Source of the DNA: Variovorax terrae
Lineage (GTDB): Bacteria > Pseudomonadota > Gammaproteobacteria > Burkholderiales > Burkholderiaceae_C
Direction: 5' to 3'
Length of the DNA stretch: 64,000 nucleotides
Assembly (NCBI RefSeq): GCF_022809125.1
Contig: NZ_JALGBI010000001.1
Location: 2,232,001 to 2,296,000, forward strand
This document shows positions 1 through 64,000 of the stretch, piece after piece; the first letter of the stretch is position 1, and every line of letters begins with the position of its first letter. A model generated the notes under the pieces. It ran no database searches and had not been told where the DNA came from. It was given only the letters and a program-made list of their open reading frames with translations. Position numbers and translations under genes: made by a program.

Positions 1-1305
1 CCCACGCTCAGCCTCAGCGCCCCGGCGCGCGCGGTGGCCAACACCCTCTACCGCTACAGCGCCACGCTCAGCACGGGCACCATCAGCGTGCAGAACTGGA
101 GCTGGGACGATGGTGGCCCCGACGGCACCACCAACCCGGCCGGCCATGTCTGGAACACGCCAGGCCAATTCAAGGTGAACTTCAGCGCGGTGGCCGGCGG
201 CAACCTGCTCAATGGCAAGCAAGCCACGGTGGTCGTGGCCGAGCCCATGTCGGTGGGAGAAAAGCACGCCTGCGCCATCGTGCCCGGCGGCACCGTGGCC
301 TGCTGGGGCTACAACGGCTGGGGTCAACTGGGGGACGGCACAACGGTCGACCAATCCCTCCCCATCCCGGTGCCGGGCCTGAGCGGCGTCGTCGCCCTGA
401 GCCTGGGCGCCTACTACGGCTGCGCCCTCGCCTCGGGCGGCACCGTGGCCTGCTGGGGCTACAACGGCCAGGGGCAGATCGGCGATGGCAGCGCGGCCGT
501 GACCCGGCCCAGCCCCGTCGCCGTTGCAGGCTTGAGTGGCGCCGTGGCCCTGAGTGCAGGAGGCCGGCATGCCTGCGCCATGAAATCCGACGCCACCGTG
601 GTGTGCTGGGGCTACAACGGCGAAGGCCAGCTCGGCGACGGCACCACCGCCAACAAGAACACACCCGTGGCGGTGTCGGGCCTGAGCGGCGTCATCAGCG
701 TCAGCAGCGGCTTCATCAGCAGCTGCGCGCTGAAATCCGACGGCAGCGTGGCCTGCTGGGGCAACAACAGCTCCGGCCAACTGGGCGATGGCACGTTCCT
801 GGACAGAACCACGCCCGTCGCCGTGCCCGGCCTGAGCGGCGTCGCGGCCGTGAGCGTGGGGGTCGATGCCGCCTGCGCCCTGAAGCTCGACGGCACGGTG
901 GTCTGCTGGGGCGGCAACCACGTCGGCCAGCTCGGCGACGGCACCACGGTGCTCAGAACCGCCCCCGTGGCCGTCGCGGGCCTGGCGGGCGCCATGGCCC
1001 TGAGCCTGGGCAGCGGCGGGCACGCCTGCGCCCTGAAATCCGACGGCGCGGTGGCCTGCTGGGGCTACAACGGGCAGGGACAAGTCGGCGATGGCACCAA
1101 GGCCAACCGACTGACCGCCACCCCCATCGCCGGCCTGAGCGGCGTGGCCGCCATCAATGCGGGCGAATCCAGTTCCTGCGCCTTGAAGACCGACGGAACA
1201 CCGCTGTGCTGGGGCCTCAACAACCTCGGCCAGGTCGGCGACGGCACGCTGGTGGACAGACTGGTTCCCACGCGCCTGGGCAACAACTGGATTTTCTGGA
1301 AATAG
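1..1305 (+). CDS. RCC1-repeat protein, 5' end missing
   Basis: Partial gene: the frame is open from base 1 with no convincing start, so the N-terminus lies upstream of the window. The visible part begins with a PKD-like beta-sandwich segment containing a WSWDDGG stretch, followed by seven RCC1/BNR-type blade repeats of about 50 residues. Each repeat carries the motif CWGxNxxGQ(L/I/V)GDGT plus a second Cys in a C-A-(L/M/I) motif, suggesting disulfide-stabilised blades. It ends W-I-F-W-K. RCC1 repeats fold into a propeller used for protein or ligand binding; the ligand here is unknown. The next gene downstream is a close paralogue with the same order of domains, so an exported lipoprotein is likely, although the signal region cannot be seen. 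Confidence 0.85.
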   Translation, partial: PTLSLSAPARAVANTLYRYSATLSTGTISVQNWSWDDGGPDGTTNPAGHVWNTPGQFKVNFSAVAGGNLLNGKQATVVVAEPMSVGEKHACAIVPGGTVACWGYNGWGQLGDGTTVDQSLPIPVPGLSGVVALSLGAYYGCALASGGTVACWGYNGQGQIGDGSAAVTRPSPVAVAGLSGAVALSAGGRHACAMKSDATVVCWGYNGEGQLGDGTTANKNTPVAVSGLSGVISVSSGFISSCALKSDGSVACWGNNSSGQLGDGTFLDRTTPVAVPGLSGVAAVSVGVDAACALKLDGTVVCWGGNHVGQLGDGTTVLRTAPVAVAGLAGAMALSLGSGGHACALKSDGAVACWGYNGQGQVGDGTKANRLTATPIAGLSGVAAINAGESSSCALKTDGTPLCWGLNNLGQVGDGTLVDRLVPTRLGNNWIFWK

Positions 1306-1336
1306 GCCCGAGGTCCAGGCGCCCTGGACGCGAGCA

Positions 1337-1353
1337 GCTATCAAAACAATAGC
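1337..1353. repeat. Dispersed mini-hairpin GCTAT-N7-ATAGC
   Basis: Short inverted repeat, gctatcaaaacaatagc, in the gap between the two RCC1 genes. The same core GCTAT...ATAGC recurs at 11703, 14117 and 14666 in this window, both between and inside genes, so it looks like a dispersed family rather than a local terminator. No T-run follows it. Confidence 0.6.
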
Positions 1354-1385
1354 AACCCACCATTTCTTCAAGGGAAACATCAACC

Positions 1386-2891
1386 ATGCAAACCTCCTCC
1401 ACTCCAGAACGCACCGTCCCGCGCCCTGCCGCACGCGCCTCGGCGGCCTGGCTCGGCCTGCTGATGGCAGCGGCGCTGACGGCTTGCGGCGGCGGCGACT
1501 CCACCGCCGCCCCCGGCTCCGCGGGTGCGCCCGCCGGCCCCGGCAGTCCCAGCGGCCCCGCCAACCCGGCCACCCCTGATACTCCTCTCACCGTGAGCGC
1601 GGACACGCCGGCCCACGCGGTGGCCTACACGATCTACAGCCACACCGCATCCGCCAGCGCCGGGACCGTGGCTTCCGTCAATTGGGACTGGGGCGACGGC
1701 ACACCCGCAGGCTCCAGCAACCCGGCCCGCCACCTGTGGAACAAGGCCGGCAGCCTCAGCCTCGGCCTGAGCGCCGTGGTGAATGGTGCCAGCGTCACGG
1801 CCACCCACGCCGTGGCGGTGGCAGGCGAGCCGGTGTCGGTCGGGTATCGCCATACCTGCGCCATCAAGCCCGACACGAGCGTCGCCTGCTGGGGCAAGAA
1901 CCAGTTTGGCCGGCTGGGCAACAACTCCGTGGTCGACAGCGCCGTTCCCGTCGCCGTCAGCGGCCTGAGCGGCGCCGTGGCCCTGGGCACCGGCGGCACG
2001 TTCAGCTGCGCGCTGAAATCCGACGGCACCGTCGCCTGCTGGGGCTACAACGCCTCGGGCCAGCTCGGCAATGGCACCACCACCCTGGCCGCCATCCCCG
2101 TGGCCGTGCTCAACATCACCAACGCGGTGGGCTTGAGTTCAGGCGACGGCCATAGCTGCGCCGTCAAAGCCGACGGCACGGTGGCCTGCTGGGGCTACAA
2201 CGGCTTTGGCCAGCTGGGTGACGGCGGGTTCACCGACCAGGCAACGCCGGTTGCCGTGCCCGGCCTGAACAATGTGGTCGCGGTAGGCGCGGGGGACTAC
2301 CACAGCTGTGCGCTGAAGGCAGACGGCACCGTGGCCTGCTGGGGCTACAACCAGGCCGGCCAGATGGGCAGCGGCTCGAACTTGCCGACAAACGTCCTCG
2401 CCCCTACGGCCGTGGCCGGCGTGAGCGGCGTGGCGGCCATCAGCGTCGGGGCGCAGCACACCTGCGCCCTCAAATCGGATGGCACCGTCGTGTGCTGGGG
2501 CTACAACGGCTGGGGCCAGTTGGGCGATGGCTCCCAGACCACCTATTCGGGCCCGGTCGTGGTCGCCGGGCTGGGCGGCGCGGTGGCCGTTGCGATGGGC
2601 GACATCCACAGCTGTGCGCTGAAATCCGACGGCACCGTCGCGTGCTGGGGCTACAACGGCCTGGGCCAGCTCGGCGACGGCACCTTCGCCGCCAAGCCGA
2701 ACTTCATCCTCGTCCCCGGCCTCAGCAACGTGACCGCCCTCAGCGCGGGCGGCTACACCAGCTGCGCGCTCCAGGCCAGCGGCACGGCACTCTGCCTGGG
2801 CTACAACAGCAACGGGCAGCTCGGCGACGGCACCACCGCGCTCAAGATGGCGCCCACCGCCGTCACCGGCGGCGCGGTCTACTGGAAATAG
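1386..2891 (+). CDS. RCC1-repeat lipoprotein with PKD-like domain
   Basis: 501 residues. The N-terminus is basic and then hydrophobic and ends in the lipobox L-T-A-C-G (Cys about residue 36), so it is predicted to be a lipoprotein. A Gly/Pro/Ala-rich linker follows, then a PKD-like segment with WDWGDGTP (about residues 60-140), then seven RCC1-type repeats, each with CAxKxDGTVACWGYN and GQLGDG motifs; the last repeat has CLGYN instead of CWGYN. The C-terminus V-Y-W-K matches the end of the upstream paralogue, so the pair arose by tandem duplication. The ATG at 1386 is used because the signal and lipobox follow directly. The ligand is unknown. A phosphorelay gene set lies just downstream on the same strand. 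Confidence 0.88.
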   Translation: MQTSSTPERTVPRPAARASAAWLGLLMAAALTACGGGDSTAAPGSAGAPAGPGSPSGPANPATPDTPLTVSADTPAHAVAYTIYSHTASASAGTVASVNWDWGDGTPAGSSNPARHLWNKAGSLSLGLSAVVNGASVTATHAVAVAGEPVSVGYRHTCAIKPDTSVACWGKNQFGRLGNNSVVDSAVPVAVSGLSGAVALGTGGTFSCALKSDGTVACWGYNASGQLGNGTTTLAAIPVAVLNITNAVGLSSGDGHSCAVKADGTVACWGYNGFGQLGDGGFTDQATPVAVPGLNNVVAVGAGDYHSCALKADGTVACWGYNQAGQMGSGSNLPTNVLAPTAVAGVSGVAAISVGAQHTCALKSDGTVVCWGYNGWGQLGDGSQTTYSGPVVVAGLGGAVAVAMGDIHSCALKSDGTVACWGYNGLGQLGDGTFAAKPNFILVPGLSNVTALSAGGYTSCALQASGTALCLGYNSNGQLGDGTTALKMAPTAVTGGAVYWK

Positions 2892-2923
2892 GGCCCGCGG
2901 CGTCTGGCACGTTGGCGTCATCG

Positions 2924-3586
2924 ATGCAGTCCACCCGGCCCCTCCGTTCGTGGCTCCAGACGCTGCAAGGCGCCATGCGTGCTTCGATGCGGGTGGGCCT
3001 GTGCGCCGTGGCGCGGGCGTTTTCTGCGGCGGTTCAGCGCCGCCCGTTGCACCGCATCGGCGTGCAGGCGCAGCCCGCGCCCCGGCCCAGAGAGATACCG
3101 GCCGGACATCGGGAGGCGATGCCTGCCGCGGACAGTGCCAACGACGACACCATGGAAAGCAGCGACGACCTGCTGTACGGCTGCCGCGTGCTGCTGGTGG
3201 ATGGCGAGCCCGCCATCCGCCACGCCCTGCAGGTCTTGCTGTTTCGATGGCACTGCGACGCGCGCGTGGTCGCCAATGCGGCCGAAGCGCTGGCCCTGGT
3301 CGCACAGCAGCACGCACGGCATGGCGGACGGCACAGCGAAGGCTCGTGGACGCCCGAGCTGGTGCTCAGCGGCTATCGCCTGCCGGGCAACGGGTCCGGC
3401 ATCGACGCCGTGCAGGACGTGCGCCGCGCGATGGGGCGCCAGGTGGCCGCCGTGCTCATTTCGGGCGACACCACGCCGGAGCAGGCGCAGCTTGCCGCGC
3501 GCCACGGCCTCACGCTGGCGTGCAAACCCGTCACCTCCAGCGTGCTGCGCGACAAGATGGTGCAGGCGCTGCTGCGCCGCCCCTAG
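2924..3586 (+). CDS. Degenerate receiver-domain protein (pseudo-receiver)
   Basis: About 220 residues. An Arg/Ala-rich N-terminal stretch precedes one REC-like domain starting at GCRVLLVDGEP. Against the paralogous receiver at the C-terminus of the next gene (RVLVVDDQ, IISDLWL), two catalytic positions are lost: the acidic pair reads D-G, and the phospho-acceptor Asp is Gly in the motif L-S-G-Y-R-L-P. The switch Ser region (LISGDTT) and conserved Lys (CKPV) remain. A canonical Asp phosphorylation therefore looks impossible; it may act as a constitutive decoy or docking protein for the neighbouring kinase. The start is uncertain: ATG at 2924, or later in-frame ATGs such as 3119 and 3152, which would leave mostly the REC domain. 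Confidence 0.72.
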   Translation: MQSTRPLRSWLQTLQGAMRASMRVGLCAVARAFSAAVQRRPLHRIGVQAQPAPRPREIPAGHREAMPAADSANDDTMESSDDLLYGCRVLLVDGEPAIRHALQVLLFRWHCDARVVANAAEALALVAQQHARHGGRHSEGSWTPELVLSGYRLPGNGSGIDAVQDVRRAMGRQVAAVLISGDTTPEQAQLAARHGLTLACKPVTSSVLRDKMVQALLRRP

Positions 3587-3636
3587 CCGCGGCGCCGGCA
3601 CGGCGATGTGCACAATGCCCCAACCACCCTGCTCCC

Positions 3637-5499
3637 ATGCAATCCCTCACCGACCGCTTCCTGCTGCAGCCGCCGAGCCAGATCACCTACCGCCTCAATC
3701 TGCTGCTGGCGGCCTGGCCCTCGGTGCTGCTGTCGCATCTGTCCGTGTCCCTGCTGCTGGTGGTGGCGCTGTGGGGCCGCTTCCCCACGAGCTGGGTGCT
3801 CGGCTGGTTTGGCAGCGTCGTGGCGATCTGCGGCATGCGGCTGCTGATCTACCGCTACCTGAAGCTTCGCCCCCTCAGCCACGAGCCGCACGGCGTACCG
3901 CGCGCGCAGGACGAGGGCATGGCGGCGCGCAAGCGGCATTGGGCCTGGCTGCTGATGCTGGGCCAGTTCGCGCAGGCGCTGCCCATGCCGCTGGCGATTG
4001 GCATTTTTTCAGACCCGGCCCAGCCCGTCATCATGTTCCTGATCGTCTCTTTCACCGCGCTGGTCCTTGCCGGCGGCATGTTCACCAGCGCGCAGTGGAT
4101 ACCGGGGTTCGCGGCCATCGCCGCGCCGACCGTGGGCATCACCCTGGTCTCGCTGTTCGTGCTCGACATCCAGGAACAGGCCATCCTGATAGGGCAGTCG
4201 CTGTTGATGCTGGGCTTCGCGGTCACGATCGTGCGCAAGCAGTCGGGCATGGTCGGCCGCCTGCTCGACCTGCAGCTCGAAAAAGACCGGCTGGTCGACA
4301 GCCTGCAAGTCGAGAAGAGCACGGCCATCGCCGCCCGCGAAGCTGCCGAGGAAGCCGGGCAATCCAAATCACGCTTCTTTGCGGCGGCCAGCCACGACCT
4401 GAGGCAGCCCCTGCACGCGCTCACCCTGCTGGTGGGGCAGCTCAGGAACGAGGCCCGCCCGGCCACGCAGGCGCCCCTCGTCGAGCAGGTCAGCGCCAGC
4501 GCAGCATCGCTCAGCGCGCTGTTCGATGACCTGCTGAGCCTGTCGCAACTCGATCGCGGCGACCTGTCCGTCAAACCGCGTCCGGTGCGGCTGGGCGTGC
4601 TGCTGAACAAGCTCGCCGCGCAGATGAGGCCGCTGGCGCAGCAGCGCGGCCTGCGGCTGCGTGTGCACGCCCGCGCCCTGACGGTGCATGCCGACCCGCT
4701 CATCCTGACCCGCGTGCTCAGCAATCTGCTGGCCAATGCGCTGGTCTACACCCGGCAGGGCGGCGTGCTGATGGGCATGCGGCTGCGTGGCGAGGCGGTG
4801 CGCATCGAGGTCTGGGACACCGGCATCGGCATTGCCCCGCAGGAGCAGGGCCGGGTGTTCGAGGAGTTCTACCAGCTGCACAACCCCGAGCGCGACCAGG
4901 CCAAGGGCCTGGGCATCGGGCTGGCCACGGTGCGCCGGCTGACGGATGCGTGCGCCTGGCCCTTGGGTTTGCGCTCGCGCCCGGGCCAAGGCAGCTGCTT
5001 TTTCGTGACGGTGCCGCTGGCGCATGCGCCGCCGGTGGAGGAGCCGGCTGCGCCCCAGGCGTTCGGCGGCAGCGATGAGCCGGGCGTGCTGTATGGCCTG
5101 CGTGTGCTGGTGGTGGACGATCAGAAGTCGATCTGCAATGCCATGCTGTCGGTGCTGGGGCAATGGGGATGCGATGCCAGGGCGGCCACCACCCCCGCCG
5201 AGGCGCTGCGGCATGCGCGCCCGCGCCAGGATGGCGACACGAGCAGCCACGACAGCGAAGGCGATTGGCAGCCCGAGCTCATCATCAGCGACCTGTGGCT
5301 CACTGCAGGCGCATCGGGCCTGGATCTCGTCTTGCAGCTACGCGGCCTGCTGGGCCGCGCCCTGCCCGCGTTGCTGGTCTCCGGCGATACCAGCGCCCAC
5401 GCCCTGCAGCTCGCCGCCCATCACCAGCTCGCATTGCTGCACAAGCCCGTGCCGCCAGACGTGCTGCGCGACAAACTCCATGAGATGCTGGTCGACTAA
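3637..5499 (+). CDS. Membrane hybrid sensor histidine kinase
   Basis: 620 residues. The N-terminal ~185 residues hold about six hydrophobic segments with no large periplasmic loop. A coiled-coil linker (LEKDRLVDSLQVEK) leads to a HisKA domain with the phospho-acceptor in ASHDLRQPLHAL (His253). The HATPase domain has the N-box NLLANAL and the G-boxes DTGIGIAP and GLGIGLA. A C-terminal REC domain keeps the acidic pair (VVDDQ), phospho-acceptor Asp552 (IISDLWL) and Lys (HKPV). The signal sensed is unknown; membrane-embedded sensing is inferred. Its stop codon interlocks with that of the convergent LuxR-type regulator, which is a plausible partner, and the upstream pseudo-receiver is a paralogue of its REC domain. 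Confidence 0.88.
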   Translation: MQSLTDRFLLQPPSQITYRLNLLLAAWPSVLLSHLSVSLLLVVALWGRFPTSWVLGWFGSVVAICGMRLLIYRYLKLRPLSHEPHGVPRAQDEGMAARKRHWAWLLMLGQFAQALPMPLAIGIFSDPAQPVIMFLIVSFTALVLAGGMFTSAQWIPGFAAIAAPTVGITLVSLFVLDIQEQAILIGQSLLMLGFAVTIVRKQSGMVGRLLDLQLEKDRLVDSLQVEKSTAIAAREAAEEAGQSKSRFFAAASHDLRQPLHALTLLVGQLRNEARPATQAPLVEQVSASAASLSALFDDLLSLSQLDRGDLSVKPRPVRLGVLLNKLAAQMRPLAQQRGLRLRVHARALTVHADPLILTRVLSNLLANALVYTRQGGVLMGMRLRGEAVRIEVWDTGIGIAPQEQGRVFEEFYQLHNPERDQAKGLGIGLATVRRLTDACAWPLGLRSRPGQGSCFFVTVPLAHAPPVEEPAAPQAFGGSDEPGVLYGLRVLVVDDQKSICNAMLSVLGQWGCDARAATTPAEALRHARPRQDGDTSSHDSEGDWQPELIISDLWLTAGASGLDLVLQLRGLLGRALPALLVSGDTSAHALQLAAHHQLALLHKPVPPDVLRDKLHEMLVD

Positions 5500-6149
5500 C
5501 GCTGCCCGATGAAGTCTGGCGCTTTGACGCTGCGGTTGGCGCAGCTCAGGAACAGCTCGACACGGCTGGCCACGCGGTAGGCCCGGTAGATGGCGCTCAC
5601 ATGCAGCTTCACGGTTTCGGGGCTGATGTGCAGTTCGGTACCGATGATGCTGTTGGAGCAGCCGCGAAGCAGCAGCTTGAGGACATCGCGCTGGCGCGGC
5701 GTCAGCAGCTCTTCGCCGGGGGTGCTCACGTCGTTGAAATCAACGCGGCTGGCCACGAACAGTTCCTTGGGGAAATAGACCCGGCGCTGCGCCAGCGCGC
5801 GCAGGCCCAGCTCGAACTCGGCGAGGTCGCCATGCTTGGGAATGACGCAGCTGGCGCCGTTCTGGATGCATTGCACGGCCAGGTCCAGGTCGTTGTTGCC
5901 CGAAACGATGCCGATGCTTTGCGTGGTGCAGGCCTTGCGCACTCGCTGCAGGGTCTCGATGCCCTGGCTGTCGGGCAGCCCCATGTCCAGCAGCACCACA
6001 TCGATTTCGGCATTCATCGAGTCGAGCACGGCCAGCGCCCGGGCGCAGCTCGAGGCCTGCGTGAACTTCGCATCCGGCTGGAACTGCATGATGCATTGCA
6101 TCATGCCTTCCCGCACGAGCGGGTGGTCTTCGATCAGCAGGTAGTGCAT
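5496..6149 (-). CDS. LuxR/NarL-type response regulator
   Basis: 217 residues. The receiver domain (1-120) has E7-D8, phospho-acceptor Asp55 in VVLLDMGLPD, and Lys in VIPKHGD. The C-terminal LuxR helix-turn-helix begins at LTPRQRDVLKLLLRG and contains the family motif SPETVKLHVSAIYR. It is a DNA-binding transcription regulator of the FixJ/NarL class. It converges on the hybrid kinase, the two stop codons overlapping within the four bases CTAA at 5496-5499. The kinase is the obvious candidate for its phosphate source, though the kinase's own REC domain would require an intermediate or direct transfer from the His. Target genes are unknown. Confidence 0.88.
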   Translation of the reverse strand: MHYLLIEDHPLVREGMMQCIMQFQPDAKFTQASSCARALAVLDSMNAEIDVVLLDMGLPDSQGIETLQRVRKACTTQSIGIVSGNNDLDLAVQCIQNGASCVIPKHGDLAEFELGLRALAQRRVYFPKELFVASRVDFNDVSTPGEELLTPRQRDVLKLLLRGCSNSIIGTELHISPETVKLHVSAIYRAYRVASRVELFLSCANRSVKAPDFIGQR

Positions 6150-6211
6150 CAGCGTTTCGAGGCTTCGGGTGGACGGTCCGGCTTGGGCATTCTCCAGGTA
6201 TTGTCTTCGAT

Positions 6212-8311
<2,100 letters not shown>

Positions 8312-8401
8312 CAGCCCTTAAAATTGGGGATAACCCGGCAGAGTACAACAGGTCCGGCCTCTTCGCTACTGACAGATTTCGACAACATCCGAGGATTTCT
8401 C

Positions 8402-9598
8402 ATGTCTCTTTTCACCGCCGTGGAAATGGCGCCGCGCGACCCCATCCTGGGCCTCAACGAGCAATTTGCCGCCGACCCCAACCCGCACAAGGTCAACCTG
8501 GGCGTGGGCGTGTACTACGACGACAACGGCAAGCTGCCGCTGCTCGAATGCGTGCAGGCGGCCGAGAAGCAGATGATGGAAGCGCCCAAGGCGCGCGGCT
8601 ACCTGCCGATCGACGGCATCGCCGCCTACGACTCGGCGGTGAAGGGCCTGGTGTTCGGCGCCGACAGCGAGCCGGTGAAGTCCGGCCGCGTGGCCACCAT
8701 CCAGGCGCTGGGCGGCACCGGCGGCCTGAAGGTCGGCGCCGACTTCCTGCGCAAGCTCAAGCCCGCCGCCAAGGTGCTGATCAGCGACCCGAGCTGGGAG
8801 AACCACCGCGCCCTGTTCACGCAGGCCGGCTTCACGGTGGAAACCTACCCCTACTACGATGCCGCCAGCCGCGGCGTCAACTTCGACGGCATGCTGGCGG
8901 CCCTGCAGGCCACGCCGGCCGGCACCGTCGTCGTGCTGCACGCCTGCTGCCACAACCCCACGGGCTATGACATCACGCCCGAGCAGTGGGACCAGGTGAT
9001 CGCGGCCGTCAAGGCGCGGGAGCTCGTGCCCTTCCTCGACATGGCCTACCAGGGCTTCGGCCAGGGCATCGCCGAGGACGGCGCCGTGATCGGCAAGTTC
9101 GTCGCCGCCGGCCTGACCTTCTTCGTCTCGACCTCGTTCTCCAAGAGCTTCAGCCTCTACGGCGAGCGCGTGGGCGCCCTCTCGGTGCTGTGCGACAGCA
9201 AGGAAGAAGCCGACCGCGTGCTGAGCCAGCTCAAGATCATGATCCGCACCAACTACAGCAACCCGCCCATCCATGGTGGCACCGTGGTGGCCACCGTGCT
9301 CAACACGCCCGAGCTGCGCGCGCTGTGGGAGAAGGAGCTCGGCGACATGCGCCTGCGCATCAAGCAGATGCGCATCGCGCTGGTGGAAAAGCTGAAGGCG
9401 GCCGGCGTGAAGGAAGACATGGGCTTCATCACCACGCAGATCGGCATGTTCAGCTACTCGGGCCTCACCAAGGACCAGATGGTGCGCCTGCGCAACGAGT
9501 TCGGCGTCTACGGCACCGACACCGGCCGCATGTGCGTGGCCGCGCTCAACAGCAAGAACATCGACTACGTCTGCGCGGCCATCGCCAAGGTCCTTTGA
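8402..9598 (+). CDS. tyrB: Aromatic amino acid aminotransferase (class I)
   Basis: 398 residues, the normal length for AspC/TyrB enzymes. It transfers the amino group between aromatic amino acids or aspartate and 2-oxoglutarate using PLP. Motifs include LGVGVYYDDNGKLPLL, YLPIDG, GGTGGLKVGADFL, HACCHNPTG, FLDMAYQGFG and the PLP-lysine site STSFSKSFSLYGERVG (Lys248). Closer to TyrB than AspC by GVYY and by VATIQ-LGG(T/S)G, so tyrosine/phenylalanine specificity is inferred. A clear Shine-Dalgarno (GAGGA) precedes the ATG. It shares a 90-base promoter region with divergent uvrB, and the next gene starts inside its stop codon. Confidence 0.93.
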   Translation: MSLFTAVEMAPRDPILGLNEQFAADPNPHKVNLGVGVYYDDNGKLPLLECVQAAEKQMMEAPKARGYLPIDGIAAYDSAVKGLVFGADSEPVKSGRVATIQALGGTGGLKVGADFLRKLKPAAKVLISDPSWENHRALFTQAGFTVETYPYYDAASRGVNFDGMLAALQATPAGTVVVLHACCHNPTGYDITPEQWDQVIAAVKARELVPFLDMAYQGFGQGIAEDGAVIGKFVAAGLTFFVSTSFSKSFSLYGERVGALSVLCDSKEEADRVLSQLKIMIRTNYSNPPIHGGTVVATVLNTPELRALWEKELGDMRLRIKQMRIALVEKLKAAGVKEDMGFITTQIGMFSYSGLTKDQMVRLRNEFGVYGTDTGRMCVAALNSKNIDYVCAAIAKVL

Positions 9599-10170
9599 AC
9601 CTGGCGCCCGCCAGCGCCGAGACCTTCACGCAGGACGCGCTGCAGAACCCGCACAACCGGGCCATCCTGGAGCGCCTGCCCGGCCTGAAGCTGCCGGACG
9701 CCTGGCTGGTCGCAGGCTGCCTGTTCCAGACCGTCTGGAACCTCCGCTCGGGCCGCCCGCCCATAGCGGGGATCAAGGACTACGACCTGTTCTATTTCGA
9801 TGCAAGCGACCTGTCGGCGCAGGCCGAAATGGCGGTGCAGGCCCGGGTCGAGGCCTGCTGCGCCGACCTCGGCATCACGGTCGAAATCAAGAACCAGGCC
9901 CGCGTGCATACGTGGTATCCAGACTATTTCGGCTTCCCCTACCCGGCGCTGACCTGCTCGCAGGACGGGCTCGACCGCTTCCTGGTGCGCTGCACCTGCG
10001 TCGGCCTGCAAGCCTGCGGCGCCGAGCCGGTGCTCTATGCCCCGAACGGGCTGGACGAGCTGTACCAGGGCATCCTGCGCCCCAACCCCCTGTGCGACCA
10101 CCGCACCCTGTTCACGCGGAAGGTGGCGAGCTACCGGGCCCGCTGGGGCTGGCTCGAAACGCGCGCCTGA
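9595..10170 (+). CDS. NTP_transf_6-type nucleotidyltransferase
   Basis: About 191 residues. The core has a W-L-V-A-G-C start followed by PPIAGIKDYDLFYFD, the D-x-D metal-binding pattern of the small bacterial nucleotidyltransferase family (PF06042/COG3575 type). The substrate is unknown. The start is taken as TTG at 9595, overlapping the TGA of the aminotransferase by sharing the bases TTGA, with AAGG a few bases upstream; this implies translational coupling. A CTG at 9601 is an alternative. The family assignment rests on the DYDLFYFD motif, the length and the C-terminal FTRKVASYRARWGWL block. Confidence 0.8.
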   Translation: MNLAPASAETFTQDALQNPHNRAILERLPGLKLPDAWLVAGCLFQTVWNLRSGRPPIAGIKDYDLFYFDASDLSAQAEMAVQARVEACCADLGITVEIKNQARVHTWYPDYFGFPYPALTCSQDGLDRFLVRCTCVGLQACGAEPVLYAPNGLDELYQGILRPNPLCDHRTLFTRKVASYRARWGWLETRA

Positions 10171-10180
10171 CGCCCGCGCG

Positions 10181-10198
10181 GCCCCACTCGGGGCTTTT
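10181..10198 (+). terminator. Short intrinsic terminator
   Basis: gcccc-actc-ggggc hairpin followed by TTTT, 10 bases after the stop of the nucleotidyltransferase gene. The stem is only five pairs, so termination may be partial. Confidence 0.55.
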
Positions 10199-10245
10199 AT
10201 ACTTTCGCCACTTCATCAGGCGCCCTCGCGCCGCTGGGATCCACT

Positions 10246-11616
10246 GTGGCACGACTGATCATGATTCTGCTGGGCGTCGACTACCTGCGCCAGCGCTGGC
10301 GCAGCCTCATGGTGGCCGGCTGCCTGAGCGCGCTGGCCGGCGTCTTCGTCCTGATCGACGCGCTGGACGGCGTGCTGTACTTCCCGCTGGGCCTGTTCGC
10401 CTACCTGCTGCTGGCCGAGGGCCTGGCCACCCTGGCCGTGGCCTGGACCGGCGTCGGCGGCCAGCGCGCGCTGCGCTACATCAAGGGCCTGGCCTTCGCC
10501 GGGGCCGCCGTGCTGATCCTGGGCGACTACCGGCACGGCAACTTCATCCTGTCGATGATCTTCGGCACCCTGTTCCTGGCCGACGGTCTGCTGCAGTCGG
10601 TCTCGGCCTACCTGGTCCGCTTCCGGCGCTGGCGCGCCGCGATGGCCGGCGGCCTGATCGAGATCGGCGTGGCGATCTTCTTCTACCAGCCCTACCCCAC
10701 GCACTACGTGGGCACCGTCGCCTATTGCGTGGGCCTGGCCCTGGTGTTCGGCGGCTGGAGCATCATCCTGGTCGCCCTGCGCACCCGCACGCTGACCCAC
10801 AACCCGGGCTTCGGCTCTGCCTCCCGGGCGGCCACCCCGACCAACCAGCCGTCCGGCCCCGAAGCGCCTCTCGAGTGGGACGGCCCGCCCGCCGCAGGCG
10901 AGAAGGCGCTGACGGTGCATGTGTGGACGCCCGTCGGCACCTCGAAGGCGCCGGTGCAGCGCGCGCCCATCGTCGACCGCTACATCGCGGCCGTCGACGT
11001 CAACGGCGTCATCTCCACCGGCCATGCCGCGCTGGAGTCGCCCGAGGGCATCTACATCAGCCTCTACCCCGGCGTGGAGATCGACCGCTCTCCCAGCGAA
11101 CTGGGCCGGGTGCTGCGCGCTACGCGGGACAACGACGTGCCGGGCCTCTTCCAGCCCGACTACGCGACCGAGGCCAGGGCGTGGTGCGAATCCACCACCA
11201 AGGTGCGCATCCGCAACTACAACCCGGCCCGGCTGCGCCTGTTCTGGGACGGCTACCGGCAGGATGCGACCTACAACCTCACGCACCGCAACTGCTCCAG
11301 CAGCGTGGCGCGCGCGCTCGAGGCCGCCGTCGAAGGCTCGGTGGGACAGGTACACGGGCAAGACCGCGGCTGGCGCGCTTTCTTCCGCATCCTGGTGACG
11401 CCCGAGCTCTGGGTAGCCGCCCAGATCCGCAAGCGCGCCGCCACCATGGCCTGGACGCCGGGGCTGACGCTCGACTACGCGCGCGCCATCAGCATGCTGG
11501 CCGACCCCCGGCCCTTTGGCTGGGTCAAGATGACGCGCCTCGCCATGCGCCGCAGGATGCTGTCGCGCCGGCGCTGGAGGGACGAGCACGCCAGCGCGGC
11601 GCGCGCTCCAGAGTGA
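10246..11616 (+). CDS. DUF308/HdeD-like membrane protein fused to papain-like domain
   Basis: 456 residues. Residues ~18-190 contain about six transmembrane segments with the Gly/Ala-rich pattern of HdeD/DUF308 proteins. After a Pro-rich linker, residues ~220-390 form a soluble domain with a conserved His in V-I-S-T-G-H-A-A-L (His260), a YISLYPG strand and a Cys in T-H-R-N-C-S-S-S-V (Cys350). The order His then Cys, with NCSS(x)VARAL, fits the circularly permuted NlpC/P60 (papain-like) fold, whose members cleave or transfer amide or acyl bonds. That function is inferred from two motifs only. The C-terminus is Arg-rich. The GTG at 10246 is used, with GGGA upstream; ATG at 10261 is an alternative. 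TATACT at 10198 could be its -10. Confidence 0.75.
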   Translation: MARLIMILLGVDYLRQRWRSLMVAGCLSALAGVFVLIDALDGVLYFPLGLFAYLLLAEGLATLAVAWTGVGGQRALRYIKGLAFAGAAVLILGDYRHGNFILSMIFGTLFLADGLLQSVSAYLVRFRRWRAAMAGGLIEIGVAIFFYQPYPTHYVGTVAYCVGLALVFGGWSIILVALRTRTLTHNPGFGSASRAATPTNQPSGPEAPLEWDGPPAAGEKALTVHVWTPVGTSKAPVQRAPIVDRYIAAVDVNGVISTGHAALESPEGIYISLYPGVEIDRSPSELGRVLRATRDNDVPGLFQPDYATEARAWCESTTKVRIRNYNPARLRLFWDGYRQDATYNLTHRNCSSSVARALEAAVEGSVGQVHGQDRGWRAFFRILVTPELWVAAQIRKRAATMAWTPGLTLDYARAISMLADPRPFGWVKMTRLAMRRRMLSRRRWRDEHASAARAPE

Positions 11617-11702
11617 ACCGGTGCCGCGAGGGAGCCAAACCCCGTCATCGGCCGATTATCAAATTAAAAGCGGCGGATGTCCTGGCCCCGCGGTGCTCTG
11701 AA

Positions 11703-11719
11703 GCTATCATTTCGATAGC
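11703..11719. repeat. Dispersed mini-hairpin GCTATC-N5-GATAGC
   Basis: gctatcatttcgatagc, a perfect six-base inverted repeat in the gap between two convergent genes. Same family as the copies at 1337, 14117 and 14666. Confidence 0.6.
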
Positions 11720-11734
11720 AATAGCCAGCCGCTC

Positions 11735-12640
11735 CTAGCCCCAGACCACCGAGCGCATCGAGATCGAGGCCGCCTGGAACAGGTTGTTGAAGAAGCGCGG
11801 CGCTTCCTTGGCGTCCACCGCGCCGGCGGCGTGCAGCAGCGGCAGGTAGTGGTCGTAGGTGGGATGGGCCAGCTGCGCCACCTGGCCCAGCTTCTGGAAG
11901 TCGGCCAGCGCCGCCAGGTTGCCCTTTTGCAGGTAGTCGCCGATCGTCTTGTCGAACTCGATCGCCCAGTCGTAGGCCTGGTTGCTGGCCGCGCTGCGCT
12001 GGGTGGCGCGCAGGTTGTGCACGATGTTGCCGCTGCCCACGATCAGCACGCCGCGATCGCGCAGGCCCTTGAGCTGGCGGCCCAGCGCGAAATGCTCGGC
12101 CGGCGGACGGTTGTAGTCCATGCTGAGCTGCACCACCGGAATGTCGGCCTGGGGAAACATCGGCTTGAGCACCGACCAGGTGCCGTGGTCCAGCCCCCAT
12201 TCCTGCTTGTCCAGGCCCACGGCCGGCTGCTTGATGCCCTGGCTGATTTCGAGCGCCACGGCCGGCGCGCCGGGCGCGGGGTACTGCTGGTCGAACAGCT
12301 CCTGCGGAAAGCCGCCGAAGTCGTGGATGGTCTTGGGCTTGTCCATGCCCGTGAGGTACCAGCCGCGCGTGAGCCAATGTGCCGAAATGCACAGGATCAG
12401 CTGCGGCCGGGGGAATTTCGTGCCGAACTCCTTGCCCAGCGCCTGCCAGCTCTGGCGGAATTCGTTGTCCTCGATGGCGTTCATCGGGCTGCCGTGGCCG
12501 ATGAACAGCACGGGCATGCGCTCGGTTTTCTTGAGCGACTTGAGTTGATCCAGCGCGGCGGCATCGGCAATCGTGGTCATGAAAGCTCCCATGGAGGCGG
12601 CTGAACCGCCCGCGGCGGCCAGCAAGGTTCTTCGATGCAT
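11735..12640 (-). CDS. ygiD: DODA-type extradiol dioxygenase (YgiD family)
   Basis: 301 residues. Class III extradiol (LigB-like) ring-cleavage enzyme, annotated in relatives as 4,5-DOPA dioxygenase. Metal-site motifs FIGHGSPMNAIEDN and CISAHWLTRG are present, followed by GGFP, WGLDHGTWSVL, GSGNIVHNLR and HPTYDHYLPLL, the usual order. Unlike E. coli YgiD it has about 35 extra N-terminal residues starting M-H-R-R-T-L-L-A-A-A-G-G-S-A-A, which look like a Tat-type signal with twin Arg; export is inferred. The physiological substrate is unknown. It stands alone, convergent with the membrane/papain-like fusion gene and divergent from phaZ. Confidence 0.87.
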   Translation of the reverse strand: MHRRTLLAAAGGSAASMGAFMTTIADAAALDQLKSLKKTERMPVLFIGHGSPMNAIEDNEFRQSWQALGKEFGTKFPRPQLILCISAHWLTRGWYLTGMDKPKTIHDFGGFPQELFDQQYPAPGAPAVALEISQGIKQPAVGLDKQEWGLDHGTWSVLKPMFPQADIPVVQLSMDYNRPPAEHFALGRQLKGLRDRGVLIVGSGNIVHNLRATQRSAASNQAYDWAIEFDKTIGDYLQKGNLAALADFQKLGQVAQLAHPTYDHYLPLLHAAGAVDAKEAPRFFNNLFQAASISMRSVVWG

Positions 12641-12793
12641 ATGAAATCGTTCTGCTATATAACCAAAAGGCTGATCAAGAACAGAGTGATGGGGGTTTGC
12701 AAAGGTTCCCCGTGCTCATCTTGCCTCCAAAGGCCCAACCTGTGCCAGTGTCGGTGTTTTCACTGCCTGCGTCCGGGCCCCGCAACTGCTATA

Positions 12794-12804
12794 TTGCACC
12801 GCAA
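12794..12804. promoter_or_regulatory. Candidate PHA-regulator site TTGC-N3-GCAA
   Basis: ttgcaccgcaa, a small inverted repeat 23 bases before the phaZ start, in a region that also contains ATAAC repeats. PhaR-type repressors of PHA genes bind TGC/GCA-rich palindromes in other bacteria. The assignment here is a guess from position and pattern. Confidence 0.3.
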
Positions 12805-12827
12805 CATAACCGGATAACAGGCCCCCG

Positions 12828-14189
12828 ATGCTCTACCAGATCTATGAAGCCCAGCGCTCCCTGATGGAGCCCTTCGCCGATTTCGCGCAGGCCGCCGCCA
12901 AACTCTACAGCAACCCGCTCTCGCCGTTCGGCCAGAACCCGTTCGCGCAGCGCGTCTCGGCCAGCTACGACCTGTTGTACCGGCTGGGCAAGGATTACGA
13001 AAAGCCCGCGTTCGGGCTCCAGACCGTCAACGTGGACGGCGTGGACGTGGCCATCCACGAGCGCGTGGAGATCGACAAGCCCTTTTGCGAGCTGCGCCGC
13101 TTCAAGCGCTTCTCCGACAACCCGGCAACGCTGACCCAGCTCAAGGGCCAGCCCGCGGTGCTGATCGTGGCGCCGCTGTCGGGCCACTACGCCACGCTGC
13201 TGCGCGACACCGTGCGCACCATGCTGAAGGACCACAAGGTCTACATCACCGACTGGAAGAACGCCCGCATAGTGCCGCTGGCCGACGGTGAGTTCCACTT
13301 GGACGACTACGTCAACTACGTGCAGGAGTTCATTCGCCACCTGCAGGGCGTCTACGGCAACTGCCACGTGATCAGCGTGTGCCAGCCCACCGTGCCGGTG
13401 CTGGCCGCGGTATCGCTGATGGCCAGCCGTGGCGAGACCACGCCGCTGACCATGACCATGATGGGCGGCCCGATCGATGCGCGCAAGTCGCCCACGGCCG
13501 TCAACAACCTGGCCATGAACAAGAGCTTCGAGTGGTTCGAGAACAACGTCATCTACCGCGTGCCGAGCAACTTCCCCGGCGCCGGGCGGCGCGTCTACCC
13601 GGGCTTCCTGCAGCACACGGGCTTCGTGGCCATGAACCCGGACCGCCACGCCAGCAGCCACTACGACTATTTCAAGAACCTGCTCAAGGGCGACGACGCC
13701 AGCGCCGAAGCGCACCGCAAGTTCTACGACGAGTACAACGCCGTGCTCGACATGGATGCCGACTACTACCTGGAAACCATCCGCATCGTGTTCCAGGAAT
13801 TCCGGCTGGTGCACGGCACCTGGGACGTGAGGGGCGTGGATGGCCAGCTCGAGCGCGTGCGGCCGCAGGACATCACCACCACGGCGCATTTCACGGTGGA
13901 AGGCGAGCTCGACGACATCTCGGGCGCCGGCCAGACCGAAGCGGCGCACGGCCTGTGCAGCGGCATCCCTAAGACGCTGCAGAAACACCTGGAAGTCAAG
14001 GGCGCGGGCCATTACGGCATTTTCAGCGGCCGCCGCTGGCGCGACGTGGTCTACCCCCAGGTCAAAGCCTTCATTCATGAACACAATCAGCCGCAGGTCC
14101 AGGCGGTGCGGTCATCGGCTGCTACCAAAAAAGTAGCAGCCCGAAGCCCGGCCCGGCCAGCGGCGAAGCGCAAGGCAGCGAAGGCCTGA
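12828..14189 (+). CDS. phaZ: Intracellular PHB depolymerase
   Basis: 453 residues. Mobilises polyhydroxybutyrate granules in the cytoplasm by thiolysis/hydrolysis. It belongs to the Ralstonia PhaZ1 family, where the lipase-box Ser is Cys: here [10 protein letters not shown] with Cys185. The N-terminal [15 protein letters not shown], the motif [13 protein letters not shown] and the C-terminal [13 protein letters not shown] (catalytic His) are typical. There is no signal peptide. The last ~30 residues are an Ala/Lys/Arg-rich tail (A-T-K-K-V-A-A-R...K-R-K-A-A-K-A) that may bind granules or DNA; a mini-hairpin at 14117-14141 lies inside the DNA encoding it. The RnfB-like gene follows after 13 bases. 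Confidence 0.94.
14117..14141. repeat. Mini-hairpin inside the phaZ coding tail
   Basis: ggctgctac and gtagcagcc, nine-base perfect arms around a seven-base A-rich loop. It lies in frame within phaZ and encodes part of its Lys/Ala-rich tail. It shares the GCTA...TAGC core with the intergenic copies. Confidence 0.6.
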
Positions 14190-14202
14190 CCCACTCACGC
14201 CG

Positions 14203-14856
14203 GTGCAAGACCTCGCCCGCCGCCTCAACGACCTGTTGCCGCAGACCCAGTGCACGCGCTGCGGCTACCCGGACTGCGCGAGCTACGCGCAAGCCATCGC
14301 CGCGGAGGGTGCCCCCCTCAACCAGTGCCCGCCCGGCGGCGCCGAGGGCATCGGGCGGCTGGCCGCGCTGACGGGCCGGCCCGCCCTGCCGCTGAACCCG
14401 GCCAACGGCACTGAAGGGCCGCGTGCCGTGGCCGTCATCGACGAAGCCTGGTGCATCGGCTGCACCCTGTGCATCAAGGCCTGCCCGACCGATGCCATCG
14501 TCGGCGCCAACAAGCTCATGCACACCGTGGTCGAGCCGCATTGCACCGGCTGCGAGCTGTGCATCCCGGTCTGCCCGGTGGACTGCATCAGCCTGGAGAA
14601 CGTCAGCGGCGAGCGCACCGGCTGGGCAGCGTGGTCACCCACACTGGCCGCCCAGGCCCGCGATCGCTATGAATTCCATAGCATCAAAGCACGGCGGGAC
14701 GTGGACGATAACGAGAAAAGGCTCGAAACCAAGGCCCAAGCCAAGCTGGCAGACCTGCCGGCCCACACCCAAAGCGGCGATGCCGCCGAACTGGCCCGCA
14801 AGCGTGCCGTCATCGAGGCCGCGCTGGCACGGGCCAAGGCCCGGCGCAACGCATAG
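14203..14856 (+). CDS. RnfB-type ferredoxin protein
   Basis: 217 residues. An N-terminal 4Fe-4S motif of the RnfB/Fer4_4 type (CTRCGYPDC...NQCPPGG) is followed by two ferredoxin clusters, [12 protein letters not shown] and [12 protein letters not shown]. Proteins of this kind carry electrons for Rnf-like complexes, but the membrane anchor of true RnfB is absent and no other rnf genes are present, so it probably works as a soluble electron carrier. The C-terminal ~60 residues are helical and charged. A GTG start at 14203 is used, 13 bases after phaZ. Confidence 0.85.
14666..14682. repeat. Mini-hairpin inside the RnfB-like gene
   Basis: gctatgaattccatagc, perfect six-base arms (GCTATG/CATAGC), read through in frame within the 3' third of the ferredoxin gene. 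Same family as the other GCTAT copies. Confidence 0.6.
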
Positions 14857-15077
14857 CGGCCAGCGCGATGGCGCCGGTATCAGCCATTTCTGACACCAGA
14901 CTGAAACCACATCAGTATCCGAAGCATTTCCTGGGGCAAAAATGAACAAGGGTAATCCCTAGTACACACACCCTAGAATCCCTCACTTTCCTGAGAAGGA
15001 TCAAGGCGCCCGCGAGCACGACACGCTCCTGGCGACCGGTCCAAAACACAACAGAGACAAGGAAAGAGGGAGCATCG
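14857..15077. promoter_or_regulatory. Promoter region of the ATPase-phosphatase gene
   Basis: A 221-base AT-richer gap. It contains agggtaatccct (14949-14960, inverted AGGG/CCCT) followed by a second ACCCTAG...CCCT copy at 14970-14983. This looks like a paired binding site for a dimeric regulator. GGAAAGAGGGAG precedes the ATG at 15078 as a ribosome binding site. A loosely similar GGGTATC...TACACC block lies upstream of prkA. Confidence 0.45.
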
Positions 15078-16436
15078 ATGCAGCATCAGCACTGCCTGCA
15101 CGCCGAGGGATATGGGGTGGCGTTCGGCGACAAGGTCATCCTGGCCGAACTCGATTTCGCGCTGCGCGCCCAGGCCGTCACCGCGCTGCTGGGCCCCGCC
15201 GGCACCGGCAAATCCACGCTGCTGCGCTCGCTCGCCGGGCTGAACGACGGCAACCCCCGCTTCACCGCCTGGGGCCAGATCGAGTACCTGGGCCGACCTC
15301 TGTCTGACAGCCACCGGCCCGCGCTGGTGAAACAGAACGCCCGCCTCATGATGGCGTCGACGTTGCAGGCAGTGGCCGAGCTGGCCCGGCCGCGCCTGGC
15401 CCTGGGTCCGGCCGCGCTGCGCGACTGGTGCGCCGACTACGTCACGGCCATGGGCCTGCCCGAGCTGGCCGACCACCTGGATCAGCCGACGCTGGAGCTG
15501 CCCACCGTGCAGCAGCGCGCCGTCGCCATCCTGCGCGAGGCTGCGGCCGAGCCGGCACTGCTCATGGTGGACGAGCCCACGGCCGACCTGGACGAACACG
15601 ACGCCCACCTGCTGATCGACCTGCTGCAGCGCATCGCCCACACCTCGGCCCTGCTGCTCGTGGTGCACAACCAGCGCCAGGCCCGGCGGGCAGCGCAGCA
15701 CATGCTGCTGCTGGCCGGCGGCCGCATCCAGGAGGCCGGCGGCATGGAGGACTTCCTGGTGGCACCGCAGTCAGACGCCGGCCGCCAGTTCGTGCGCACC
15801 GGTAGCTGCGCGCTGCCTGCCCCCGGCGCCGACCCGGCCAGCCTGGCCGACGACGCGCCCGTGCCCCCGCCTCTGCCGGCCGCCGCCCAACGGGCGCTGG
15901 CGCAGCAACAGGCTCCAGCAACCCAGCTACCGCTGCAGGGACAGCCGGACGCGGTGCCCGCCAGCCGCGGCCCGCGCGGCTTCCACTGGCTGGTGCCGGG
16001 CCGGCTGGCCGGCACACCGCTGCCGGGCGTGGTGCAGGACATCGACCGCGACCTGGAGGCGTTGCGCCGCTGCGGCATCACCCGCCTCATCACGCTGACC
16101 GAGCACGACCTGCCCCAGGACGCCCTGCAGCGCCAGGGCCTGAACAACCTGCACCTGCCGGTACGCGACCGCGAACCGCCCAGCGTGGCCCAGATCCAGA
16201 TGCTGCTGCTGCGCATGGACCAATTGCTGCGCCGGGGCGAGGTACTGGCCGTGCACTGCCTGGCCGGCATTGGCCGAACCGGCACGGTGCTCGCCTCGTG
16301 GCTGGTGCGCGAAGGGCTGACCGCCGCCGAGGCGCTGCGCCGCGTGCGCCTGATCGACCCGCAATACGTACAGAGCGCCGAGCAGGAGGTTTTCCTGCAG
16401 CAGTACGAGGATGCAATCCTGCGCAAGATCATCTGA
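15078..16436 (+). CDS. PstB-like ABC ATPase fused to dual-specificity phosphatase
   Basis: 452 residues. Residues 1-230 are an ABC ATPase closest in pattern to PstB: Walker A GPAGTGKS (39-46), a Q in V-K-Q-N, Walker B LLMVDEPTADL (Asp165, Glu166) and the switch His in VVHNQRQARRA (His197). The ABC signature LSGGQ is replaced by L-P-T-V-Q (141-145). A Pro/Ala-rich linker (~235-300) leads to a dual-specificity/tyrosine phosphatase domain (300-450) with general acid Asp364 in VRDREPPS and the P-loop H-C-L-A-G-I-G-R-T-G (Cys394, Arg400). No transporter membrane subunit is nearby, so a cytoplasmic regulatory role is more likely than transport. It is followed by a roadblock-like protein 45 bases downstream. 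Confidence 0.88.
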   Translation: MQHQHCLHAEGYGVAFGDKVILAELDFALRAQAVTALLGPAGTGKSTLLRSLAGLNDGNPRFTAWGQIEYLGRPLSDSHRPALVKQNARLMMASTLQAVAELARPRLALGPAALRDWCADYVTAMGLPELADHLDQPTLELPTVQQRAVAILREAAAEPALLMVDEPTADLDEHDAHLLIDLLQRIAHTSALLLVVHNQRQARRAAQHMLLLAGGRIQEAGGMEDFLVAPQSDAGRQFVRTGSCALPAPGADPASLADDAPVPPPLPAAAQRALAQQQAPATQLPLQGQPDAVPASRGPRGFHWLVPGRLAGTPLPGVVQDIDRDLEALRRCGITRLITLTEHDLPQDALQRQGLNNLHLPVRDREPPSVAQIQMLLLRMDQLLRRGEVLAVHCLAGIGRTGTVLASWLVREGLTAAEALRRVRLIDPQYVQSAEQEVFLQQYEDAILRKII

Positions 16437-16481
16437 CACCTTTCACCCTTTTCCCCCCACGACCACAAGGAAATCTTCTCC

Positions 16482-16886
16482 ATGAATCTCGACGCTCTGC
16501 TGAACAAACTCGCCTCCACCGTCCCCGAATGCGTGGCCGCCGGCTACGTGGATGCCGCCTCCGGCATGCTGCTGGCCATCAAGACCGTGGACTCGCACCC
16601 GCGCGAAGTCATCGACCTGGTGGCGGCAGCCACGGCCGACCTGTTCAACGGCCCCAACGTCTCGATGATCGAACGCATGTTCAAGAAAGCGCGAGGCTTG
16701 CAGGACGACGGCCACCACTATTTCCAGGAAATCATCGTCAACAGCGACAACCTGATCCACGTGTTCCTGCGCGGCAAGGTCCACCCCGAGTACGTGGCCG
16801 TGTTCGTGTGCCGCCGCACCGCCAATCTGGGCATGGCCCTGACCAAGGCACGCTTGGCGATGCCCGAGCTCGAAGCCGGGCTCTGA
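16482..16886 (+). CDS. Roadblock/LC7-like protein
   Basis: 134 residues, no signal peptide or membrane segment. The N-terminal two thirds fit the roadblock/LC7 pattern: a first helix (LLNKLASTVPECVAAGYVD), a strand A-S-G-M-L-L-A-I, and a helix PREVIDLVAAATADLF. In bacteria such proteins dimerise and act on small GTPases, NTPases or kinases. Family assignment is by eye and only moderate. AAGGAAA precedes the ATG. It follows the ATPase-phosphatase fusion in the same direction and is probably co-transcribed, so the two may form one signalling unit. Confidence 0.65.
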   Translation: MNLDALLNKLASTVPECVAAGYVDAASGMLLAIKTVDSHPREVIDLVAAATADLFNGPNVSMIERMFKKARGLQDDGHHYFQEIIVNSDNLIHVFLRGKVHPEYVAVFVCRRTANLGMALTKARLAMPELEAGL

Positions 16887-16912
16887 GCTGGCCAGCCATC
16901 GGCACGCGCATC

Positions 16913-17284
16913 ATGAGCCCGTCCATCGAGGCCACGATCTACCACAACCCGCGCTGCGGCAACTCGCGTGGCGCCCTGGCGCTGCTGCGCGAACATGGCA
17001 TCGAGCCGCGCATCGTGGACTACCTGGCCATACCGCTGGACGCCAGTCAGCTGCGAGCCCTGGTGACGGCGCTGGGCTTACCGGTGCGCGAGCTGCTGCG
17101 CAGCAAGGAAGCCCTTTATCAGGAGCTCGGCCTGGACGACCCTGTCTTGAGCGAAACGCAGCTCATCGACGCCATCGTCCGGCATCCGGTGCTGCTGAAC
17201 CGCCCCATCGTGGTCACGCCGCGCGGTGCCCGCCTGTGCCGCCCGCCCGAGAAGGTGCTGGAACTGCTGCCAACGGGAGCCTGA
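16913..17284 (+). CDS. arsC: ArsC-family arsenate reductase
   Basis: 123 residues. Glutaredoxin-dependent arsenate reductase fold: N-P-R-C-G-N-S-R-G with the catalytic Cys15, GIEPRIVDYL, LLRSKE, and the C-terminal RPIVVTPRGARLCRPPEKVLELL carrying the conserved Arg residues. The shorter YfgD-like branch of the family has the same motifs, so true arsenate reduction is not assured; no arsB, arsR or arsH is nearby. It begins 26 bases after the roadblock-like gene and may belong to that operon. It converges on the 2-oxoacid oxidoreductase operon. Confidence 0.85.
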   Translation: MSPSIEATIYHNPRCGNSRGALALLREHGIEPRIVDYLAIPLDASQLRALVTALGLPVRELLRSKEALYQELGLDDPVLSETQLIDAIVRHPVLLNRPIVVTPRGARLCRPPEKVLELLPTGA

Positions 17285-17312
17285 CAGGACATCAACAGTC
17301 CGGCACTTTCGT

Positions 17313-18368
17313 TCAGCGCAGGCTCGCGTTGAGCTTGTCCAGCATGGCGGCGCCGGGACACAGCTGCTCGCGGCCCAGCGCATTGAGCGGCGTGGCGCTG
17401 GTGTTCAGGGCCTGGTGCAGGTCGCTGGCCTCCGGGTCCAGGTAGAGCAGGCCCGTCACCACCTCGCCGCGGGCCTGGTGCAACTGCACATGGTTCATCG
17501 CGGCCAGCCGGTCGGTCGGGTCGTAGCCCTCGTGCAGTTTGCGCAGGCGCAGCACGGTGCCGTCGTGCTGCGGCACGTCCACCACCTCGCCCGCGGGGTA
17601 GTCGGTGGTGATCTCGGTGCGTGGCGTGATGAAGTCGATGCGGCTCACCGCCTCGTTGTGCTCGCGCACGTAGTCGTAGCTCTTGGTGCTGCCCGCATGG
17701 TTGTTGAAGGCCACGCAGGGGCTGATGACGTCGATGAAGGCTGCGCCGCCGTGGCCGATGGCGCCCTTGATCAGCGGCACGAGCTGCGCCTTGTCGCCCG
17801 AGAAGCTGCGCGCCACATAGGTGGCGCCCAGTTGAAGAGCCATGCCAACGAGGTCGATCGCGCTGTCCGAGTTGAGCACGCCCTTCTTGCTCTTGCTGCC
17901 GCGGTCGGCCGTGGCCGAGAACTGGCCCTTGGTCAGGCCGTAGACGCCGTTGTTCTCCACGATGTAGACCATGCGCACGCCGCGGCGCATGGCGTGGGCG
18001 AACTGGCCCAGGCCGATGGAGGCCGAATCGCCGTCGCCCGAGACGCCCAGGTACAGCAGGCCGCGGTTGGCCAGGTTGGCCCCGGTCAACACCGAGGGCA
18101 TGCGTCCATGCACGGTGTTGAAGCCGTGCGAGGCGCCGAGGAAATAGTCCGGCGTCTTGGAGCTGCAGCCGATGCCCGAGAGCTTGGCCACGCGGTGCGG
18201 CTCGATGTCCAGCTCCCAGCAGGCCTGGATGATGGCCGCCGAGATCGAATCATGGCCGCAGCCCGCGCACAGCGTGGAGATCTTGCCTTCGTAGTCGCGC
18301 CGGGTGTAGCCGACCTGGTTGGTCTTGAGCGTGGGGTGATGCAGCTGCGGTTTGGCAATGTAGGTCAT
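17313..18368 (-). CDS. korB: 2-oxoacid:ferredoxin oxidoreductase, beta subunit
   Basis: 351 residues. TPP-binding subunit that decarboxylates a 2-oxoacid to the acyl-CoA, passing electrons to FeS clusters. Motifs: CAGCGHDS and GIGCSS (cluster Cys), GDGDSASIG and ENNGVYGLTKGQ (TPP and Mg binding), and DVISPCVAFNN. The start codon overlaps the stop of the alpha subunit gene as ATGA (18365-18368), a translational coupling. Substrate (2-oxoglutarate versus others) cannot be read from sequence. Confidence 0.9.
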   Translation of the reverse strand: MTYIAKPQLHHPTLKTNQVGYTRRDYEGKISTLCAGCGHDSISAAIIQACWELDIEPHRVAKLSGIGCSSKTPDYFLGASHGFNTVHGRMPSVLTGANLANRGLLYLGVSGDGDSASIGLGQFAHAMRRGVRMVYIVENNGVYGLTKGQFSATADRGSKSKKGVLNSDSAIDLVGMALQLGATYVARSFSGDKAQLVPLIKGAIGHGGAAFIDVISPCVAFNNHAGSTKSYDYVREHNEAVSRIDFITPRTEITTDYPAGEVVDVPQHDGTVLRLRKLHEGYDPTDRLAAMNHVQLHQARGEVVTGLLYLDPEASDLHQALNTSATPLNALGREQLCPGAAMLDKLNASLR

Positions 18369-20224
18369 GCGGCTTGTTCTCTCGTGGTGTCCTTGGCCTT
18401 GCGCTTGGGCGCGCTCGCCTCGGCATGCACATGCTCGGTGATGGCCCGGGCGATGAAGCGGGCGGTGATGGGCGTGCCGTCGTAATGCAGCACGCGCAGC
18501 AGGCGCGCGGGGTCGGCGTCGAGTTCGTTGATGAGCAGGCTGCGCATCTGGGCGTCGCGGTTCTGCTCGACCACGAACACTTCCTCGTGATCGGCCAGGA
18601 ACTGCGCCACGCTCGCGGGAAAAGGGAAGGCGCGCAGACGCAGCGCATCCAGGTGGATGCCGGCCTCGGTCAGCGTGTCCAGCGCCTCGTCCATGGCCGG
18701 CGAGGTGGAGCCGAAGTAGATCACGCCCAGCCGCGTCGCACGCGCCGCCTTGCGCAGCACGGGCTGCGGCACCAGCATGGTGGCCGTCTGGAACTTCTTG
18801 AGCAAGCGCTGCACGTTGTAGACGTAGTCCGGCCCGCGCTCGGAGTAGCGGGCATACGGGTCGCGCGTGGTGCCGCGGGTGAAATAGCTGCCCTTGGTGG
18901 GATGCGTGCCGGGCAGCGTGCGCCAGGGGATGCCGTCACCGTCCACGTCCTTGTAGCGGCCAAAGTCCTTGCCGGCTTCGAGTTCCTCAGCAGTCATGAC
19001 CTTGCCGCGGTCGTACTGGCGCGCGTCGTCCCATTTGAACGGCTCGCACAGGCGCTGGTTCATGCCGATGTCCAGGTCGGTCATCAGGAACACCGGCGTC
19101 TGCAGCCGGTCGGCCAGGTCCAGCGCCGCCGCCGCGTGCTCGAAGCATTCGTTCGGGTCCTCGGGAAACAGCAGCACATGCTTGGTGTCGCCATGCGAGG
19201 CATAGGCGCAGGACAGGATGTCGGCCTGCTGCGTGCGCGTAGGCATGCCGGTGGATGGCCCGCCGCGCTGCACGTTGATGATGGTGACCGGGATCTCGGC
19301 GAAGTAGGCCAGGCCGATGAACTCCGTCATCAGCGACACGCCCGGCCCCGAGGTGGCGGTGAAGGCCCGCGCCCCGTTCCAGCCCGCGCCCACCACCATG
19401 CCGATGGAGGCGATCTCGTCTTCGGCCTGGACGATGGCGAACCGGTTCATGCCGGTGGACGGGTCCACCCGCAGCTTGCTGCAGTATTTCTGGAAGGCCT
19501 CGGCCACCGAGGACGAGGGCGTGATCGGGTACCAGGCCGCCACCGTGGCGCCGCCATAGACGCAGCCCAGCGCCGCGGCGCTGTTGCCGTCCACGAAGAT
19601 CCGCTCGTCGGCCTGCCTGGAGGAGGCCCGGACCTGCAGGCCGATCGGGTCCAGGTGGTCGCGCGCGAACTCGCGCCCGGCGTGCAGCGCGCGCACGTTG
19701 GACTCCAGCAGCCGCTCCTTGCCGCGGTACTGCTCGGAGAACAGCGTCTCGATCACCTTCGCATCCATGTTCAGCAGCATCGACAAGGCGCCCACGTACA
19801 GGATGTTCTTGAACAGCTGGCGCTGGCGCGCATCCTCGTAGGTGGCGTTGCAGATCGCCGTGAGCGGCATGCCGATCACGTGCAGGTCCTTGCGGAAGCT
19901 CGAGGCCGGCAGCGGCCGGGTGCTGTCGTAGAACAGGTAGCCGCCGGGATCGACCTCGGCCACGTCGGCATCCCAGGTCTGCGGGTTCATCGCCACCATC
20001 ATGTCGATGCCGCCGCGCCGGCCGAGGTAGCCCTTCTCGCTCACCCGCGCCTCGTACCAGGTGGGCAGGCCCTGGATGTTGCTCGGAAAGATGTTGCGCG
20101 GACTCACCGGTACGCCCATGCGCAGGATGGCCTTGGCGAACAGCTCGTTGGCCGAGGCCGAGCCCGAACCGTTGACGTTGGCAAACTTGATGACGAAATC
20201 GTTGACCGACTCGATGCGCTTCAT
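18365..20224 (-). CDS. korA: 2-oxoacid:acceptor oxidoreductase, gamma-alpha fusion subunit
   Basis: 619 residues. Residues ~1-190 form the gamma domain (NGSGSASANELFAKAILRMG, FPSNIQGLPTWYEARVSEKG); the rest is the alpha subunit with GNSAAALGCVYGG, AWYPITPSSSVAEAF, QAEDEIASIGMVVGA, ATSGPGVSLMTEF and GGPSTGMPTRTQQAD. This fused arrangement is common for KorA/IorA-like enzymes. The ATG at 20224 is chosen because it overlaps the upstream stop as ATGA and begins MKRIES just before the gamma domain; the longer open frame upstream lies inside the reductase gene. The C-terminal tail is Lys/Ala-rich. Confidence 0.9.
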   Translation of the reverse strand: MKRIESVNDFVIKFANVNGSGSASANELFAKAILRMGVPVSPRNIFPSNIQGLPTWYEARVSEKGYLGRRGGIDMMVAMNPQTWDADVAEVDPGGYLFYDSTRPLPASSFRKDLHVIGMPLTAICNATYEDARQRQLFKNILYVGALSMLLNMDAKVIETLFSEQYRGKERLLESNVRALHAGREFARDHLDPIGLQVRASSRQADERIFVDGNSAAALGCVYGGATVAAWYPITPSSSVAEAFQKYCSKLRVDPSTGMNRFAIVQAEDEIASIGMVVGAGWNGARAFTATSGPGVSLMTEFIGLAYFAEIPVTIINVQRGGPSTGMPTRTQQADILSCAYASHGDTKHVLLFPEDPNECFEHAAAALDLADRLQTPVFLMTDLDIGMNQRLCEPFKWDDARQYDRGKVMTAEELEAGKDFGRYKDVDGDGIPWRTLPGTHPTKGSYFTRGTTRDPYARYSERGPDYVYNVQRLLKKFQTATMLVPQPVLRKAARATRLGVIYFGSTSPAMDEALDTLTEAGIHLDALRLRAFPFPASVAQFLADHEEVFVVEQNRDAQMRSLLINELDADPARLLRVLHYDGTPITARFIARAITEHVHAEASAPKRKAKDTTREQAA

Positions 20225-22068
20225 GCCTGTGCCTCCGCACGCCGTGCCCCGAGCTGCTGGTCCCGCGCGCCGGGGCCTGCGTAGGTGTTCATGAACAGGT
20301 ATTTCTGCATGTCCCAGGCGCCCGTGGGGCAGCGCTCGGCGCACAGGCCGCAATGCAGGCAGACGTCTTCGTCCTTCACCATGACGCGGCCGGTTTTGAG
20401 TGGCCCCGAAACGTAGAGGTCCTGCGTGGCGTTCTGTGCCGGCGCCTTGAGCCGCTGGCGCAAATGAGCCTCCTCGCCGTTGGCGATGAACGTGATGCTG
20501 TCCATTGGGCAGATGTCCATGCAGGCGTCGCACTCGATGCAGCTGCCGTCAGTGAACACGGTCTGCACGTCGCAGTTCAGGCAGCGCTCGGCCTCCTTGA
20601 AGGCGGTGGCGGCGTCGAAGCCCAGTTCCACCTCCACGCGGATGCTGGCCAGCGCCTTCTCGGCCTTGGCCCATGGCACCTTGAAGCGCGCGTCGCCCGA
20701 GACGGCGTTGTCGTAGCTCCACTCGTGGATGCCCATCTTCTGCGACATCAGGTTCACGTGCGGCGCGGGGCGCTGGCGCACATCTTCGCCATGCAGGAAG
20801 CGGTCGATCGACACCGCCGCCTCGTGGCCGTGCGCCACGGCAGTGATGATGTTCTTCGGGCCGAAGGCCGCGTCGCCGCCGAAGAACACGTGCTTCAGCG
20901 TGGACTGGAAGGTCTGCTTGTCGAGTTCCGGCAGGCCCCATTCGTCGAACACGATGCCCGAGGAGCGCTCGATCCAGGGGAAGGCGTTCTCCTGGCCCAC
21001 GGCGATCAGCACCTCGTCACAGGCAAAGAAGGCCTCGGGCTCGCCCGTGGGCACCAACTGGCGCCGGCCCTTCTCGTCGCGCACCGCCTTCACCACCTCG
21101 AACGTCATGCCGGTGAGCCGGCCGCCCTCGTGCACGAAGGCCTTGGGCACGTGGAAGTTGATGATCGGGATGCCTTCGTGCATCGCATCCTCCTTCTCCC
21201 AGGGCGACGCCTTCATTTCCTCGAAGCCGCTGCGCACGATCACCTTCACGTCCTCGCCACCGAGGCGGCGCGCGGAACGGCAGCAGTCCATCGCCGTATT
21301 GCCGCCACCCAGCACGATGACGCGCTTGCCAATGCGCTCGACGTGGCCGAACGACACCGAGGCCAGCCAGTCGATGCCGATGTGGATGTGCTCCTTGGCC
21401 TCCGCGCGCCCGGGCAGCTCCAGGTCGCGCCCGCGCGGCGCACCGCAGCCGACGAACACGGCGTCATAGCCTTCGGCGAGCAGCGCCTGCATGGAGTCGA
21501 TGCGCCGGCCGCTGCGGAACTCCACGCCCAGGCTGAGCACGTAGCCGGTTTCCTCGTCGATCACCGACTCGGGCAGCCGAAAGCGCGGAATCTGCGTGCG
21601 GATGAAGCCGCCGGCCTTGGCCTCGCCGTCGAACACCGTGACCTGGTAGCCCAGCGGCGCCAGGTCGCGCGCCACCGTGAGCGAGGCCGGCCCGGCGCCG
21701 ATGCAGGCGATGCGCTTGCCCTTGCGGCGCACATCGGGCGCCAGCGGGATCGGCATGCGGTCACGCACGTCGTCCTTGTGGTCGGCGGCCACCCGTTTGA
21801 GCCGGCAGATCGCCACCGGCTCGGGCGTGGCCGCGTTCGCCTCCTCCACCCGCCCGCGCCGGCAAGCCGGCTCGCAGGGCCGGTCGCAGGTGCGCCCCAG
21901 GATGCCGGGGAACACGTTGGACACCCAGTTGACCATGTAGGCATCGCTGTAGCGGCCCTGCGCGATCAGGCGGATGTATTCGGGGACGGGGGTGTGGGCC
22001 GGGCAGGCCCATTGGCAATCGACGACCTTGTGGAAATAGGCTGGATTGGCTATATCGGTTGGCTGCAA
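20221..22068 (-). CDS. FAD/NAD(P) oxidoreductase with 4Fe-4S domains (GltD-like)
   Basis: About 615 residues. A GltD-type N-terminal FeS region (C-Q-W-A-C-P, CDRPCEPACRRG) precedes an FAD-binding fold (CIGAGPASLTVARDLAPLGY) and an NAD(P)-binding fold (VIVLGGGNTAMDCCRSARRLGG). The C-terminus adds two ferredoxin clusters (C-I-E-C-D-A-C-M-D-I-C-P and C-L-H-C-G-L-C-A-E-R-C-P). It probably moves electrons from the KorAB enzyme to NAD(P)+. A TTG start at 22068 is preferred because AGGAG lies six bases upstream and the protein then begins L-Q-P-T-D-I-A-N-P; ATG at 22110 would add 14 residues without a Shine-Dalgarno. First gene of the three-gene coupled operon. Confidence 0.88.
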   Translation of the reverse strand: MQPTDIANPAYFHKVVDCQWACPAHTPVPEYIRLIAQGRYSDAYMVNWVSNVFPGILGRTCDRPCEPACRRGRVEEANAATPEPVAICRLKRVAADHKDDVRDRMPIPLAPDVRRKGKRIACIGAGPASLTVARDLAPLGYQVTVFDGEAKAGGFIRTQIPRFRLPESVIDEETGYVLSLGVEFRSGRRIDSMQALLAEGYDAVFVGCGAPRGRDLELPGRAEAKEHIHIGIDWLASVSFGHVERIGKRVIVLGGGNTAMDCCRSARRLGGEDVKVIVRSGFEEMKASPWEKEDAMHEGIPIINFHVPKAFVHEGGRLTGMTFEVVKAVRDEKGRRQLVPTGEPEAFFACDEVLIAVGQENAFPWIERSSGIVFDEWGLPELDKQTFQSTLKHVFFGGDAAFGPKNIITAVAHGHEAAVSIDRFLHGEDVRQRPAPHVNLMSQKMGIHEWSYDNAVSGDARFKVPWAKAEKALASIRVEVELGFDAATAFKEAERCLNCDVQTVFTDGSCIECDACMDICPMDSITFIANGEEAHLRQRLKAPAQNATQDLYVSGPLKTGRVMVKDEDVCLHCGLCAERCPTGAWDMQKYLFMNTYAGPGARDQQLGARRAEAQA

Positions 22069-22259
22069 GCGGGTCTCCTGGGCTTGTTCACACCGTGAGC
22101 GGCAGTGCACGCAGACCCTGCCGCAAGATCAGTCTACGCCCGTGCCGCGCCAGGCACCCCCGGGTGAACCCCGAGACCCGCCGGGCCAGCCGATATCATC
22201 CTGGTGCCGACCCGGGCCGCGTGCCCGCCCGCCTGCCCAAGACCCTCGCTGTTGTTGAC

Positions 22260-24095
22260 ATGACCTCCTCCCTGACCGATCTGCGCGATGTGCAGACATT
22301 GCCCCAATTGCTGGCTTTGCGCGCCGGCCAAAGCCCGGACGCCGAGGCCTACCGCCAGTTCGATGCCGCCAGCGGCCGCTGGGCCAGCCTGAGCTGGGCC
22401 CAGGCCCGCGAGCGCATTGCGCACTGGAGCCGCGCCATCGCGGCCAGCCAACTGCCCGCGCAGGCCCACATCGCGGTGCTGCTGCCCAATGGCCTGGACG
22501 CCATGAGCATCGACCAGGCGGCCCTGGCCACCGGCTGCGTGCCGGTGCCGTTGCACGCCATCGACAATCCCGGCAGCATCGCCTACATCCTGGCCGATGC
22601 CGAGGTCTCGCTGCTGATGGTGTCGCAGGCCGCCCAGTGGGAGCAGATCCGCGCCGTCGGCACCGCCTTCCCGCACCTGCAGGCCGTGGTGGTGACCGAT
22701 GCCGCCGTGGCGCCACCAGCCGCCATGGACAGCAGCGTGCCCGTGCTGCACCTGGCCGACTGGCTCGCGCGCGGCACCGGCGAGGTGGCGCTGCCGCCCG
22801 AGCCGGCGGCCGGCGACCTGGCCGCCATCGTCTACACCAGCGGCACCACCGGCCGCCCCAAGGGCGTGATGCTCACGCATGGCAACGTGGTGGCCGACGT
22901 CAAGGCCATCCTGGGCCGCATCACGCCGGTGCAGGAGGACGTGTTCCTGTCGTTCCTGCCGCTGTCGCACACCTTCGAGCGCACGGGCGGCTACTACCTG
23001 CCCATGGCCGCGGGCAGCTGCGTGGCCTACGCGCGCTCGGTGCCGCAATTGCCCGAGGACCTGAAGACCGTGCGCCCCACGGTGCTGGTCTCCGTGCCGC
23101 GCATCTACGAGCGCGTGCACGCCAGGCTGATCGAGACGCTCTCGCCCTCGCCGTTCAAGATGAAGCTGTTCGAGGCCGCGCAGGACGTGGGCTGGCGCCG
23201 CTTCTGCGCCGCACAGGGCCTGCCCGTGCCGGCCAGCGACCCCGCCGGCGGCTGGCTGCGCGCCCTGCCCTGGGCGCTGCTGCGGCGGCTGGTGGCCGCG
23301 CCGCTGCTGGCGCAGTTCGGCGGCCGCGTGCGCGTGGCCGTGAGCGGCGGCGCCCCGCTGTCGCCCGCCATCGCGCGCTGCTTCCTGGGCCTGGGCTTGC
23401 CGCTGGTGCAGGGCTACGGCATGACGGAAACCACGCCCGTGGTGTCGGTCAACAGCCTCGATGACAACGACCCCGGCACCGTGGGCCGCGCCCTGCCCGG
23501 CGTGGAAGTGCGCATCGGCGAGAACCGCGAACTGCAGGTGCACGGCCCCATCGTCATGCGCGGCTACTGGAAGCGCGACGAAGACACTGCGCGCGTGCTG
23601 GCACCCGACGGCTGGCTCGGCACCGGCGACCAGGCCGAACTGGTGGACGGCGGCCGCATCCGGATCCTGGGCCGCATCAAGGAAATCATCGTCACCTCCA
23701 CCGGCGAGAAAGTGCCGCCCGGCGACCTGGAACTGGCCATCGCTGCCGACCCGCTGTTCGAGCAGGTTTTCGTGGTTGGTGAGCAGCGCGCCTTCATCGC
23801 CTGCGTGGCCGTGGTCCAGGCCGACGAATGGAAGCGCCTGGCCGGCGAACTCGGCCTCGACCCGCAGGACCCTGCCAGCCTGAGCGCCCCCGCGGTCCAC
23901 AAGGCGGCGCTGGCCCGCATCGAGCGCCAGACCGCCAGCTTCCCGCGCTATGCCGTGCCGCGCGCCGTGTACTTGACGCGGGAGCCCTGGACCATTGAAA
24001 ACACCTTCATGACGCCCACGCTCAAGCTCAAGCGGAACAACCTCGTGGCGTACTACGCAGAGGCCATCGAGGGGATGTACCGGAAGTCGAAGTGA
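22260..24095 (+). CDS. AMP-forming long-chain acyl-CoA synthetase
   Basis: 611 residues. Activates a fatty acid via acyl-AMP to its CoA ester. Motifs of the ANL superfamily: P-loop YTSGTTGRPKGVMLTHGN, LSFLPLSHTFERTGGYY, GYGMTETTPVVS, GWLGTGDQAEL, GRIKEIIVTSTGEKVPP, and the C-terminal catalytic Lys in T-P-T-L-K-L-K-R. Size and the LPLSHTFER motif match the FadD15-like long-chain group. It is divergent from the Kor operon with about 190 bases between the two starts. Chain-length preference is not visible. Confidence 0.9.
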   Translation: MTSSLTDLRDVQTLPQLLALRAGQSPDAEAYRQFDAASGRWASLSWAQARERIAHWSRAIAASQLPAQAHIAVLLPNGLDAMSIDQAALATGCVPVPLHAIDNPGSIAYILADAEVSLLMVSQAAQWEQIRAVGTAFPHLQAVVVTDAAVAPPAAMDSSVPVLHLADWLARGTGEVALPPEPAAGDLAAIVYTSGTTGRPKGVMLTHGNVVADVKAILGRITPVQEDVFLSFLPLSHTFERTGGYYLPMAAGSCVAYARSVPQLPEDLKTVRPTVLVSVPRIYERVHARLIETLSPSPFKMKLFEAAQDVGWRRFCAAQGLPVPASDPAGGWLRALPWALLRRLVAAPLLAQFGGRVRVAVSGGAPLSPAIARCFLGLGLPLVQGYGMTETTPVVSVNSLDDNDPGTVGRALPGVEVRIGENRELQVHGPIVMRGYWKRDEDTARVLAPDGWLGTGDQAELVDGGRIRILGRIKEIIVTSTGEKVPPGDLELAIAADPLFEQVFVVGEQRAFIACVAVVQADEWKRLAGELGLDPQDPASLSAPAVHKAALARIERQTASFPRYAVPRAVYLTREPWTIENTFMTPTLKLKRNNLVAYYAEAIEGMYRKSK

Positions 24096-24119
24096 TGGGG
24101 AAAAGCCGCGGGGCTCGGC

Positions 24120-24506
24120 TCAGGAGCCCGCATAGTGGGCTCCCGCCATGATGAACGGGATGAGCAGCTCCGGAATGAGGTAGCCGAGCCAGACGGCCGC
24201 CGGTTCGGGCAGCCCCACTTTGCTGATCGACACCAGGCGCCCCACGCCCGCCAGCAGCACGCCCAGCGCGAGCAGGTACACGAGCACTCCCTGCTGCCTG
24301 ACCGTGAAGGCCGCCCAGAGGCAGATGACGCCTGTGGAGAGGTAGACACCCGCCATGAAGCGGTGGACATTGTCCAGGCGCGGCGAGGTGTCCGGCTGGC
24401 CCAGGAACATCTGCAACGAACCGCCGAAGATTGCGATGGCGGCAACCAGGAACAGACAGACCTGGACGATGATCTGGCTGACGGAGAGTGGCGGTAGATC
24501 GGACAT
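24120..24506 (-). CDS. DUF4345-like membrane protein
   Basis: 128 residues with four hydrophobic segments: IIVQVCLFLVAAIAIFGG, FMAGVYLSTGVICLWAAF, VYLLALGVLLAGVGRL and WLGYLIPELLIPFIMAGA. The length and the R-F-M-A-G-V-Y-L and G-R-L-V-S-I-S-K-V-G motifs fit DUF4345. Function is unknown for the family. The ATG at 24506 is chosen; an upstream in-frame ATG at 24548 would add a Cys-containing soluble tail that does not fit. Convergent with the acyl-CoA ligase. Confidence 0.75.
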   Translation of the reverse strand: MSDLPPLSVSQIIVQVCLFLVAAIAIFGGSLQMFLGQPDTSPRLDNVHRFMAGVYLSTGVICLWAAFTVRQQGVLVYLLALGVLLAGVGRLVSISKVGLPEPAAVWLGYLIPELLIPFIMAGAHYAGS

Positions 24507-24578
24507 GATCGGGCCATTGTGCGCGCAAGACCCGTTTCCGCCAAACACAGGTTGGCCGCGCAGGGCGCGGCGGCTCGC

Positions 24579-25036
<458 letters not shown>

Positions 25037-25040
<4 letters not shown>

Positions 25041-26103
25041 GCCTGTGCTCCTTGCGCCGCTGCCTGGCGCGTCTTCAGTCCGAGCTTGGCCAGCAGTTGC
25101 CGGTCGGCCTCGACATCGGGGTTGCCGGTGACCAGCAGTTTGTCGCCATAGAAGATCGAGTTGGCACCGGCCAGAAAGCACAGCGCCTGCACTGCCTCGC
25201 CGAGCTGCTGGCGCCCGGCCGACAGGCGCACGCGGGCGCGCGGCATGGTGATGCGCGCCACCGCGATCATGCGGACGAAATCCAGCGGGTCGATGGGTTC
25301 GCTGTCGGCCAGCGGCGTGCCGGGCACGCGCACCAGGCTGTTGATCGGCACCGACTCGGGATAGGGGTCCAGATTGGCCAGTTGCGCGATCAGCCCCGCA
25401 CGGTGCACGGGCGCTTCGCCCATGCCCACGATGCCGCCGCAGCACACGCTGATGCCGGCGGCGCGCACGTTCTGCAGGGTGTCGAGCCGGTCCTGGTAGC
25501 TGCGGGTATCGACGATGTCGCCGTAGTACTCGGGCGCGGTGTCGAGGTTGTGGTTGTAGTAGTCCAGGCCCGCGGTCTTGAGCGCCTGGGCCTGGTGCGG
25601 CTCCAGCATGCCCAGCGTGGCGCAGGTCTGCAGGCCCAGGCCCTTGACGGCCTCCACCAGTTCGGCCACCTTCTCCACATCGCGGTCCTTGGGCGCGCGC
25701 CAGGCGGCCCCCATGCAAAAGCGCGTGGCGCCCGCGTCCCTGGCGGCCCGGGCCGCGCGAACGACCTCGTCCACCTCCATGAGTTTCTGCGCCTTGACGC
25801 CGGTGTCGAACTCCACCGACTGCGGGCAATAGCCGCAGTTCTCGGGGCAGCCACCAGTCTTGACCGACAGCAGGGTCGCGAGCTCGATATCGCCCTCGGG
25901 CCAGTGCGCGCGGTGCACGGCCTGGGCCCGGTTCAGCAGGTCCAGCAGCGGCAGCTCCAGCAAGGCCTGCACCGCTGCCACACTCCAGCGCAGCGGCGCC
26001 TTCGCCTTCGCCTTCGCCTTCGCCTTCGCCTTCGCCTTCGCCTTCGCCTGCGGCGCGGGCCGGCGCAGGCGAACGGGCTGCGCCGTCGGCAGGTCCTGTG
26101 CCA

Positions 26104-26104
<1 letters not shown>
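25037..26104 (-). CDS. bioB: Biotin synthase with Lys-Ala repeat insertion
   Basis: 355 residues. Radical-SAM enzyme that inserts sulfur into dethiobiotin. The CX3CX2C cluster motif is [11 protein letters not shown], followed by [33 protein letters not shown] and [36 protein letters not shown], all diagnostic. Residues ~20-37 are eight Lys-Ala repeats encoded by an uninterrupted hexanucleotide array, an unusual addition ahead of the catalytic barrel. The ATG at 26104 overlaps the stop of the biotinylated carboxylase subunit gene (TGATG), linking cofactor synthesis to the enzyme that uses it. Confidence 0.94.
26001..26048 (-). repeat. Hexanucleotide microsatellite (8 units) in bioB
   Basis: Eight perfect tandem TTCGCC units on the plus strand (GGCGAA on the coding strand), preceded by GCC. 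Read in bioB as alternating Lys and Ala. Six-base units keep the frame, so gain or loss by slippage would only change the length of the Lys-Ala stretch. Confidence 0.95.
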
Positions 26105-28152
<2,048 letters not shown>

Positions 28153-28194
28153 CTTCTGCTCCGTTGTCGTTGTAATCTGTAAGGAGGGCGTGGC

Positions 28195-28815
28195 TTACTG
28201 CAGCCCCAGTTCGCTGCGCATGGCCAGGTTGCGCGCTTCGGCGCGCTGATAGGCCGGGCGTACTTTCAGCCGATCCACGTAGTCCTTGAACAGCGGCACG
28301 GGATCGATCTGCTTGAAGTCCATCATGAACCGCAGCGTGCCGCCCAGCACCACGTCGGCCATCGAGAACGCCTCGCCCAGTACGAACGGCTTGCCGGCAA
28401 TGGCGCTTTCGGCGGCAGCGATCATCGAAGCGAAGCTGCCCCACCCCGCAGCGACCTCCTTGACCGCCCATCCGGAATGCTTGGCCATCACGGCAGGCTC
28501 GATCACGCTCGGAGCGAAGAACGACCAGCGCAGGTAGGCGCCGCGCCTGGGGTCGTCGAGCGCCGGTGCCAGCCGGCCAGGCGCGTAGCGGTCGGCAAGG
28601 TAGAGCGCGATGGCGGAAGCTTCGGTCACGACCACGTCGCCGTCGACCAGGGTAGGCAGCTTGCCCATCGGGTTCTTCGCCACCAGCTCGGAGCCCTTCT
28701 GCTCGCCCTTCATGATGTCGATCACCCGCAGGTCGTAGGCGACCTCCGCTTCTTCCAGGGCCCAGAGCGTACCCGCCGCTCGGGAATAGGGATGGTAGTA
28801 AAGGCTGAGGGACAT
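28195..28815 (-). CDS. Glutathione S-transferase family protein
   Basis: 206 residues. N-terminal thioredoxin-like domain with LYYHPYSRAAGTLWALEEAEV, KNPMGKLPTLVDGD and V-T-E-A-S-A-I-A-L-Y-L-A-D (glutathione-binding pattern), and an all-helical C-terminal domain with FSMADVVLGGTLRF. The ATG at 28815 has GGAGG seven bases upstream. It sits inside the PCC operon between pccB and pccA with short gaps on both sides; a role in propionyl-CoA metabolism is not known for this family and co-expression is the only link. Confidence 0.88.
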   Translation of the reverse strand: MSLSLYYHPYSRAAGTLWALEEAEVAYDLRVIDIMKGEQKGSELVAKNPMGKLPTLVDGDVVVTEASAIALYLADRYAPGRLAPALDDPRRGAYLRWSFFAPSVIEPAVMAKHSGWAVKEVAAGWGSFASMIAAAESAIAGKPFVLGEAFSMADVVLGGTLRFMMDFKQIDPVPLFKDYVDRLKVRPAYQRAEARNLAMRSELGLQ

Positions 28816-28852
28816 GGATGCCTCCTTTGGCTGTGGGGTGGTTCCTGGCAGA

Positions 28853-30385
<1,533 letters not shown>

Positions 30386-30424
30386 GGTGATTCTGTCTTT
30401 CCTTGCTCTGATTTTTATAGCTGC

Positions 30425-31438
30425 CTATGTCCGCTGCGCCTGGACTTCGAGCAGATTTCTCGCCGCGGTCGAGGCCGCCATGCGGCCCTGCGAGACTTCA
30501 GCCGTCAACAGCGGCAACAACTCGCGCACCCGCGGATCCTGGCGGAAGGCCTGCTTGAGGCCGGCGTCGATGCGCTCCCACATCCAGGCCAGCGCCTGAT
30601 GCTGGCGGCGCGCGTCCAGCCGGCCGTTGCCGGTTTGCAATTGCCTGAACTGCGTCACGGCCAACCAGAAGGCATCGACCCCGACGCCGTGCAGCGCGCT
30701 GAGCTGGATCACTTGCGGGTGCCAGATTGTTTCGTCGTGGTGGGCGTGGCTCGGGTGCCCGTGCAGCCCGAACAGCCGCAGCGCGCTCGTGATCTGGGCC
30801 TGCGCACGCGTGGCGGCGTCGGCATCCAGATCGGCCTTGTTGATGACCACCAGGTCGGCCAGCTCCATCACGCCCTTCTTGATGGCCTGCAGGTCGTCGC
30901 CCGCATTCGGCAGTTGCATCAGCACGAACATGTCGGTCATGCCGGCCACGGCGGTCTCGCTCTGGCCCACGCCCACGGTCTCGACGATCACCACGTCGTA
31001 GCCCGCCGCTTCGCAGACCAGCATGGCCTCGCGCGTCTTCTCGGCCACGCCGCCGAGCGTGCCGCTGGACGGACTCGGCCGGATGTAGGCGCGCTCATTC
31101 ACCGAGAGCTTTTCCATGCGGGTCTTGTCGCCCAGAATGGAGCCGCCCGAAACGGTGGACGAAGGATCGATGGTCAGCACCGCAACGCGGTGGCCCTGGC
31201 CGATCAGGTGCAGGCCCAGCGCCTCGATGAAGGTGGACTTGCCGACGCCCGGCACACCCGAGATGCCGAGCCTGAACGAGCGGCCGGCATGCGGCAGCAG
31301 CGCCGTGAGCAGCGCGTCGGCCTGCGCGCGATGGTCGGCGCGGGTGGATTCGAGCAGGGTGATGGCCTTGGCCATGGCGCGCCGCTGCGCAGCGGCGTCG
31401 CCGTGCAGAACCGCCTCGACCCACACATGCGGACTCAC
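30425..31438 (-). CDS. meaB: Methylmalonyl-CoA mutase chaperone GTPase (MeaB/ArgK)
   Basis: 337 residues. G3E-type GTPase that loads and protects the B12-dependent mutase. Walker [10 protein letters not shown], the switch [18 protein letters not shown], Walker [12 protein letters not shown] and the base-recognition motif N-K-A-D are all visible. A GTG start at 31438 overlaps the mutase stop (GTGA at 31435-31438), showing translational coupling to the enzyme it serves. The longer upstream frame is a shadow of the mutase gene. Confidence 0.93.
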
Positions 31439-33573
31439 GTCAATGCAGCCCTGATCTGCTCCAGCACATCCTTCGCGCTGGCCGGAATCGGCGTGCCGGG
31501 GCCGTAGATGCCCTTCACACCGGCTTCGTAGAGCAGGTCGTAGTCCTGGCGCGGGATCACGCCGCCGACGAAGACGATGATGTCGTCGGCGCCCTGCTGC
31601 TTCAGCGCCTCGATGATGGCCGGCACCAGGGTCTTGTGGCCGGCCGCGAGCGTGCTCACGCCGACCGCGTGCACGTCGTTTTCGATGGCCTGGCGCGCGC
31701 ATTCCTCGGGGGTCTGGAACAGCGGGCCCATGTCCACATCAAAGCCCAGGTCGGCGAAAGCCGTGGCCACGACCTTGGCGCCGCGGTCATGGCCGTCCTG
31801 GCCGAGCTTGGAGATCATCACGCGCGGGCGCCGGCCTTGTTCCTCGGCAAAGGCGTTGATCTCGTCTTTCAGTTTTTCCCAGCCTTCGGCCGAGTCGTAG
31901 GCGGCTGCATACACTCCGGTCACCTTTTGCGTATCGGCGCGGTGGCGCCCGTAAACCTTTTCCAGCGCATCGCTGACTTCGCCGACCGTCGCGCGCAGGC
32001 GGATCGCCCGGATGCTCAGGTCCAGCAGGTTGCCCTGGCCATTCTCGGCCGCCGCCGTCAACGCGTCCAGCGCGGCCTGCACCGCGGCGCCGTCGCGCCG
32101 GGCCTTGATGGCCTGCAGGCGCGCGATCTGGCCGTCGCGCACCGCCATGTTGTCGATGTCGCGGGCTTCGATCAGGTCTTCGCTCTTGAGCTTGTACTTG
32201 TTGACGCCGACGATCACGTCCTTGCCCGAGTCGATGCGCGCCTGCTTCTCGGCCGCCGCCGCCTCGATCTTGAGCTTGGCCCAGCCGCTGTCCACGGCGC
32301 GGGTCATGCCGCCCATGGCCTCGACTTCCTCGATGATCTTCCAGGCCGCATCGGCCATGTCCTGCGTGAGCTTCTCCATCATGTAGCTGCCGGCCCAGGG
32401 GTCGATCACGTTCGTGATGTGGGTCTCTTCCTGGATGATGAGCTGGGTGTTGCGCGCGATGCGGGCGGAGAACTCGGTGGGCAGCGCGATGGCCTCGTCG
32501 AAGCTGTTGGTGTGCAGGCTCTGCGTGCCGCCGAACACCGCCGCCATGGCCTCGATGGTGGTGCGCACCACGTTGTTGTAGGGGTCCTGCTCGGTCAGGC
32601 TCCAACCGCTGGTCTGGCAGTGCGTGCGCAGCATCAGGCTCTTGGGGTTCTTGGCGCCCGTGCCTTTCATGATGCGGCACCACAGCAGGCGCGCGGCGCG
32701 CATCTTGGCCACTTCGAGGTAGAAGTTCATGCCGATGGCCCAGAAAAAGGAGAGGCGTCCGGCGAAATCGTCCACGTCCAGGCCCTTGGCGATGGCGGTC
32801 TTCACGTACTCCTTGCCATCGGCCAGCGTGAAGGCCAGCTCCAGCGCCTGGTTCGCGCCGGCCTCCTGCATGTGGTAGCCCGAGATGCTGATCGAGTTGA
32901 ACTTCGGCATGTTCTTGGCCGTGTACTCGATGATGTCGCCGATGATGCGCATGCTCGGCTTGGGCGGATAGATGTAGGTGTTGCGGACCATGAACTCCTT
33001 GAGGATGTCGTTCTGGATGGTCCCGGACAGCTTGTCCTGCGCCACGCCCTGCTCCTCCGCCGCCACCACGTAGCCCGCCAGCACTGGCAGCACGGCGCCG
33101 TTCATGGTCATGGACACGCTCACCTTGTCCAGCGGGATCTGGTCGAACAGGATCTTCATGTCCTCCACGCTGTCGATCGCCACGCCGGCCTTGCCCACGT
33201 CGCCGGTCACGCGCGGGTGGTCGCTGTCATAGCCGCGGTGCGTGGCCAGGTCGAAGGCCACGCTCACGCCCTGCCCGCCGGCGGCCAGCGCCTTGCGGTA
33301 GAAGGCGTTGGATTCCTCGGCCGTGGAAAAGCCCGCGTACTGGCGGATGGTCCAGGGCCGCACCGCGTACATCGTGGCCTGCGGACCGCGCAGGTACGGC
33401 TCGAAACCCGGAAGCGTGTCGGTGTGGGGCAGCCCCTGCAGGTCCTGCGCGGTGTAGAGTGGCTTGACGGTGATACCGTCCGGCGTCACCCAATTCAACG
33501 CCTCGACGTTGCCGCCGGGAGCCGACTTGGCGGCGGCCTTGTTCCAAGATTCCAGGTCCGGGGCTTTGCTCAT
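31435..33573 (-). CDS. scpA: Methylmalonyl-CoA mutase, single-chain
   Basis: 712 residues. B12-dependent isomerase of R-methylmalonyl-CoA to succinyl-CoA. The barrel half has [41 protein letters not shown] and [19 protein letters not shown]; the C-terminal half carries the cobalamin-binding motif D-G-H-D-R-G with the Co-ligating His595, and GVIPRQDY. Length matches the large catalytic subunit type (ScpA/MutB) acting without MutA. First gene of the operon; its promoter faces the ScfR-family regulator across 118 bases. Confidence 0.96.
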
Positions 33574-33600
33574 GTTTTCTCAACCGCATCTGTCATAACC

Positions 33601-33615
33601 TTGCAATCTTCGCAA
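33601..33615. promoter_or_regulatory. Candidate ScfR/PrpR operator, site 1
   Basis: ttgcaatcttcgcaa, an inverted TTGC-N7-GCAA 28 bases upstream of the mutase start. Its complement reads TTTGCGAAG, matching site 2 near the regulator gene. Mycobacterial PrpR and corynebacterial RamB, relatives of the encoded regulator, bind TTTGCAAA-like elements. Confidence 0.55.
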
Positions 33616-33673
33616 AAATCAAGGCTGTCGACAACGGATAAACTCCGAATCCACGGGCAATTTCCCGTGTAAA

Positions 33674-33690
33674 TTTGCAAGGTTTGCGAA
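33674..33690. promoter_or_regulatory. Candidate ScfR/PrpR operator, site 2
   Basis: tttgcaaggtttgcgaa, two direct TTTGC(A/G)A half-sites ending one base before the regulator's ATG. The position suggests autoregulation, perhaps by blocking its own promoter or start. Confidence 0.55.
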
Positions 33691-33691
33691 G

Positions 33692-35152
33692 ATGACCAAA
33701 GCCTACATGGGCGTCCGTCTCAAAACGCTGCGGGAACGGCAGGGCCTGACCCAGGCCGCCCTGGCCGCCTCGCTCAAGATTTCGCCCAGCTATCTCAACC
33801 AGATCGAGAACGACCAGCGCCCCTTGACGGTGCCCGTGCTGCTGCGGCTGCAGGCGGCGCATGGCATCGATCTGCAACTGTTCTCGGACGACGAGAACGC
33901 CCGGCGGCTGAGCGAGCTGCAGCCAGTGTTCGCGGATGGCTCGCAGGCCCAGGCGGTGCCGCTCGCGGAGGCCAAGGTCGTGGCCTCCCAGCTGCCCTCA
34001 GTCACCCGGGTGCTGCTGAACCTGCACAGGCGTTCGCGTGCCGTCGAGGAACAGTTGTCCTCGATCGCCGCCGTCGCAGACGGCGACCGGCTTGCAGGCG
34101 ACCCGGCCGGCCGCCTGCAGCCCTATGAGGAAGTGCGCGAATTCTTCTATGCCCGCCACCACCACATGGCCGTGCTGGACGAGCTGGCGGAACAGCTCCA
34201 CGACACGCTGATGGCCGGGCTGCCGGCCGGCACGGTGAGCGCCGCCGAGCTGCGCTCCCGCCTGCTGGAGCGGCTGCTCAAGCGCCACGGCGTCCAGGTG
34301 CGCATCGAGGGGCGCCAGGACACCGCCAGCCGCCGCTCGGACCCGGCGCTGCGCAGCTACGACGCGGCCACCAGCACCCTGTCCCTGGCGACGGACATGG
34401 ACCCCGGGCAGCAGGCCTTCCAGCTGGGCGTGCAGCTCGCCTTTCTCGAGATGGGCGAGCGCATCGACGCCTTCACGACAGCCGAATCGTTCACCACCTC
34501 GCAGGCCCGCAGCCTGGCGCGGCTCGGCTTTGCCAACCATTTCGCCGGCGCGCTGGTGCTGCCGAACCGGCTGTTCCAGGACACGGCGGAGGCCTTGCGC
34601 TACGACATCGAGCTGCTGAGCGACCGCTTCGGCGTCAGCTTCGAGACCATCGGGCACCGCCTGTCGACCATGCACCATGCGCCGGGACGCGGCATCCCCT
34701 TCTTCTTCGTGCGGGTGGACCGCGCGGGCAACGTCTCCAAGCGGCAGTCCACGGGCGACTTCCACTTCTCGCGCCACGGCGGCACCTGCCCGCTGTGGAA
34801 CGTCTACGAAGCCTTCTCGCAACCCGGCGCCATCCTCACGCAGCTGTCGCGCATGCCGGACGGCCGCACCTACCTGTGGATCGCGCGCACGGTGGAGCAC
34901 CGGCGCGGCGGCTACGGCACGCCCAAGCGCATGTTCGCGGTGGCCCTGGGCTGCGACGCGCGCTACGCCGACCGGCTTGTCTACGCCAAGGGCGTCAACC
35001 TGATCGACCCCGGCGCCGCCACCCTGATCGGCGCCGGCTGCAAGGTCTGCGACCGCGCCGACTGCGCGCAGCGCGCCTTCCCCCCTCTGGGCCGCACCCT
35101 GCAGATCGACGAAAACCAGCGCGGCTTCGCGCCCTACGCCTCCGGCATGTGA
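33692..35152 (+). CDS. ScfR/PrpR-family short-chain acyl regulator
   Basis: 486 residues. An XRE-type helix-turn-helix (8-62: GVRLKTLRERQGLTQAALAASLKISPSYLNQIENDQRP) precedes an IrrE/ImmA-like domain and a C-terminal DUF2083-type region with the Cys cluster C-K-V-C-D-R-A-D-C. This layout is that of ScfR/RamB/PrpR proteins, which respond to acyl-CoA or propionate and control methylcitrate, glyoxylate or methylmalonyl routes. In mycobacterial PrpR the Cys residues have been linked to an FeS cluster; that is only inferred here. The zinc-protease motif of true ImmA proteins is absent. Divergent from the propionyl-CoA operon, it is its likely regulator. Confidence 0.88.
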   Translation: MTKAYMGVRLKTLRERQGLTQAALAASLKISPSYLNQIENDQRPLTVPVLLRLQAAHGIDLQLFSDDENARRLSELQPVFADGSQAQAVPLAEAKVVASQLPSVTRVLLNLHRRSRAVEEQLSSIAAVADGDRLAGDPAGRLQPYEEVREFFYARHHHMAVLDELAEQLHDTLMAGLPAGTVSAAELRSRLLERLLKRHGVQVRIEGRQDTASRRSDPALRSYDAATSTLSLATDMDPGQQAFQLGVQLAFLEMGERIDAFTTAESFTTSQARSLARLGFANHFAGALVLPNRLFQDTAEALRYDIELLSDRFGVSFETIGHRLSTMHHAPGRGIPFFFVRVDRAGNVSKRQSTGDFHFSRHGGTCPLWNVYEAFSQPGAILTQLSRMPDGRTYLWIARTVEHRRGGYGTPKRMFAVALGCDARYADRLVYAKGVNLIDPGAATLIGAGCKVCDRADCAQRAFPPLGRTLQIDENQRGFAPYASGM

Positions 35153-35165
35153 AAGGCAGACCGCC

Positions 35166-36068
35166 ATGCGCGACCTCGATCCCGTCTCCATCCGCCTCTT
35201 CCTCGCCACGCTGGAGGAAGGCAGCATCGCCCGCGCCGCCGCGCGCGAGAGCATCGTGCCCTCGGCCGTTAGCAAACGCATCTCCGAACTGGAGGCCGAG
35301 CTGCGCGTGCCGTTGCTGGACCGCAGCGTCAAGGGCGTGCAGGCCACCCCCGCCGGCGAGGCGCTGGCCCACCACGCCCGCGCGCTGCTGCAGGGCATGG
35401 ATCGGATGCAGCGCGAGATGGCGGGCTATGTGGACGGCGTGCGCGGCCTCATCAAGGTGCTGGCCAGTGTGACCTCGCTGTCGGGCGAGCTGCCGGCGGA
35501 CATCATGCGCTTTCGCGCCGGGCGCCCGCAGATCGAGATCGACGTGGAGGAGCGCACCACGCCGGCCATCTACCGCAGCGTGCGCGAAGGCCTGGCCGAC
35601 GTGGGCGTGGCGTCCGAGTTTGCCAGCCACGAGGGCCTGCAGGTCTTCCCCTACCGGCGCTATGCGCTGGCCGCGGTGCTGCCCGCGGGGCATGCACTGG
35701 CGAACGCACCGCAGGTTGCCTACGCGCAGTTGCTGGGCGACGACCTGATCGAGCTCAACCGCGACAGCGGCATCAGCCACGTGTTCGATGAGGCCGCACG
35801 CGAGGCGCGCACCTCGCGCACGGTTCGGGCGCGCGTCAGCTCGTTCGAAACCATCTGCGCGCTGGTCGCGGGCGGCATGGGCGTGGGCGTGGCACCGCTG
35901 TACCTGAAAGAAGCCAAGGAAAAGACGCTGGACCTGCGCTTCGTGCCGCTGGCCGACGCCTGGGCCCAGCCGCGCAGCTTCGTGGCGGTGCGCGACCTCG
36001 ACACGCTGCCGGTGGCGGCGCGGGCCTTCGTGGCGCATTTGCGGGAGAGCGCAACTTCCCTGGATTGA
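35166..36068 (+). CDS. LysR-type transcriptional regulator
   Basis: 300 residues. N-terminal LysR HTH (FLATLEEGSIARAAARESIVPSAVSKRISELE) followed by a periplasmic-binding-protein-like effector domain (ELPADIMRFRAGRP, GLADVGVASEF, GMGVGVAPLYL). It starts 13 bases after the ScfR-type gene. The closest catabolic genes in the same direction, CoA-transferase to flavoprotein at 39.7-44.4 kb, are now separated from it by the AT-rich island, so its target could be that cluster. The TGA stop lies inside a tRNA-Phe-like sequence. Confidence 0.92.
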   Translation: MRDLDPVSIRLFLATLEEGSIARAAARESIVPSAVSKRISELEAELRVPLLDRSVKGVQATPAGEALAHHARALLQGMDRMQREMAGYVDGVRGLIKVLASVTSLSGELPADIMRFRAGRPQIEIDVEERTTPAIYRSVREGLADVGVASEFASHEGLQVFPYRRYALAAVLPAGHALANAPQVAYAQLLGDDLIELNRDSGISHVFDEAAREARTSRTVRARVSSFETICALVAGGMGVGVAPLYLKEAKEKTLDLRFVPLADAWAQPRSFVAVRDLDTLPVAARAFVAHLRESATSLD

Positions 36069-36108
36069 AAATCCGCGTGTCGGTGGTTCGATTCCGCCCC
36101 AGCCACCA
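36062..36108 (+). pseudogene. 3' half of a tRNA-Phe-like sequence (putative att site)
   Basis: A 47-base stretch with the anticodon loop T-T-G-A-A-A-A and the 3' anticodon strand, a variable-loop GTGTC, a five-pair T-arm (GGTGG/CCGCC with loop TTCGATT) and an acceptor end CCAGCC-ACCA. The 5' half is absent: upstream bases are LysR coding sequence and do not pair as a D-arm, and the anticodon stem pairs only in its inner three positions. The acceptor strand seems one base short of seven. Such 3' tRNA fragments are what integration at a tRNA gene leaves at one end of an element. The intact tRNA gene is not in the window. Confidence 0.72.
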
Positions 36109-36115
36109 GAATTGG

Positions 36116-36149
36116 AAGCCCTTGATCAGAAGTGGTCAGGGGCTTTTTT
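36116..36149 (+). terminator. Intrinsic terminator after the tRNA fragment
   Basis: Ten-pair stem (aagcccttga with tcaggggctt, one G-T pair) and a T6 run. It lies eight bases beyond the CCA end and probably came with the tRNA gene's own 3' flank. It would also end LysR transcription. Confidence 0.8.
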
Positions 36150-36160
36150 CTTGTTGGTCG

Positions 36161-36520
36161 TCACGCGGAAACATTGTCGCCAGGCAACGGGAGCGCGGTG
36201 GACGTCGAATGAGAAAACGCGTTATCGAAATGATTTAAGTACGTCTCCGACAAATGCCCATGGTAATAACCATACACCGGCGTGCTGATGTTTTGGTCGG
36301 CTGGACGCTTGATGTAGAAGGTAAGCTGCCCCGTCTCTATCGCAGGCTGAAAGAATGCTTTTTCCTTCCAGTCGTCGGAACTGTGCGTGTAGTAAACCTG
36401 ACCGTTAGAAACGACTCGCTTCCAAGTCGTAATTTTTCCTTTCAGCTCGGTCTGGCCTATACGTGCGTCGAATGCGGCCAAGAGGTCCTTGGGCTTTTCA
36501 GTCTTGAAGTGCAATGCCAT
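36161..36520 (-). CDS. Unknown 119-residue island protein
   Basis: 119 residues, not recognised. Soluble, no signal peptide or membrane span, mixed alpha/beta look: MALHFKTEKPKDLLAAF helix, a KITTWKRVVSNGQVYYTH strand pair, GQLTFYIKRP, and a Tyr/His-rich V-Y-G-Y-Y-H-G-H segment that could be a binding or catalytic site. AAGGAA lies about seven bases before the ATG, and codon use is AT-richer than the chromosome, matching the ATPase gene. It is the third gene of a small minus-strand unit with the two mini-ORFs upstream. No function can be given. Confidence 0.6.
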   Translation of the reverse strand: MALHFKTEKPKDLLAAFDARIGQTELKGKITTWKRVVSNGQVYYTHSSDDWKEKAFFQPAIETGQLTFYIKRPADQNISTPVYGYYHGHLSETYLNHFDNAFSHSTSTALPLPGDNVSA

Positions 36521-36575
36521 TTGAAAATTCCTTGCGAAATAAGAAATCCCGGAGCAATCGCCCCGGGAGATCGAG

Positions 36576-36668
36576 TTACCTGACGATGATCACGTCAGCA
36601 CCGACATAGCTGTCGGGCGCCACAACTTGGGCCCGCGTCAGGACGGGGCCGACCGCCAGTGCTGACAT
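36576..36668 (-). CDS. Putative 30-residue peptide
   Basis: ATG at 36668 with GGTGGAG upstream at good spacing; encodes a 30-residue peptide, M-S-A-L-A-V-G-P-V-L then a short acidic and hydrophobic end (G-A-D-V-I-I-V-R). It overlaps the mini-ORF before it by 31 bases in another frame and ends 55 bases before the 119-residue gene. Too short to judge by composition; supported only by the ribosome binding site and order. Confidence 0.3.
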   Translation of the reverse strand: MSALAVGPVLTRAQVVAPDSYVGADVIIVR

Positions 36669-36742
36669 ACGCGCTCCACCCGGCCACGGCGGCGGCGGGT
36701 ATAGGCGCAGACATGCACGGTCTTGCGTTTCACGAAGAACAT
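36638..36742 (-). CDS. Putative 34-residue basic Cys-containing peptide
   Basis: ATG at 36742 preceded by AAAAGGAG at seven bases, a near-perfect Shine-Dalgarno. The product is strongly basic, with two Cys and a run of four Arg: MFFVKRKTVHVCAYT then RRRRG, ending V-C-Q-H-W-R-S-A-P-S. Similar tiny basic proteins occur on mobile elements, but no family is recognised. First gene of the minus-strand unit, divergent from the leader and ATPase gene. Confidence 0.42.
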   Translation of the reverse strand: MFFVKRKTVHVCAYTRRRRGRVERVCQHWRSAPS

Positions 36743-36777
36743 TTCTGTACTCCTTTTACCAACACGTTGCGGGGTTT

Positions 36778-36807
36778 TTGTTGCAGCACACAAATTTCGT
36801 ATAAAAT
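36778..36807 (+). promoter_or_regulatory. Sigma-70-like promoter
   Basis: TTGTTG (-35), an 18-base spacer, and TAAAAT (-10) on the plus strand. Transcription would start near 36814 and meet the terminator at 36866-36899, giving an RNA of about 85 bases. Confidence 0.5.
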
Positions 36808-36865
36808 AGCAGCCTGAATTAAAATTTAATGCACCATGGTCGGTTGACCCCGATTCACCGTTTAG

Positions 36866-36899
36866 GCCCTCGACGTGTTACAGCACTGCGAGGGCTTTT
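36866..36899 (+). terminator. Leader terminator or attenuator
   Basis: gccctcg/cgagggc arms with an inner GTG/CAC stem, followed by TTTT. It sits between the promoter and the ATPase gene, so it either ends a small RNA or acts as an attenuator that must be bypassed for ATPase expression. Confidence 0.6.
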
Positions 36900-36943
36900 C
36901 TGTTTCCGCGCCTCTTGAAATTTCCGAAAACGATAAAATTGTA

Positions 36944-36978
36944 GCACAACAAAAATTTCCAAAACGTTTTTGTTGTGC
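36944..36978. repeat. 12-bp inverted repeat upstream of the ATPase gene
   Basis: gcacaacaaaaa and tttttgttgtgc, perfect 12-base arms around an 11-base loop. As RNA it would form an A-U-rich stem; as DNA it is a good candidate operator. Confidence 0.8.
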
Positions 36979-36984
36979 AAATTA

Positions 36985-36998
36985 TTGTTTTAAAACAA
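36985..36998. repeat. Perfect 14-bp palindrome
   Basis: ttgttttaaaacaa, a perfect palindrome repeating the TTGTT/AACAA core of the inverted repeat just upstream. Confidence 0.8.
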
Positions 36999-37011
36999 CA
37001 GAGCAGTGGCG

Positions 37012-37024
37012 CACGTTCAACGTG
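37012..37024. promoter_or_regulatory. Palindrome CACGTT-C-AACGTG before the ATPase start
   Basis: cacgttcaacgtg, six-base perfect arms, ending 14 bases before the ATG at 37039. No good Shine-Dalgarno is visible here, so this structure may also restrict translation. Confidence 0.6.
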
Positions 37025-37038
37025 GTTAAATTCATGCT

Positions 37039-39450
37039 ATGACTGATTCAATTGGCTTGACTGTTTACAACCCTAGTTCACTCAGTGACGCTGACTTTCT
37101 GCGGGGATTTGTTGCTCGTCAAGGTATAGCGCGCGAATTGACTGACCATCTGCTTAAGGCGGCTTCGGGTGAGAACGTTGTCCATCTCTTAATACTTGGC
37201 CAGCGGGGCATGGGCAAGACAAGCATGTTGAGGCGCCTCGCTTTGGCAGTGAAGGGCGACCCTAAGCTATCAATGACGCTCATTCCCTTGTTATTTCGGG
37301 AGGAGCAGTACAACGTCCACAGCTTTAAGGTCTTCTGGACGAACTGTTTGGATGCGTTAGGTGATTGGTACGACTCCATTGGAGAGCACAACAAGGCCGA
37401 GCGCTTGGACCGAGAAATTCGCTCCCTGGTCGACAAAAGTGATGCTCAAGCATTGTTCGACAAGTGGATCGCGAGCGAAGGTCGGCGCCCGCTACTGCTT
37501 CTCGACAACATCGACTTACTTTTTGCTGGTCTGAAAAGAGAGCATGATTACCTGAAACCGTTCAGGCCCACATCGGAAGGAATGGTCATCGTTGGAGGCT
37601 CCGCAACAACTGTAGATGCGATATGCGACCCGAATGGGGAGCTGAGCAAGGCGTTCCGCGTCATACAACTCGACAAACTAAGCAAAGAGGAATTGATAGC
37701 ATGTCTGCGCAGCATAGCGATCGCGAGAGGCGAAGAGGGAGAAAAGGTGCTTGCTGTGCTCTCTACAGCCAGTGGGCGAATCAAGACACTGCACGATTTA
37801 ACTGGTGGTAATCCACGCACCTTGACGATGTTGTACATGCTGCTGGAGACGGACGTTCAAGGGGACGTGTTCCAAGATCTAGAACGACTGCTAGACCAAG
37901 CGACGGTCTTATACAAAGCACGTGTCGAAGACTTGCCTTCGCAAGGGCGTGTCGTTTTAGACGCGGTGGCATTGGCTTGGGATCCCGTCCTCGCGGCCAC
38001 CGTGGCATCTACAACACTTCTAGATGTCGGTACGGTGTCTTCGCAATTGGACAGGCTGCAAAAGGAGGGCATCCTAGAGAAGGTGCCGGTGTCTAAGACA
38101 TCGAAGACAGCGTTTCAAGTCTCAGAACGTTTCTTCAACATCTGGTATTTGATGCGTCATGGTGCTAGACGGCAGCGCATGAAACTTCGATGGCTCACAG
38201 TATTTCTTCGCAGCTTCTACTCCAACGCCCAGCTTATCGAGCGTGCAAAGGACTTGGTCAATTCCGAAGGCGATCTCGCTGTAAATCTCGGCGTCGAGAC
38301 TGGACACCTCCTGTTAGCACTTGGGGATGCAATCGATGACGAGGTCTGGCGTTCCGTGTTGAATAGTCAAGCGAGAGATGAGTTTCAGCGCTACGCAGAG
38401 TCACTGGGACTGTCTTTAGATGACATTGTTGATCCCGGTGACGTACCATTGCCTGCAAATGCGTCAGAGTGGATTCTCCATGGTAATTTGCTTCGTCAGC
38501 ATCTCAAGCGACCGACAGATGCTGAGGCCGCATTCACTAACGCAATTGCCCTGGAACCAAAGAATTGGGCAGCTTGGTTCAATCTTGGCACTACTCGTCT
38601 TGGGAACTTAGCCAACGCGAGTGGTGCGGTGGAAGCTTTAAGAGTAGCGCTATCTCTTAATAAGAAGCATCTTCCGACGCAATACATGCTTGGTGATGCT
38701 CTCTATAACGCGGGCGATTTCGAGGAGGCGAAGGCGGCGTATAGAGCGTGCCTCAAACTGGATCCCAAGTTCTATCTCGCTGCTATTTCATTGGGTGACA
38801 TCGCGAGTGAAGAAGGTGATGTACGAGATGCAGCCACTCAATATGAACTAGTCAGCAGACTGGCGCCAAAGAGAGACCGCGAGGCGCTTCATGCAAGTGG
38901 ATTCTTTGTCGCATATATTCTCGAAGAGTTTGAGCGAGCCGAGAAAATTTACAGCCGTCTGCTAGATATTGACCCAACTGACTGGGTAGCCGAAACCAAT
39001 ATCGAGGTAATCAAGGCCCTACTGAATACAAACGATTCCCCGGTATCAATTGCCGAGTCATTACTGAAGCGCCATATGGCTGGTGGTCGCGCACTCATAC
39101 TTGCCCTTGAGGCGCTTGGTCAATCCGATAGAGCCTCAGCGCTTTCTCAGGTCGCTAAGATCTTTGCCGCTGAAGACGAATCGGTCTTTGAAAATTACAG
39201 GGGCTTTGTTCTAATTTTGTTTAGGAAGGCAAAGCGAGACGGTTGGGCTGACCTATTGCTTCGGATACTTGATGAAACGGGCGCAGCTGAAAAGTATTGG
39301 CCGCTGATTGCTGGCTTTGATGCCTATGCCTTTGGATCAGAACGGCTGCTTGATGTCAATCCAGAAGTTCGATCTTCCGCTCAGAAGATACTTAGCTTGT
39401 TGCTTGCCCCTGAGGCACATAGCAGCGCCCACACAAGGCTCGCAGGTTGA
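37039..39450 (+). CDS. STAND-like P-loop ATPase with C-terminal TPRs
   Basis: 803 residues. It opens with Y-N-P-S-S-L-S-D-A-D-F-L-R-G-F-V-A-R, a lead-in typical of one group of bacterial STAND/AAA ATPases, then Walker A G-Q-R-G-M-G-K-T (54-61), Walker B L-L-L-L-D-N-I-D (Asp156, Asp159) and the sensor motif G-G-N-P-R-T (256-261). A winged-helix-like part follows (~290-380, VSERFFNIWYLM). Residues ~480-690 hold about five TPR-like repeats (AEAAFTNAIALEPKNWAAWF and similar). No nuclease, TIR or other effector domain is visible. TPR-bearing STAND proteins often sense phage or stress, so defence is a reasonable guess, not a demonstrated role. Codon use is AT-rich, unlike neighbours. Confidence 0.82.
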   Translation: MTDSIGLTVYNPSSLSDADFLRGFVARQGIARELTDHLLKAASGENVVHLLILGQRGMGKTSMLRRLALAVKGDPKLSMTLIPLLFREEQYNVHSFKVFWTNCLDALGDWYDSIGEHNKAERLDREIRSLVDKSDAQALFDKWIASEGRRPLLLLDNIDLLFAGLKREHDYLKPFRPTSEGMVIVGGSATTVDAICDPNGELSKAFRVIQLDKLSKEELIACLRSIAIARGEEGEKVLAVLSTASGRIKTLHDLTGGNPRTLTMLYMLLETDVQGDVFQDLERLLDQATVLYKARVEDLPSQGRVVLDAVALAWDPVLAATVASTTLLDVGTVSSQLDRLQKEGILEKVPVSKTSKTAFQVSERFFNIWYLMRHGARRQRMKLRWLTVFLRSFYSNAQLIERAKDLVNSEGDLAVNLGVETGHLLLALGDAIDDEVWRSVLNSQARDEFQRYAESLGLSLDDIVDPGDVPLPANASEWILHGNLLRQHLKRPTDAEAAFTNAIALEPKNWAAWFNLGTTRLGNLANASGAVEALRVALSLNKKHLPTQYMLGDALYNAGDFEEAKAAYRACLKLDPKFYLAAISLGDIASEEGDVRDAATQYELVSRLAPKRDREALHASGFFVAYILEEFERAEKIYSRLLDIDPTDWVAETNIEVIKALLNTNDSPVSIAESLLKRHMAGGRALILALEALGQSDRASALSQVAKIFAAEDESVFENYRGFVLILFRKAKRDGWADLLLRILDETGAAEKYWPLIAGFDAYAFGSERLLDVNPEVRSSAQKILSLLLAPEAHSSAHTRLAG

Positions 39451-39748
39451 GTCGCAAAGCGCGGCATGATGCCGGCTTCAATAAGGATAGGGCGCCCTAA
39501 ATCGCTCCACCGCAGACCCATTGAACCGCCCCGCATTTTGCGGAAACTCCTTCGATTGTGAATGAAGCCATGATGAGGAAGTCCCCGAAGTATTCCCCTA
39601 GGGCACCCAGATCCAACAAGATGCTGCTGGTGTGAGGCGGATTTCGACGGCATTGAACCATCGGGTTTTCCCGAGCCTCTTCAAACGAGAAAGCCACGGT
39701 TCCGAACCACCACTTTTGCGATTCGCAGGCAGCGTGGATGATCGGCGG
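39451..39748. other. Gene-free right border of the island
   Basis: 298 bases between the ATPase stop and the CoA-transferase start. Open frames here have no ribosome binding site and no recognisable product. No copy of the tRNA-Phe fragment, insertion-sequence end or terminator was found. It is probably degraded DNA at the junction of island and chromosome. Confidence 0.5.
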
Positions 39749-40969
39749 ATGATCGTTCATTCCCCGACAGAAACCCCGACTTTCCTGGCCGACAACGACC
39801 TGCCGCTGCGAGGCATCAAGGTGCTGGAACTCTCGCACATGATCATGGGGCCGGCCGGCGGCCTGGTGCTGGCGGACCTGGGCGCCGAGGTCATCAAGGT
39901 CGAGCCGCTGGACGGCGACCGCACGCGGCGGCTCAAGGGCTCCGGCATCGGTTACTTCCCCGTGTTCAGCCGCAACAAGCAAAGCCTGGCGGTCGACCTC
40001 AAATCATCCGAGGGCCAGGCCCTGGTGCGCCAGCTGGCGCTGGGCTGCGACATGCTGGTGGAAAACTTCCGCGACGACAGCCTGACACAGTACGGGCTGG
40101 ACTACGCCTCGCTGTCCGCCGAGAACCCCGGCCTCATCTACGTCTCGCTCAAAGGCTTCCTGTCGGGGCCGTACAAGCAGCGCACCGCCCTGGACGAGGT
40201 GGTGCAGATGATGGGCGGGATGGCCTACATCAACGGCAGCACCGGCGCGCCGCAGCGCGTGGCGCCCTCGGTCAACGACATCCTGGGCGGCACCTTCGGC
40301 GTGGTGGGCGCGCTGGCCGCGCTCAACGACCGCCAGCGCACCGGGCGCGGCCGCCACGTGCGCGCGGGCCTGTTCGAGAACAACCTGCTACTGGTATCCC
40401 AGTTTATCGCGCAGTACCAGCTGACTGGCACGCCGCCCATTCCCATGGGCGACAAGCGCACGCCGCCCTGGGGCGTCTACGACATCTTCGACACGCAGGA
40501 CGGCCGCGTGTTCGTTGCCGTGGTAAGCGACGCCAACTGGCAGACCTTCTGCAAGGACTTTCTGCCCGCCGGCTGGTCGCAAGACGAACGCCTGCGCACG
40601 GCCATCCAGCGCGAGGCCGCGCGGCCCTGGCTGGTGCCCGCCGTCGCGGAAATCCTCAAGCACTGGAAGACAGCCGACCTGTCCGCGGCGCTGGAAGCCT
40701 CCGGCCTCTCGTTCGGCCCCATCCGCCAGCCGCACGACCTGCTGGACGATCCGCACCTGAAGCAAGGCGGCGCACTCATCGAGGCGACCATGCCTTGCGG
40801 CACGCAGGTCGCCACGGCTGCCCTGCCCATCGAATTCGACGGCCAGAAGGTCGGCAAGCGGCTTGACCCCCAGCCCATCGGCGCGCAGACGCACGGCATC
40901 CTGCGCGGCCTGGGCCTGGACGACGCGCGCATCGCGAAGCTGGTAGACCAGGGCGTGGTGGCGGTCTAG
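39749..40969 (+). CDS. CaiB/BaiF class III CoA-transferase
   Basis: 406 residues. Transfers CoA between organic acids. Motifs: LPLRGIKVLELSHMIMGPAGGLVLADLGAEVIKVEPL, the catalytic-type Asp region SGIGYFPVFSRNKQSLAVDLKS, NFRDDSLTQYGLDY, GRGRHVRAGLFENNL and GPIRQPHDLLDDPHL. The ATG at 39749 lies just before the conserved domain; upstream GTG codons are possible. It is the first gene of a plus-strand catabolic cluster with a Bug transporter protein and an HMG-CoA-lyase-like enzyme, suggesting CoA activation of an acid that is then cleaved. Normal GC-rich codon use resumes here. Confidence 0.92.
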   Translation: MIVHSPTETPTFLADNDLPLRGIKVLELSHMIMGPAGGLVLADLGAEVIKVEPLDGDRTRRLKGSGIGYFPVFSRNKQSLAVDLKSSEGQALVRQLALGCDMLVENFRDDSLTQYGLDYASLSAENPGLIYVSLKGFLSGPYKQRTALDEVVQMMGGMAYINGSTGAPQRVAPSVNDILGGTFGVVGALAALNDRQRTGRGRHVRAGLFENNLLLVSQFIAQYQLTGTPPIPMGDKRTPPWGVYDIFDTQDGRVFVAVVSDANWQTFCKDFLPAGWSQDERLRTAIQREAARPWLVPAVAEILKHWKTADLSAALEASGLSFGPIRQPHDLLDDPHLKQGGALIEATMPCGTQVATAALPIEFDGQKVGKRLDPQPIGAQTHGILRGLGLDDARIAKLVDQGVVAV

Positions 40970-41008
40970 CACCGCACGAGAAAAAATCAGACAACGACGG
41001 AGACACAC

Positions 41009-41983
41009 ATGAAACGACGCAACTTCAACCTGATGGCCCTGGCCGGCGCCGCCGGCAGCTTGGCCTCCCTGCCCGCCTGGGCACAAACCTGGCCGGCCAA
41101 GCCGATCCGCATGATCATCCCGTCCACGCCCGGCGGCGGCACGGACTTCACCGGCCGGCAGATCAGCACCAAGCTGTCGGAGATGAATGGCTGGCAGGTC
41201 GTGCCCGACAACCGCCCCGGCGCCGGTACCGCGCTGGGCCTGGCCGAGGCGGCCCGCGCCAAGCCCGACGGCTACGACCTCGTGATCGCGCAGTCGGACA
41301 ACGTCTCGCTGATCCCGCTGCTGATGAAGGTGGCTTACGACCCGATCAGGGACCTGACGCCGATCGCGCTGGCCGCCGTCACGCCGCTGATCATCCTCGT
41401 CAAGGACGACTCGCCCTTCAAGACGCTGGCCGATCTGATCAAAGCGGCCAAGGCCGAGCCGGGCAGGCTGTCGTATGGCACCTCGGGCACCGGCGGCGGC
41501 GTGCACATCGCCATGGAGCTGCTGCAGCTCACCGCCGGCTGCAAGATGCAGCATGTGCCGTACAAGGGATCGACGCCGGCGCTGGCCGACCTGATGGGCG
41601 GCCACCTGAGCTTCGCGGGCTCGTCGATTTCGTCGGCCGCGACGCTGATCCATTCGGGCAAGGTCCGCGCCCTGGCCGTGACCTCGGCCAAGCGCAACGC
41701 GAGCCTGCCCGACGTGCCCACCGTCGCCGAGTTCGGCTACAAGGATTTCAACGCCATCAGCTTCTACGGCGTGATGGGCCCGGCCGGCCTGCCGGCGCCG
41801 GTGGTCCAGCGCCTGAACGCCGACGTCAACAAGATCCTGGTCCGCCCCGACGTGAAAACCGCCTTCCAGGCGCAGGGCTTCGACGCCGCCCCGGTCTCGC
41901 CGGAAGAGTTCGCCGCCCTCATCAAGGCCGACATCCAGAAGTCGCGCGAGATCATCGCCACCGCCGGCATCAAGATCGAGTGA
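41009..41983 (+). CDS. Bug-family periplasmic substrate-binding protein
   Basis: 324 residues. Signal peptide M-K-R-R-N-F-N-L-M-A-L-A-G-A-A ending A-W-A-Q, with twin Arg suggesting Tat export. Mature part shows the TctC/Bug hallmarks PAKPIRMIIPSTPGGGTDFTGRQ, DNRPGAGTALGL, PYKGSTPALADLMGGH and LPDVPTVAEFG. It captures a carboxylate for the cluster. No TctA/TctB membrane genes are adjacent, as is common for Bug proteins in this order. Ligand unknown. Confidence 0.93.
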   Translation: MKRRNFNLMALAGAAGSLASLPAWAQTWPAKPIRMIIPSTPGGGTDFTGRQISTKLSEMNGWQVVPDNRPGAGTALGLAEAARAKPDGYDLVIAQSDNVSLIPLLMKVAYDPIRDLTPIALAAVTPLIILVKDDSPFKTLADLIKAAKAEPGRLSYGTSGTGGGVHIAMELLQLTAGCKMQHVPYKGSTPALADLMGGHLSFAGSSISSAATLIHSGKVRALAVTSAKRNASLPDVPTVAEFGYKDFNAISFYGVMGPAGLPAPVVQRLNADVNKILVRPDVKTAFQAQGFDAAPVSPEEFAALIKADIQKSREIIATAGIKIE

Positions 41984-42002
41984 CCCCACAACGGAGCCCT
42001 TC

Positions 42003-42932
42003 ATGACACGAACCGTCACCCTCTGCGAAGTCGGGCCGCGCGACGGCCTGCAAATGGCCAGGGGCCGCATGGCCACCGGCACCAAGCTGCGCTGGATCGG
42101 CCAGCTCGCGGCGGCGGGCCTGAAGGAGATCGAGGTCGGCAGCTTCGTCTCGCCGCGCGCGATCCCGCAGATGGCCGACACCGGCGAGGTAGTGCGCGGC
42201 GCGCTGGCCATCAAGGGCCTGACGGTCTGCGCGCTGGCCTGCAACCTCAAAGGCGCGATCGCCGCGCACGAGGCCGGCGCGCACGTGCTGGCCATCCCGA
42301 TCTCGGTGAGCGACACGCACAGCCACGCCAACGTCAACAAAGGCACGGACGCGCAGGTGGAGATGGTGCGCAGCATCGTCGACTGGGTGCGCGCGCAGCC
42401 GCGTCCGATGCGCATCGACGCCGCCACGGCCACCGCCTTCGGCTGCTCGATGGAGGGCGACGTGCCGCTGGACCGCGTGGTCCAGGTGGCCGCGGCGCTG
42501 GCCGCCACCGGCGTGGACCGCATCGCCCTGGCCGATACCGTCGGCTACGCCCACCCCGCCCTGGTGCGTGACACCGTGCGCGCGGTGCAGGATGCCATTG
42601 GCGACCGGCTCCACAAGCTGCACCTGCACGACACCCTCGGGCTGGGGCTGGCCAACGCGCTGGCCGGGCTGGAGCAAGGCATCCGCGAGTTCGACAGCTG
42701 CCTGGCCGGCCTGGGCGGCTGCCCGTTCGCGCCGGGCGCCTCCGGCAACATCGTGACAGAAGACCTGGCGTTCATGCTGGAGAGCATGGGGCACCGCACC
42801 GGCATCGACCTGCCGGCCCTGCTGGCCGCACGCGCGCTGCTGCGCGAGTCGCTGCCCGACGAGCCGATGCGCAGCGGCGTGGCCGCCGCCGGCATCCCGC
42901 GCACCTTCCACCCCGCAGCGCTGGCGGCCTGA
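42003..42932 (+). CDS. HMG-CoA lyase-like acyl-CoA lyase
   Basis: 309 residues. DRE-TIM aldolase-type barrel: V-G-P-R-D-G-L-Q near the start (metal and catalytic Arg/Asp), EVGSFVSPRAIPQMADT, SVSDTHSHANVNKG, DTVGYAHP, KLHLHDTLGLGLANALAGLE and the active-site Cys loop GLGGCPFAPGASGNIVTEDL. It cleaves hydroxymethylglutaryl-CoA or a related 3-hydroxy-3-methyl acyl-CoA. The adjacent class III CoA-transferase could supply the CoA ester, as in itaconate or HMG degradation; the exact substrate is unknown. Confidence 0.9.
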   Translation: MTRTVTLCEVGPRDGLQMARGRMATGTKLRWIGQLAAAGLKEIEVGSFVSPRAIPQMADTGEVVRGALAIKGLTVCALACNLKGAIAAHEAGAHVLAIPISVSDTHSHANVNKGTDAQVEMVRSIVDWVRAQPRPMRIDAATATAFGCSMEGDVPLDRVVQVAAALAATGVDRIALADTVGYAHPALVRDTVRAVQDAIGDRLHKLHLHDTLGLGLANALAGLEQGIREFDSCLAGLGGCPFAPGASGNIVTEDLAFMLESMGHRTGIDLPALLAARALLRESLPDEPMRSGVAAAGIPRTFHPAALAA

Positions 42933-43003
42933 AGCGCGCCTCGGCGACACCCCTGGCGGCTAACCAACTTGCCGGGACGGCGGCAAGCGGCTAAGGTCGC
43001 GCC

Positions 43004-44410
43004 ATGCAACACGCGGAAACCGACTACCTCATCATCGGGAGCGGCACCGCCGGTCTCGCCTTTGCCGACACGCTGATCGCCGAAAGCGGCGCGCACGTCA
43101 CCATCGTCGACCGGCACGGCAGGCCGGGCGGCCACTGGAACGATGCCTATCCTTTCGTCACGCTGCACCAGCCGTCGGCCTTCTACGGCGTCAATTCCAT
43201 GGAGCTGGGCAGCGGGCGCATCGACACGCTCGGCCTGAACCAGGGCATGGCCGAGCTGGCTTCCGGCCCCGAGATCAGCGGCTACTTCGACCAGGTGATG
43301 CGGCACCGCCTGCTGCCCAGCGGACGCGTGCGCTACCACCCGCTGTGCGACTATTTGGGCGAAGGCCGGTTCGAGTCGCTGCTGTCGGGCGAGCACACGC
43401 AGGTCCGGGTGCGCGGCAAGGTTGTGGATGCGCGCTACTACAGTCCGAGCGTGCCATCCACGCACAAGCCCCGCTTCGCGGTGGGCGAAGGCGCGCGGAT
43501 GATCCCGCCCAATGCCCTCCCGGGGCTCGCCAGCACTTGCGGCGCCGGCGAGGTGCCCAGGCGCTTCGTCGTGCTGGGCGCAGGCAAGACAGCAATGGAT
43601 ACCTGCATCTGGCTGGTCCAGTCGGGCGCTTCGCCCGACGCCATCACCTGGGTCGTGCCACGCGATTCCTGGCTGATCAACCGGGCGACGACGCAGAACG
43701 GACCCGCGTTCTTCCATGAGGCGATCGGCAACCAGGCCGACCAGATGGAAGCCTTCGCGCAGGCCTCTTCGGTCGACGACCTGTTCCTGCGGCTGGAAGC
43801 CTGCGGCGCCCTGCTGCGCATCGACCCGGCGCGCATGCCCACCATGTTCCACCTGGCGACGGTGTCCCCCGCCGAGGTGGAGGTGCTCCGCGGCATCCGC
43901 AACGTGGTCCGGCTGGGCCGGGTACAGGCCCTGGCGGCCGACCATATGCTGCTCGACGGCGGCCGCGTCGACGTGCAGCCCGCAACCCTGTATGTCGACT
44001 GCACCGCGTCGGCGGTGGATTTCCGGCCTACGCAGCCCATCTTCCAAGAAGGAAAAATCGTCCTGCAGATGCTGCGCCTGCCGCAGCCCGCCTTCAGTGC
44101 GGCGCTCACCGCCTACGTGGAGGCCCACTACGAGGACGACGCGCAGAAGAACAGACTGTGCGGCAGCGTCCCCTTCCCCGCCACGCCGGCCGACTACCCG
44201 CGCTCGATGGCGGCCAGCATGCGCAACCAGTTCCTCTGGGGCCAGGAGGAAGGCCTGCGCCGCTGGGTCCGCGAGAGCCGGCTGGATGGTTTCGGCAAGC
44301 TGATGGCGAGCGCGGCGCGCGACGATGCGGCCAAGCAGGCCGTCATCGCACGCCTGCGCGAACAGGCACAGGCGGCGATGGCCAATCTGCCCAGGCTGCT
44401 GCGGGCCTGA
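43004..44410 (+). CDS. FAD/NAD(P)-binding flavoprotein, monooxygenase-like
   Basis: 468 residues. N-terminal FAD motif DYLIIGSGTAGLAFADTLI and GRPGGHWNDAYPFVTLHQP (a GG-H-W block seen in Baeyer-Villiger-like flavoproteins), a second nucleotide-binding motif VVLGAGKTAMDTCIWLVQSG, and a W-V-V-P-R-D-S-W-L-I-N-R segment. Substrate unknown. It follows the lyase after 71 bases that include a CTTGCCG/CGGCAAG hairpin, and may be separately expressed. Convergent with dusA, nine bases apart. Confidence 0.82.
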   Translation: MQHAETDYLIIGSGTAGLAFADTLIAESGAHVTIVDRHGRPGGHWNDAYPFVTLHQPSAFYGVNSMELGSGRIDTLGLNQGMAELASGPEISGYFDQVMRHRLLPSGRVRYHPLCDYLGEGRFESLLSGEHTQVRVRGKVVDARYYSPSVPSTHKPRFAVGEGARMIPPNALPGLASTCGAGEVPRRFVVLGAGKTAMDTCIWLVQSGASPDAITWVVPRDSWLINRATTQNGPAFFHEAIGNQADQMEAFAQASSVDDLFLRLEACGALLRIDPARMPTMFHLATVSPAEVEVLRGIRNVVRLGRVQALAADHMLLDGGRVDVQPATLYVDCTASAVDFRPTQPIFQEGKIVLQMLRLPQPAFSAALTAYVEAHYEDDAQKNRLCGSVPFPATPADYPRSMAASMRNQFLWGQEEGLRRWVRESRLDGFGKLMASAARDDAAKQAVIARLREQAQAAMANLPRLLRA

Positions 44411-44419
44411 AGGATCCCC

Positions 44420-45421
44420 TCAGGCCGCATCCCTGAGCGGTTCGTGCGCCAGCGCCATCACGTCGCACGGGTGCATGCCCTTGAGCCTGTGGTCGCTCCA
44501 GACCTGGCGCCACCGGCGCGAGCCGGCCATGCCATGGCGAAGGCCCAGCATGTGGCGGGCGATGCTGCTCCAAGGCGTCCCGTGCTCGGCGGCTTCGCGC
44601 ACCATGTACTCGGTCATGCGCTCCTCGACCCATTCGCGCGTGAGCGATGGATCTTCGGGCTCGCCAAAGAACGCGGCATCCCACGATGCCAGCCACCATG
44701 GGTTGTGGTAGGCCTCGCGGCCAAGCATCACGCCATCGAGCTGCCCGAGCTGCTCGGCCACTTGCACGCCCGTGGTAAACCCGCCGTTGATGGCGATGGT
44801 GAGCCCGGGAAATTCCCGCTTGAGCCGGTGCACCAGTTCGTAGCGCAGCGGCGGCACTTCGCGGTTCTCCTTCGGGCTCAGCCCCTGCAGCCAGGCGTTG
44901 CGCGCATGGACGATGAAGACGCGGCAACCGGCCTCGCTCACCGTGCCCACGAAGTCGCGGACGAATTCATAGCTCTCGGTCTTGTCGATGCCGATGCGGT
45001 GCTTCACCGTCACGGGCACCTTTACAACGTCGACCATCGCCTTTACGCAGTCGGCCACGAGCTGCGGCTCGTTCATCAGGCACGCACCGAACGCGCCGCG
45101 CTGCACGCGCTCGCTCGGGCAGCCGCAGTTGAGGTTGATCTCGTCGTAGCCCCACTGCTCGCCCAGCCGCGCGCAATGCGCCAGATCGGCCGGCTCGCTG
45201 CCGCCGAGCTGTAGCGCCACCGGGTGCTCCTCCGTGTTGAAGCGCAGATGCCGCGCCACGTCGCCGTGGATCAGCGCGCCGGTGGTCACCATCTCGGTGT
45301 ACAGCAGCGCATGGCGGCTCAGCAGCCGGTGGAGGTGGCGGCAATGGCGGTCCGTCCAATCCATCATCGGCGCCACGCTCAGGCGCCAGGGACTGGAGGA
45401 ACTTGGGTTTTCAGGGTTCAT
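44420..45421 (-). CDS. dusA: tRNA-dihydrouridine(20/20a) synthase DusA
   Basis: 333 residues. FMN enzyme that reduces uridines in the tRNA D-loop. Motifs LSVAPMMDWTDRHCRHLHRLL, LYTEMVTTGALIHGD, ALQLGGSEP, EINLNCGCPSERVQRGAFGACLM (catalytic Cys), VKHRIGID, VHARNAWLQGLSPKENREVPP and D-G-V-M-L-G-R-E-A-Y identify DusA rather than DusB/C. The ATG at 45421 gives the usual length; longer upstream starts would add a non-conserved tail. It is unrelated to its catabolic neighbours. Confidence 0.95.
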   Translation of the reverse strand: MNPENPSSSSPWRLSVAPMMDWTDRHCRHLHRLLSRHALLYTEMVTTGALIHGDVARHLRFNTEEHPVALQLGGSEPADLAHCARLGEQWGYDEINLNCGCPSERVQRGAFGACLMNEPQLVADCVKAMVDVVKVPVTVKHRIGIDKTESYEFVRDFVGTVSEAGCRVFIVHARNAWLQGLSPKENREVPPLRYELVHRLKREFPGLTIAINGGFTTGVQVAEQLGQLDGVMLGREAYHNPWWLASWDAAFFGEPEDPSLTREWVEERMTEYMVREAAEHGTPWSSIARHMLGLRHGMAGSRRWRQVWSDHRLKGMHPCDVMALAHEPLRDAA

Positions 45422-45558
45422 GGGAAACGACAGGGCTTGCGCGAGGCACGCCCCGGATTTTCGCTGAAAGCCCATCGGGCCGCCCCGCGCCTCGGCAAAC
45501 ACCCCGCGGCGCACTGAAGCCGCAAATGATGAAGAGATGCCCCGACTTCTCCATAAAA

Positions 45559-45575
45559 TGGAACAGTGATTTATG
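45559..45575. promoter_or_regulatory. Candidate IclR site at its own gene
   Basis: tggaacagtgatttatg, nearly the same as tggaacatggtttca at 52352 in the divergent catabolic promoter (one base inserted). It overlaps the first possible start of the IclR gene, consistent with autoregulation. Confidence 0.4.
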
Positions 45576-46391
45576 AAAATGCCGATCCAGCCCAACCCAG
45601 CTCCCATGACAGACAACACGCAGCCCCAGCCCAAAGATGAAGTCAGCGCCCTGGCCCGCGGCCTGGCCGTCCTGCGCGTGGTGTCCCAGGCCAGCAAGCC
45701 CCTGAGCAACCGCGAACTGGCCGAAGCCACCGGCATCCCCAAGGCCACGGTCTCGCGGCTGGCCGCCACGCTGGTCGGGGCCGGCTACCTGAGGCAACTG
45801 GCCGACAGCGAGCGCTTCAGCCTCAGTGCCACGCTGCTCGAACTGAGCAATGCCTATCTGCGCAACTTCGACCTGCGCAGCCATGCGCGACCGCATCTGG
45901 CCGAGCTGGCCGAGCAAGCCGGCGCAGCCGTGCACCTGGGCGTGCGCGACGGGCTGGACATCGTGCTGATCGATCACATCCGGCCGCGCTCGGCCGTCAT
46001 CCTGTCGAATCTGGATGTGGGCTCGCGCATGGCCATCGCCACCTCGGCCTCCGGCCGCGCCTACCTGGCTTCGGCCGACGAGCCCGAGCGGCAGGCGCTG
46101 CTGGACAGCATCCGCGCGGCCAGCGGCAGCGGCTGGCGAGCCCTGAAACCCCAACTGGAGGCCGCGCTGCAGGAGCACGCGAGGCTGGGCTACTGCGCCT
46201 CGTTCGGCGAGTGGCACCATGACATCCATGCGCTGGGCCTGACGCTGCGCGGCCCGCGCGGCGAGCTGTACGCCGTGAGCTGCGGCGGCCCCGGCTACCT
46301 GCTGCCCAAGAAACTGCTGGTCGAGAAAATCGCGCCATTCCTTCTGAAGACGGTGCGGGCCATCTCCGACGAGGCCGGAACCAGCCGCTGA
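45573..46391 (+). CDS. IclR-family transcriptional regulator
   Basis: 272 residues. N-terminal winged helix (ALARGLAVLRVVSQASKPLSNRELAEATGIPKATVSRLAATL) and the C-terminal IclR effector domain (AEQAGAAVHLGVRDGLDIVLIDHIRP, GSRMAIATSASGRAYLA, YAVSCGGPGY). Such proteins usually control aromatic catabolism. The next genes on the minus strand (transport, TPP enzyme, monooxygenase) and the dioxygenase unit are likely targets because a similar sequence occurs in both promoters. The start is uncertain: 45573 or 45606; neither has a good Shine-Dalgarno, and 45606 would leave the operator-like repeat outside the gene. Confidence 0.9.
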   Translation: MKMPIQPNPAPMTDNTQPQPKDEVSALARGLAVLRVVSQASKPLSNRELAEATGIPKATVSRLAATLVGAGYLRQLADSERFSLSATLLELSNAYLRNFDLRSHARPHLAELAEQAGAAVHLGVRDGLDIVLIDHIRPRSAVILSNLDVGSRMAIATSASGRAYLASADEPERQALLDSIRAASGSGWRALKPQLEAALQEHARLGYCASFGEWHHDIHALGLTLRGPRGELYAVSCGGPGYLLPKKLLVEKIAPFLLKTVRAISDEAGTSR

Positions 46392-46422
46392 GCAGCGCGC
46401 CGGCGGCGCTTCGGCGCCACCG

Positions 46423-47592
46423 CTAGACAGCCGGCGCCATCACGCGCCGCACCACCACCTGCCCCAGCAGCACGAAGCCGGCGGCCAGCAGCAGCAGGGT
46501 CCAGATCAACCCCACACCATGCATCAGGCCCCCGAAGAGAAGCGGCCCGAGGCCCTGCCCCGCGAACAGGCCGCAGGCGAACAGCGCCACCGCCGAGCCG
46601 CGCGCGGATGGCGCCAGTTCGGTCACCTGGGTCTGCAGCGAGTTGTGAATCATGTAGAAGCTGAACCCCGCCACCAGCATGGCGAGCGCATCCACCCACC
46701 AGGCGGTGGACAGCGTGAGCGCCACATAGCAGCACGCCGCCACCAGCGACCCGACCCGGCACATGCGGCTCACGCCGAGCCACGCAATGAGCTGGCGAAC
46801 CACGATGGCATACAGCAGCCCTCCGACGCCGAAGGCGCCGAGGATGAGCCCGGTCTGGCCCGACACCGATCCAGGCGCCACGGCCGCGCGCTCAAGCAGC
46901 AGCGCCCCGACATAGGGAAAGAAGCTGAAGAACAGCGCGCCCTCGGCCAGGGCGCAGGCATAGAGCCATATCGCCCGGGGATTCTGGAACACCTTGCCGT
47001 AGAGCGCCCCAAACGACAACGGCCCGGCTTTCGAGCCGCCCGGTGAAGGCGCGGCCACGGGCCGGGCCTGCCACAGCAGCACGGCCCCCACCGCGGCCAA
47101 GATCGTCGAGATGACCAGGGCGCTGTGCCAGCCGAAGGCTTCATTGGCAAGGCCGGACACGATGGAGCCAAGCATCTGGCCGGCGATGATCGCGAACAGC
47201 ATGCGGCCGATCATCACCTGGCGCTCCGCCATGTCGTATTTCTCGCCCAGCGAGGCCAGCACCAGCGGAATCAGCCCGCCGGCGAAGATGCCGGCAACGA
47301 TCCGTGTCGCCACCAGCCAGGTGAACGACGGCGCCAGCATGCCCAGCACCAGCGCCAGCGCCAACCCCGTGCCGCAGACCTGCATGCAGCGGATCTTGCT
47401 GAACCGGTCCCCGAGCGGCCCCAGGAACAGTTGGGCCACGGCATACGGCAGGGCATAGGCCGTGTTGAGCATGGCGGCCATCTCTGGCCGCACGGCGTAG
47501 TGGGATGCCAGGGGCAGCACGATCGGGTCGATCACCCGTAGCGCGAAGCCGCTGGCGAAGACGCAAACAGAAAAAACAAGGAACAGCGGCAT
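46423..47592 (-). CDS. MFS transporter
   Basis: 389 residues, about 12 hydrophobic segments. The loop 2-3 motif G-P-L-G-D-R-F-S-K-I-R is the MFS motif A variant, and TRIVAGIFAGGLIPLVLASLGEKYD follows. The profile matches drug/sugar-exporter-type MFS proteins (AraJ/YdhP-like). Substrate unknown; the cluster context suggests an aromatic compound or its product. The ATG at 47592 is chosen because the hydrophobic first helix begins there. Confidence 0.87.
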   Translation of the reverse strand: MPLFLVFSVCVFASGFALRVIDPIVLPLASHYAVRPEMAAMLNTAYALPYAVAQLFLGPLGDRFSKIRCMQVCGTGLALALVLGMLAPSFTWLVATRIVAGIFAGGLIPLVLASLGEKYDMAERQVMIGRMLFAIIAGQMLGSIVSGLANEAFGWHSALVISTILAAVGAVLLWQARPVAAPSPGGSKAGPLSFGALYGKVFQNPRAIWLYACALAEGALFFSFFPYVGALLLERAAVAPGSVSGQTGLILGAFGVGGLLYAIVVRQLIAWLGVSRMCRVGSLVAACCYVALTLSTAWWVDALAMLVAGFSFYMIHNSLQTQVTELAPSARGSAVALFACGLFAGQGLGPLLFGGLMHGVGLIWTLLLLAAGFVLLGQVVVRRVMAPAV

Positions 47593-47671
47593 GATCGGCA
47601 GACAGTCTGGCCGCCCCGGGGAACGGCTCTGGAGACACCGGCCGGGGCATCTCATCCTCCGGCGCGGCAAG

Positions 47672-47700
47672 AAAACAAAAGGAGCCGCGCTGGCGGCTCC
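47672..47700 (-). terminator. Intrinsic terminator of the monooxygenase-to-Bug operon
   Basis: On the minus strand, an eight-pair stem (ggagccgc/gcggctcc, four-base loop) followed by TTTTGTTTT. It lies 22 bases after the Bug gene stop and ends the four-gene minus-strand operon. Confidence 0.85.
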
Positions 47701-47722
47701 AGGAAAGGACTCCCGGCGGGAA

Positions 47723-48706
47723 TCAGTCCATGCGGATACCGAGCTTGCGAATCACGGTACCCCACTTTTCCGAGTCCTCCCGCATCATGCGGGCATGCTC
47801 TTCCGGCGTGCTGGCCACCACCGTCGAGCCGCCACGGATGAACAGCTCCGTCACCTCCGGCGAGCGCACGGCCTTCATCAGCTCGGCATTGAGCGCATTG
47901 ACGATGTTCTTGGGCGTTCCGGCAGGAGCGAAGAACTGCTCCAGCCCCGGCAGGTCGATCCCGGGCACACCCGCCTCGGTGATGGTGGGCACATCCGGGA
48001 TCGACGGCAGTCGGTCCTTGTCGGCCACACCGAGGATCTTCACCAGCCCGGCCTTGGCATTGGCGATCGCCGTGGAGGGGCCGTCGAACACGATCTGGAT
48101 CTGGCCGCCGAGCAGGTCGCGCACGGCCTCGGTGCTGCCCTTGTAAGGCACGTGGACGATGTCGATGCCGGCATTTGCCTTGAGCAGTTCGCCGTTGATG
48201 TGGCCCGAGGAACCGATGCCGTACGAACCGTAGTTCACCTTGCCCGGGTTGGCCTTGGCATAGGCCACCATTTCCTTCAGGTTGTTGTACGGCGCGCTAC
48301 CGGTGGCCACCAGGATCGTGCGCGTGCGGGATGCCACGCCCAGCGGCGTCATGTCCTTGAAGACGTCGAACGGCGGCTTCGCATACAGGTGCGGCAGCTG
48401 GCTCGTTGTCACCGTGATCGTGTAGAGCAAGGTGTAGCCGTCAGCCGGGGAGCGCATCAGCTCCCGCACGGCAATGGCCGTCGAGGCGCCCGGCTTGTTC
48501 TCGACGATCACGGGCACGCCGGTCTGCTGGGACAGGCGGTTGGCAATGGCCCTGGCCTGGATGTCCGATGAGCCGCCAGGCGAGAGCGGCGTGATGATGC
48601 GGATCACTTTCCCTTTCTGCGGAAAGCTGTCCGTCGCCGCCAGCGCGGGCGACAGCAGGATGGGCAAGGCGCACAGGGCGCTCAACAACCGGGTGATAGC
48701 CTTCAT
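47723..48706 (-). CDS. Bug-family periplasmic substrate-binding protein
   Basis: 327 residues. Sec-type signal (M-K-A-I-T-R-L-L-S-A-L-C-A-L-P ... A-L-A-A). TctC/Bug blocks: VIRIITPLSPGGSSDIQARAIA, VENKPGASTAIAVREL, VPYKGSTEAVRDLLGGQIQ, IPDVPTITEAGVPG. Likely takes up the aromatic or acid substrate of the cluster. The start overlaps the stop of the TPP enzyme gene (ATGA, 48703-48706). Last gene of the operon before a strong terminator. Confidence 0.93.
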   Translation of the reverse strand: MKAITRLLSALCALPILLSPALAATDSFPQKGKVIRIITPLSPGGSSDIQARAIANRLSQQTGVPVIVENKPGASTAIAVRELMRSPADGYTLLYTITVTTSQLPHLYAKPPFDVFKDMTPLGVASRTRTILVATGSAPYNNLKEMVAYAKANPGKVNYGSYGIGSSGHINGELLKANAGIDIVHVPYKGSTEAVRDLLGGQIQIVFDGPSTAIANAKAGLVKILGVADKDRLPSIPDVPTITEAGVPGIDLPGLEQFFAPAGTPKNIVNALNAELMKAVRSPEVTELFIRGGSTVVASTPEEHARMMREDSEKWGTVIRKLGIRMD

Positions 48707-50421
48707 GGTGTGTCTCCTTCAACGTTTATCGGTGTGCCAAGAGGATTGGGCGTCGCAGGCGCGCCGCCCCGGATCAAATGCCAGGGACTGGGAAACGCCC
48801 CGGTCCTTGCTTCGATGAGCGCGGGACGGCGTGCCGCCAGGGCGCCGGCCAGAGCGCCGGCCAGTCCCGCAGGATTCGAGACGCGCATGCCGTCGACGCC
48901 GAAGGCCTTCGCCAGATGCATGAAGTCGGGGTTGGTCAGCTCGGTGGCGTAACTGCGCCCGAACTGGCGTTCCTGCAGCAGGCGAACGTTGCCGAAAGCC
49001 TCGTTGTTGAAGACCACCAGCACCACCGGCAGATGGTAGCGGCGCGCGGTGGCCAGTTCCTGCAGCGTCCAGCCAAAGCCGCCATCGCCTGCAATGGCCA
49101 CCACGGCGCGGTCGGGGTGCGCCGCGGCCACGCCCAGGGCCGTGGTGTAGGCGTAGCCCAGAGTCCCCTGATAACCCGCGCTGATGAAGGTGCCGGGCTC
49201 GTACACGGGATAGCCCAGGTGAGCCGGGTAGCCGACCTGCGTGAGGTCGCTCACCAGAAAGCCGTCGTCCGGGATGGCACTGCGCAAGACGCGCAGCCAT
49301 TCACATTGCGGTTCGATGTCTGCGAGCTGAGCAGCGGTCCAGGCGCGCAGCGTCTGGACGTCGCCCGTGCGGTCGGCGGCGGGCCGGTGCCCGTCGAGCG
49401 CGGCTGCCAGCGCTTCCAGGGCCAGCCGTGCATCGGCACAGATTGCGGCCTCGGGCGTGCGTGGCGGCCCCAGGTCCTGCGCTTCGGCATTGACCGAGAT
49501 CAGGCGCGCATCGGCGCGCAGGCGCGGCGGCGCGCCCTGCGGTTCGATGAAGCGGCTGCCCACCGACAGCACCACGTCGGCATGCGGCAGCAGGGCCCGC
49601 GACGAGAGCCAGTTCAGCGCCAGCGGATGGCGCGAGGACAAGGCGCCCGTGCCGTTCTCCGTGACCAGCACCGGTGCCTGCAGCCGCTCGGCCAGACGGG
49701 CCAGCGCGGCCGATGCGCCGGCGGCCACGATGCCGCCGCCGGCCACGATGACCGGCATGCGGGCGCGGCGCAGCAGCGCTGCCGCACGCTCGATCAAGGC
49801 TTCATCGACCTGCCCGGGTTCCGCCGCCACGGTCGCATCGGCGAGCGCCACGGGCTCGGAGCGCTGCAGAACGTCCTGCGGGATCTCTACCCCCACCGGC
49901 CGCGGCCGGCCGCTGTGCAGTTGCTGCACCGCGTTGCGCAGAACACCCGGTACTGCTGCCGGCGATGCGGCCAAGCCATGCCACTTGACGAGGCTCTTGA
50001 GGATGCCCGACTGATCGGGCAACTCATGCAGCATACCCAGGCCGCGCCCTATCTTGTCAGAGGGAATCTGCGCTGCCAGGAACAGCATGCGCGAGCTGCA
50101 GGCGTAGCCAGTGGCCAAGCCAGACAGCGCGTTGAGCATGCCGGGGCCGGGCACCACCATGCTGACGCCCGCGCGCCCGCTGGAGCGCGCATAGCCGTCC
50201 GCCATGTACGACGTGGCCTGCTCGTGCCGCGGCACGATGAAGCGCAACTCATCCTGCATGCCGGCCAGCGCGTCCACGGCCCAGTCGAGCTGGACCCCGG
50301 GCACCCCAAAAATATCACGCACGCCTTCCTTGACGAGCTGGCGAGCCAGGGCTTCGCCCCCCGTCATCGGGGTGGGTTCTCCCGCCTGCGGGGCGGGTAC
50401 TGCCGAACGATCATCCTTCAT
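48703..50421 (-). CDS. TPP-dependent decarboxylase/acetolactate synthase-like enzyme
   Basis: 572 residues. Three-domain TPP enzyme: N-terminal pyrimidine domain with the catalytic Glu in R-H-E-Q-A-T-S-Y-M-A-D-G-Y-A-R, a central domain (MPVIVAGGGIVAAGA), and a C-terminal TPP domain with GYQGTLGYAYTTALG, IAGDGGFGWTLQELATA and the Mg motif closing with N-N-E-A-F-G-N. Sequence type is shared by acetolactate synthases and 2-oxoacid decarboxylases (benzoylformate, oxalyl-CoA and similar). Given its aromatic neighbours, decarboxylation or carboligation of a ring-derived 2-oxoacid is inferred. Coupled by ATGA overlaps to both neighbours. Confidence 0.87.
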   Translation of the reverse strand: MKDDRSAVPAPQAGEPTPMTGGEALARQLVKEGVRDIFGVPGVQLDWAVDALAGMQDELRFIVPRHEQATSYMADGYARSSGRAGVSMVVPGPGMLNALSGLATGYACSSRMLFLAAQIPSDKIGRGLGMLHELPDQSGILKSLVKWHGLAASPAAVPGVLRNAVQQLHSGRPRPVGVEIPQDVLQRSEPVALADATVAAEPGQVDEALIERAAALLRRARMPVIVAGGGIVAAGASAALARLAERLQAPVLVTENGTGALSSRHPLALNWLSSRALLPHADVVLSVGSRFIEPQGAPPRLRADARLISVNAEAQDLGPPRTPEAAICADARLALEALAAALDGHRPAADRTGDVQTLRAWTAAQLADIEPQCEWLRVLRSAIPDDGFLVSDLTQVGYPAHLGYPVYEPGTFISAGYQGTLGYAYTTALGVAAAHPDRAVVAIAGDGGFGWTLQELATARRYHLPVVLVVFNNEAFGNVRLLQERQFGRSYATELTNPDFMHLAKAFGVDGMRVSNPAGLAGALAGALAARRPALIEARTGAFPSPWHLIRGGAPATPNPLGTPINVEGDTP

Positions 50422-50600
50422 GCTGTATGGCTCCCTTCGAGCGCTGAATCAATGGCTTCGCTGATGGCGGCGGCATCGTCGACCTGCTTCATGAGCAGCA
50501 GCACGAGCCGCGCCAGCACCACGGGCGTGCGGGCTTCGCCCACGTCGGTCAACGCGTAGCACAGCCGGGTGTAGACGTCGTCGAATTCCTGCTCAGACAT
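50418..50600 (-). CDS. DUF2783-like small protein
   Basis: 60 residues: M-S-E-Q-E-F-D-D-V-Y-T-R-L-C-Y-A-L, then a helix V-V-L-A-R-L-V-L-L-L-M-K-Q-V-D-D. The size and the L-x-A-R-L-x-L-L-L pattern match DUF2783, a small helical protein often placed beside FAD-dependent aromatic monooxygenases. Its start lies inside the monooxygenase gene (8-base overlap) and its stop overlaps the TPP gene start (ATGA), so all three are translationally coupled. A stoichiometric helper of the monooxygenase is plausible but unproven. Confidence 0.8.
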   Translation of the reverse strand: MSEQEFDDVYTRLCYALTDVGEARTPVVLARLVLLLMKQVDDAAAISEAIDSALEGSHTA

Positions 50601-52299
50601 GGCATGCCTCCTGTTCCAGGCCCAGGGCCTGATCGATGGCCAGAACAAGGGCCTCGGGTTCGGCCTCCAGCCAGCGCGCCATCACATGGCCATCGGGGCG
50701 CACCAGGTACAGGCTTCCCGCCTGGGCGCCGTACATCGAAAACAGGCGTCCGCTGGAATCCAGCGCGGCGCCGCCCGGCGCTGCCGCCCGGCGCGCAACC
50801 ACTTGCGCCTGGAAAGGTACGCGCGCCGCCAGATCGCCGAATGCCTCCCCCAGCGCCGCAGGCACCTCACCCGCCTCGCTGAAATAGATCGCCGTGAAGC
50901 GGGGCCCGAGCAGATCGGTGAGGAAGCCGGGCTGCCCCTGGATGTCCAGCGGGCATTCGCGCAGGATGTCTCCGGGCAACGGACCGGCCCGGAACACAGC
51001 CGCGTCCTGCGAGCCGGCATTGAGCGGCGAGTCATACAGCGGGATCGCCGCATGCTGGCGCGGGTTCATCAGGCTGGTGATCCAGGGATGCCGCTCCGAC
51101 AGCGACAGCACCGCGTCGCGCATCAGGCGAAACGGGGCCGAAGGCGGCGCCATGAACTCCGCCCCTTTCGAGGCGAAGCGATGGTTTTCGCGTGCGGCAT
51201 GAACGCGCTCTCTGCTGTAGCTCTCCAGCAGCTGGGGCGAAGCCAGCCCCTTGGCCACGAAGGCCAGTTTCCAGGCCAGGTTGTGGGTGTCGTCGATGGC
51301 AGAGTTCATGCCGCGCACGCCGAAGATCGGCACGAGGTGCGCCGCATCGCCGGCAAACAGCACGCGGCCATGCAGGTAGCTGTCCAGCGTCAGCGCGCTG
51401 GCGCGGTACAGGCTCATCCAGACCGGCTGCCATGTCCGCTCGATGCCCATCATGCGCAGATGCCGGTCGACCTGGGCGAACACCCGCTCGGGCTTCATCT
51501 CCTCGACCTCGTCATCGTCCTCGTTCAACTGGTAGTCGAAGCGCAGCATGTTGCCGGGCTTCTTGTACATCAGCAGCGTGCCGCCCGGCTTCGAGGGTGG
51601 GTCGAACCAGCAGCGCCGGCCGACCGGCAGGCCTTCGGTGTCGATGCGGATGTCGATGATCACGTAGCGCCCCTCGTGGCGCTTGCCCTGCATGCGCAGA
51701 TCCAGCAGATCGCGCACGGTGCTGCGGCCGCCATCGCAGGCCACGACCCAATCGGCCTCGAGTGCATAGCTTCCCTCGGGCGTCTCCACTTCCAGGCGGG
51801 CGCCGTCGGCATCCTGGCTCAGGGCTTTCAGCCGGGTCTTCCAGCGAATGTCAACCAGGCCGCTGCGCCGCTGAGCCTCCTCCACCATGCAGTGCTCGAT
51901 GTAGTTCTGCAGATGGCTGATCGCGGGCGGGTACTTCTGGTGCGCGTCGTGCGGCATGTCGAAGCGGAACACTTCCTTGTCGCGGTAGTAGGTCCAGCCC
52001 GTGGTCCAGCCATGGCCCGTGCGCATCACCTCGTCGATGACGCCCAACTGCTCCAGGATCTCAAGCGTGCGGCGCGTGAAGGCGCCGGCGCGGCTGCCGC
52101 TGCACACGGTGTCGTCGGCTTCCAGCACCACCACCGGGATGCCGTAGTTGGCCAGCCCGAGCGCCAGCGCGAGGCCGGTGGGGCCTCCACCTGCGATGAC
52201 CACGCGATGCCGGACCGGATCGCACCCCTGCCGCAGCGGCGCGGGGATGCGTGCTTCGTGATGCTCGTATTTGAAATATTCGTCGAAAGTGATTTCCAT
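50593..52299 (-). CDS. FAD-dependent aromatic monooxygenase
   Basis: 568 residues. Class A flavoprotein hydroxylase (PheA/TfdB, MhpA-like): GxGxxG motif VVIAGGGPTGLALALGLANYG, the DG motif WVVACDGGRSTVRDLL, and GRVLFAGDAAHLVPIFGVRGMNSAIDDTHNLAWKLA; a thioredoxin-like C-terminal domain ends with LVRPDGHVMARW. It hydroxylates a phenolic ring using NAD(P)H and O2. First gene of the minus-strand operon, divergent from the dioxygenase that could cleave its product. The natural substrate is unknown. Confidence 0.92.
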   Translation of the reverse strand: MEITFDEYFKYEHHEARIPAPLRQGCDPVRHRVVIAGGGPTGLALALGLANYGIPVVVLEADDTVCSGSRAGAFTRRTLEILEQLGVIDEVMRTGHGWTTGWTYYRDKEVFRFDMPHDAHQKYPPAISHLQNYIEHCMVEEAQRRSGLVDIRWKTRLKALSQDADGARLEVETPEGSYALEADWVVACDGGRSTVRDLLDLRMQGKRHEGRYVIIDIRIDTEGLPVGRRCWFDPPSKPGGTLLMYKKPGNMLRFDYQLNEDDDEVEEMKPERVFAQVDRHLRMMGIERTWQPVWMSLYRASALTLDSYLHGRVLFAGDAAHLVPIFGVRGMNSAIDDTHNLAWKLAFVAKGLASPQLLESYSRERVHAARENHRFASKGAEFMAPPSAPFRLMRDAVLSLSERHPWITSLMNPRQHAAIPLYDSPLNAGSQDAAVFRAGPLPGDILRECPLDIQGQPGFLTDLLGPRFTAIYFSEAGEVPAALGEAFGDLAARVPFQAQVVARRAAAPGGAALDSSGRLFSMYGAQAGSLYLVRPDGHVMARWLEAEPEALVLAIDQALGLEQEACHV

Positions 52300-52351
52300 A
52301 GGACCCCTGCGTCACCGGCCATCGTGGCCGGCAACGGATGAGATAATATTT

Positions 52352-52366
52352 TGGAACATGGTTTCA
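52352..52366. promoter_or_regulatory. Candidate IclR operator in the divergent promoter
   Basis: tggaacatggtttca, an imperfect palindrome (TG-AA...TT-CA) of the IclR-box kind, central in the 169-base divergent region between the monooxygenase and dioxygenase genes. A near copy is at the start of the IclR gene. Confidence 0.42.
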
Positions 52367-52468
52367 TTTTATTGATACAAACCCTAATGGACCCCGGCTT
52401 TCCAAAAAACTACGCTCAGCACCGCGAATGAATGTTTGTGTTTTCTTTTGAACGATTGGGATGTGCAT

Positions 52469-53635
52469 ATGCCTTACTTCATGCAAGTCGGCGAGATACC
52501 GCGCAAGCGGTTCTCGCAATTCCGGCGCCCGGACGGCAAGCTCTACGCGGCCGAGGTCATGGGCGAGGAAGGTTTTTCGTCGAACATGTCCCTGCTCTAC
52601 CACCGCTCGCCGCCCTCCGCCGTGGTCCAGACAACATCACTCCCGCACCAGGCCCCTGATCTCGTGGACAACCACCCCTTGCTGCCGCGCCTGCTGAGCA
52701 CCAGCGCGCTGCAGGAGGCTGGCGACATGGTCGGAAACCGGCAACTGCTGTGCGGCAACAGCGACGTTCTGGCGTCGTTTGCGGTGTGCGACAGGCCATC
52801 GCCGCTGTACCGTAATGCAGCGGGCGATGAGCTCTTCTACATCCACGACGGCGCCGCGCGGCTGGAAACGGTGTTCGGCGTGCTGGAGGTCCGGCAGGGC
52901 GACTACGTGGTCATCCCCAAGGCAACCACCCACCGCTGGCTGCCGCAGGGCGGCGAGCCGCTGCGCGCGCTGGTGTTCGAGACCGCTGGCCACATCCGCC
53001 CGCCCAAGCGCTACCTCACGGCCCAGGGCCAGTACAACCAGGAGTCGCCCTATTCCGAACTGGACCTGCGCCGCCCCGAAGGGCCGCTGCTGGCCGAGGG
53101 CGGCGATGTGGAGGTCGTGGTCAAGAACCGCAATGGCCTGACCCGCTACACCTACCAGACGCATCCTTTCGATGTCGTGGGCTGGTTCGGCTGCAACTAT
53201 CCCTACGCGCTCAACATCTCGGACTTCTCCCCGATCACCGGCAGCTTCCATCGCCCGCCACCTGTCCATCAAGTGTTCGAGGCGCCCAACTGCGTGTTCT
53301 GCAACTTCGTGCCGCGCATGCTCGACTACGATCCGCGCGCCATGCCGATTCCGTCCTACCACTCGAACGTCGATTCGGACGAACTGATCTTCTACGCCGA
53401 AGGCAATTTCTTCAGCCGCAAGGGCACGGGCATCGAACGCGGCGCCCTCTCGCTGCACCCTGCCGGCCACATCCACGGCCCGCAGCCGGCCGCCTACGAA
53501 TCGGGGCCTTCGCGGGTGGGGCAGCGCACCGAGGAGTGCGCTGTGATGCTCGACACCTTCAAGCCGCTGCTGATCGGGCGCGCCGCGCTGGCCGCGGAGA
53601 AAGCCGACTACTACCAGTCATGGAATGCACGCTGA
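52469..53635 (+). CDS. Homogentisate 1,2-dioxygenase-like enzyme, short form
   Basis: 388 residues, shorter than canonical HmgA (~430-445). Cupin-type Fe(II) dioxygenase: DELFYIHDGAARLETVFG and PKATTHRW in the N-terminal cupin, FDVVGWFGCNYPYALNISDFSPITGSFHRPPPVHQVFEAPNCVFCNFVPR split over the middle, and metal ligands in S-Y-H-S-N, D-S-D-E and G-H-I-H-G-P. Ring cleavage of homogentisate or a related hydroquinone such as a substituted gentisate is expected. No maleylacetoacetate isomerase or fumarylacetoacetase is nearby; a hydrolase and an aldehyde dehydrogenase follow instead, which argues for a different substrate. Confidence 0.87.
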   Translation: MPYFMQVGEIPRKRFSQFRRPDGKLYAAEVMGEEGFSSNMSLLYHRSPPSAVVQTTSLPHQAPDLVDNHPLLPRLLSTSALQEAGDMVGNRQLLCGNSDVLASFAVCDRPSPLYRNAAGDELFYIHDGAARLETVFGVLEVRQGDYVVIPKATTHRWLPQGGEPLRALVFETAGHIRPPKRYLTAQGQYNQESPYSELDLRRPEGPLLAEGGDVEVVVKNRNGLTRYTYQTHPFDVVGWFGCNYPYALNISDFSPITGSFHRPPPVHQVFEAPNCVFCNFVPRMLDYDPRAMPIPSYHSNVDSDELIFYAEGNFFSRKGTGIERGALSLHPAGHIHGPQPAAYESGPSRVGQRTEECAVMLDTFKPLLIGRAALAAEKADYYQSWNAR

Positions 53636-53638
53636 ATC

Positions 53639-54799
53639 ATGGATAGAACACAAATGAATCGCCGGGAACTGCTGGCCGTCCCGATGCAGAGCAGCGGCGC
53701 CATGGACGTGCAGTCCGGCGTGGCGCGCCGCGCCGGTGTCCTGTGGTGCACGCGGCACCGCGCCGCCGGCGTGGGCGGGCCGATCGCCGACACGGCGGTG
53801 GTGGTGATCCACCCCTCCTCCAACTTCATGGGCCACTATGCCCTCGATGCGCTGGCCGAATGCGGCGTGGATGCGATCGGCATGACCACGCGCTACATCG
53901 GCAACGAAGCCATGCTGCTGCTTGAGCATTGCGTGGTCGACATCGGCTCGGTGGTCCGCCACCTGCGCAACGAGGGCTACAGGCGCGTGGTGCTGATCGG
54001 CAATTCGGGCGGCGGCGGTCTGGTGGCGCTCTACCAGAACCAGGCCGAGCACCCGACGATCACGGCGCCGCCCGCGGGCGGGCCGCCGGACCTGACCCGC
54101 GCGGACCTGCCGCCCGCCGACGGACTGATCATGCTGATGGCCCACCCCGGGCGCAACATCGTTCTCACCGAGAAGCTCGACCCGTCCATCCTGGACGAGA
54201 CCGATCCCTTCCGGCGCGACCCGGCGCTCGACCTGTTCAACCCGGACAACGGCCCCCCTTACTCGCCCGAATTCCTGGCGCGCTACCGCGCGGCACAAGT
54301 GGCGCGCAGCGAGCGCATCACCCAATGGGCGCTGGCGCAACTGGCCGAGTTGAAGGAACGCACCCATGGCCGCGTCGACGACCTGCCCTTCGTGGTGCAT
54401 GGCACCATGGCCGATCCGCGCAACCTCGATCTGTCGCTGGATCCATCGGACCGCGCCGCCACCACGCAATGGGGCGCTCCTGATGTGGCCAACCTGATTC
54501 CCGCGTCCATCGGCCACTACACCAGCCTGCGCTCCTGGCTCTCGCAATGGAGCTCGTCCCTGTCGAACGGCAACGGCCCCGAGCGCCTGCAGACCGTCAA
54601 GGCGCCCGTGCACGTGATCTACGGCACGGCCGATCCGGGATGCTACCCGGGGCACGCCAGGATGCTGTACGACGCCGTACCGCATGACAACAAGCTGCTC
54701 ACCCCGATCCCCGGCGCCAAGCACTACCTGTTCGACCAGCCTGAACACAAGCGCGCGTGCTGCCGCCTGATCGCCGACTGGTCGCAGTCGCTGGCCTGA
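53639..54799 (+). CDS. Alpha/beta-hydrolase
   Basis: 386 residues. Catalytic triad readable as Ser123 (LIGNSGGGGLV), Asp332 (YGTADPG) and His362 (GAKHYLFDQP). The fold begins with TAVVVIHPSSNFMGHYALDALAE. There is no signal peptide. It starts three bases after the dioxygenase stop, so it is almost certainly co-translated and may hydrolyse the ring-cleavage product by C-C or ester cleavage. The large cap region (~130-260) is family-variable. Substrate unknown. Confidence 0.85.
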   Translation: MDRTQMNRRELLAVPMQSSGAMDVQSGVARRAGVLWCTRHRAAGVGGPIADTAVVVIHPSSNFMGHYALDALAECGVDAIGMTTRYIGNEAMLLLEHCVVDIGSVVRHLRNEGYRRVVLIGNSGGGGLVALYQNQAEHPTITAPPAGGPPDLTRADLPPADGLIMLMAHPGRNIVLTEKLDPSILDETDPFRRDPALDLFNPDNGPPYSPEFLARYRAAQVARSERITQWALAQLAELKERTHGRVDDLPFVVHGTMADPRNLDLSLDPSDRAATTQWGAPDVANLIPASIGHYTSLRSWLSQWSSSLSNGNGPERLQTVKAPVHVIYGTADPGCYPGHARMLYDAVPHDNKLLTPIPGAKHYLFDQPEHKRACCRLIADWSQSLA

Positions 54800-54863
54800 A
54801 AGCCCCAGGGCGGCCTGCTAACAAGGCCGCCCTCGGCATGTTCCCCCATTCAACAAGCAGATC

Positions 54864-56303
54864 ATGTACTCAGACGTCCAACTTTTCATCAACGGCGCAT
54901 GGTGCGATGGTGCCGCAGGCAAGAGCGAGCCCATCCTGAATCCCGCCACCGGCCAGCCCCTGGCCCGACTGGCCCATGCCGACCGCAGCGACCTGGACCG
55001 CGCGCTAGCCGCCGCCGATGCGGGCTTTCACACATGGCGCAAGGTGTCCGCGTTCGACCGCTACAAGATCCTGCGCAAGGCCGCCGACCTGATGCGCAGC
55101 CGGGCCGATGCCATCGGCCTCCTGATGACGCAGGAACAGGGCAAGCCGCTTGCGGAGGCCCGGGCCGAGGCCGCTTCGGCCGGCGACCTGATCGACTGGT
55201 TTGCCGAGGAAGGCCGGCGCACCTATGGCCGCATCATTCCGGCACGCGCGGAAGGCATCAGCCAGATGGTGGTGAAGGAACCCGTGGGCCCGGTGGCCGC
55301 CTTCACGCCCTGGAATTTCCCGATCAACCAGGCCGTGCGCAAGGTGTCCGCCGCGCTGGCCTCCGGCTGTTCGGTCATCCTCAAGGGCCCGGAAGAAACA
55401 CCGGCGAGCTGCGCCGCGCTGGTGCAGGCCTATGTGGATGCCGGTGTGCCGGCGGGTGCCATCAACCTGGTGTTTGGAACGCCCGCCGACATCTCGGGCT
55501 ACCTGATCCCGCATCCCGTGATCCGCAAGGTCACCTTCACCGGCTCGACCCCGGTGGGCAAGCAGCTCGCGGCATTGGCTGGCCAGCACATGAAGCGCGT
55601 CACCATGGAGCTGGGCGGCCACGCCCCGGCCATCGTGTTCGAGGATGCCGATGTGGATGCGGCCATCGCCCTGCTGAGCGGCGCCAAGTTCCGCAACGCG
55701 GGCCAGATCTGCGCCTCTCCCACGCGCTTCCTGATCCATGAATCGGTCTATGAGCGCTTCGTCGAAGGCTTCGTGCGCGCGGCCCAGAACGTCAAGGTCG
55801 GCAACGGCCTGGACCCGTCCACCCGCATGGGCCCGCTGGCCAACGCGCGGCGCGTCCAGGCCATGGAGCGGCTGGTGGACGACGCCGTGTCCAGGGGCGC
55901 CCGCCTCGCCACCGGGGGCAAGCGCATCGGCACCGAGGGCAACTTCTTCGAGCCCACGGTGCTCACCGGTGTCGGCGTGGACGCACGGATCATGAGTGAA
56001 GAGCCCTTCGGCCCCATTGCGCCCATCCTGCCTTTCAAACATTTCGATGAGGTGATCCGCGAAGCCAACCGGCTGCCCTATGGGCTCGCCGCCTACGCTT
56101 ACACCCGCTCGCTCAAGACCGCCAGTGCCGTCAGCGCGGCGCTCGAAAGCGGCATGGTCACCATCAACCACCACGGCTTCGCGTTGCCCGAGGTTCCCTT
56201 TGGCGGCGTGAAGGACTCGGGCTATGGCTCGGAAGGTGGCTCCGAGGCCATCGAGGCCTACCTGAACACCAAATTTGTCACGCAAGTAGGCATTGACGCC
56301 TGA
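54864..56303 (+). CDS. NAD(P)-dependent aldehyde dehydrogenase (succinate-semialdehyde type)
   Basis: 479 residues, class 3 ALDH superfamily. Oxidises an aldehyde to the acid. Catalytic Cys283 in [11 protein letters not shown] and general base Glu249 in M-E-L-G-G-H-A-P; cofactor motifs [33 protein letters not shown] and [12 protein letters not shown]. Closest in pattern to GabD-like enzymes ([28 protein letters not shown]), so a semialdehyde is a likely substrate, probably released by the preceding hydrolase. A stable hairpin follows the stop. Confidence 0.92.
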
Positions 56304-56322
56304 CCGGCGAGCACAGGCCACT

Positions 56323-56351
56323 GGATTCGGGGTGTGATGCACCCCGAATCC
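56323..56351 (+). terminator. Strong hairpin after the aldehyde dehydrogenase
   Basis: ggattcggggtg/caccccgaatcc, a perfect 12-pair stem with a five-base loop, 20 bases past the stop. No T-run follows, so it may be a Rho-assisted end or an mRNA-stabilising structure. Confidence 0.65.
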
Positions 56352-56486
56352 TGCCTTGGCCAGGCTCATGCGCCGCGAGGAAAGTACCCCTGCTGAAAGG
56401 AGTGCAATCGTTGGCGCGGCCATTGATAGAACCTAAAGTAGCAACATCAGGTGCGGTGCCCTGCCATGCGCCGCCGAGGAGTTGCC

Positions 56487-56894
56487 ATGAAGCCATTTGC
56501 GCTCGAAACCCGGATGCTCACGCTGCGCGGAGTGTTCTATCCGATTGGCTATCTGTTCGTGATGCTGACCAATTTTGAGGATGCCGAAAAGATCGACCAC
56601 GATCTGCGTGCTGGCGGCTATGGCGAGCACGACATCATGCTGCTCGAGCCCGAAGCCATTCTCGGAAAAATTGGGAGCACCATCCGGCACGACGACCCCA
56701 ATCTTCTGCCCTCCCTGGGCACCGAAGCCGCGACCGTGCGCGAGTATGAAGAACGCGCGCTCCAGGGGCATTACGCCCTGATGATCCACGCACCATCCGA
56801 TGAAGAAACCCGGCGCGTCATGGACGTGGTGCACACCGTGCCCTTCTCCTATGCGCAAAGGTATCGGCGGCTCGTGATCGAAGACATCACCTAG
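56487..56894 (+). CDS. Conserved small protein of unknown function
   Basis: 135 residues, soluble. A ferredoxin-like alpha/beta look: Y-L-F-V-M-L-T-N-F-E-D-A-E-K-I-D, L-R-A-G-G-Y-G-E-H-D-I-M-L-L, Y-A-L-M-I-H-A-P-S-D-E-E-T-R-R-V-M-D-V-V, similar in layout to the heat-induced GSP17M-like family, but not firmly assigned. GAGGAG lies eight bases before the ATG at 56487. Stands alone, convergent with spoVR; a stress role would fit the neighbouring prkA operon. Confidence 0.72.
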   Translation: MKPFALETRMLTLRGVFYPIGYLFVMLTNFEDAEKIDHDLRAGGYGEHDIMLLEPEAILGKIGSTIRHDDPNLLPSLGTEAATVREYEERALQGHYALMIHAPSDEETRRVMDVVHTVPFSYAQRYRRLVIEDIT

Positions 56895-56912
56895 CCGCTC
56901 CCCGGCCCGAAC

Positions 56913-58475
56913 TCAAGGGTGCGGCGGAGTCACCTCCCATTGCTGCAGCGCCTTGCCGTGGCTGTCCACGCTTTCGAGCCGCACACGAAAGCCCCACAGC
57001 CGCCCCACGTGCTTGAGCACTTCCTGGACTTCCTCGTCGAGCGGGCGATCGTTGTGCCGGGTATGGCGCAGCGTCAGCGAGCGGTCGCCGCGCACGTCCA
57101 CGTTCCAGACCTGGATGTTGGGCTCGCGCCAGTTCAGGTCGTTCTGGCAGGCCAGGGCCTCGCGCACATGCCGATAGCCGGCTTCGTCGTGGATCGCGGA
57201 GACTTCAAGCTCGCTGCGGGCTGCATCATCGACGATGGAAAACAGGCGCAGCTCGCGCATCAGGCGGGGCGACAGATACTGCCCGATGAAGCTCTCGTCG
57301 CGGAAGTGCCGCATCGCATGGTCCAGCGTCTTGAGCCAGTCGGAACCTGCGATGTCTGGAAACCATTGCCGGTCCTCGTCCGTCGGTGACCGGCAGATGC
57401 GCTTGAGATCGTTGAACATGGCGAAGCCCAACGCATAGGGGTTGATGCCGCTGTAGGCCGGATGCGTCACCGGCGGCTGGTAGATAACGTTGGTGTGCGA
57501 GCGCAGGCATTCGATCATGAAGCCGTCGGTCAGCCTGCCTTCGTCGTACAAGGTGTTGAGCAGCGTGTAGTGCCAGAACGTGGCCCAGCCTTCGTTCATG
57601 ATCTGCGTCTGCCGCTGCGGATAGAAATACTGCGCGATCTTGCGCACGATGCGCACCACCTCGCGCTGCCACGGTTCCAGCAGCGGCGCGTTCTTCTCGA
57701 TGAAGTACAGGATATTCTCCTGCGGCTCTGCCGGGAAGTGGCGCCCGGCCTTCTCGGCCTGCTGGCGGTCGGCCGGCTTGGGCAGCGTGCGCCACAGGTC
57801 GTTCACCTGCTGCTGCAGGTAGGCCTCGCGGTCCTTGCGGCGCGCCTCTTCCTCGGCCATCGAGAGCTTTTGCGAGCGCTGGTACCGGTCCACGCCGTGG
57901 CTCATGAGCGCATGGCAGGAATCGAGCAGGTCCTCGACGACGTCTGGCCCATAGTGCTCCTCGCAATCGGCAATGTAGTTGCGCGCATACACCAGGTAGT
58001 CGATGATCGACGTGGCGTCGGTCCACATGCGGAACAGATAGTTGCCCTTGAAGAACGAGTTGTGGCCGTAGCAAGCATGCGCCATCACCAGCGCCTGCAT
58101 CGGCATCGTGTTCTCTTCCATCAGGTAGGCGATGCAGGGGTCGGAGTTGATCACGATCTCGTAGGCAAGCCCCATGTGGCCACGGCGGTAGCTCTTCTCG
58201 GTCGCGATGAACCGCTTGCCGTAGGACCAGTGCCTATAGTTCACCGGCATGCCCACCGAGGCATAGGCGTCGATCATCTGTTCGGCGCTGATGATCTCGA
58301 GCTGCACCGGATAGGTATCCAGTCCGAAGCGGCGGGCCGTGCGGGCGATCTCGCTGTGGTAAGCCTCGATCAGCTCGAACGACCAGTCCGACGGACTCGG
58401 CAGCGGCTCGCGCTGGCGGAAAGAGGCTGCCGGGGACGACGAGGCAGCCTCCACCGGCGTGTCGTGTCGGCTCAT
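56913..58475 (-). CDS. spoVR: SpoVR family protein (YcgB-like)
   Basis: 520 residues, the normal size for YcgB/SpoVR. Motifs WSFELIEAYHSEIARTARRFGLDTYPVQLEIISAEQM split across the start, MAHACYGHNSFFKGN, NEGWATFWHYTLLNTLYDEGRLTDGFM and a His/Glu-rich core suggesting a metal site. Its biochemical function is unknown; in many bacteria it is co-induced with prkA and yeaH under starvation or stress. The ATG at 58475 overlaps the yeaH stop (ATGA), so this is the last gene of the coupled operon. Confidence 0.94.
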   Translation of the reverse strand: MSRHDTPVEAASSSPAASFRQREPLPSPSDWSFELIEAYHSEIARTARRFGLDTYPVQLEIISAEQMIDAYASVGMPVNYRHWSYGKRFIATEKSYRRGHMGLAYEIVINSDPCIAYLMEENTMPMQALVMAHACYGHNSFFKGNYLFRMWTDATSIIDYLVYARNYIADCEEHYGPDVVEDLLDSCHALMSHGVDRYQRSQKLSMAEEEARRKDREAYLQQQVNDLWRTLPKPADRQQAEKAGRHFPAEPQENILYFIEKNAPLLEPWQREVVRIVRKIAQYFYPQRQTQIMNEGWATFWHYTLLNTLYDEGRLTDGFMIECLRSHTNVIYQPPVTHPAYSGINPYALGFAMFNDLKRICRSPTDEDRQWFPDIAGSDWLKTLDHAMRHFRDESFIGQYLSPRLMRELRLFSIVDDAARSELEVSAIHDEAGYRHVREALACQNDLNWREPNIQVWNVDVRGDRSLTLRHTRHNDRPLDEEVQEVLKHVGRLWGFRVRLESVDSHGKALQQWEVTPPHP

Positions 58476-59743
58476 GATGCCCCCGCTTTCTTGAACAGTT
58501 CCCGGAACACGGGGTAGATGTCCGCCGCCTGCGTGATCTTCTGCATGGCGAAGTTCGCATGCGTTTCGCGCACCTGGGTGTACTCCGCCCAGAGGTTCTG
58601 GTCTTCCTCGCCCACCTGCACGTAGGCGAAGTAGCGCGACAGCGGCAGCAGTTTCTCGGCCAGCAGTTCGCGGCACTTCGCCGAATCCTGGTGCCAGTTG
58701 TCACCGTCGGAGGCCTGGGCGCCGTAGATATTCCATTGGCCCGGGGGATAGCGCTCCTGGATGATCTGGTGCATCAGCGTCAATGCGCTCGACACCACGG
58801 TGCCCCCGCTCTCGGTCGACCGGAAGAACTCCTCCTCCGACACCTCGGAAGCCTGGGTGTGGTGGCGGATGAAGATGACCTCGGTCCTCTGGTAGTGCCG
58901 CATCAGGAACAGGTACAGCAGGATGAAGAAACGCTTGGCGATGTCCTTGCGCGCCTCGTCCATGGAGCCGGACACGTCCATCAGGCAGAACATCGCGGCC
59001 TTGGCCGTGGGCAGCGGCACCCGGACCCGATTGCGGTAGCGCAGGTCGAACGGGTCGAGAAACGGGATCTGCAGCAGCCTGCGCCGCAACGCCTCGATCT
59101 GCGCCTTGAGCGCCAGGATCTCGCTTCTGGGCGTATGGGCGTGGCGCGCCGCTTGCGCCAGTTGGGCCTCGAGCTCGGCCAACTGCCGGCGCACGCTGCC
59201 GCCCATGGCGATGCGCCGGCCCAGGGCAGCGCGCATCGACCGCACCACGTGCAGATTGGTGGGCGTTCCCTCCGAGATGAAGCCGGCGCGCTGCGAGCGC
59301 CATTCCGGCGCATCGGGCAGGAGCTGGGTGCGCACCAGATGCGGCAGCGCAAGATCGTCGAAGAAATACTGCATGAATTCTTCGCGCGAGATGCGGAACA
59401 CGAAGTCGTCCTCGCCGCTGCCGTCGGGGCTGCCATCTCCCTGCCCCAGGCCACCAACGCCGCCGCTCGGGCGCTCGATGCGGTCGCCCCGCACATATTC
59501 TCGATTGCCCGGATGCACGATTTCGCGGGTGCCGCCCGGGCCGTGGCTGAAAACGGGTTCCGACACGTCGCGCCGCGGCAGGGTGATGTCCTCGCCGCGT
59601 TCGATGTCATGGATGCTGCGGCCATCCACGGCGCGACGCACCGCTTCCCGGATCTGCTCGCGAAAGCGGCGCAGGAAACGCTCTCGGTTGCCGATGGACC
59701 GGTTCCTGCCCGACAGCCTGCGGTCGATGACTTGCTGGAGCAT
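58472..59743 (-). CDS. yeaH: YeaH/YhbH family protein (DUF444)
   Basis: 423 residues. N-terminal R-F-L-R-R-F-R-E-Q-I region and Gly-rich linker, then a von Willebrand A-like domain with the MIDAS motif M-D-V-S-G-S-M in FCLMDVSGSMDEARKDIAKRFF, followed by FIRHHTQASEVSEEEFF and ESGGTVVSSAL. DUF444 proteins accompany the PrkA kinase and SpoVR; the VWA domain suggests a metal-dependent adaptor. It lies 57 bases after prkA and overlaps spoVR. Confidence 0.95.
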   Translation of the reverse strand: MLQQVIDRRLSGRNRSIGNRERFLRRFREQIREAVRRAVDGRSIHDIERGEDITLPRRDVSEPVFSHGPGGTREIVHPGNREYVRGDRIERPSGGVGGLGQGDGSPDGSGEDDFVFRISREEFMQYFFDDLALPHLVRTQLLPDAPEWRSQRAGFISEGTPTNLHVVRSMRAALGRRIAMGGSVRRQLAELEAQLAQAARHAHTPRSEILALKAQIEALRRRLLQIPFLDPFDLRYRNRVRVPLPTAKAAMFCLMDVSGSMDEARKDIAKRFFILLYLFLMRHYQRTEVIFIRHHTQASEVSEEEFFRSTESGGTVVSSALTLMHQIIQERYPPGQWNIYGAQASDGDNWHQDSAKCRELLAEKLLPLSRYFAYVQVGEEDQNLWAEYTQVRETHANFAMQKITQAADIYPVFRELFKKAGAS

Positions 59744-59800
59744 GGTGGCCTCCGGTCTGGGCGGTTCAGTGGGCGTGCGGTGTGTCGGCTCCCGCCCGCC

Positions 59801-61723
59801 TCAGGAACTCTTGCGCACCCGCAGGTACCACTCGCACAGCAGGCGCACCTGGCGCGTGGTGTAGCCCTTATCCACCATGCGGTTGACGAAGTCCTCGTGC
59901 TTCTTCTGCTCGTCGGCGCTGGCCTTGGCGTTGAACGAGATCACCGGCAGCAGGTCTTCGGTGTTCGAGAACATCTTCTTCTCGATCACCGTGCGCAGCT
60001 TCTCGTAGCTCGTCCAGACCGGGTTCTTGCCGGCATTGCCGGCGCGCGCGCGCAGCACGAAGTTGACGATCTCGTTGCGGAAATCCTTGGGATTGCTGAT
60101 GCCCGCGGGCTTCTCGATCTTCTCCAGCTCGGCGTTCAGCGCCGAACGGTCGAAGCTCTCGCCAGTGTCGGTATCCCGGTATTCCTGATCCTGGATCCAG
60201 AAGTCGGCATAGGTCACATAGCGGTCGAAGATGTTCTGCCCGTACTCGGAATACGACTCCAGGTAGGCCGTCTGGATCTCCTTGCCGATGAACTCGGCAT
60301 AGCGCACCGCCAGGTTTTCCTTGATGAAGGCGAGATACTTCTGCTCGATCTCGGGAGGAAACTGCTCGCGCTCGATCTGCTGCTCGAGCACATACATCAG
60401 GTGCACCGGGTTGGCGGCGATCTCGGTCGAGTCGAAGTTGAACACCTTGGACACGATCTTGAAGGCGAAACGCGTGGAGATGCCACTCATGCCCTCGTCC
60501 ACGCCGGCATAGTCACGGTACTCCTGGTAGCTCTTGGCCTTGGGATCGGTGTCCTTGAGACTTTCGCCGTCGTAGACCATGAGCTTGCTGAAGATGCTCG
60601 AATTCTCGGGCTCCTTCAAGCGCGTGAGCACCGCGAACTGCGCCATCATCTTGAGCGTGCCGGGCGAGCAGACCGCGTTGGCCAGCGAGGAGTTGCGAAT
60701 CAGCTTCTCGTAGATCTTCACCTCGTCCGACACGCGCAGGCAGTACGGCACCTTGACGATGTAGATGCGGTCGAGAAAGGCTTCGTTGTTGCGGTTGTTC
60801 TTGAACGCCTTCCATTCGCTCTCGTTCGAGTGCGCCATGATGATGCCGTCGAATGGAATGGCACCAAAGCCTTCGGTGCCCTTGAAATTGCTTTCCTGGG
60901 TGGCGGTCAGCAGCGGGTGCAGCACCTTGATCGGCGCCTTGAACATCTCCACGAACTCGAGCAGCCCCTGGTTGGCCAGGCACAGGCCGCCGGAATAGCT
61001 GTAGGCATCCGGATCGTCCTGGGCGTAGGTTTCGAGCTTGCGGATGTCGATCTTGCCCACCAGCGAGGAGATGTCCTGGTTGTTCTCGTCACCCGGTTCG
61101 GTCTTGGCGATCGCGCATTGCTTCAAAATCGACGGATAACGCTTGACGACGCGGAACTTGCGGATGTCGCCACCATACTCGTCCAGCCGCTTGACGGCCC
61201 AGGGCGACATGATGCGCTGCAAGTAGCGCGGTGCGATGCCATACTGCGTCTGCAGCAGCGGTGCATCCTCGGTGTTGCTGAACAGGCCCAGCGGCGATTC
61301 GTTGACGGGCGAGCCCTTCAGGGCATAGAACGGCACCTGCTCCATCAGCTGCTTGAGCCGCTCGGCGATCGAGGACTTGCCGCCGCCCACCGGTCCCAGC
61401 AGGTAGAGGATCTGCTTTTTTTCCTCCAGGCCCTGGGCCGCGTGGCGAAAGTAGGAAACGACCTGTTCGATCGGCTCCTCCAGCCCATAGAAATCGCGGA
61501 ACGCGGGATAGAGCTTGATGACCTTGTTGCCGAACAGCCGCGACAGGCGCTGGTCGTGGCGCGTGTCGAACAACTCCGGCTCCCCGATGGCCGCCAGCAC
61601 GCGCTCGGCCGCCGTCGCATAGACGAGCGGATCGCGCTTGCAGGCCTCCAGGTATTCCTCGATGGACAGCTCGTCCTCGCGAGTCTGCTCGTAGCGTGTC
61701 AGAAAGTTACGGACCACATCCAT
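59801..61723 (-). CDS. prkA: PrkA-type serine kinase/AAA protein (YeaG)
   Basis: 640 residues, standard for PrkA/YeaG. AAA N-terminal part with Walker A L-L-G-P-V-G-G-G-K-S-S, the ESPLGLF and GIIMAHSNESEWKAFKNN blocks, and a C-terminal PrkA kinase-like domain (PKDFRNEIVNFVLRARAGNAG, NPVWTSYEKLRTVIEKKMF). In E. coli and Bacillus the protein links nutrient stress to phosphorylation or proteolysis signals. Heads the prkA-yeaH-spoVR operon. The upstream region has a GGGGTATC...TACACC block that may bind a regulator and a G-rich Shine-Dalgarno. Confidence 0.96.
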   Translation of the reverse strand: MDVVRNFLTRYEQTREDELSIEEYLEACKRDPLVYATAAERVLAAIGEPELFDTRHDQRLSRLFGNKVIKLYPAFRDFYGLEEPIEQVVSYFRHAAQGLEEKKQILYLLGPVGGGKSSIAERLKQLMEQVPFYALKGSPVNESPLGLFSNTEDAPLLQTQYGIAPRYLQRIMSPWAVKRLDEYGGDIRKFRVVKRYPSILKQCAIAKTEPGDENNQDISSLVGKIDIRKLETYAQDDPDAYSYSGGLCLANQGLLEFVEMFKAPIKVLHPLLTATQESNFKGTEGFGAIPFDGIIMAHSNESEWKAFKNNRNNEAFLDRIYIVKVPYCLRVSDEVKIYEKLIRNSSLANAVCSPGTLKMMAQFAVLTRLKEPENSSIFSKLMVYDGESLKDTDPKAKSYQEYRDYAGVDEGMSGISTRFAFKIVSKVFNFDSTEIAANPVHLMYVLEQQIEREQFPPEIEQKYLAFIKENLAVRYAEFIGKEIQTAYLESYSEYGQNIFDRYVTYADFWIQDQEYRDTDTGESFDRSALNAELEKIEKPAGISNPKDFRNEIVNFVLRARAGNAGKNPVWTSYEKLRTVIEKKMFSNTEDLLPVISFNAKASADEQKKHEDFVNRMVDKGYTTRQVRLLCEWYLRVRKSS

Positions 61724-61894
61724 ACAACCCCCTTCCCGGCCCCGGCGGACTGCTCGCGTCCAAGCCTGGACCCTTTGGCTATTGTGCGCCTCCCTTCGGA
61801 CAATCCCTCTGAGAGGTGTATGAGGTAGATACCCCTTCCGCGGAAAAGTTCTTGAACACCGCGGACATATGGCTCAATGCCTGTTCATTTCATT

Positions 61895-62434
61895 CTATTT
61901 CGAAGTCTTGCCCGACGGCGCCCAGTCGCGCAACGCGGCCAGCGCCTTCTCGACATGCCGGTCCGGGTTCAGGCTCATGTACTGGTAGACCACATGGCCG
62001 TTCGGCGCAATCACATACGTGATGCGATTGGCAAAATCCGGCCGCGTCTGCATCACCGCGTCATAGGCCTTGATGACCGTCTTGCTCTCGTCCGAGGCGA
62101 CCGGGAAGCGGCTCTGGCAGGACTGCAGCGAGAATTTGGACAGGATGTCGATGTCGTCGCCCGACACGCCGATCACCGTCGCGCCCAGCGCCTCGAACTT
62201 GTCCATCGACTCGGCAAAGGTGTGCGCCTCGATCGAACAGCCGTAGGAGAATGCGGCAGGGAAGAAATACAGCACCACCGGGCCTCTGGCCAGTGCATCG
62301 GCCAGCGAGTATTTGAAAACCTTGCCCCCCAGGGCGGCCGGCACGGTAAAGTTCGGCGCAGGCTCGCCCACATCCAGGGCCGCCTGTGCGGACCAGGACA
62401 ACAGCAGCAAGAACAGGGACAGCGTGCGCTTCAT
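61895..62434 (-). CDS. Exported peroxiredoxin (AhpC/TSA family)
   Basis: 179 residues. A signal peptide (M-K-R-T-L-S-L-F-L-L-L-L-S-W-S-A-Q-A-A) precedes a thioredoxin-like peroxiredoxin domain: GEPAPNF, Y-F-F-P-A-A-F-S-Y-G-C with peroxidatic Cys66 in the PxxxSxxC pattern, GVSGDDIDILSKF, and Cys106 as possible resolving Cys. It would reduce peroxides in the periplasm; the reductant is unknown. Its start codon overlaps on the opposite strand that of the divergent phospholipase-like gene. Confidence 0.88.
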   Translation of the reverse strand: MKRTLSLFLLLLSWSAQAALDVGEPAPNFTVPAALGGKVFKYSLADALARGPVVLYFFPAAFSYGCSIEAHTFAESMDKFEALGATVIGVSGDDIDILSKFSLQSCQSRFPVASDESKTVIKAYDAVMQTRPDFANRITYVIAPNGHVVYQYMSLNPDRHVEKALAALRDWAPSGKTSK

Positions 62435-64000
62435 GATTTATCTCGCCCGACGATTCATTACAGCAACATTGTGCGCCACACGCGCCCATCTGTCCCGGGC
62501 CGCCCGCATCGGCGCCCTGCTGCTGGCCACCACCCTGGCCGCCTGCGGCTCACTGCCTGCGCAGATGCCGCGCACTGCCTCCAACGCGCTGCCTGCGGCC
62601 GACACCGCGCTGGCCAAGACCGCCAGAGCCTCCATCCCGGCCGAAGACCAGACCGGCGTGCGGCTGCTGCCGCTGGGCGTCTATTCCCTGGACGCGCGCA
62701 TCGAGCTGATCCAGCGCGCGCAGCAGTCGCTGGACCTGCAGTACTACGTGATCGAGGGCGACTCCAGCGGCCGGCTGCTGCTGGGCAGCCTGCGCGATGC
62801 GGCCCTGCGCGGCGTGCGGGTACGGCTGCTGGTGGACGACCTGCACACCGCCTCGACACAAAGCATGCTGCGCGCCATGGCCGCGCTGCCGCGCGTCGAA
62901 GTGCGGCTGTTCAACCCCTTCTGCTGCGCGCGCGGCAACATCGCCAGCCGGTTCATGGCCTCGCTGACAGACTTCAGCCGGCTCAACCGGCGCATGCACA
63001 ACAAGCTCTTCATCGCCGACGGCGCCATGGCCATCGTGGGCGGCCGCAACATCGCCGACGAATACTTCACCCGCAACCCGCTGCAGAATTTCCTGGACAT
63101 GGATGCCTTCCTGATCGGCGCCGTGGTGCCTCAGCTGCAGGCCATCTTCGACCGCTACTGGAACAGCGAGCAGGCCTACCCCGTGGAAACCATCGTCGGC
63201 ACCCGAAGCGACGGCGACCAGCTCCAGCAGGACCTGGCCAAGCTGCTCGGCATGGAAAAACCGAGCCAGCCCCTGCAGAACCTGCCGCCGGTGGACGTGC
63301 TCGGCTACGGCCCGATCAGCGAGGAGCTGGAAACCGGGCGTATCGGCCTGGTATGGGGCACCGGCTATGCCTATGCCGACCCGCCCAACAAGGTCACCCT
63401 CGCGGACGACGACGAAGCCCGCTCCACCAGCGTCACGCTGAACGTGATGGACAGCGTGCAGGCGGCGCAGACCGAGGTGGTGCTGATGTCGCCCTATCTG
63501 GTGCCGGGCAGGGAGGGCATGCGCGTCATGAAGAACCTGCGCAGCAATGGCGTCAACGTGACCATCCTGACCAATTCGCTGGCGGCCTCCGATTCGCCGC
63601 TGGTGCACACCGGCTACGCCCGCTACCGCGTGGGCATGCTCAAGGACGGCGTCGACCTGTACGAGCTGAGCGCCATGCGCGCGGCCACCAACAAGCGCCT
63701 AGGCCTGAACATGTTCGGTACCTCCTCGCGCGGGCTGCTCCATGCCAAGACCGTGGTGATCGACCGCCGCACCGTGTTCGTCGGCTCCATGAACCTCGAC
63801 CCGCGCTCGGCCAGCCAGAACACCGAACTCGGCATCCTGATCGACAGCCCGCCGCTGGCCCGCGAGATGCTGCGCATCATCAACATCAGCAAGCTGCAAA
63901 GCGCCTACCGGCTGCGGCTGTCGCCCGCCGGCACCATCGAATGGCTCACGCTGGACAACGACCATGAAGTCGTGCTCACCAGCGAGCCCGAGACCACCTT
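62433..64000 (+). CDS. ClsC-like phospholipase D lipoprotein, 3' end missing
   Basis: At least 522 residues; open to the end of the window, so truncated. Lipobox L-A-A-C (Cys38) after a hydrophobic stretch suggests a lipoprotein. Two HKD motifs: H-N-K-L-F-I-A-D with His189, Lys191, Asp196, followed by GGRN; and H-A-K-T-V-V-I-D with His437, Lys439, Asp444, followed by G-S-M-N. The order and spacing match ClsC/YmdC-type cardiolipin synthases, which join phospholipids at the membrane. The ATG at 62433 overlaps the divergent peroxiredoxin start; TTG at 62469 is an alternative, and neither has a strong Shine-Dalgarno. Confidence 0.87.
   Translation, partial: MIYLARRFITATLCATRAHLSRAARIGALLLATTLAACGSLPAQMPRTASNALPAADTALAKTARASIPAEDQTGVRLLPLGVYSLDARIELIQRAQQSLDLQYYVIEGDSSGRLLLGSLRDAALRGVRVRLLVDDLHTASTQSMLRAMAALPRVEVRLFNPFCCARGNIASRFMASLTDFSRLNRRMHNKLFIADGAMAIVGGRNIADEYFTRNPLQNFLDMDAFLIGAVVPQLQAIFDRYWNSEQAYPVETIVGTRSDGDQLQQDLAKLLGMEKPSQPLQNLPPVDVLGYGPISEELETGRIGLVWGTGYAYADPPNKVTLADDDEARSTSVTLNVMDSVQAAQTEVVLMSPYLVPGREGMRVMKNLRSNGVNVTILTNSLAASDSPLVHTGYARYRVGMLKDGVDLYELSAMRAATNKRLGLNMFGTSSRGLLHAKTVVIDRRTVFVGSMNLDPRSASQNTELGILIDSPPLAREMLRIINISKLQSAYRLRLSPAGTIEWLTLDNDHEVVLTSEPETT

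Follow-up and report, generated by a model that had tools for sequence, protein, structure and literature searches.

What might an ABC-type ATPase and a dual-specificity phosphatase (DSP) be doing in one polypeptide, and why should a small protein of the roadblock fold be encoded right behind it? The question is raised by two genes in the window, by which we mean the whole 64,000-nucleotide stretch of the Variovorax terrae genome that was analysed (contig C1, 2232001-2296000). The first gene (15078..16436, + strand, ATG to TGA) encodes a 452-residue fusion of an ABC ATPase, a Pro/Ala-rich linker and a DSP phosphatase, as recognised from Pfam, homologues and an AlphaFold model. The second (16482..16886, + strand) encodes a partner of 134 residues, called RBL here, which is assigned to the roadblock fold from its predicted structure. 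Roadblock proteins, known from bacteria up to the human Ragulator, have Ras-like GTPases as their partners, and a conserved roadblock next to an ABC-ATPase/phosphatase fusion would extend the roadblock logic to a different class of NTPase.

The fusion and RBL look like an undescribed signalling module that is conserved across many bacteria. The kinds of protein involved are known ones (ABC, DSP, roadblock and Group 3 MglA), and it is their combination that appears to be new: among the papers listed by searches of the open full-text literature, outside which most subscription journals fall, none describes an ABC-DSP-roadblock unit, as judged by titles and the starts of abstracts.

An ABC ATPase Joined to a Phosphatase

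Pfam and the alignment place the ABC_tran domain (PF00005, 58.6 bits for a cut-off of 25) at residues 23-169 of the fusion (15144..15584, + strand). The Walker A motif, GPAGTGKST, spans residues 39-47; it is followed by the Q-loop (Q86), the Walker B motif LLMVDEPT with D165/E166, and the H-loop VVHNQ, whose H197 lies just past the ABC_tran match. Of the motifs that define the ABC ATPase superfamily, only LSGGQ is absent, and LPTVQ stands in its place at residues 141-145. The phosphatase domain occupies residues 299-445 (15972..16412, + strand) and matches the families DSP-PTPase PF22784 (78.7 bits), PF22785 (78.5 bits) and, at residues 327-445, DSPc PF00782 (38.8 bits; cut-off 33.5). With the HCx5R loop HCLAGIGRTG (HC394x5R400), the general acid D364 and a PF00782 score above the cut-off, it has the sequence features expected of a DSPc domain. 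The original prediction had described intact Walker motifs and switch His, an altered signature, and a Pro/Ala linker leading to a complete H-C-x5-R phosphatase, and all of this holds within a single open reading frame (ORF).

The same features are kept among the homologues. The fusion alignment and tree comprise 70 loci and the window (71 rows); two loci with much longer proteins (L071 and L081, described below) and those without an ABC+DSP ORF were left out of the tree and of the identity counts. The Walker B Asp and Glu, the switch His, and the acid Asp, Cys and Arg of the phosphatase are present in all 71 fusions, the His before the Cys in 70, and the Walker A Lys and Ser and the Q-loop Gln in all of the 69 that have the column. 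None of the 71 has LSGGQ at the signature column; the sole LSGGQ elsewhere, in L077, lies at about residue 74 and is not at the signature position. A protein database search with the fusion, which scored just the 7996 candidates with the most words in common, gave 1251 relatives at E<=1e-3, and by eye both Pfam domains are found in all 120 of those listed; this is the search for homologues with both domains that had been proposed. The linker is variable in length among the homologues. In the AlphaFold model (mean pLDDT 92.9, pTM 0.64) there are two confident domains with a low-confidence linker at 282-289, and the interdomain arrangement is not fixed. As far as sequence conservation can tell, the fusion is a genuine conserved protein, beyond chance. 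From what is known of ABC enzymology, the replaced signature suggests slow ATP hydrolysis by its ABC domain.

There is also a tandem variant. In two Myxococcales-labelled loci (L071 6256-9903 and L081 6325-9903), a protein of 1192-1215 residues with two ABC domains and a DSP adjoins RBL. By eye, the first ABC domain has an intact Walker A and a poor signature, and the second has no Walker A and an LSSEQ. Such complementary degeneracy fits an ABC dimer whose ATP site is single and composite.

The Roadblock-Fold Partner

By prediction, RBL has the roadblock fold, and the assignment rests on the predicted model because the search of PDB sequences gave no meaningful match (best E 0.17). The downstream protein had been called roadblock-like from the start, and the predicted fold agrees, so the objection that a different fold would raise does not arise from the model. 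At the level of sequence, Pfam Robl_LC7 (PF03259) does not match the window RBL or that of locus L058 at E<=1. A profile-profile comparison with neighbouring roadblocks gave 71.8% over 45 columns, and one listed RBL relative (P0127) bears the UniRef name "Roadblock/LC7 domain-containing protein". The family itself is well conserved, with 38 invariant columns among 39 sequences. Its distant relatives, which show 27-33% identity at E-values of 4e-11 to 1e-15, are adjoined by a GTPase in 8 of 11 contexts and by a Robl-like gene in 7 of 11, from which we infer that an MglB homologue of such GTPase systems was probably the ancestor of RBL. At a further locus (L120 3262-5061), two tandem distant RBL genes lie beside a gene that by eye resembles a PP2C phosphatase.

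Conservation of the Pair

In the window, exactly 45 bases separate the fusion from RBL and 26 bases separate RBL from an arsC gene; these are the spacings originally given, and all three genes are on the + strand. A search of 14850-17350 brought up no sigma-70-like promoter and no terminator, so operon membership in the window rests on gaps and strand.

When RBL was used as the sole bait, with one genome per species, 185 matches were obtained, of which the best 80 were kept, amounting to 79 loci. The fusion is present in 73 of these, standing first in 67 and behind RBL in 6. ABC and DSP lie in one ORF in 72 of the 79 loci, at a median gap of 42 bases from RBL; in L055 only a DSP-bearing ORF is found beside RBL. 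All six loci without the fusion are at contig edges, five having no more than 146 bases between RBL and the start of the contig and one (L093) with the ABC half running into the contig end. Whether the roadblock gene stays beside the fusion had been named as a test, and the adjacency is stable in Proteobacteria and on four contigs labelled Myxococcales or Deltaproteobacteria. It had also been said that homologues with the two domains as separate genes, lacking the roadblock partner, would count against the idea. Separate adjacent ABC and DSP genes were not seen in the 79 loci; a fusion without RBL was found, in genome G339.

Genome samples of different breadth give a similar picture, with the proviso that only the 6-14 best candidates per genome were scored in the whole-fusion searches, which makes the fusion counts lower bounds. 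Among the 274 genomes of the class sample, the five with the fusion are exactly the five with a strong RBL (E<1e-50; Fisher 8e-11, without a correction for phylogeny). With the DSP half as query, nine genomes matched at E<=1e-12, these five and four with weak matches (G017, G120, G162 and G223; E 2e-17 to 1e-12) that gave no match in the whole-fusion search; the best frame of G017 scored 69.8 bits to the fusion profile vs 392.3 for the fusion of G339. The latter genome, first found as a DSP-only match, thus carries a full fusion, and it is the exception in the family sample of 120 genomes, where RBL is present in five of the six fusion genomes. No RBL was found in G339 at E<=1e-8 genome-wide, nor by profile in the 19 kb around its fusion. 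In the phylum sample the RBL profile matched 34 of 398 genomes, five of them strongly (E<=4e-60), namely the genome of the window (G000), G224, G165, G533 and G575; in G533 the fusion, RBL, GTPase and roadblock occur together. Spread by plasmids or phages was considered and set aside: no fusion match was obtained among plasmids at E<=1e-40, and a search of 50,697 phage records gave none for RBL, of which one copy was found in IMG/VR.

RBL can also be encountered in other surroundings. An extra copy, 82% identical to the window RBL (L132 8339-8803; G291:C1 about 3,412,400), sits among prophage genes for terminase, portal, HNH and replication initiation, directly downstream of an FHA-domain gene, and no fusion-profile match was obtained within the 17 kb around it. 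On the 71.5 kb IMG/VR contig IMGVR_UViG_3300033513_000003 (L172 7995-8402), an RBL that is a 67%-identity match to the lead sequence of the alignment has no fusion-profile match within 16 kb around it; by eye, a nearby gene there resembles an EAL domain. Genes adjoining the G339 fusion (L183 10095-10784) and the fusion on a Myxococcales-labelled contig (L114 7849-8493) resemble VOC/glyoxalase, again by eye.

The GTPase Cassette and Its Reduced Form

An MglA-like GTPase, counted at over 90 bits, is encoded near the pair in no fewer than 39 of the 79 loci. The number is a lower bound, and the loci called reduced include truncated ones, because in 10 of the 40 GTPase-less loci the sequence reaches less than 2.6 kb from RBL in one direction, and in one of these 10, L109, a GTPase fragment scoring 58 bits lies at the edge of the contig. 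One of the GTPase loci (L052) has no fusion, since its RBL is at the contig start. A conserved upstream protein, labelled SENS, is found in 35 of the 39, and a roadblock was detected in 32 by the query RB2 and in 5 by RB1. The GTPases carry GTPGQ in 32 of 39 cases. A globin lies near the pair in 31 of the 39 GTPase loci vs 10 of the 40 others; among these 41 globins, 36 are on a ferredoxin-type protein. Of the 18 loci that have a CxxCxxCC cluster, 16 also have the GTPase. Single representatives of the cassette proteins show, by Pfam, Robl_LC7, Bac_globin, Fer2/FAD/NAD-binding and CxxCxxCC domains. Upstream of the cassette in L051, L060 and L066 are PAS-rich histidine kinases (one with an Hpt), an HTH-receiver protein and an HD-domain response regulator. 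The premise that roadblock proteins regulate NTPases is a reasonable one here, given how often the MglA-like GTPase is found in related loci.

According to a 2014 paper (PMC4316618, Genome Biol Evol), Group 3 MglA systems combine a conserved receiver-like/wHTH protein with a homologue of MglA and one or two of MglB, and occur almost only in beta- and gamma-Proteobacteria. This neighbourhood, so described, fits as the frame of the full cassettes, and we infer from position and size that SENS is the receiver/wHTH protein of that scheme.

The window has the reduced form, with no MglA-like GTPase at the locus. The sole strong GTPase match in the same genome is about 0.75 Mb away (C1 about 1,499,600-1,500,430), and the roadblock match beside it falls below the cut-off (20.6 bits; cut-off 23). 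This region (L148 7683-10343, C1 about 1,499,000) encodes an MglA-like GTPase 45% identical to that of L058, three small genes downstream of it, one with the sub-cut-off Robl_LC7 match, and a 212-residue protein upstream. The one globin match of the genome is on another contig. In the fusion tree, the clade that holds the window is supported (100/99) and takes in 29 of the 32 GTPase-less rows; the remaining ones are L109 and the Myxococcota-labelled L074 and L114. All Comamonadaceae-labelled rows are within this reduced clade in the printed tree, which is rooted at the midpoint and does not prove loss over gain of the GTPase. In the same sampled family, G359 has the GTPase beside the pair. The genome G276, which is 99% complete, carries the fusion and RBL at two loci and gave no match to the GTPase at E<=1e-15, so the GTPase is not strictly needed by the pair.

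Transporter, Toxin and Oxyanion Readings

It is worth considering whether the ABC domain could power transport across the membrane through a permease from another locus, with the phosphatase as an accessory domain. The best fold and profile matches of the fusion are indeed importer ATPases, PstB first: E. coli PstB is the top Foldseek match (TM(target) 0.86, 24% identity), and the PstB model TIGR00972 is its best-scoring NCBIfam model, though at 107.7 bits it is far under the cut-off of 343.2. The fusion ranks 56th of the 94 matches to this model in its own genome, where the true PstB scores 394.8 bits at C1:1582998. The original label of a PstB-type ATPase was therefore wrong, and PstB itself is ruled out by score and rank. 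The accompanying remark that PstA and PstC are absent agrees with the Pfam scan, which found no permease among the five window proteins scanned. In a crude hydropathy scan, only 4 of the 73 fusion loci have an ORF with four or more hydrophobic segments within 2 kb (in one of them, L113, this ORF shares the strand of the fusion and lies 6 bases away from it), and there is thus no conserved permease neighbour. Together with the replacement of the signature motif in every aligned fusion, these results make a transporter ATPase very improbable and agree with the soluble module that had been proposed, the fusion being itself soluble-looking. The suggestion of a phosphatase of the polymorphic-toxin type is hardly credible: PF22785 is named for toxin systems and some database records read "phosphatase domain-containing putative toxin", but no trafficking or secretion domain is among the 25 of 30 Pfam families listed, the N-terminal ABC domain is conserved, and the operons of relatives contain signalling genes. 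A defence system was likewise rejected, PADLOC giving four partial matches to the fusion, all on the ABC half (the best to mad3, 42.5 bits, residues 145-211), and none to RBL or ArsC.

The gene behind RBL (16913..17284, + strand) encodes a glutaredoxin-type arsenate reductase of 123 residues, a genuine equivalog by TIGR00014 (151.3 bits; cut-off 106.05), and perhaps it is co-transcribed with the pair. Its closeness to RBL on the same strand had suggested a tie to phosphate or oxyanion stress, and an arsC does lie near the pair in 14 of the 40 GTPase-less loci. Within the stretches around RBL, however, none of the 39 GTPase loci has one, which leaves 14 of 79 loci overall, and its position varies, immediately downstream of RBL in 5 and upstream of the fusion in 9. 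The tie is not a general one: arsC is a lineage-restricted neighbour with a local link, and an arsenate/phosphate stress module made of the pair and ArsC is improbable.

Proposed Mechanism and the Main Rival

On balance we favour the reading that the fusion and RBL are central to a signalling module of the cytosol, akin to the Group 3 MglA/roadblock small-GTPase systems, in which an ABC dimer is the switch, RBL the regulator and the DSP the output. The ABC domain would bind ATP and form a dimer, with a turnover that is expected to be slow because the signature motif is replaced. An RBL dimer would dock either directly onto the ABC domain or onto a complex of ABC and GTPase, and set the nucleotide or oligomeric state of the ABC domain; this state, by way of the flexible linker, would control the access of a phosphorylated protein or other phosphomonoester to the DSP active site. 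In the full cassettes the input could perhaps be a redox, O2 or NO signal arriving through the globin protein and the GTPase, and in the reduced form the pair would act without a GTPase at the locus. RBL has been found without the fusion (L132 and L172) and the fusion without RBL (G339), and both count against this mechanism.

The main rival, which we consider rather unlikely, holds that RBL regulates the MglA-like GTPase and that the fusion is an effector of the GTPase, with the RBL of reduced loci working in trans on a GTPase elsewhere. It draws on the GTPase near the pair in about half of the loci (39 of 79), on RBL relatives that adjoin the same kind of GTPase without a fusion, and on the separate GTPase in the genome of the window with its sub-cut-off roadblock neighbour. 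Among the 120 family genomes, moreover, a GTPase is present in four of the five that bear RBL vs 9 of the 115 others (Fisher 4e-4, uncorrected), a count in which one GTPase copy of G359 is that of the cassette itself and the match in G291 is weak. Distance correlations bear on both sides. RBL and the fusion correlate only moderately over 70 loci (Spearman 0.52); over 38 GTPase loci the value is 0.59 for fusion and GTPase and 0.40 for RBL and fusion, which leaves room for a link of the fusion to the GTPase as strong as that to RBL. Against the rival, the value for RBL and GTPase is only 0.20. The pair is also tightly adjacent even where no GTPase is near, and the GTPase search of G276, with its two loci, came back empty at the threshold given above.

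If the switch mechanism that we favour is right, the fusion would provide the Group 3 MglA systems with a candidate output, namely dephosphorylation, and the linked globin would suggest a redox or gas input. It is possible, and we put it forward tentatively, that the pair represents a new class of protein phosphatase under nucleotide control, with a soluble, signature-replaced ABC ATPase as the switch and a roadblock re-targeted from Ras-like GTPases to an ABC ATPase; this class would belong with MglA Group 3 operons that take a redox input by way of the globin, and would exist as a free-standing two-gene phosphatase module in Comamonadaceae. The pair is, at any rate, a two-protein system that can be tested experimentally, in laboratory strains of Comamonas.

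Relation to Known Systems

Each part of the module has a known counterpart from which it departs. The fusion shares the ABC fold with PstB and the other ABC importer ATPases and differs from them in its replaced signature, its C-terminal phosphatase and the lack of a permease neighbour. Its phosphatase half resembles the single-domain DSPs 25xa and DUSP23 (2img), with profile E-values of 5.2e-39 and 4.9e-28, whereas the solved chains of these are 151-162 residues long and have no ABC domain. RBL is about 14-19% identical to the MglB/Roadblock-LC7 proteins (MglB of M. xanthus and T. thermophilus, human LAMTOR), and unlike them it has no Robl_LC7 Pfam match and has an ABC-DSP protein as its neighbour. 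At the level of the operon, the actinobacterial conservons CvnA-D, as described in PMC4316618, combine an operon-encoded roadblock, a small GTPase and signalling proteins, much as the cassettes do here, while an ABC-DSP protein and a globin are absent from that description. The closest frame is that of the Group 3 MglA systems, with which the full cassettes share the upstream conserved protein, the GTPase and the roadblock proteins. The words "phosphatase", "globin" and "ferredoxin" do not occur in the main text of the same paper; compared with the systems described there, the cassettes add the ABC-DSP fusion and usually a ferredoxin-reductase-globin, and in the window only the fusion and RBL are present.
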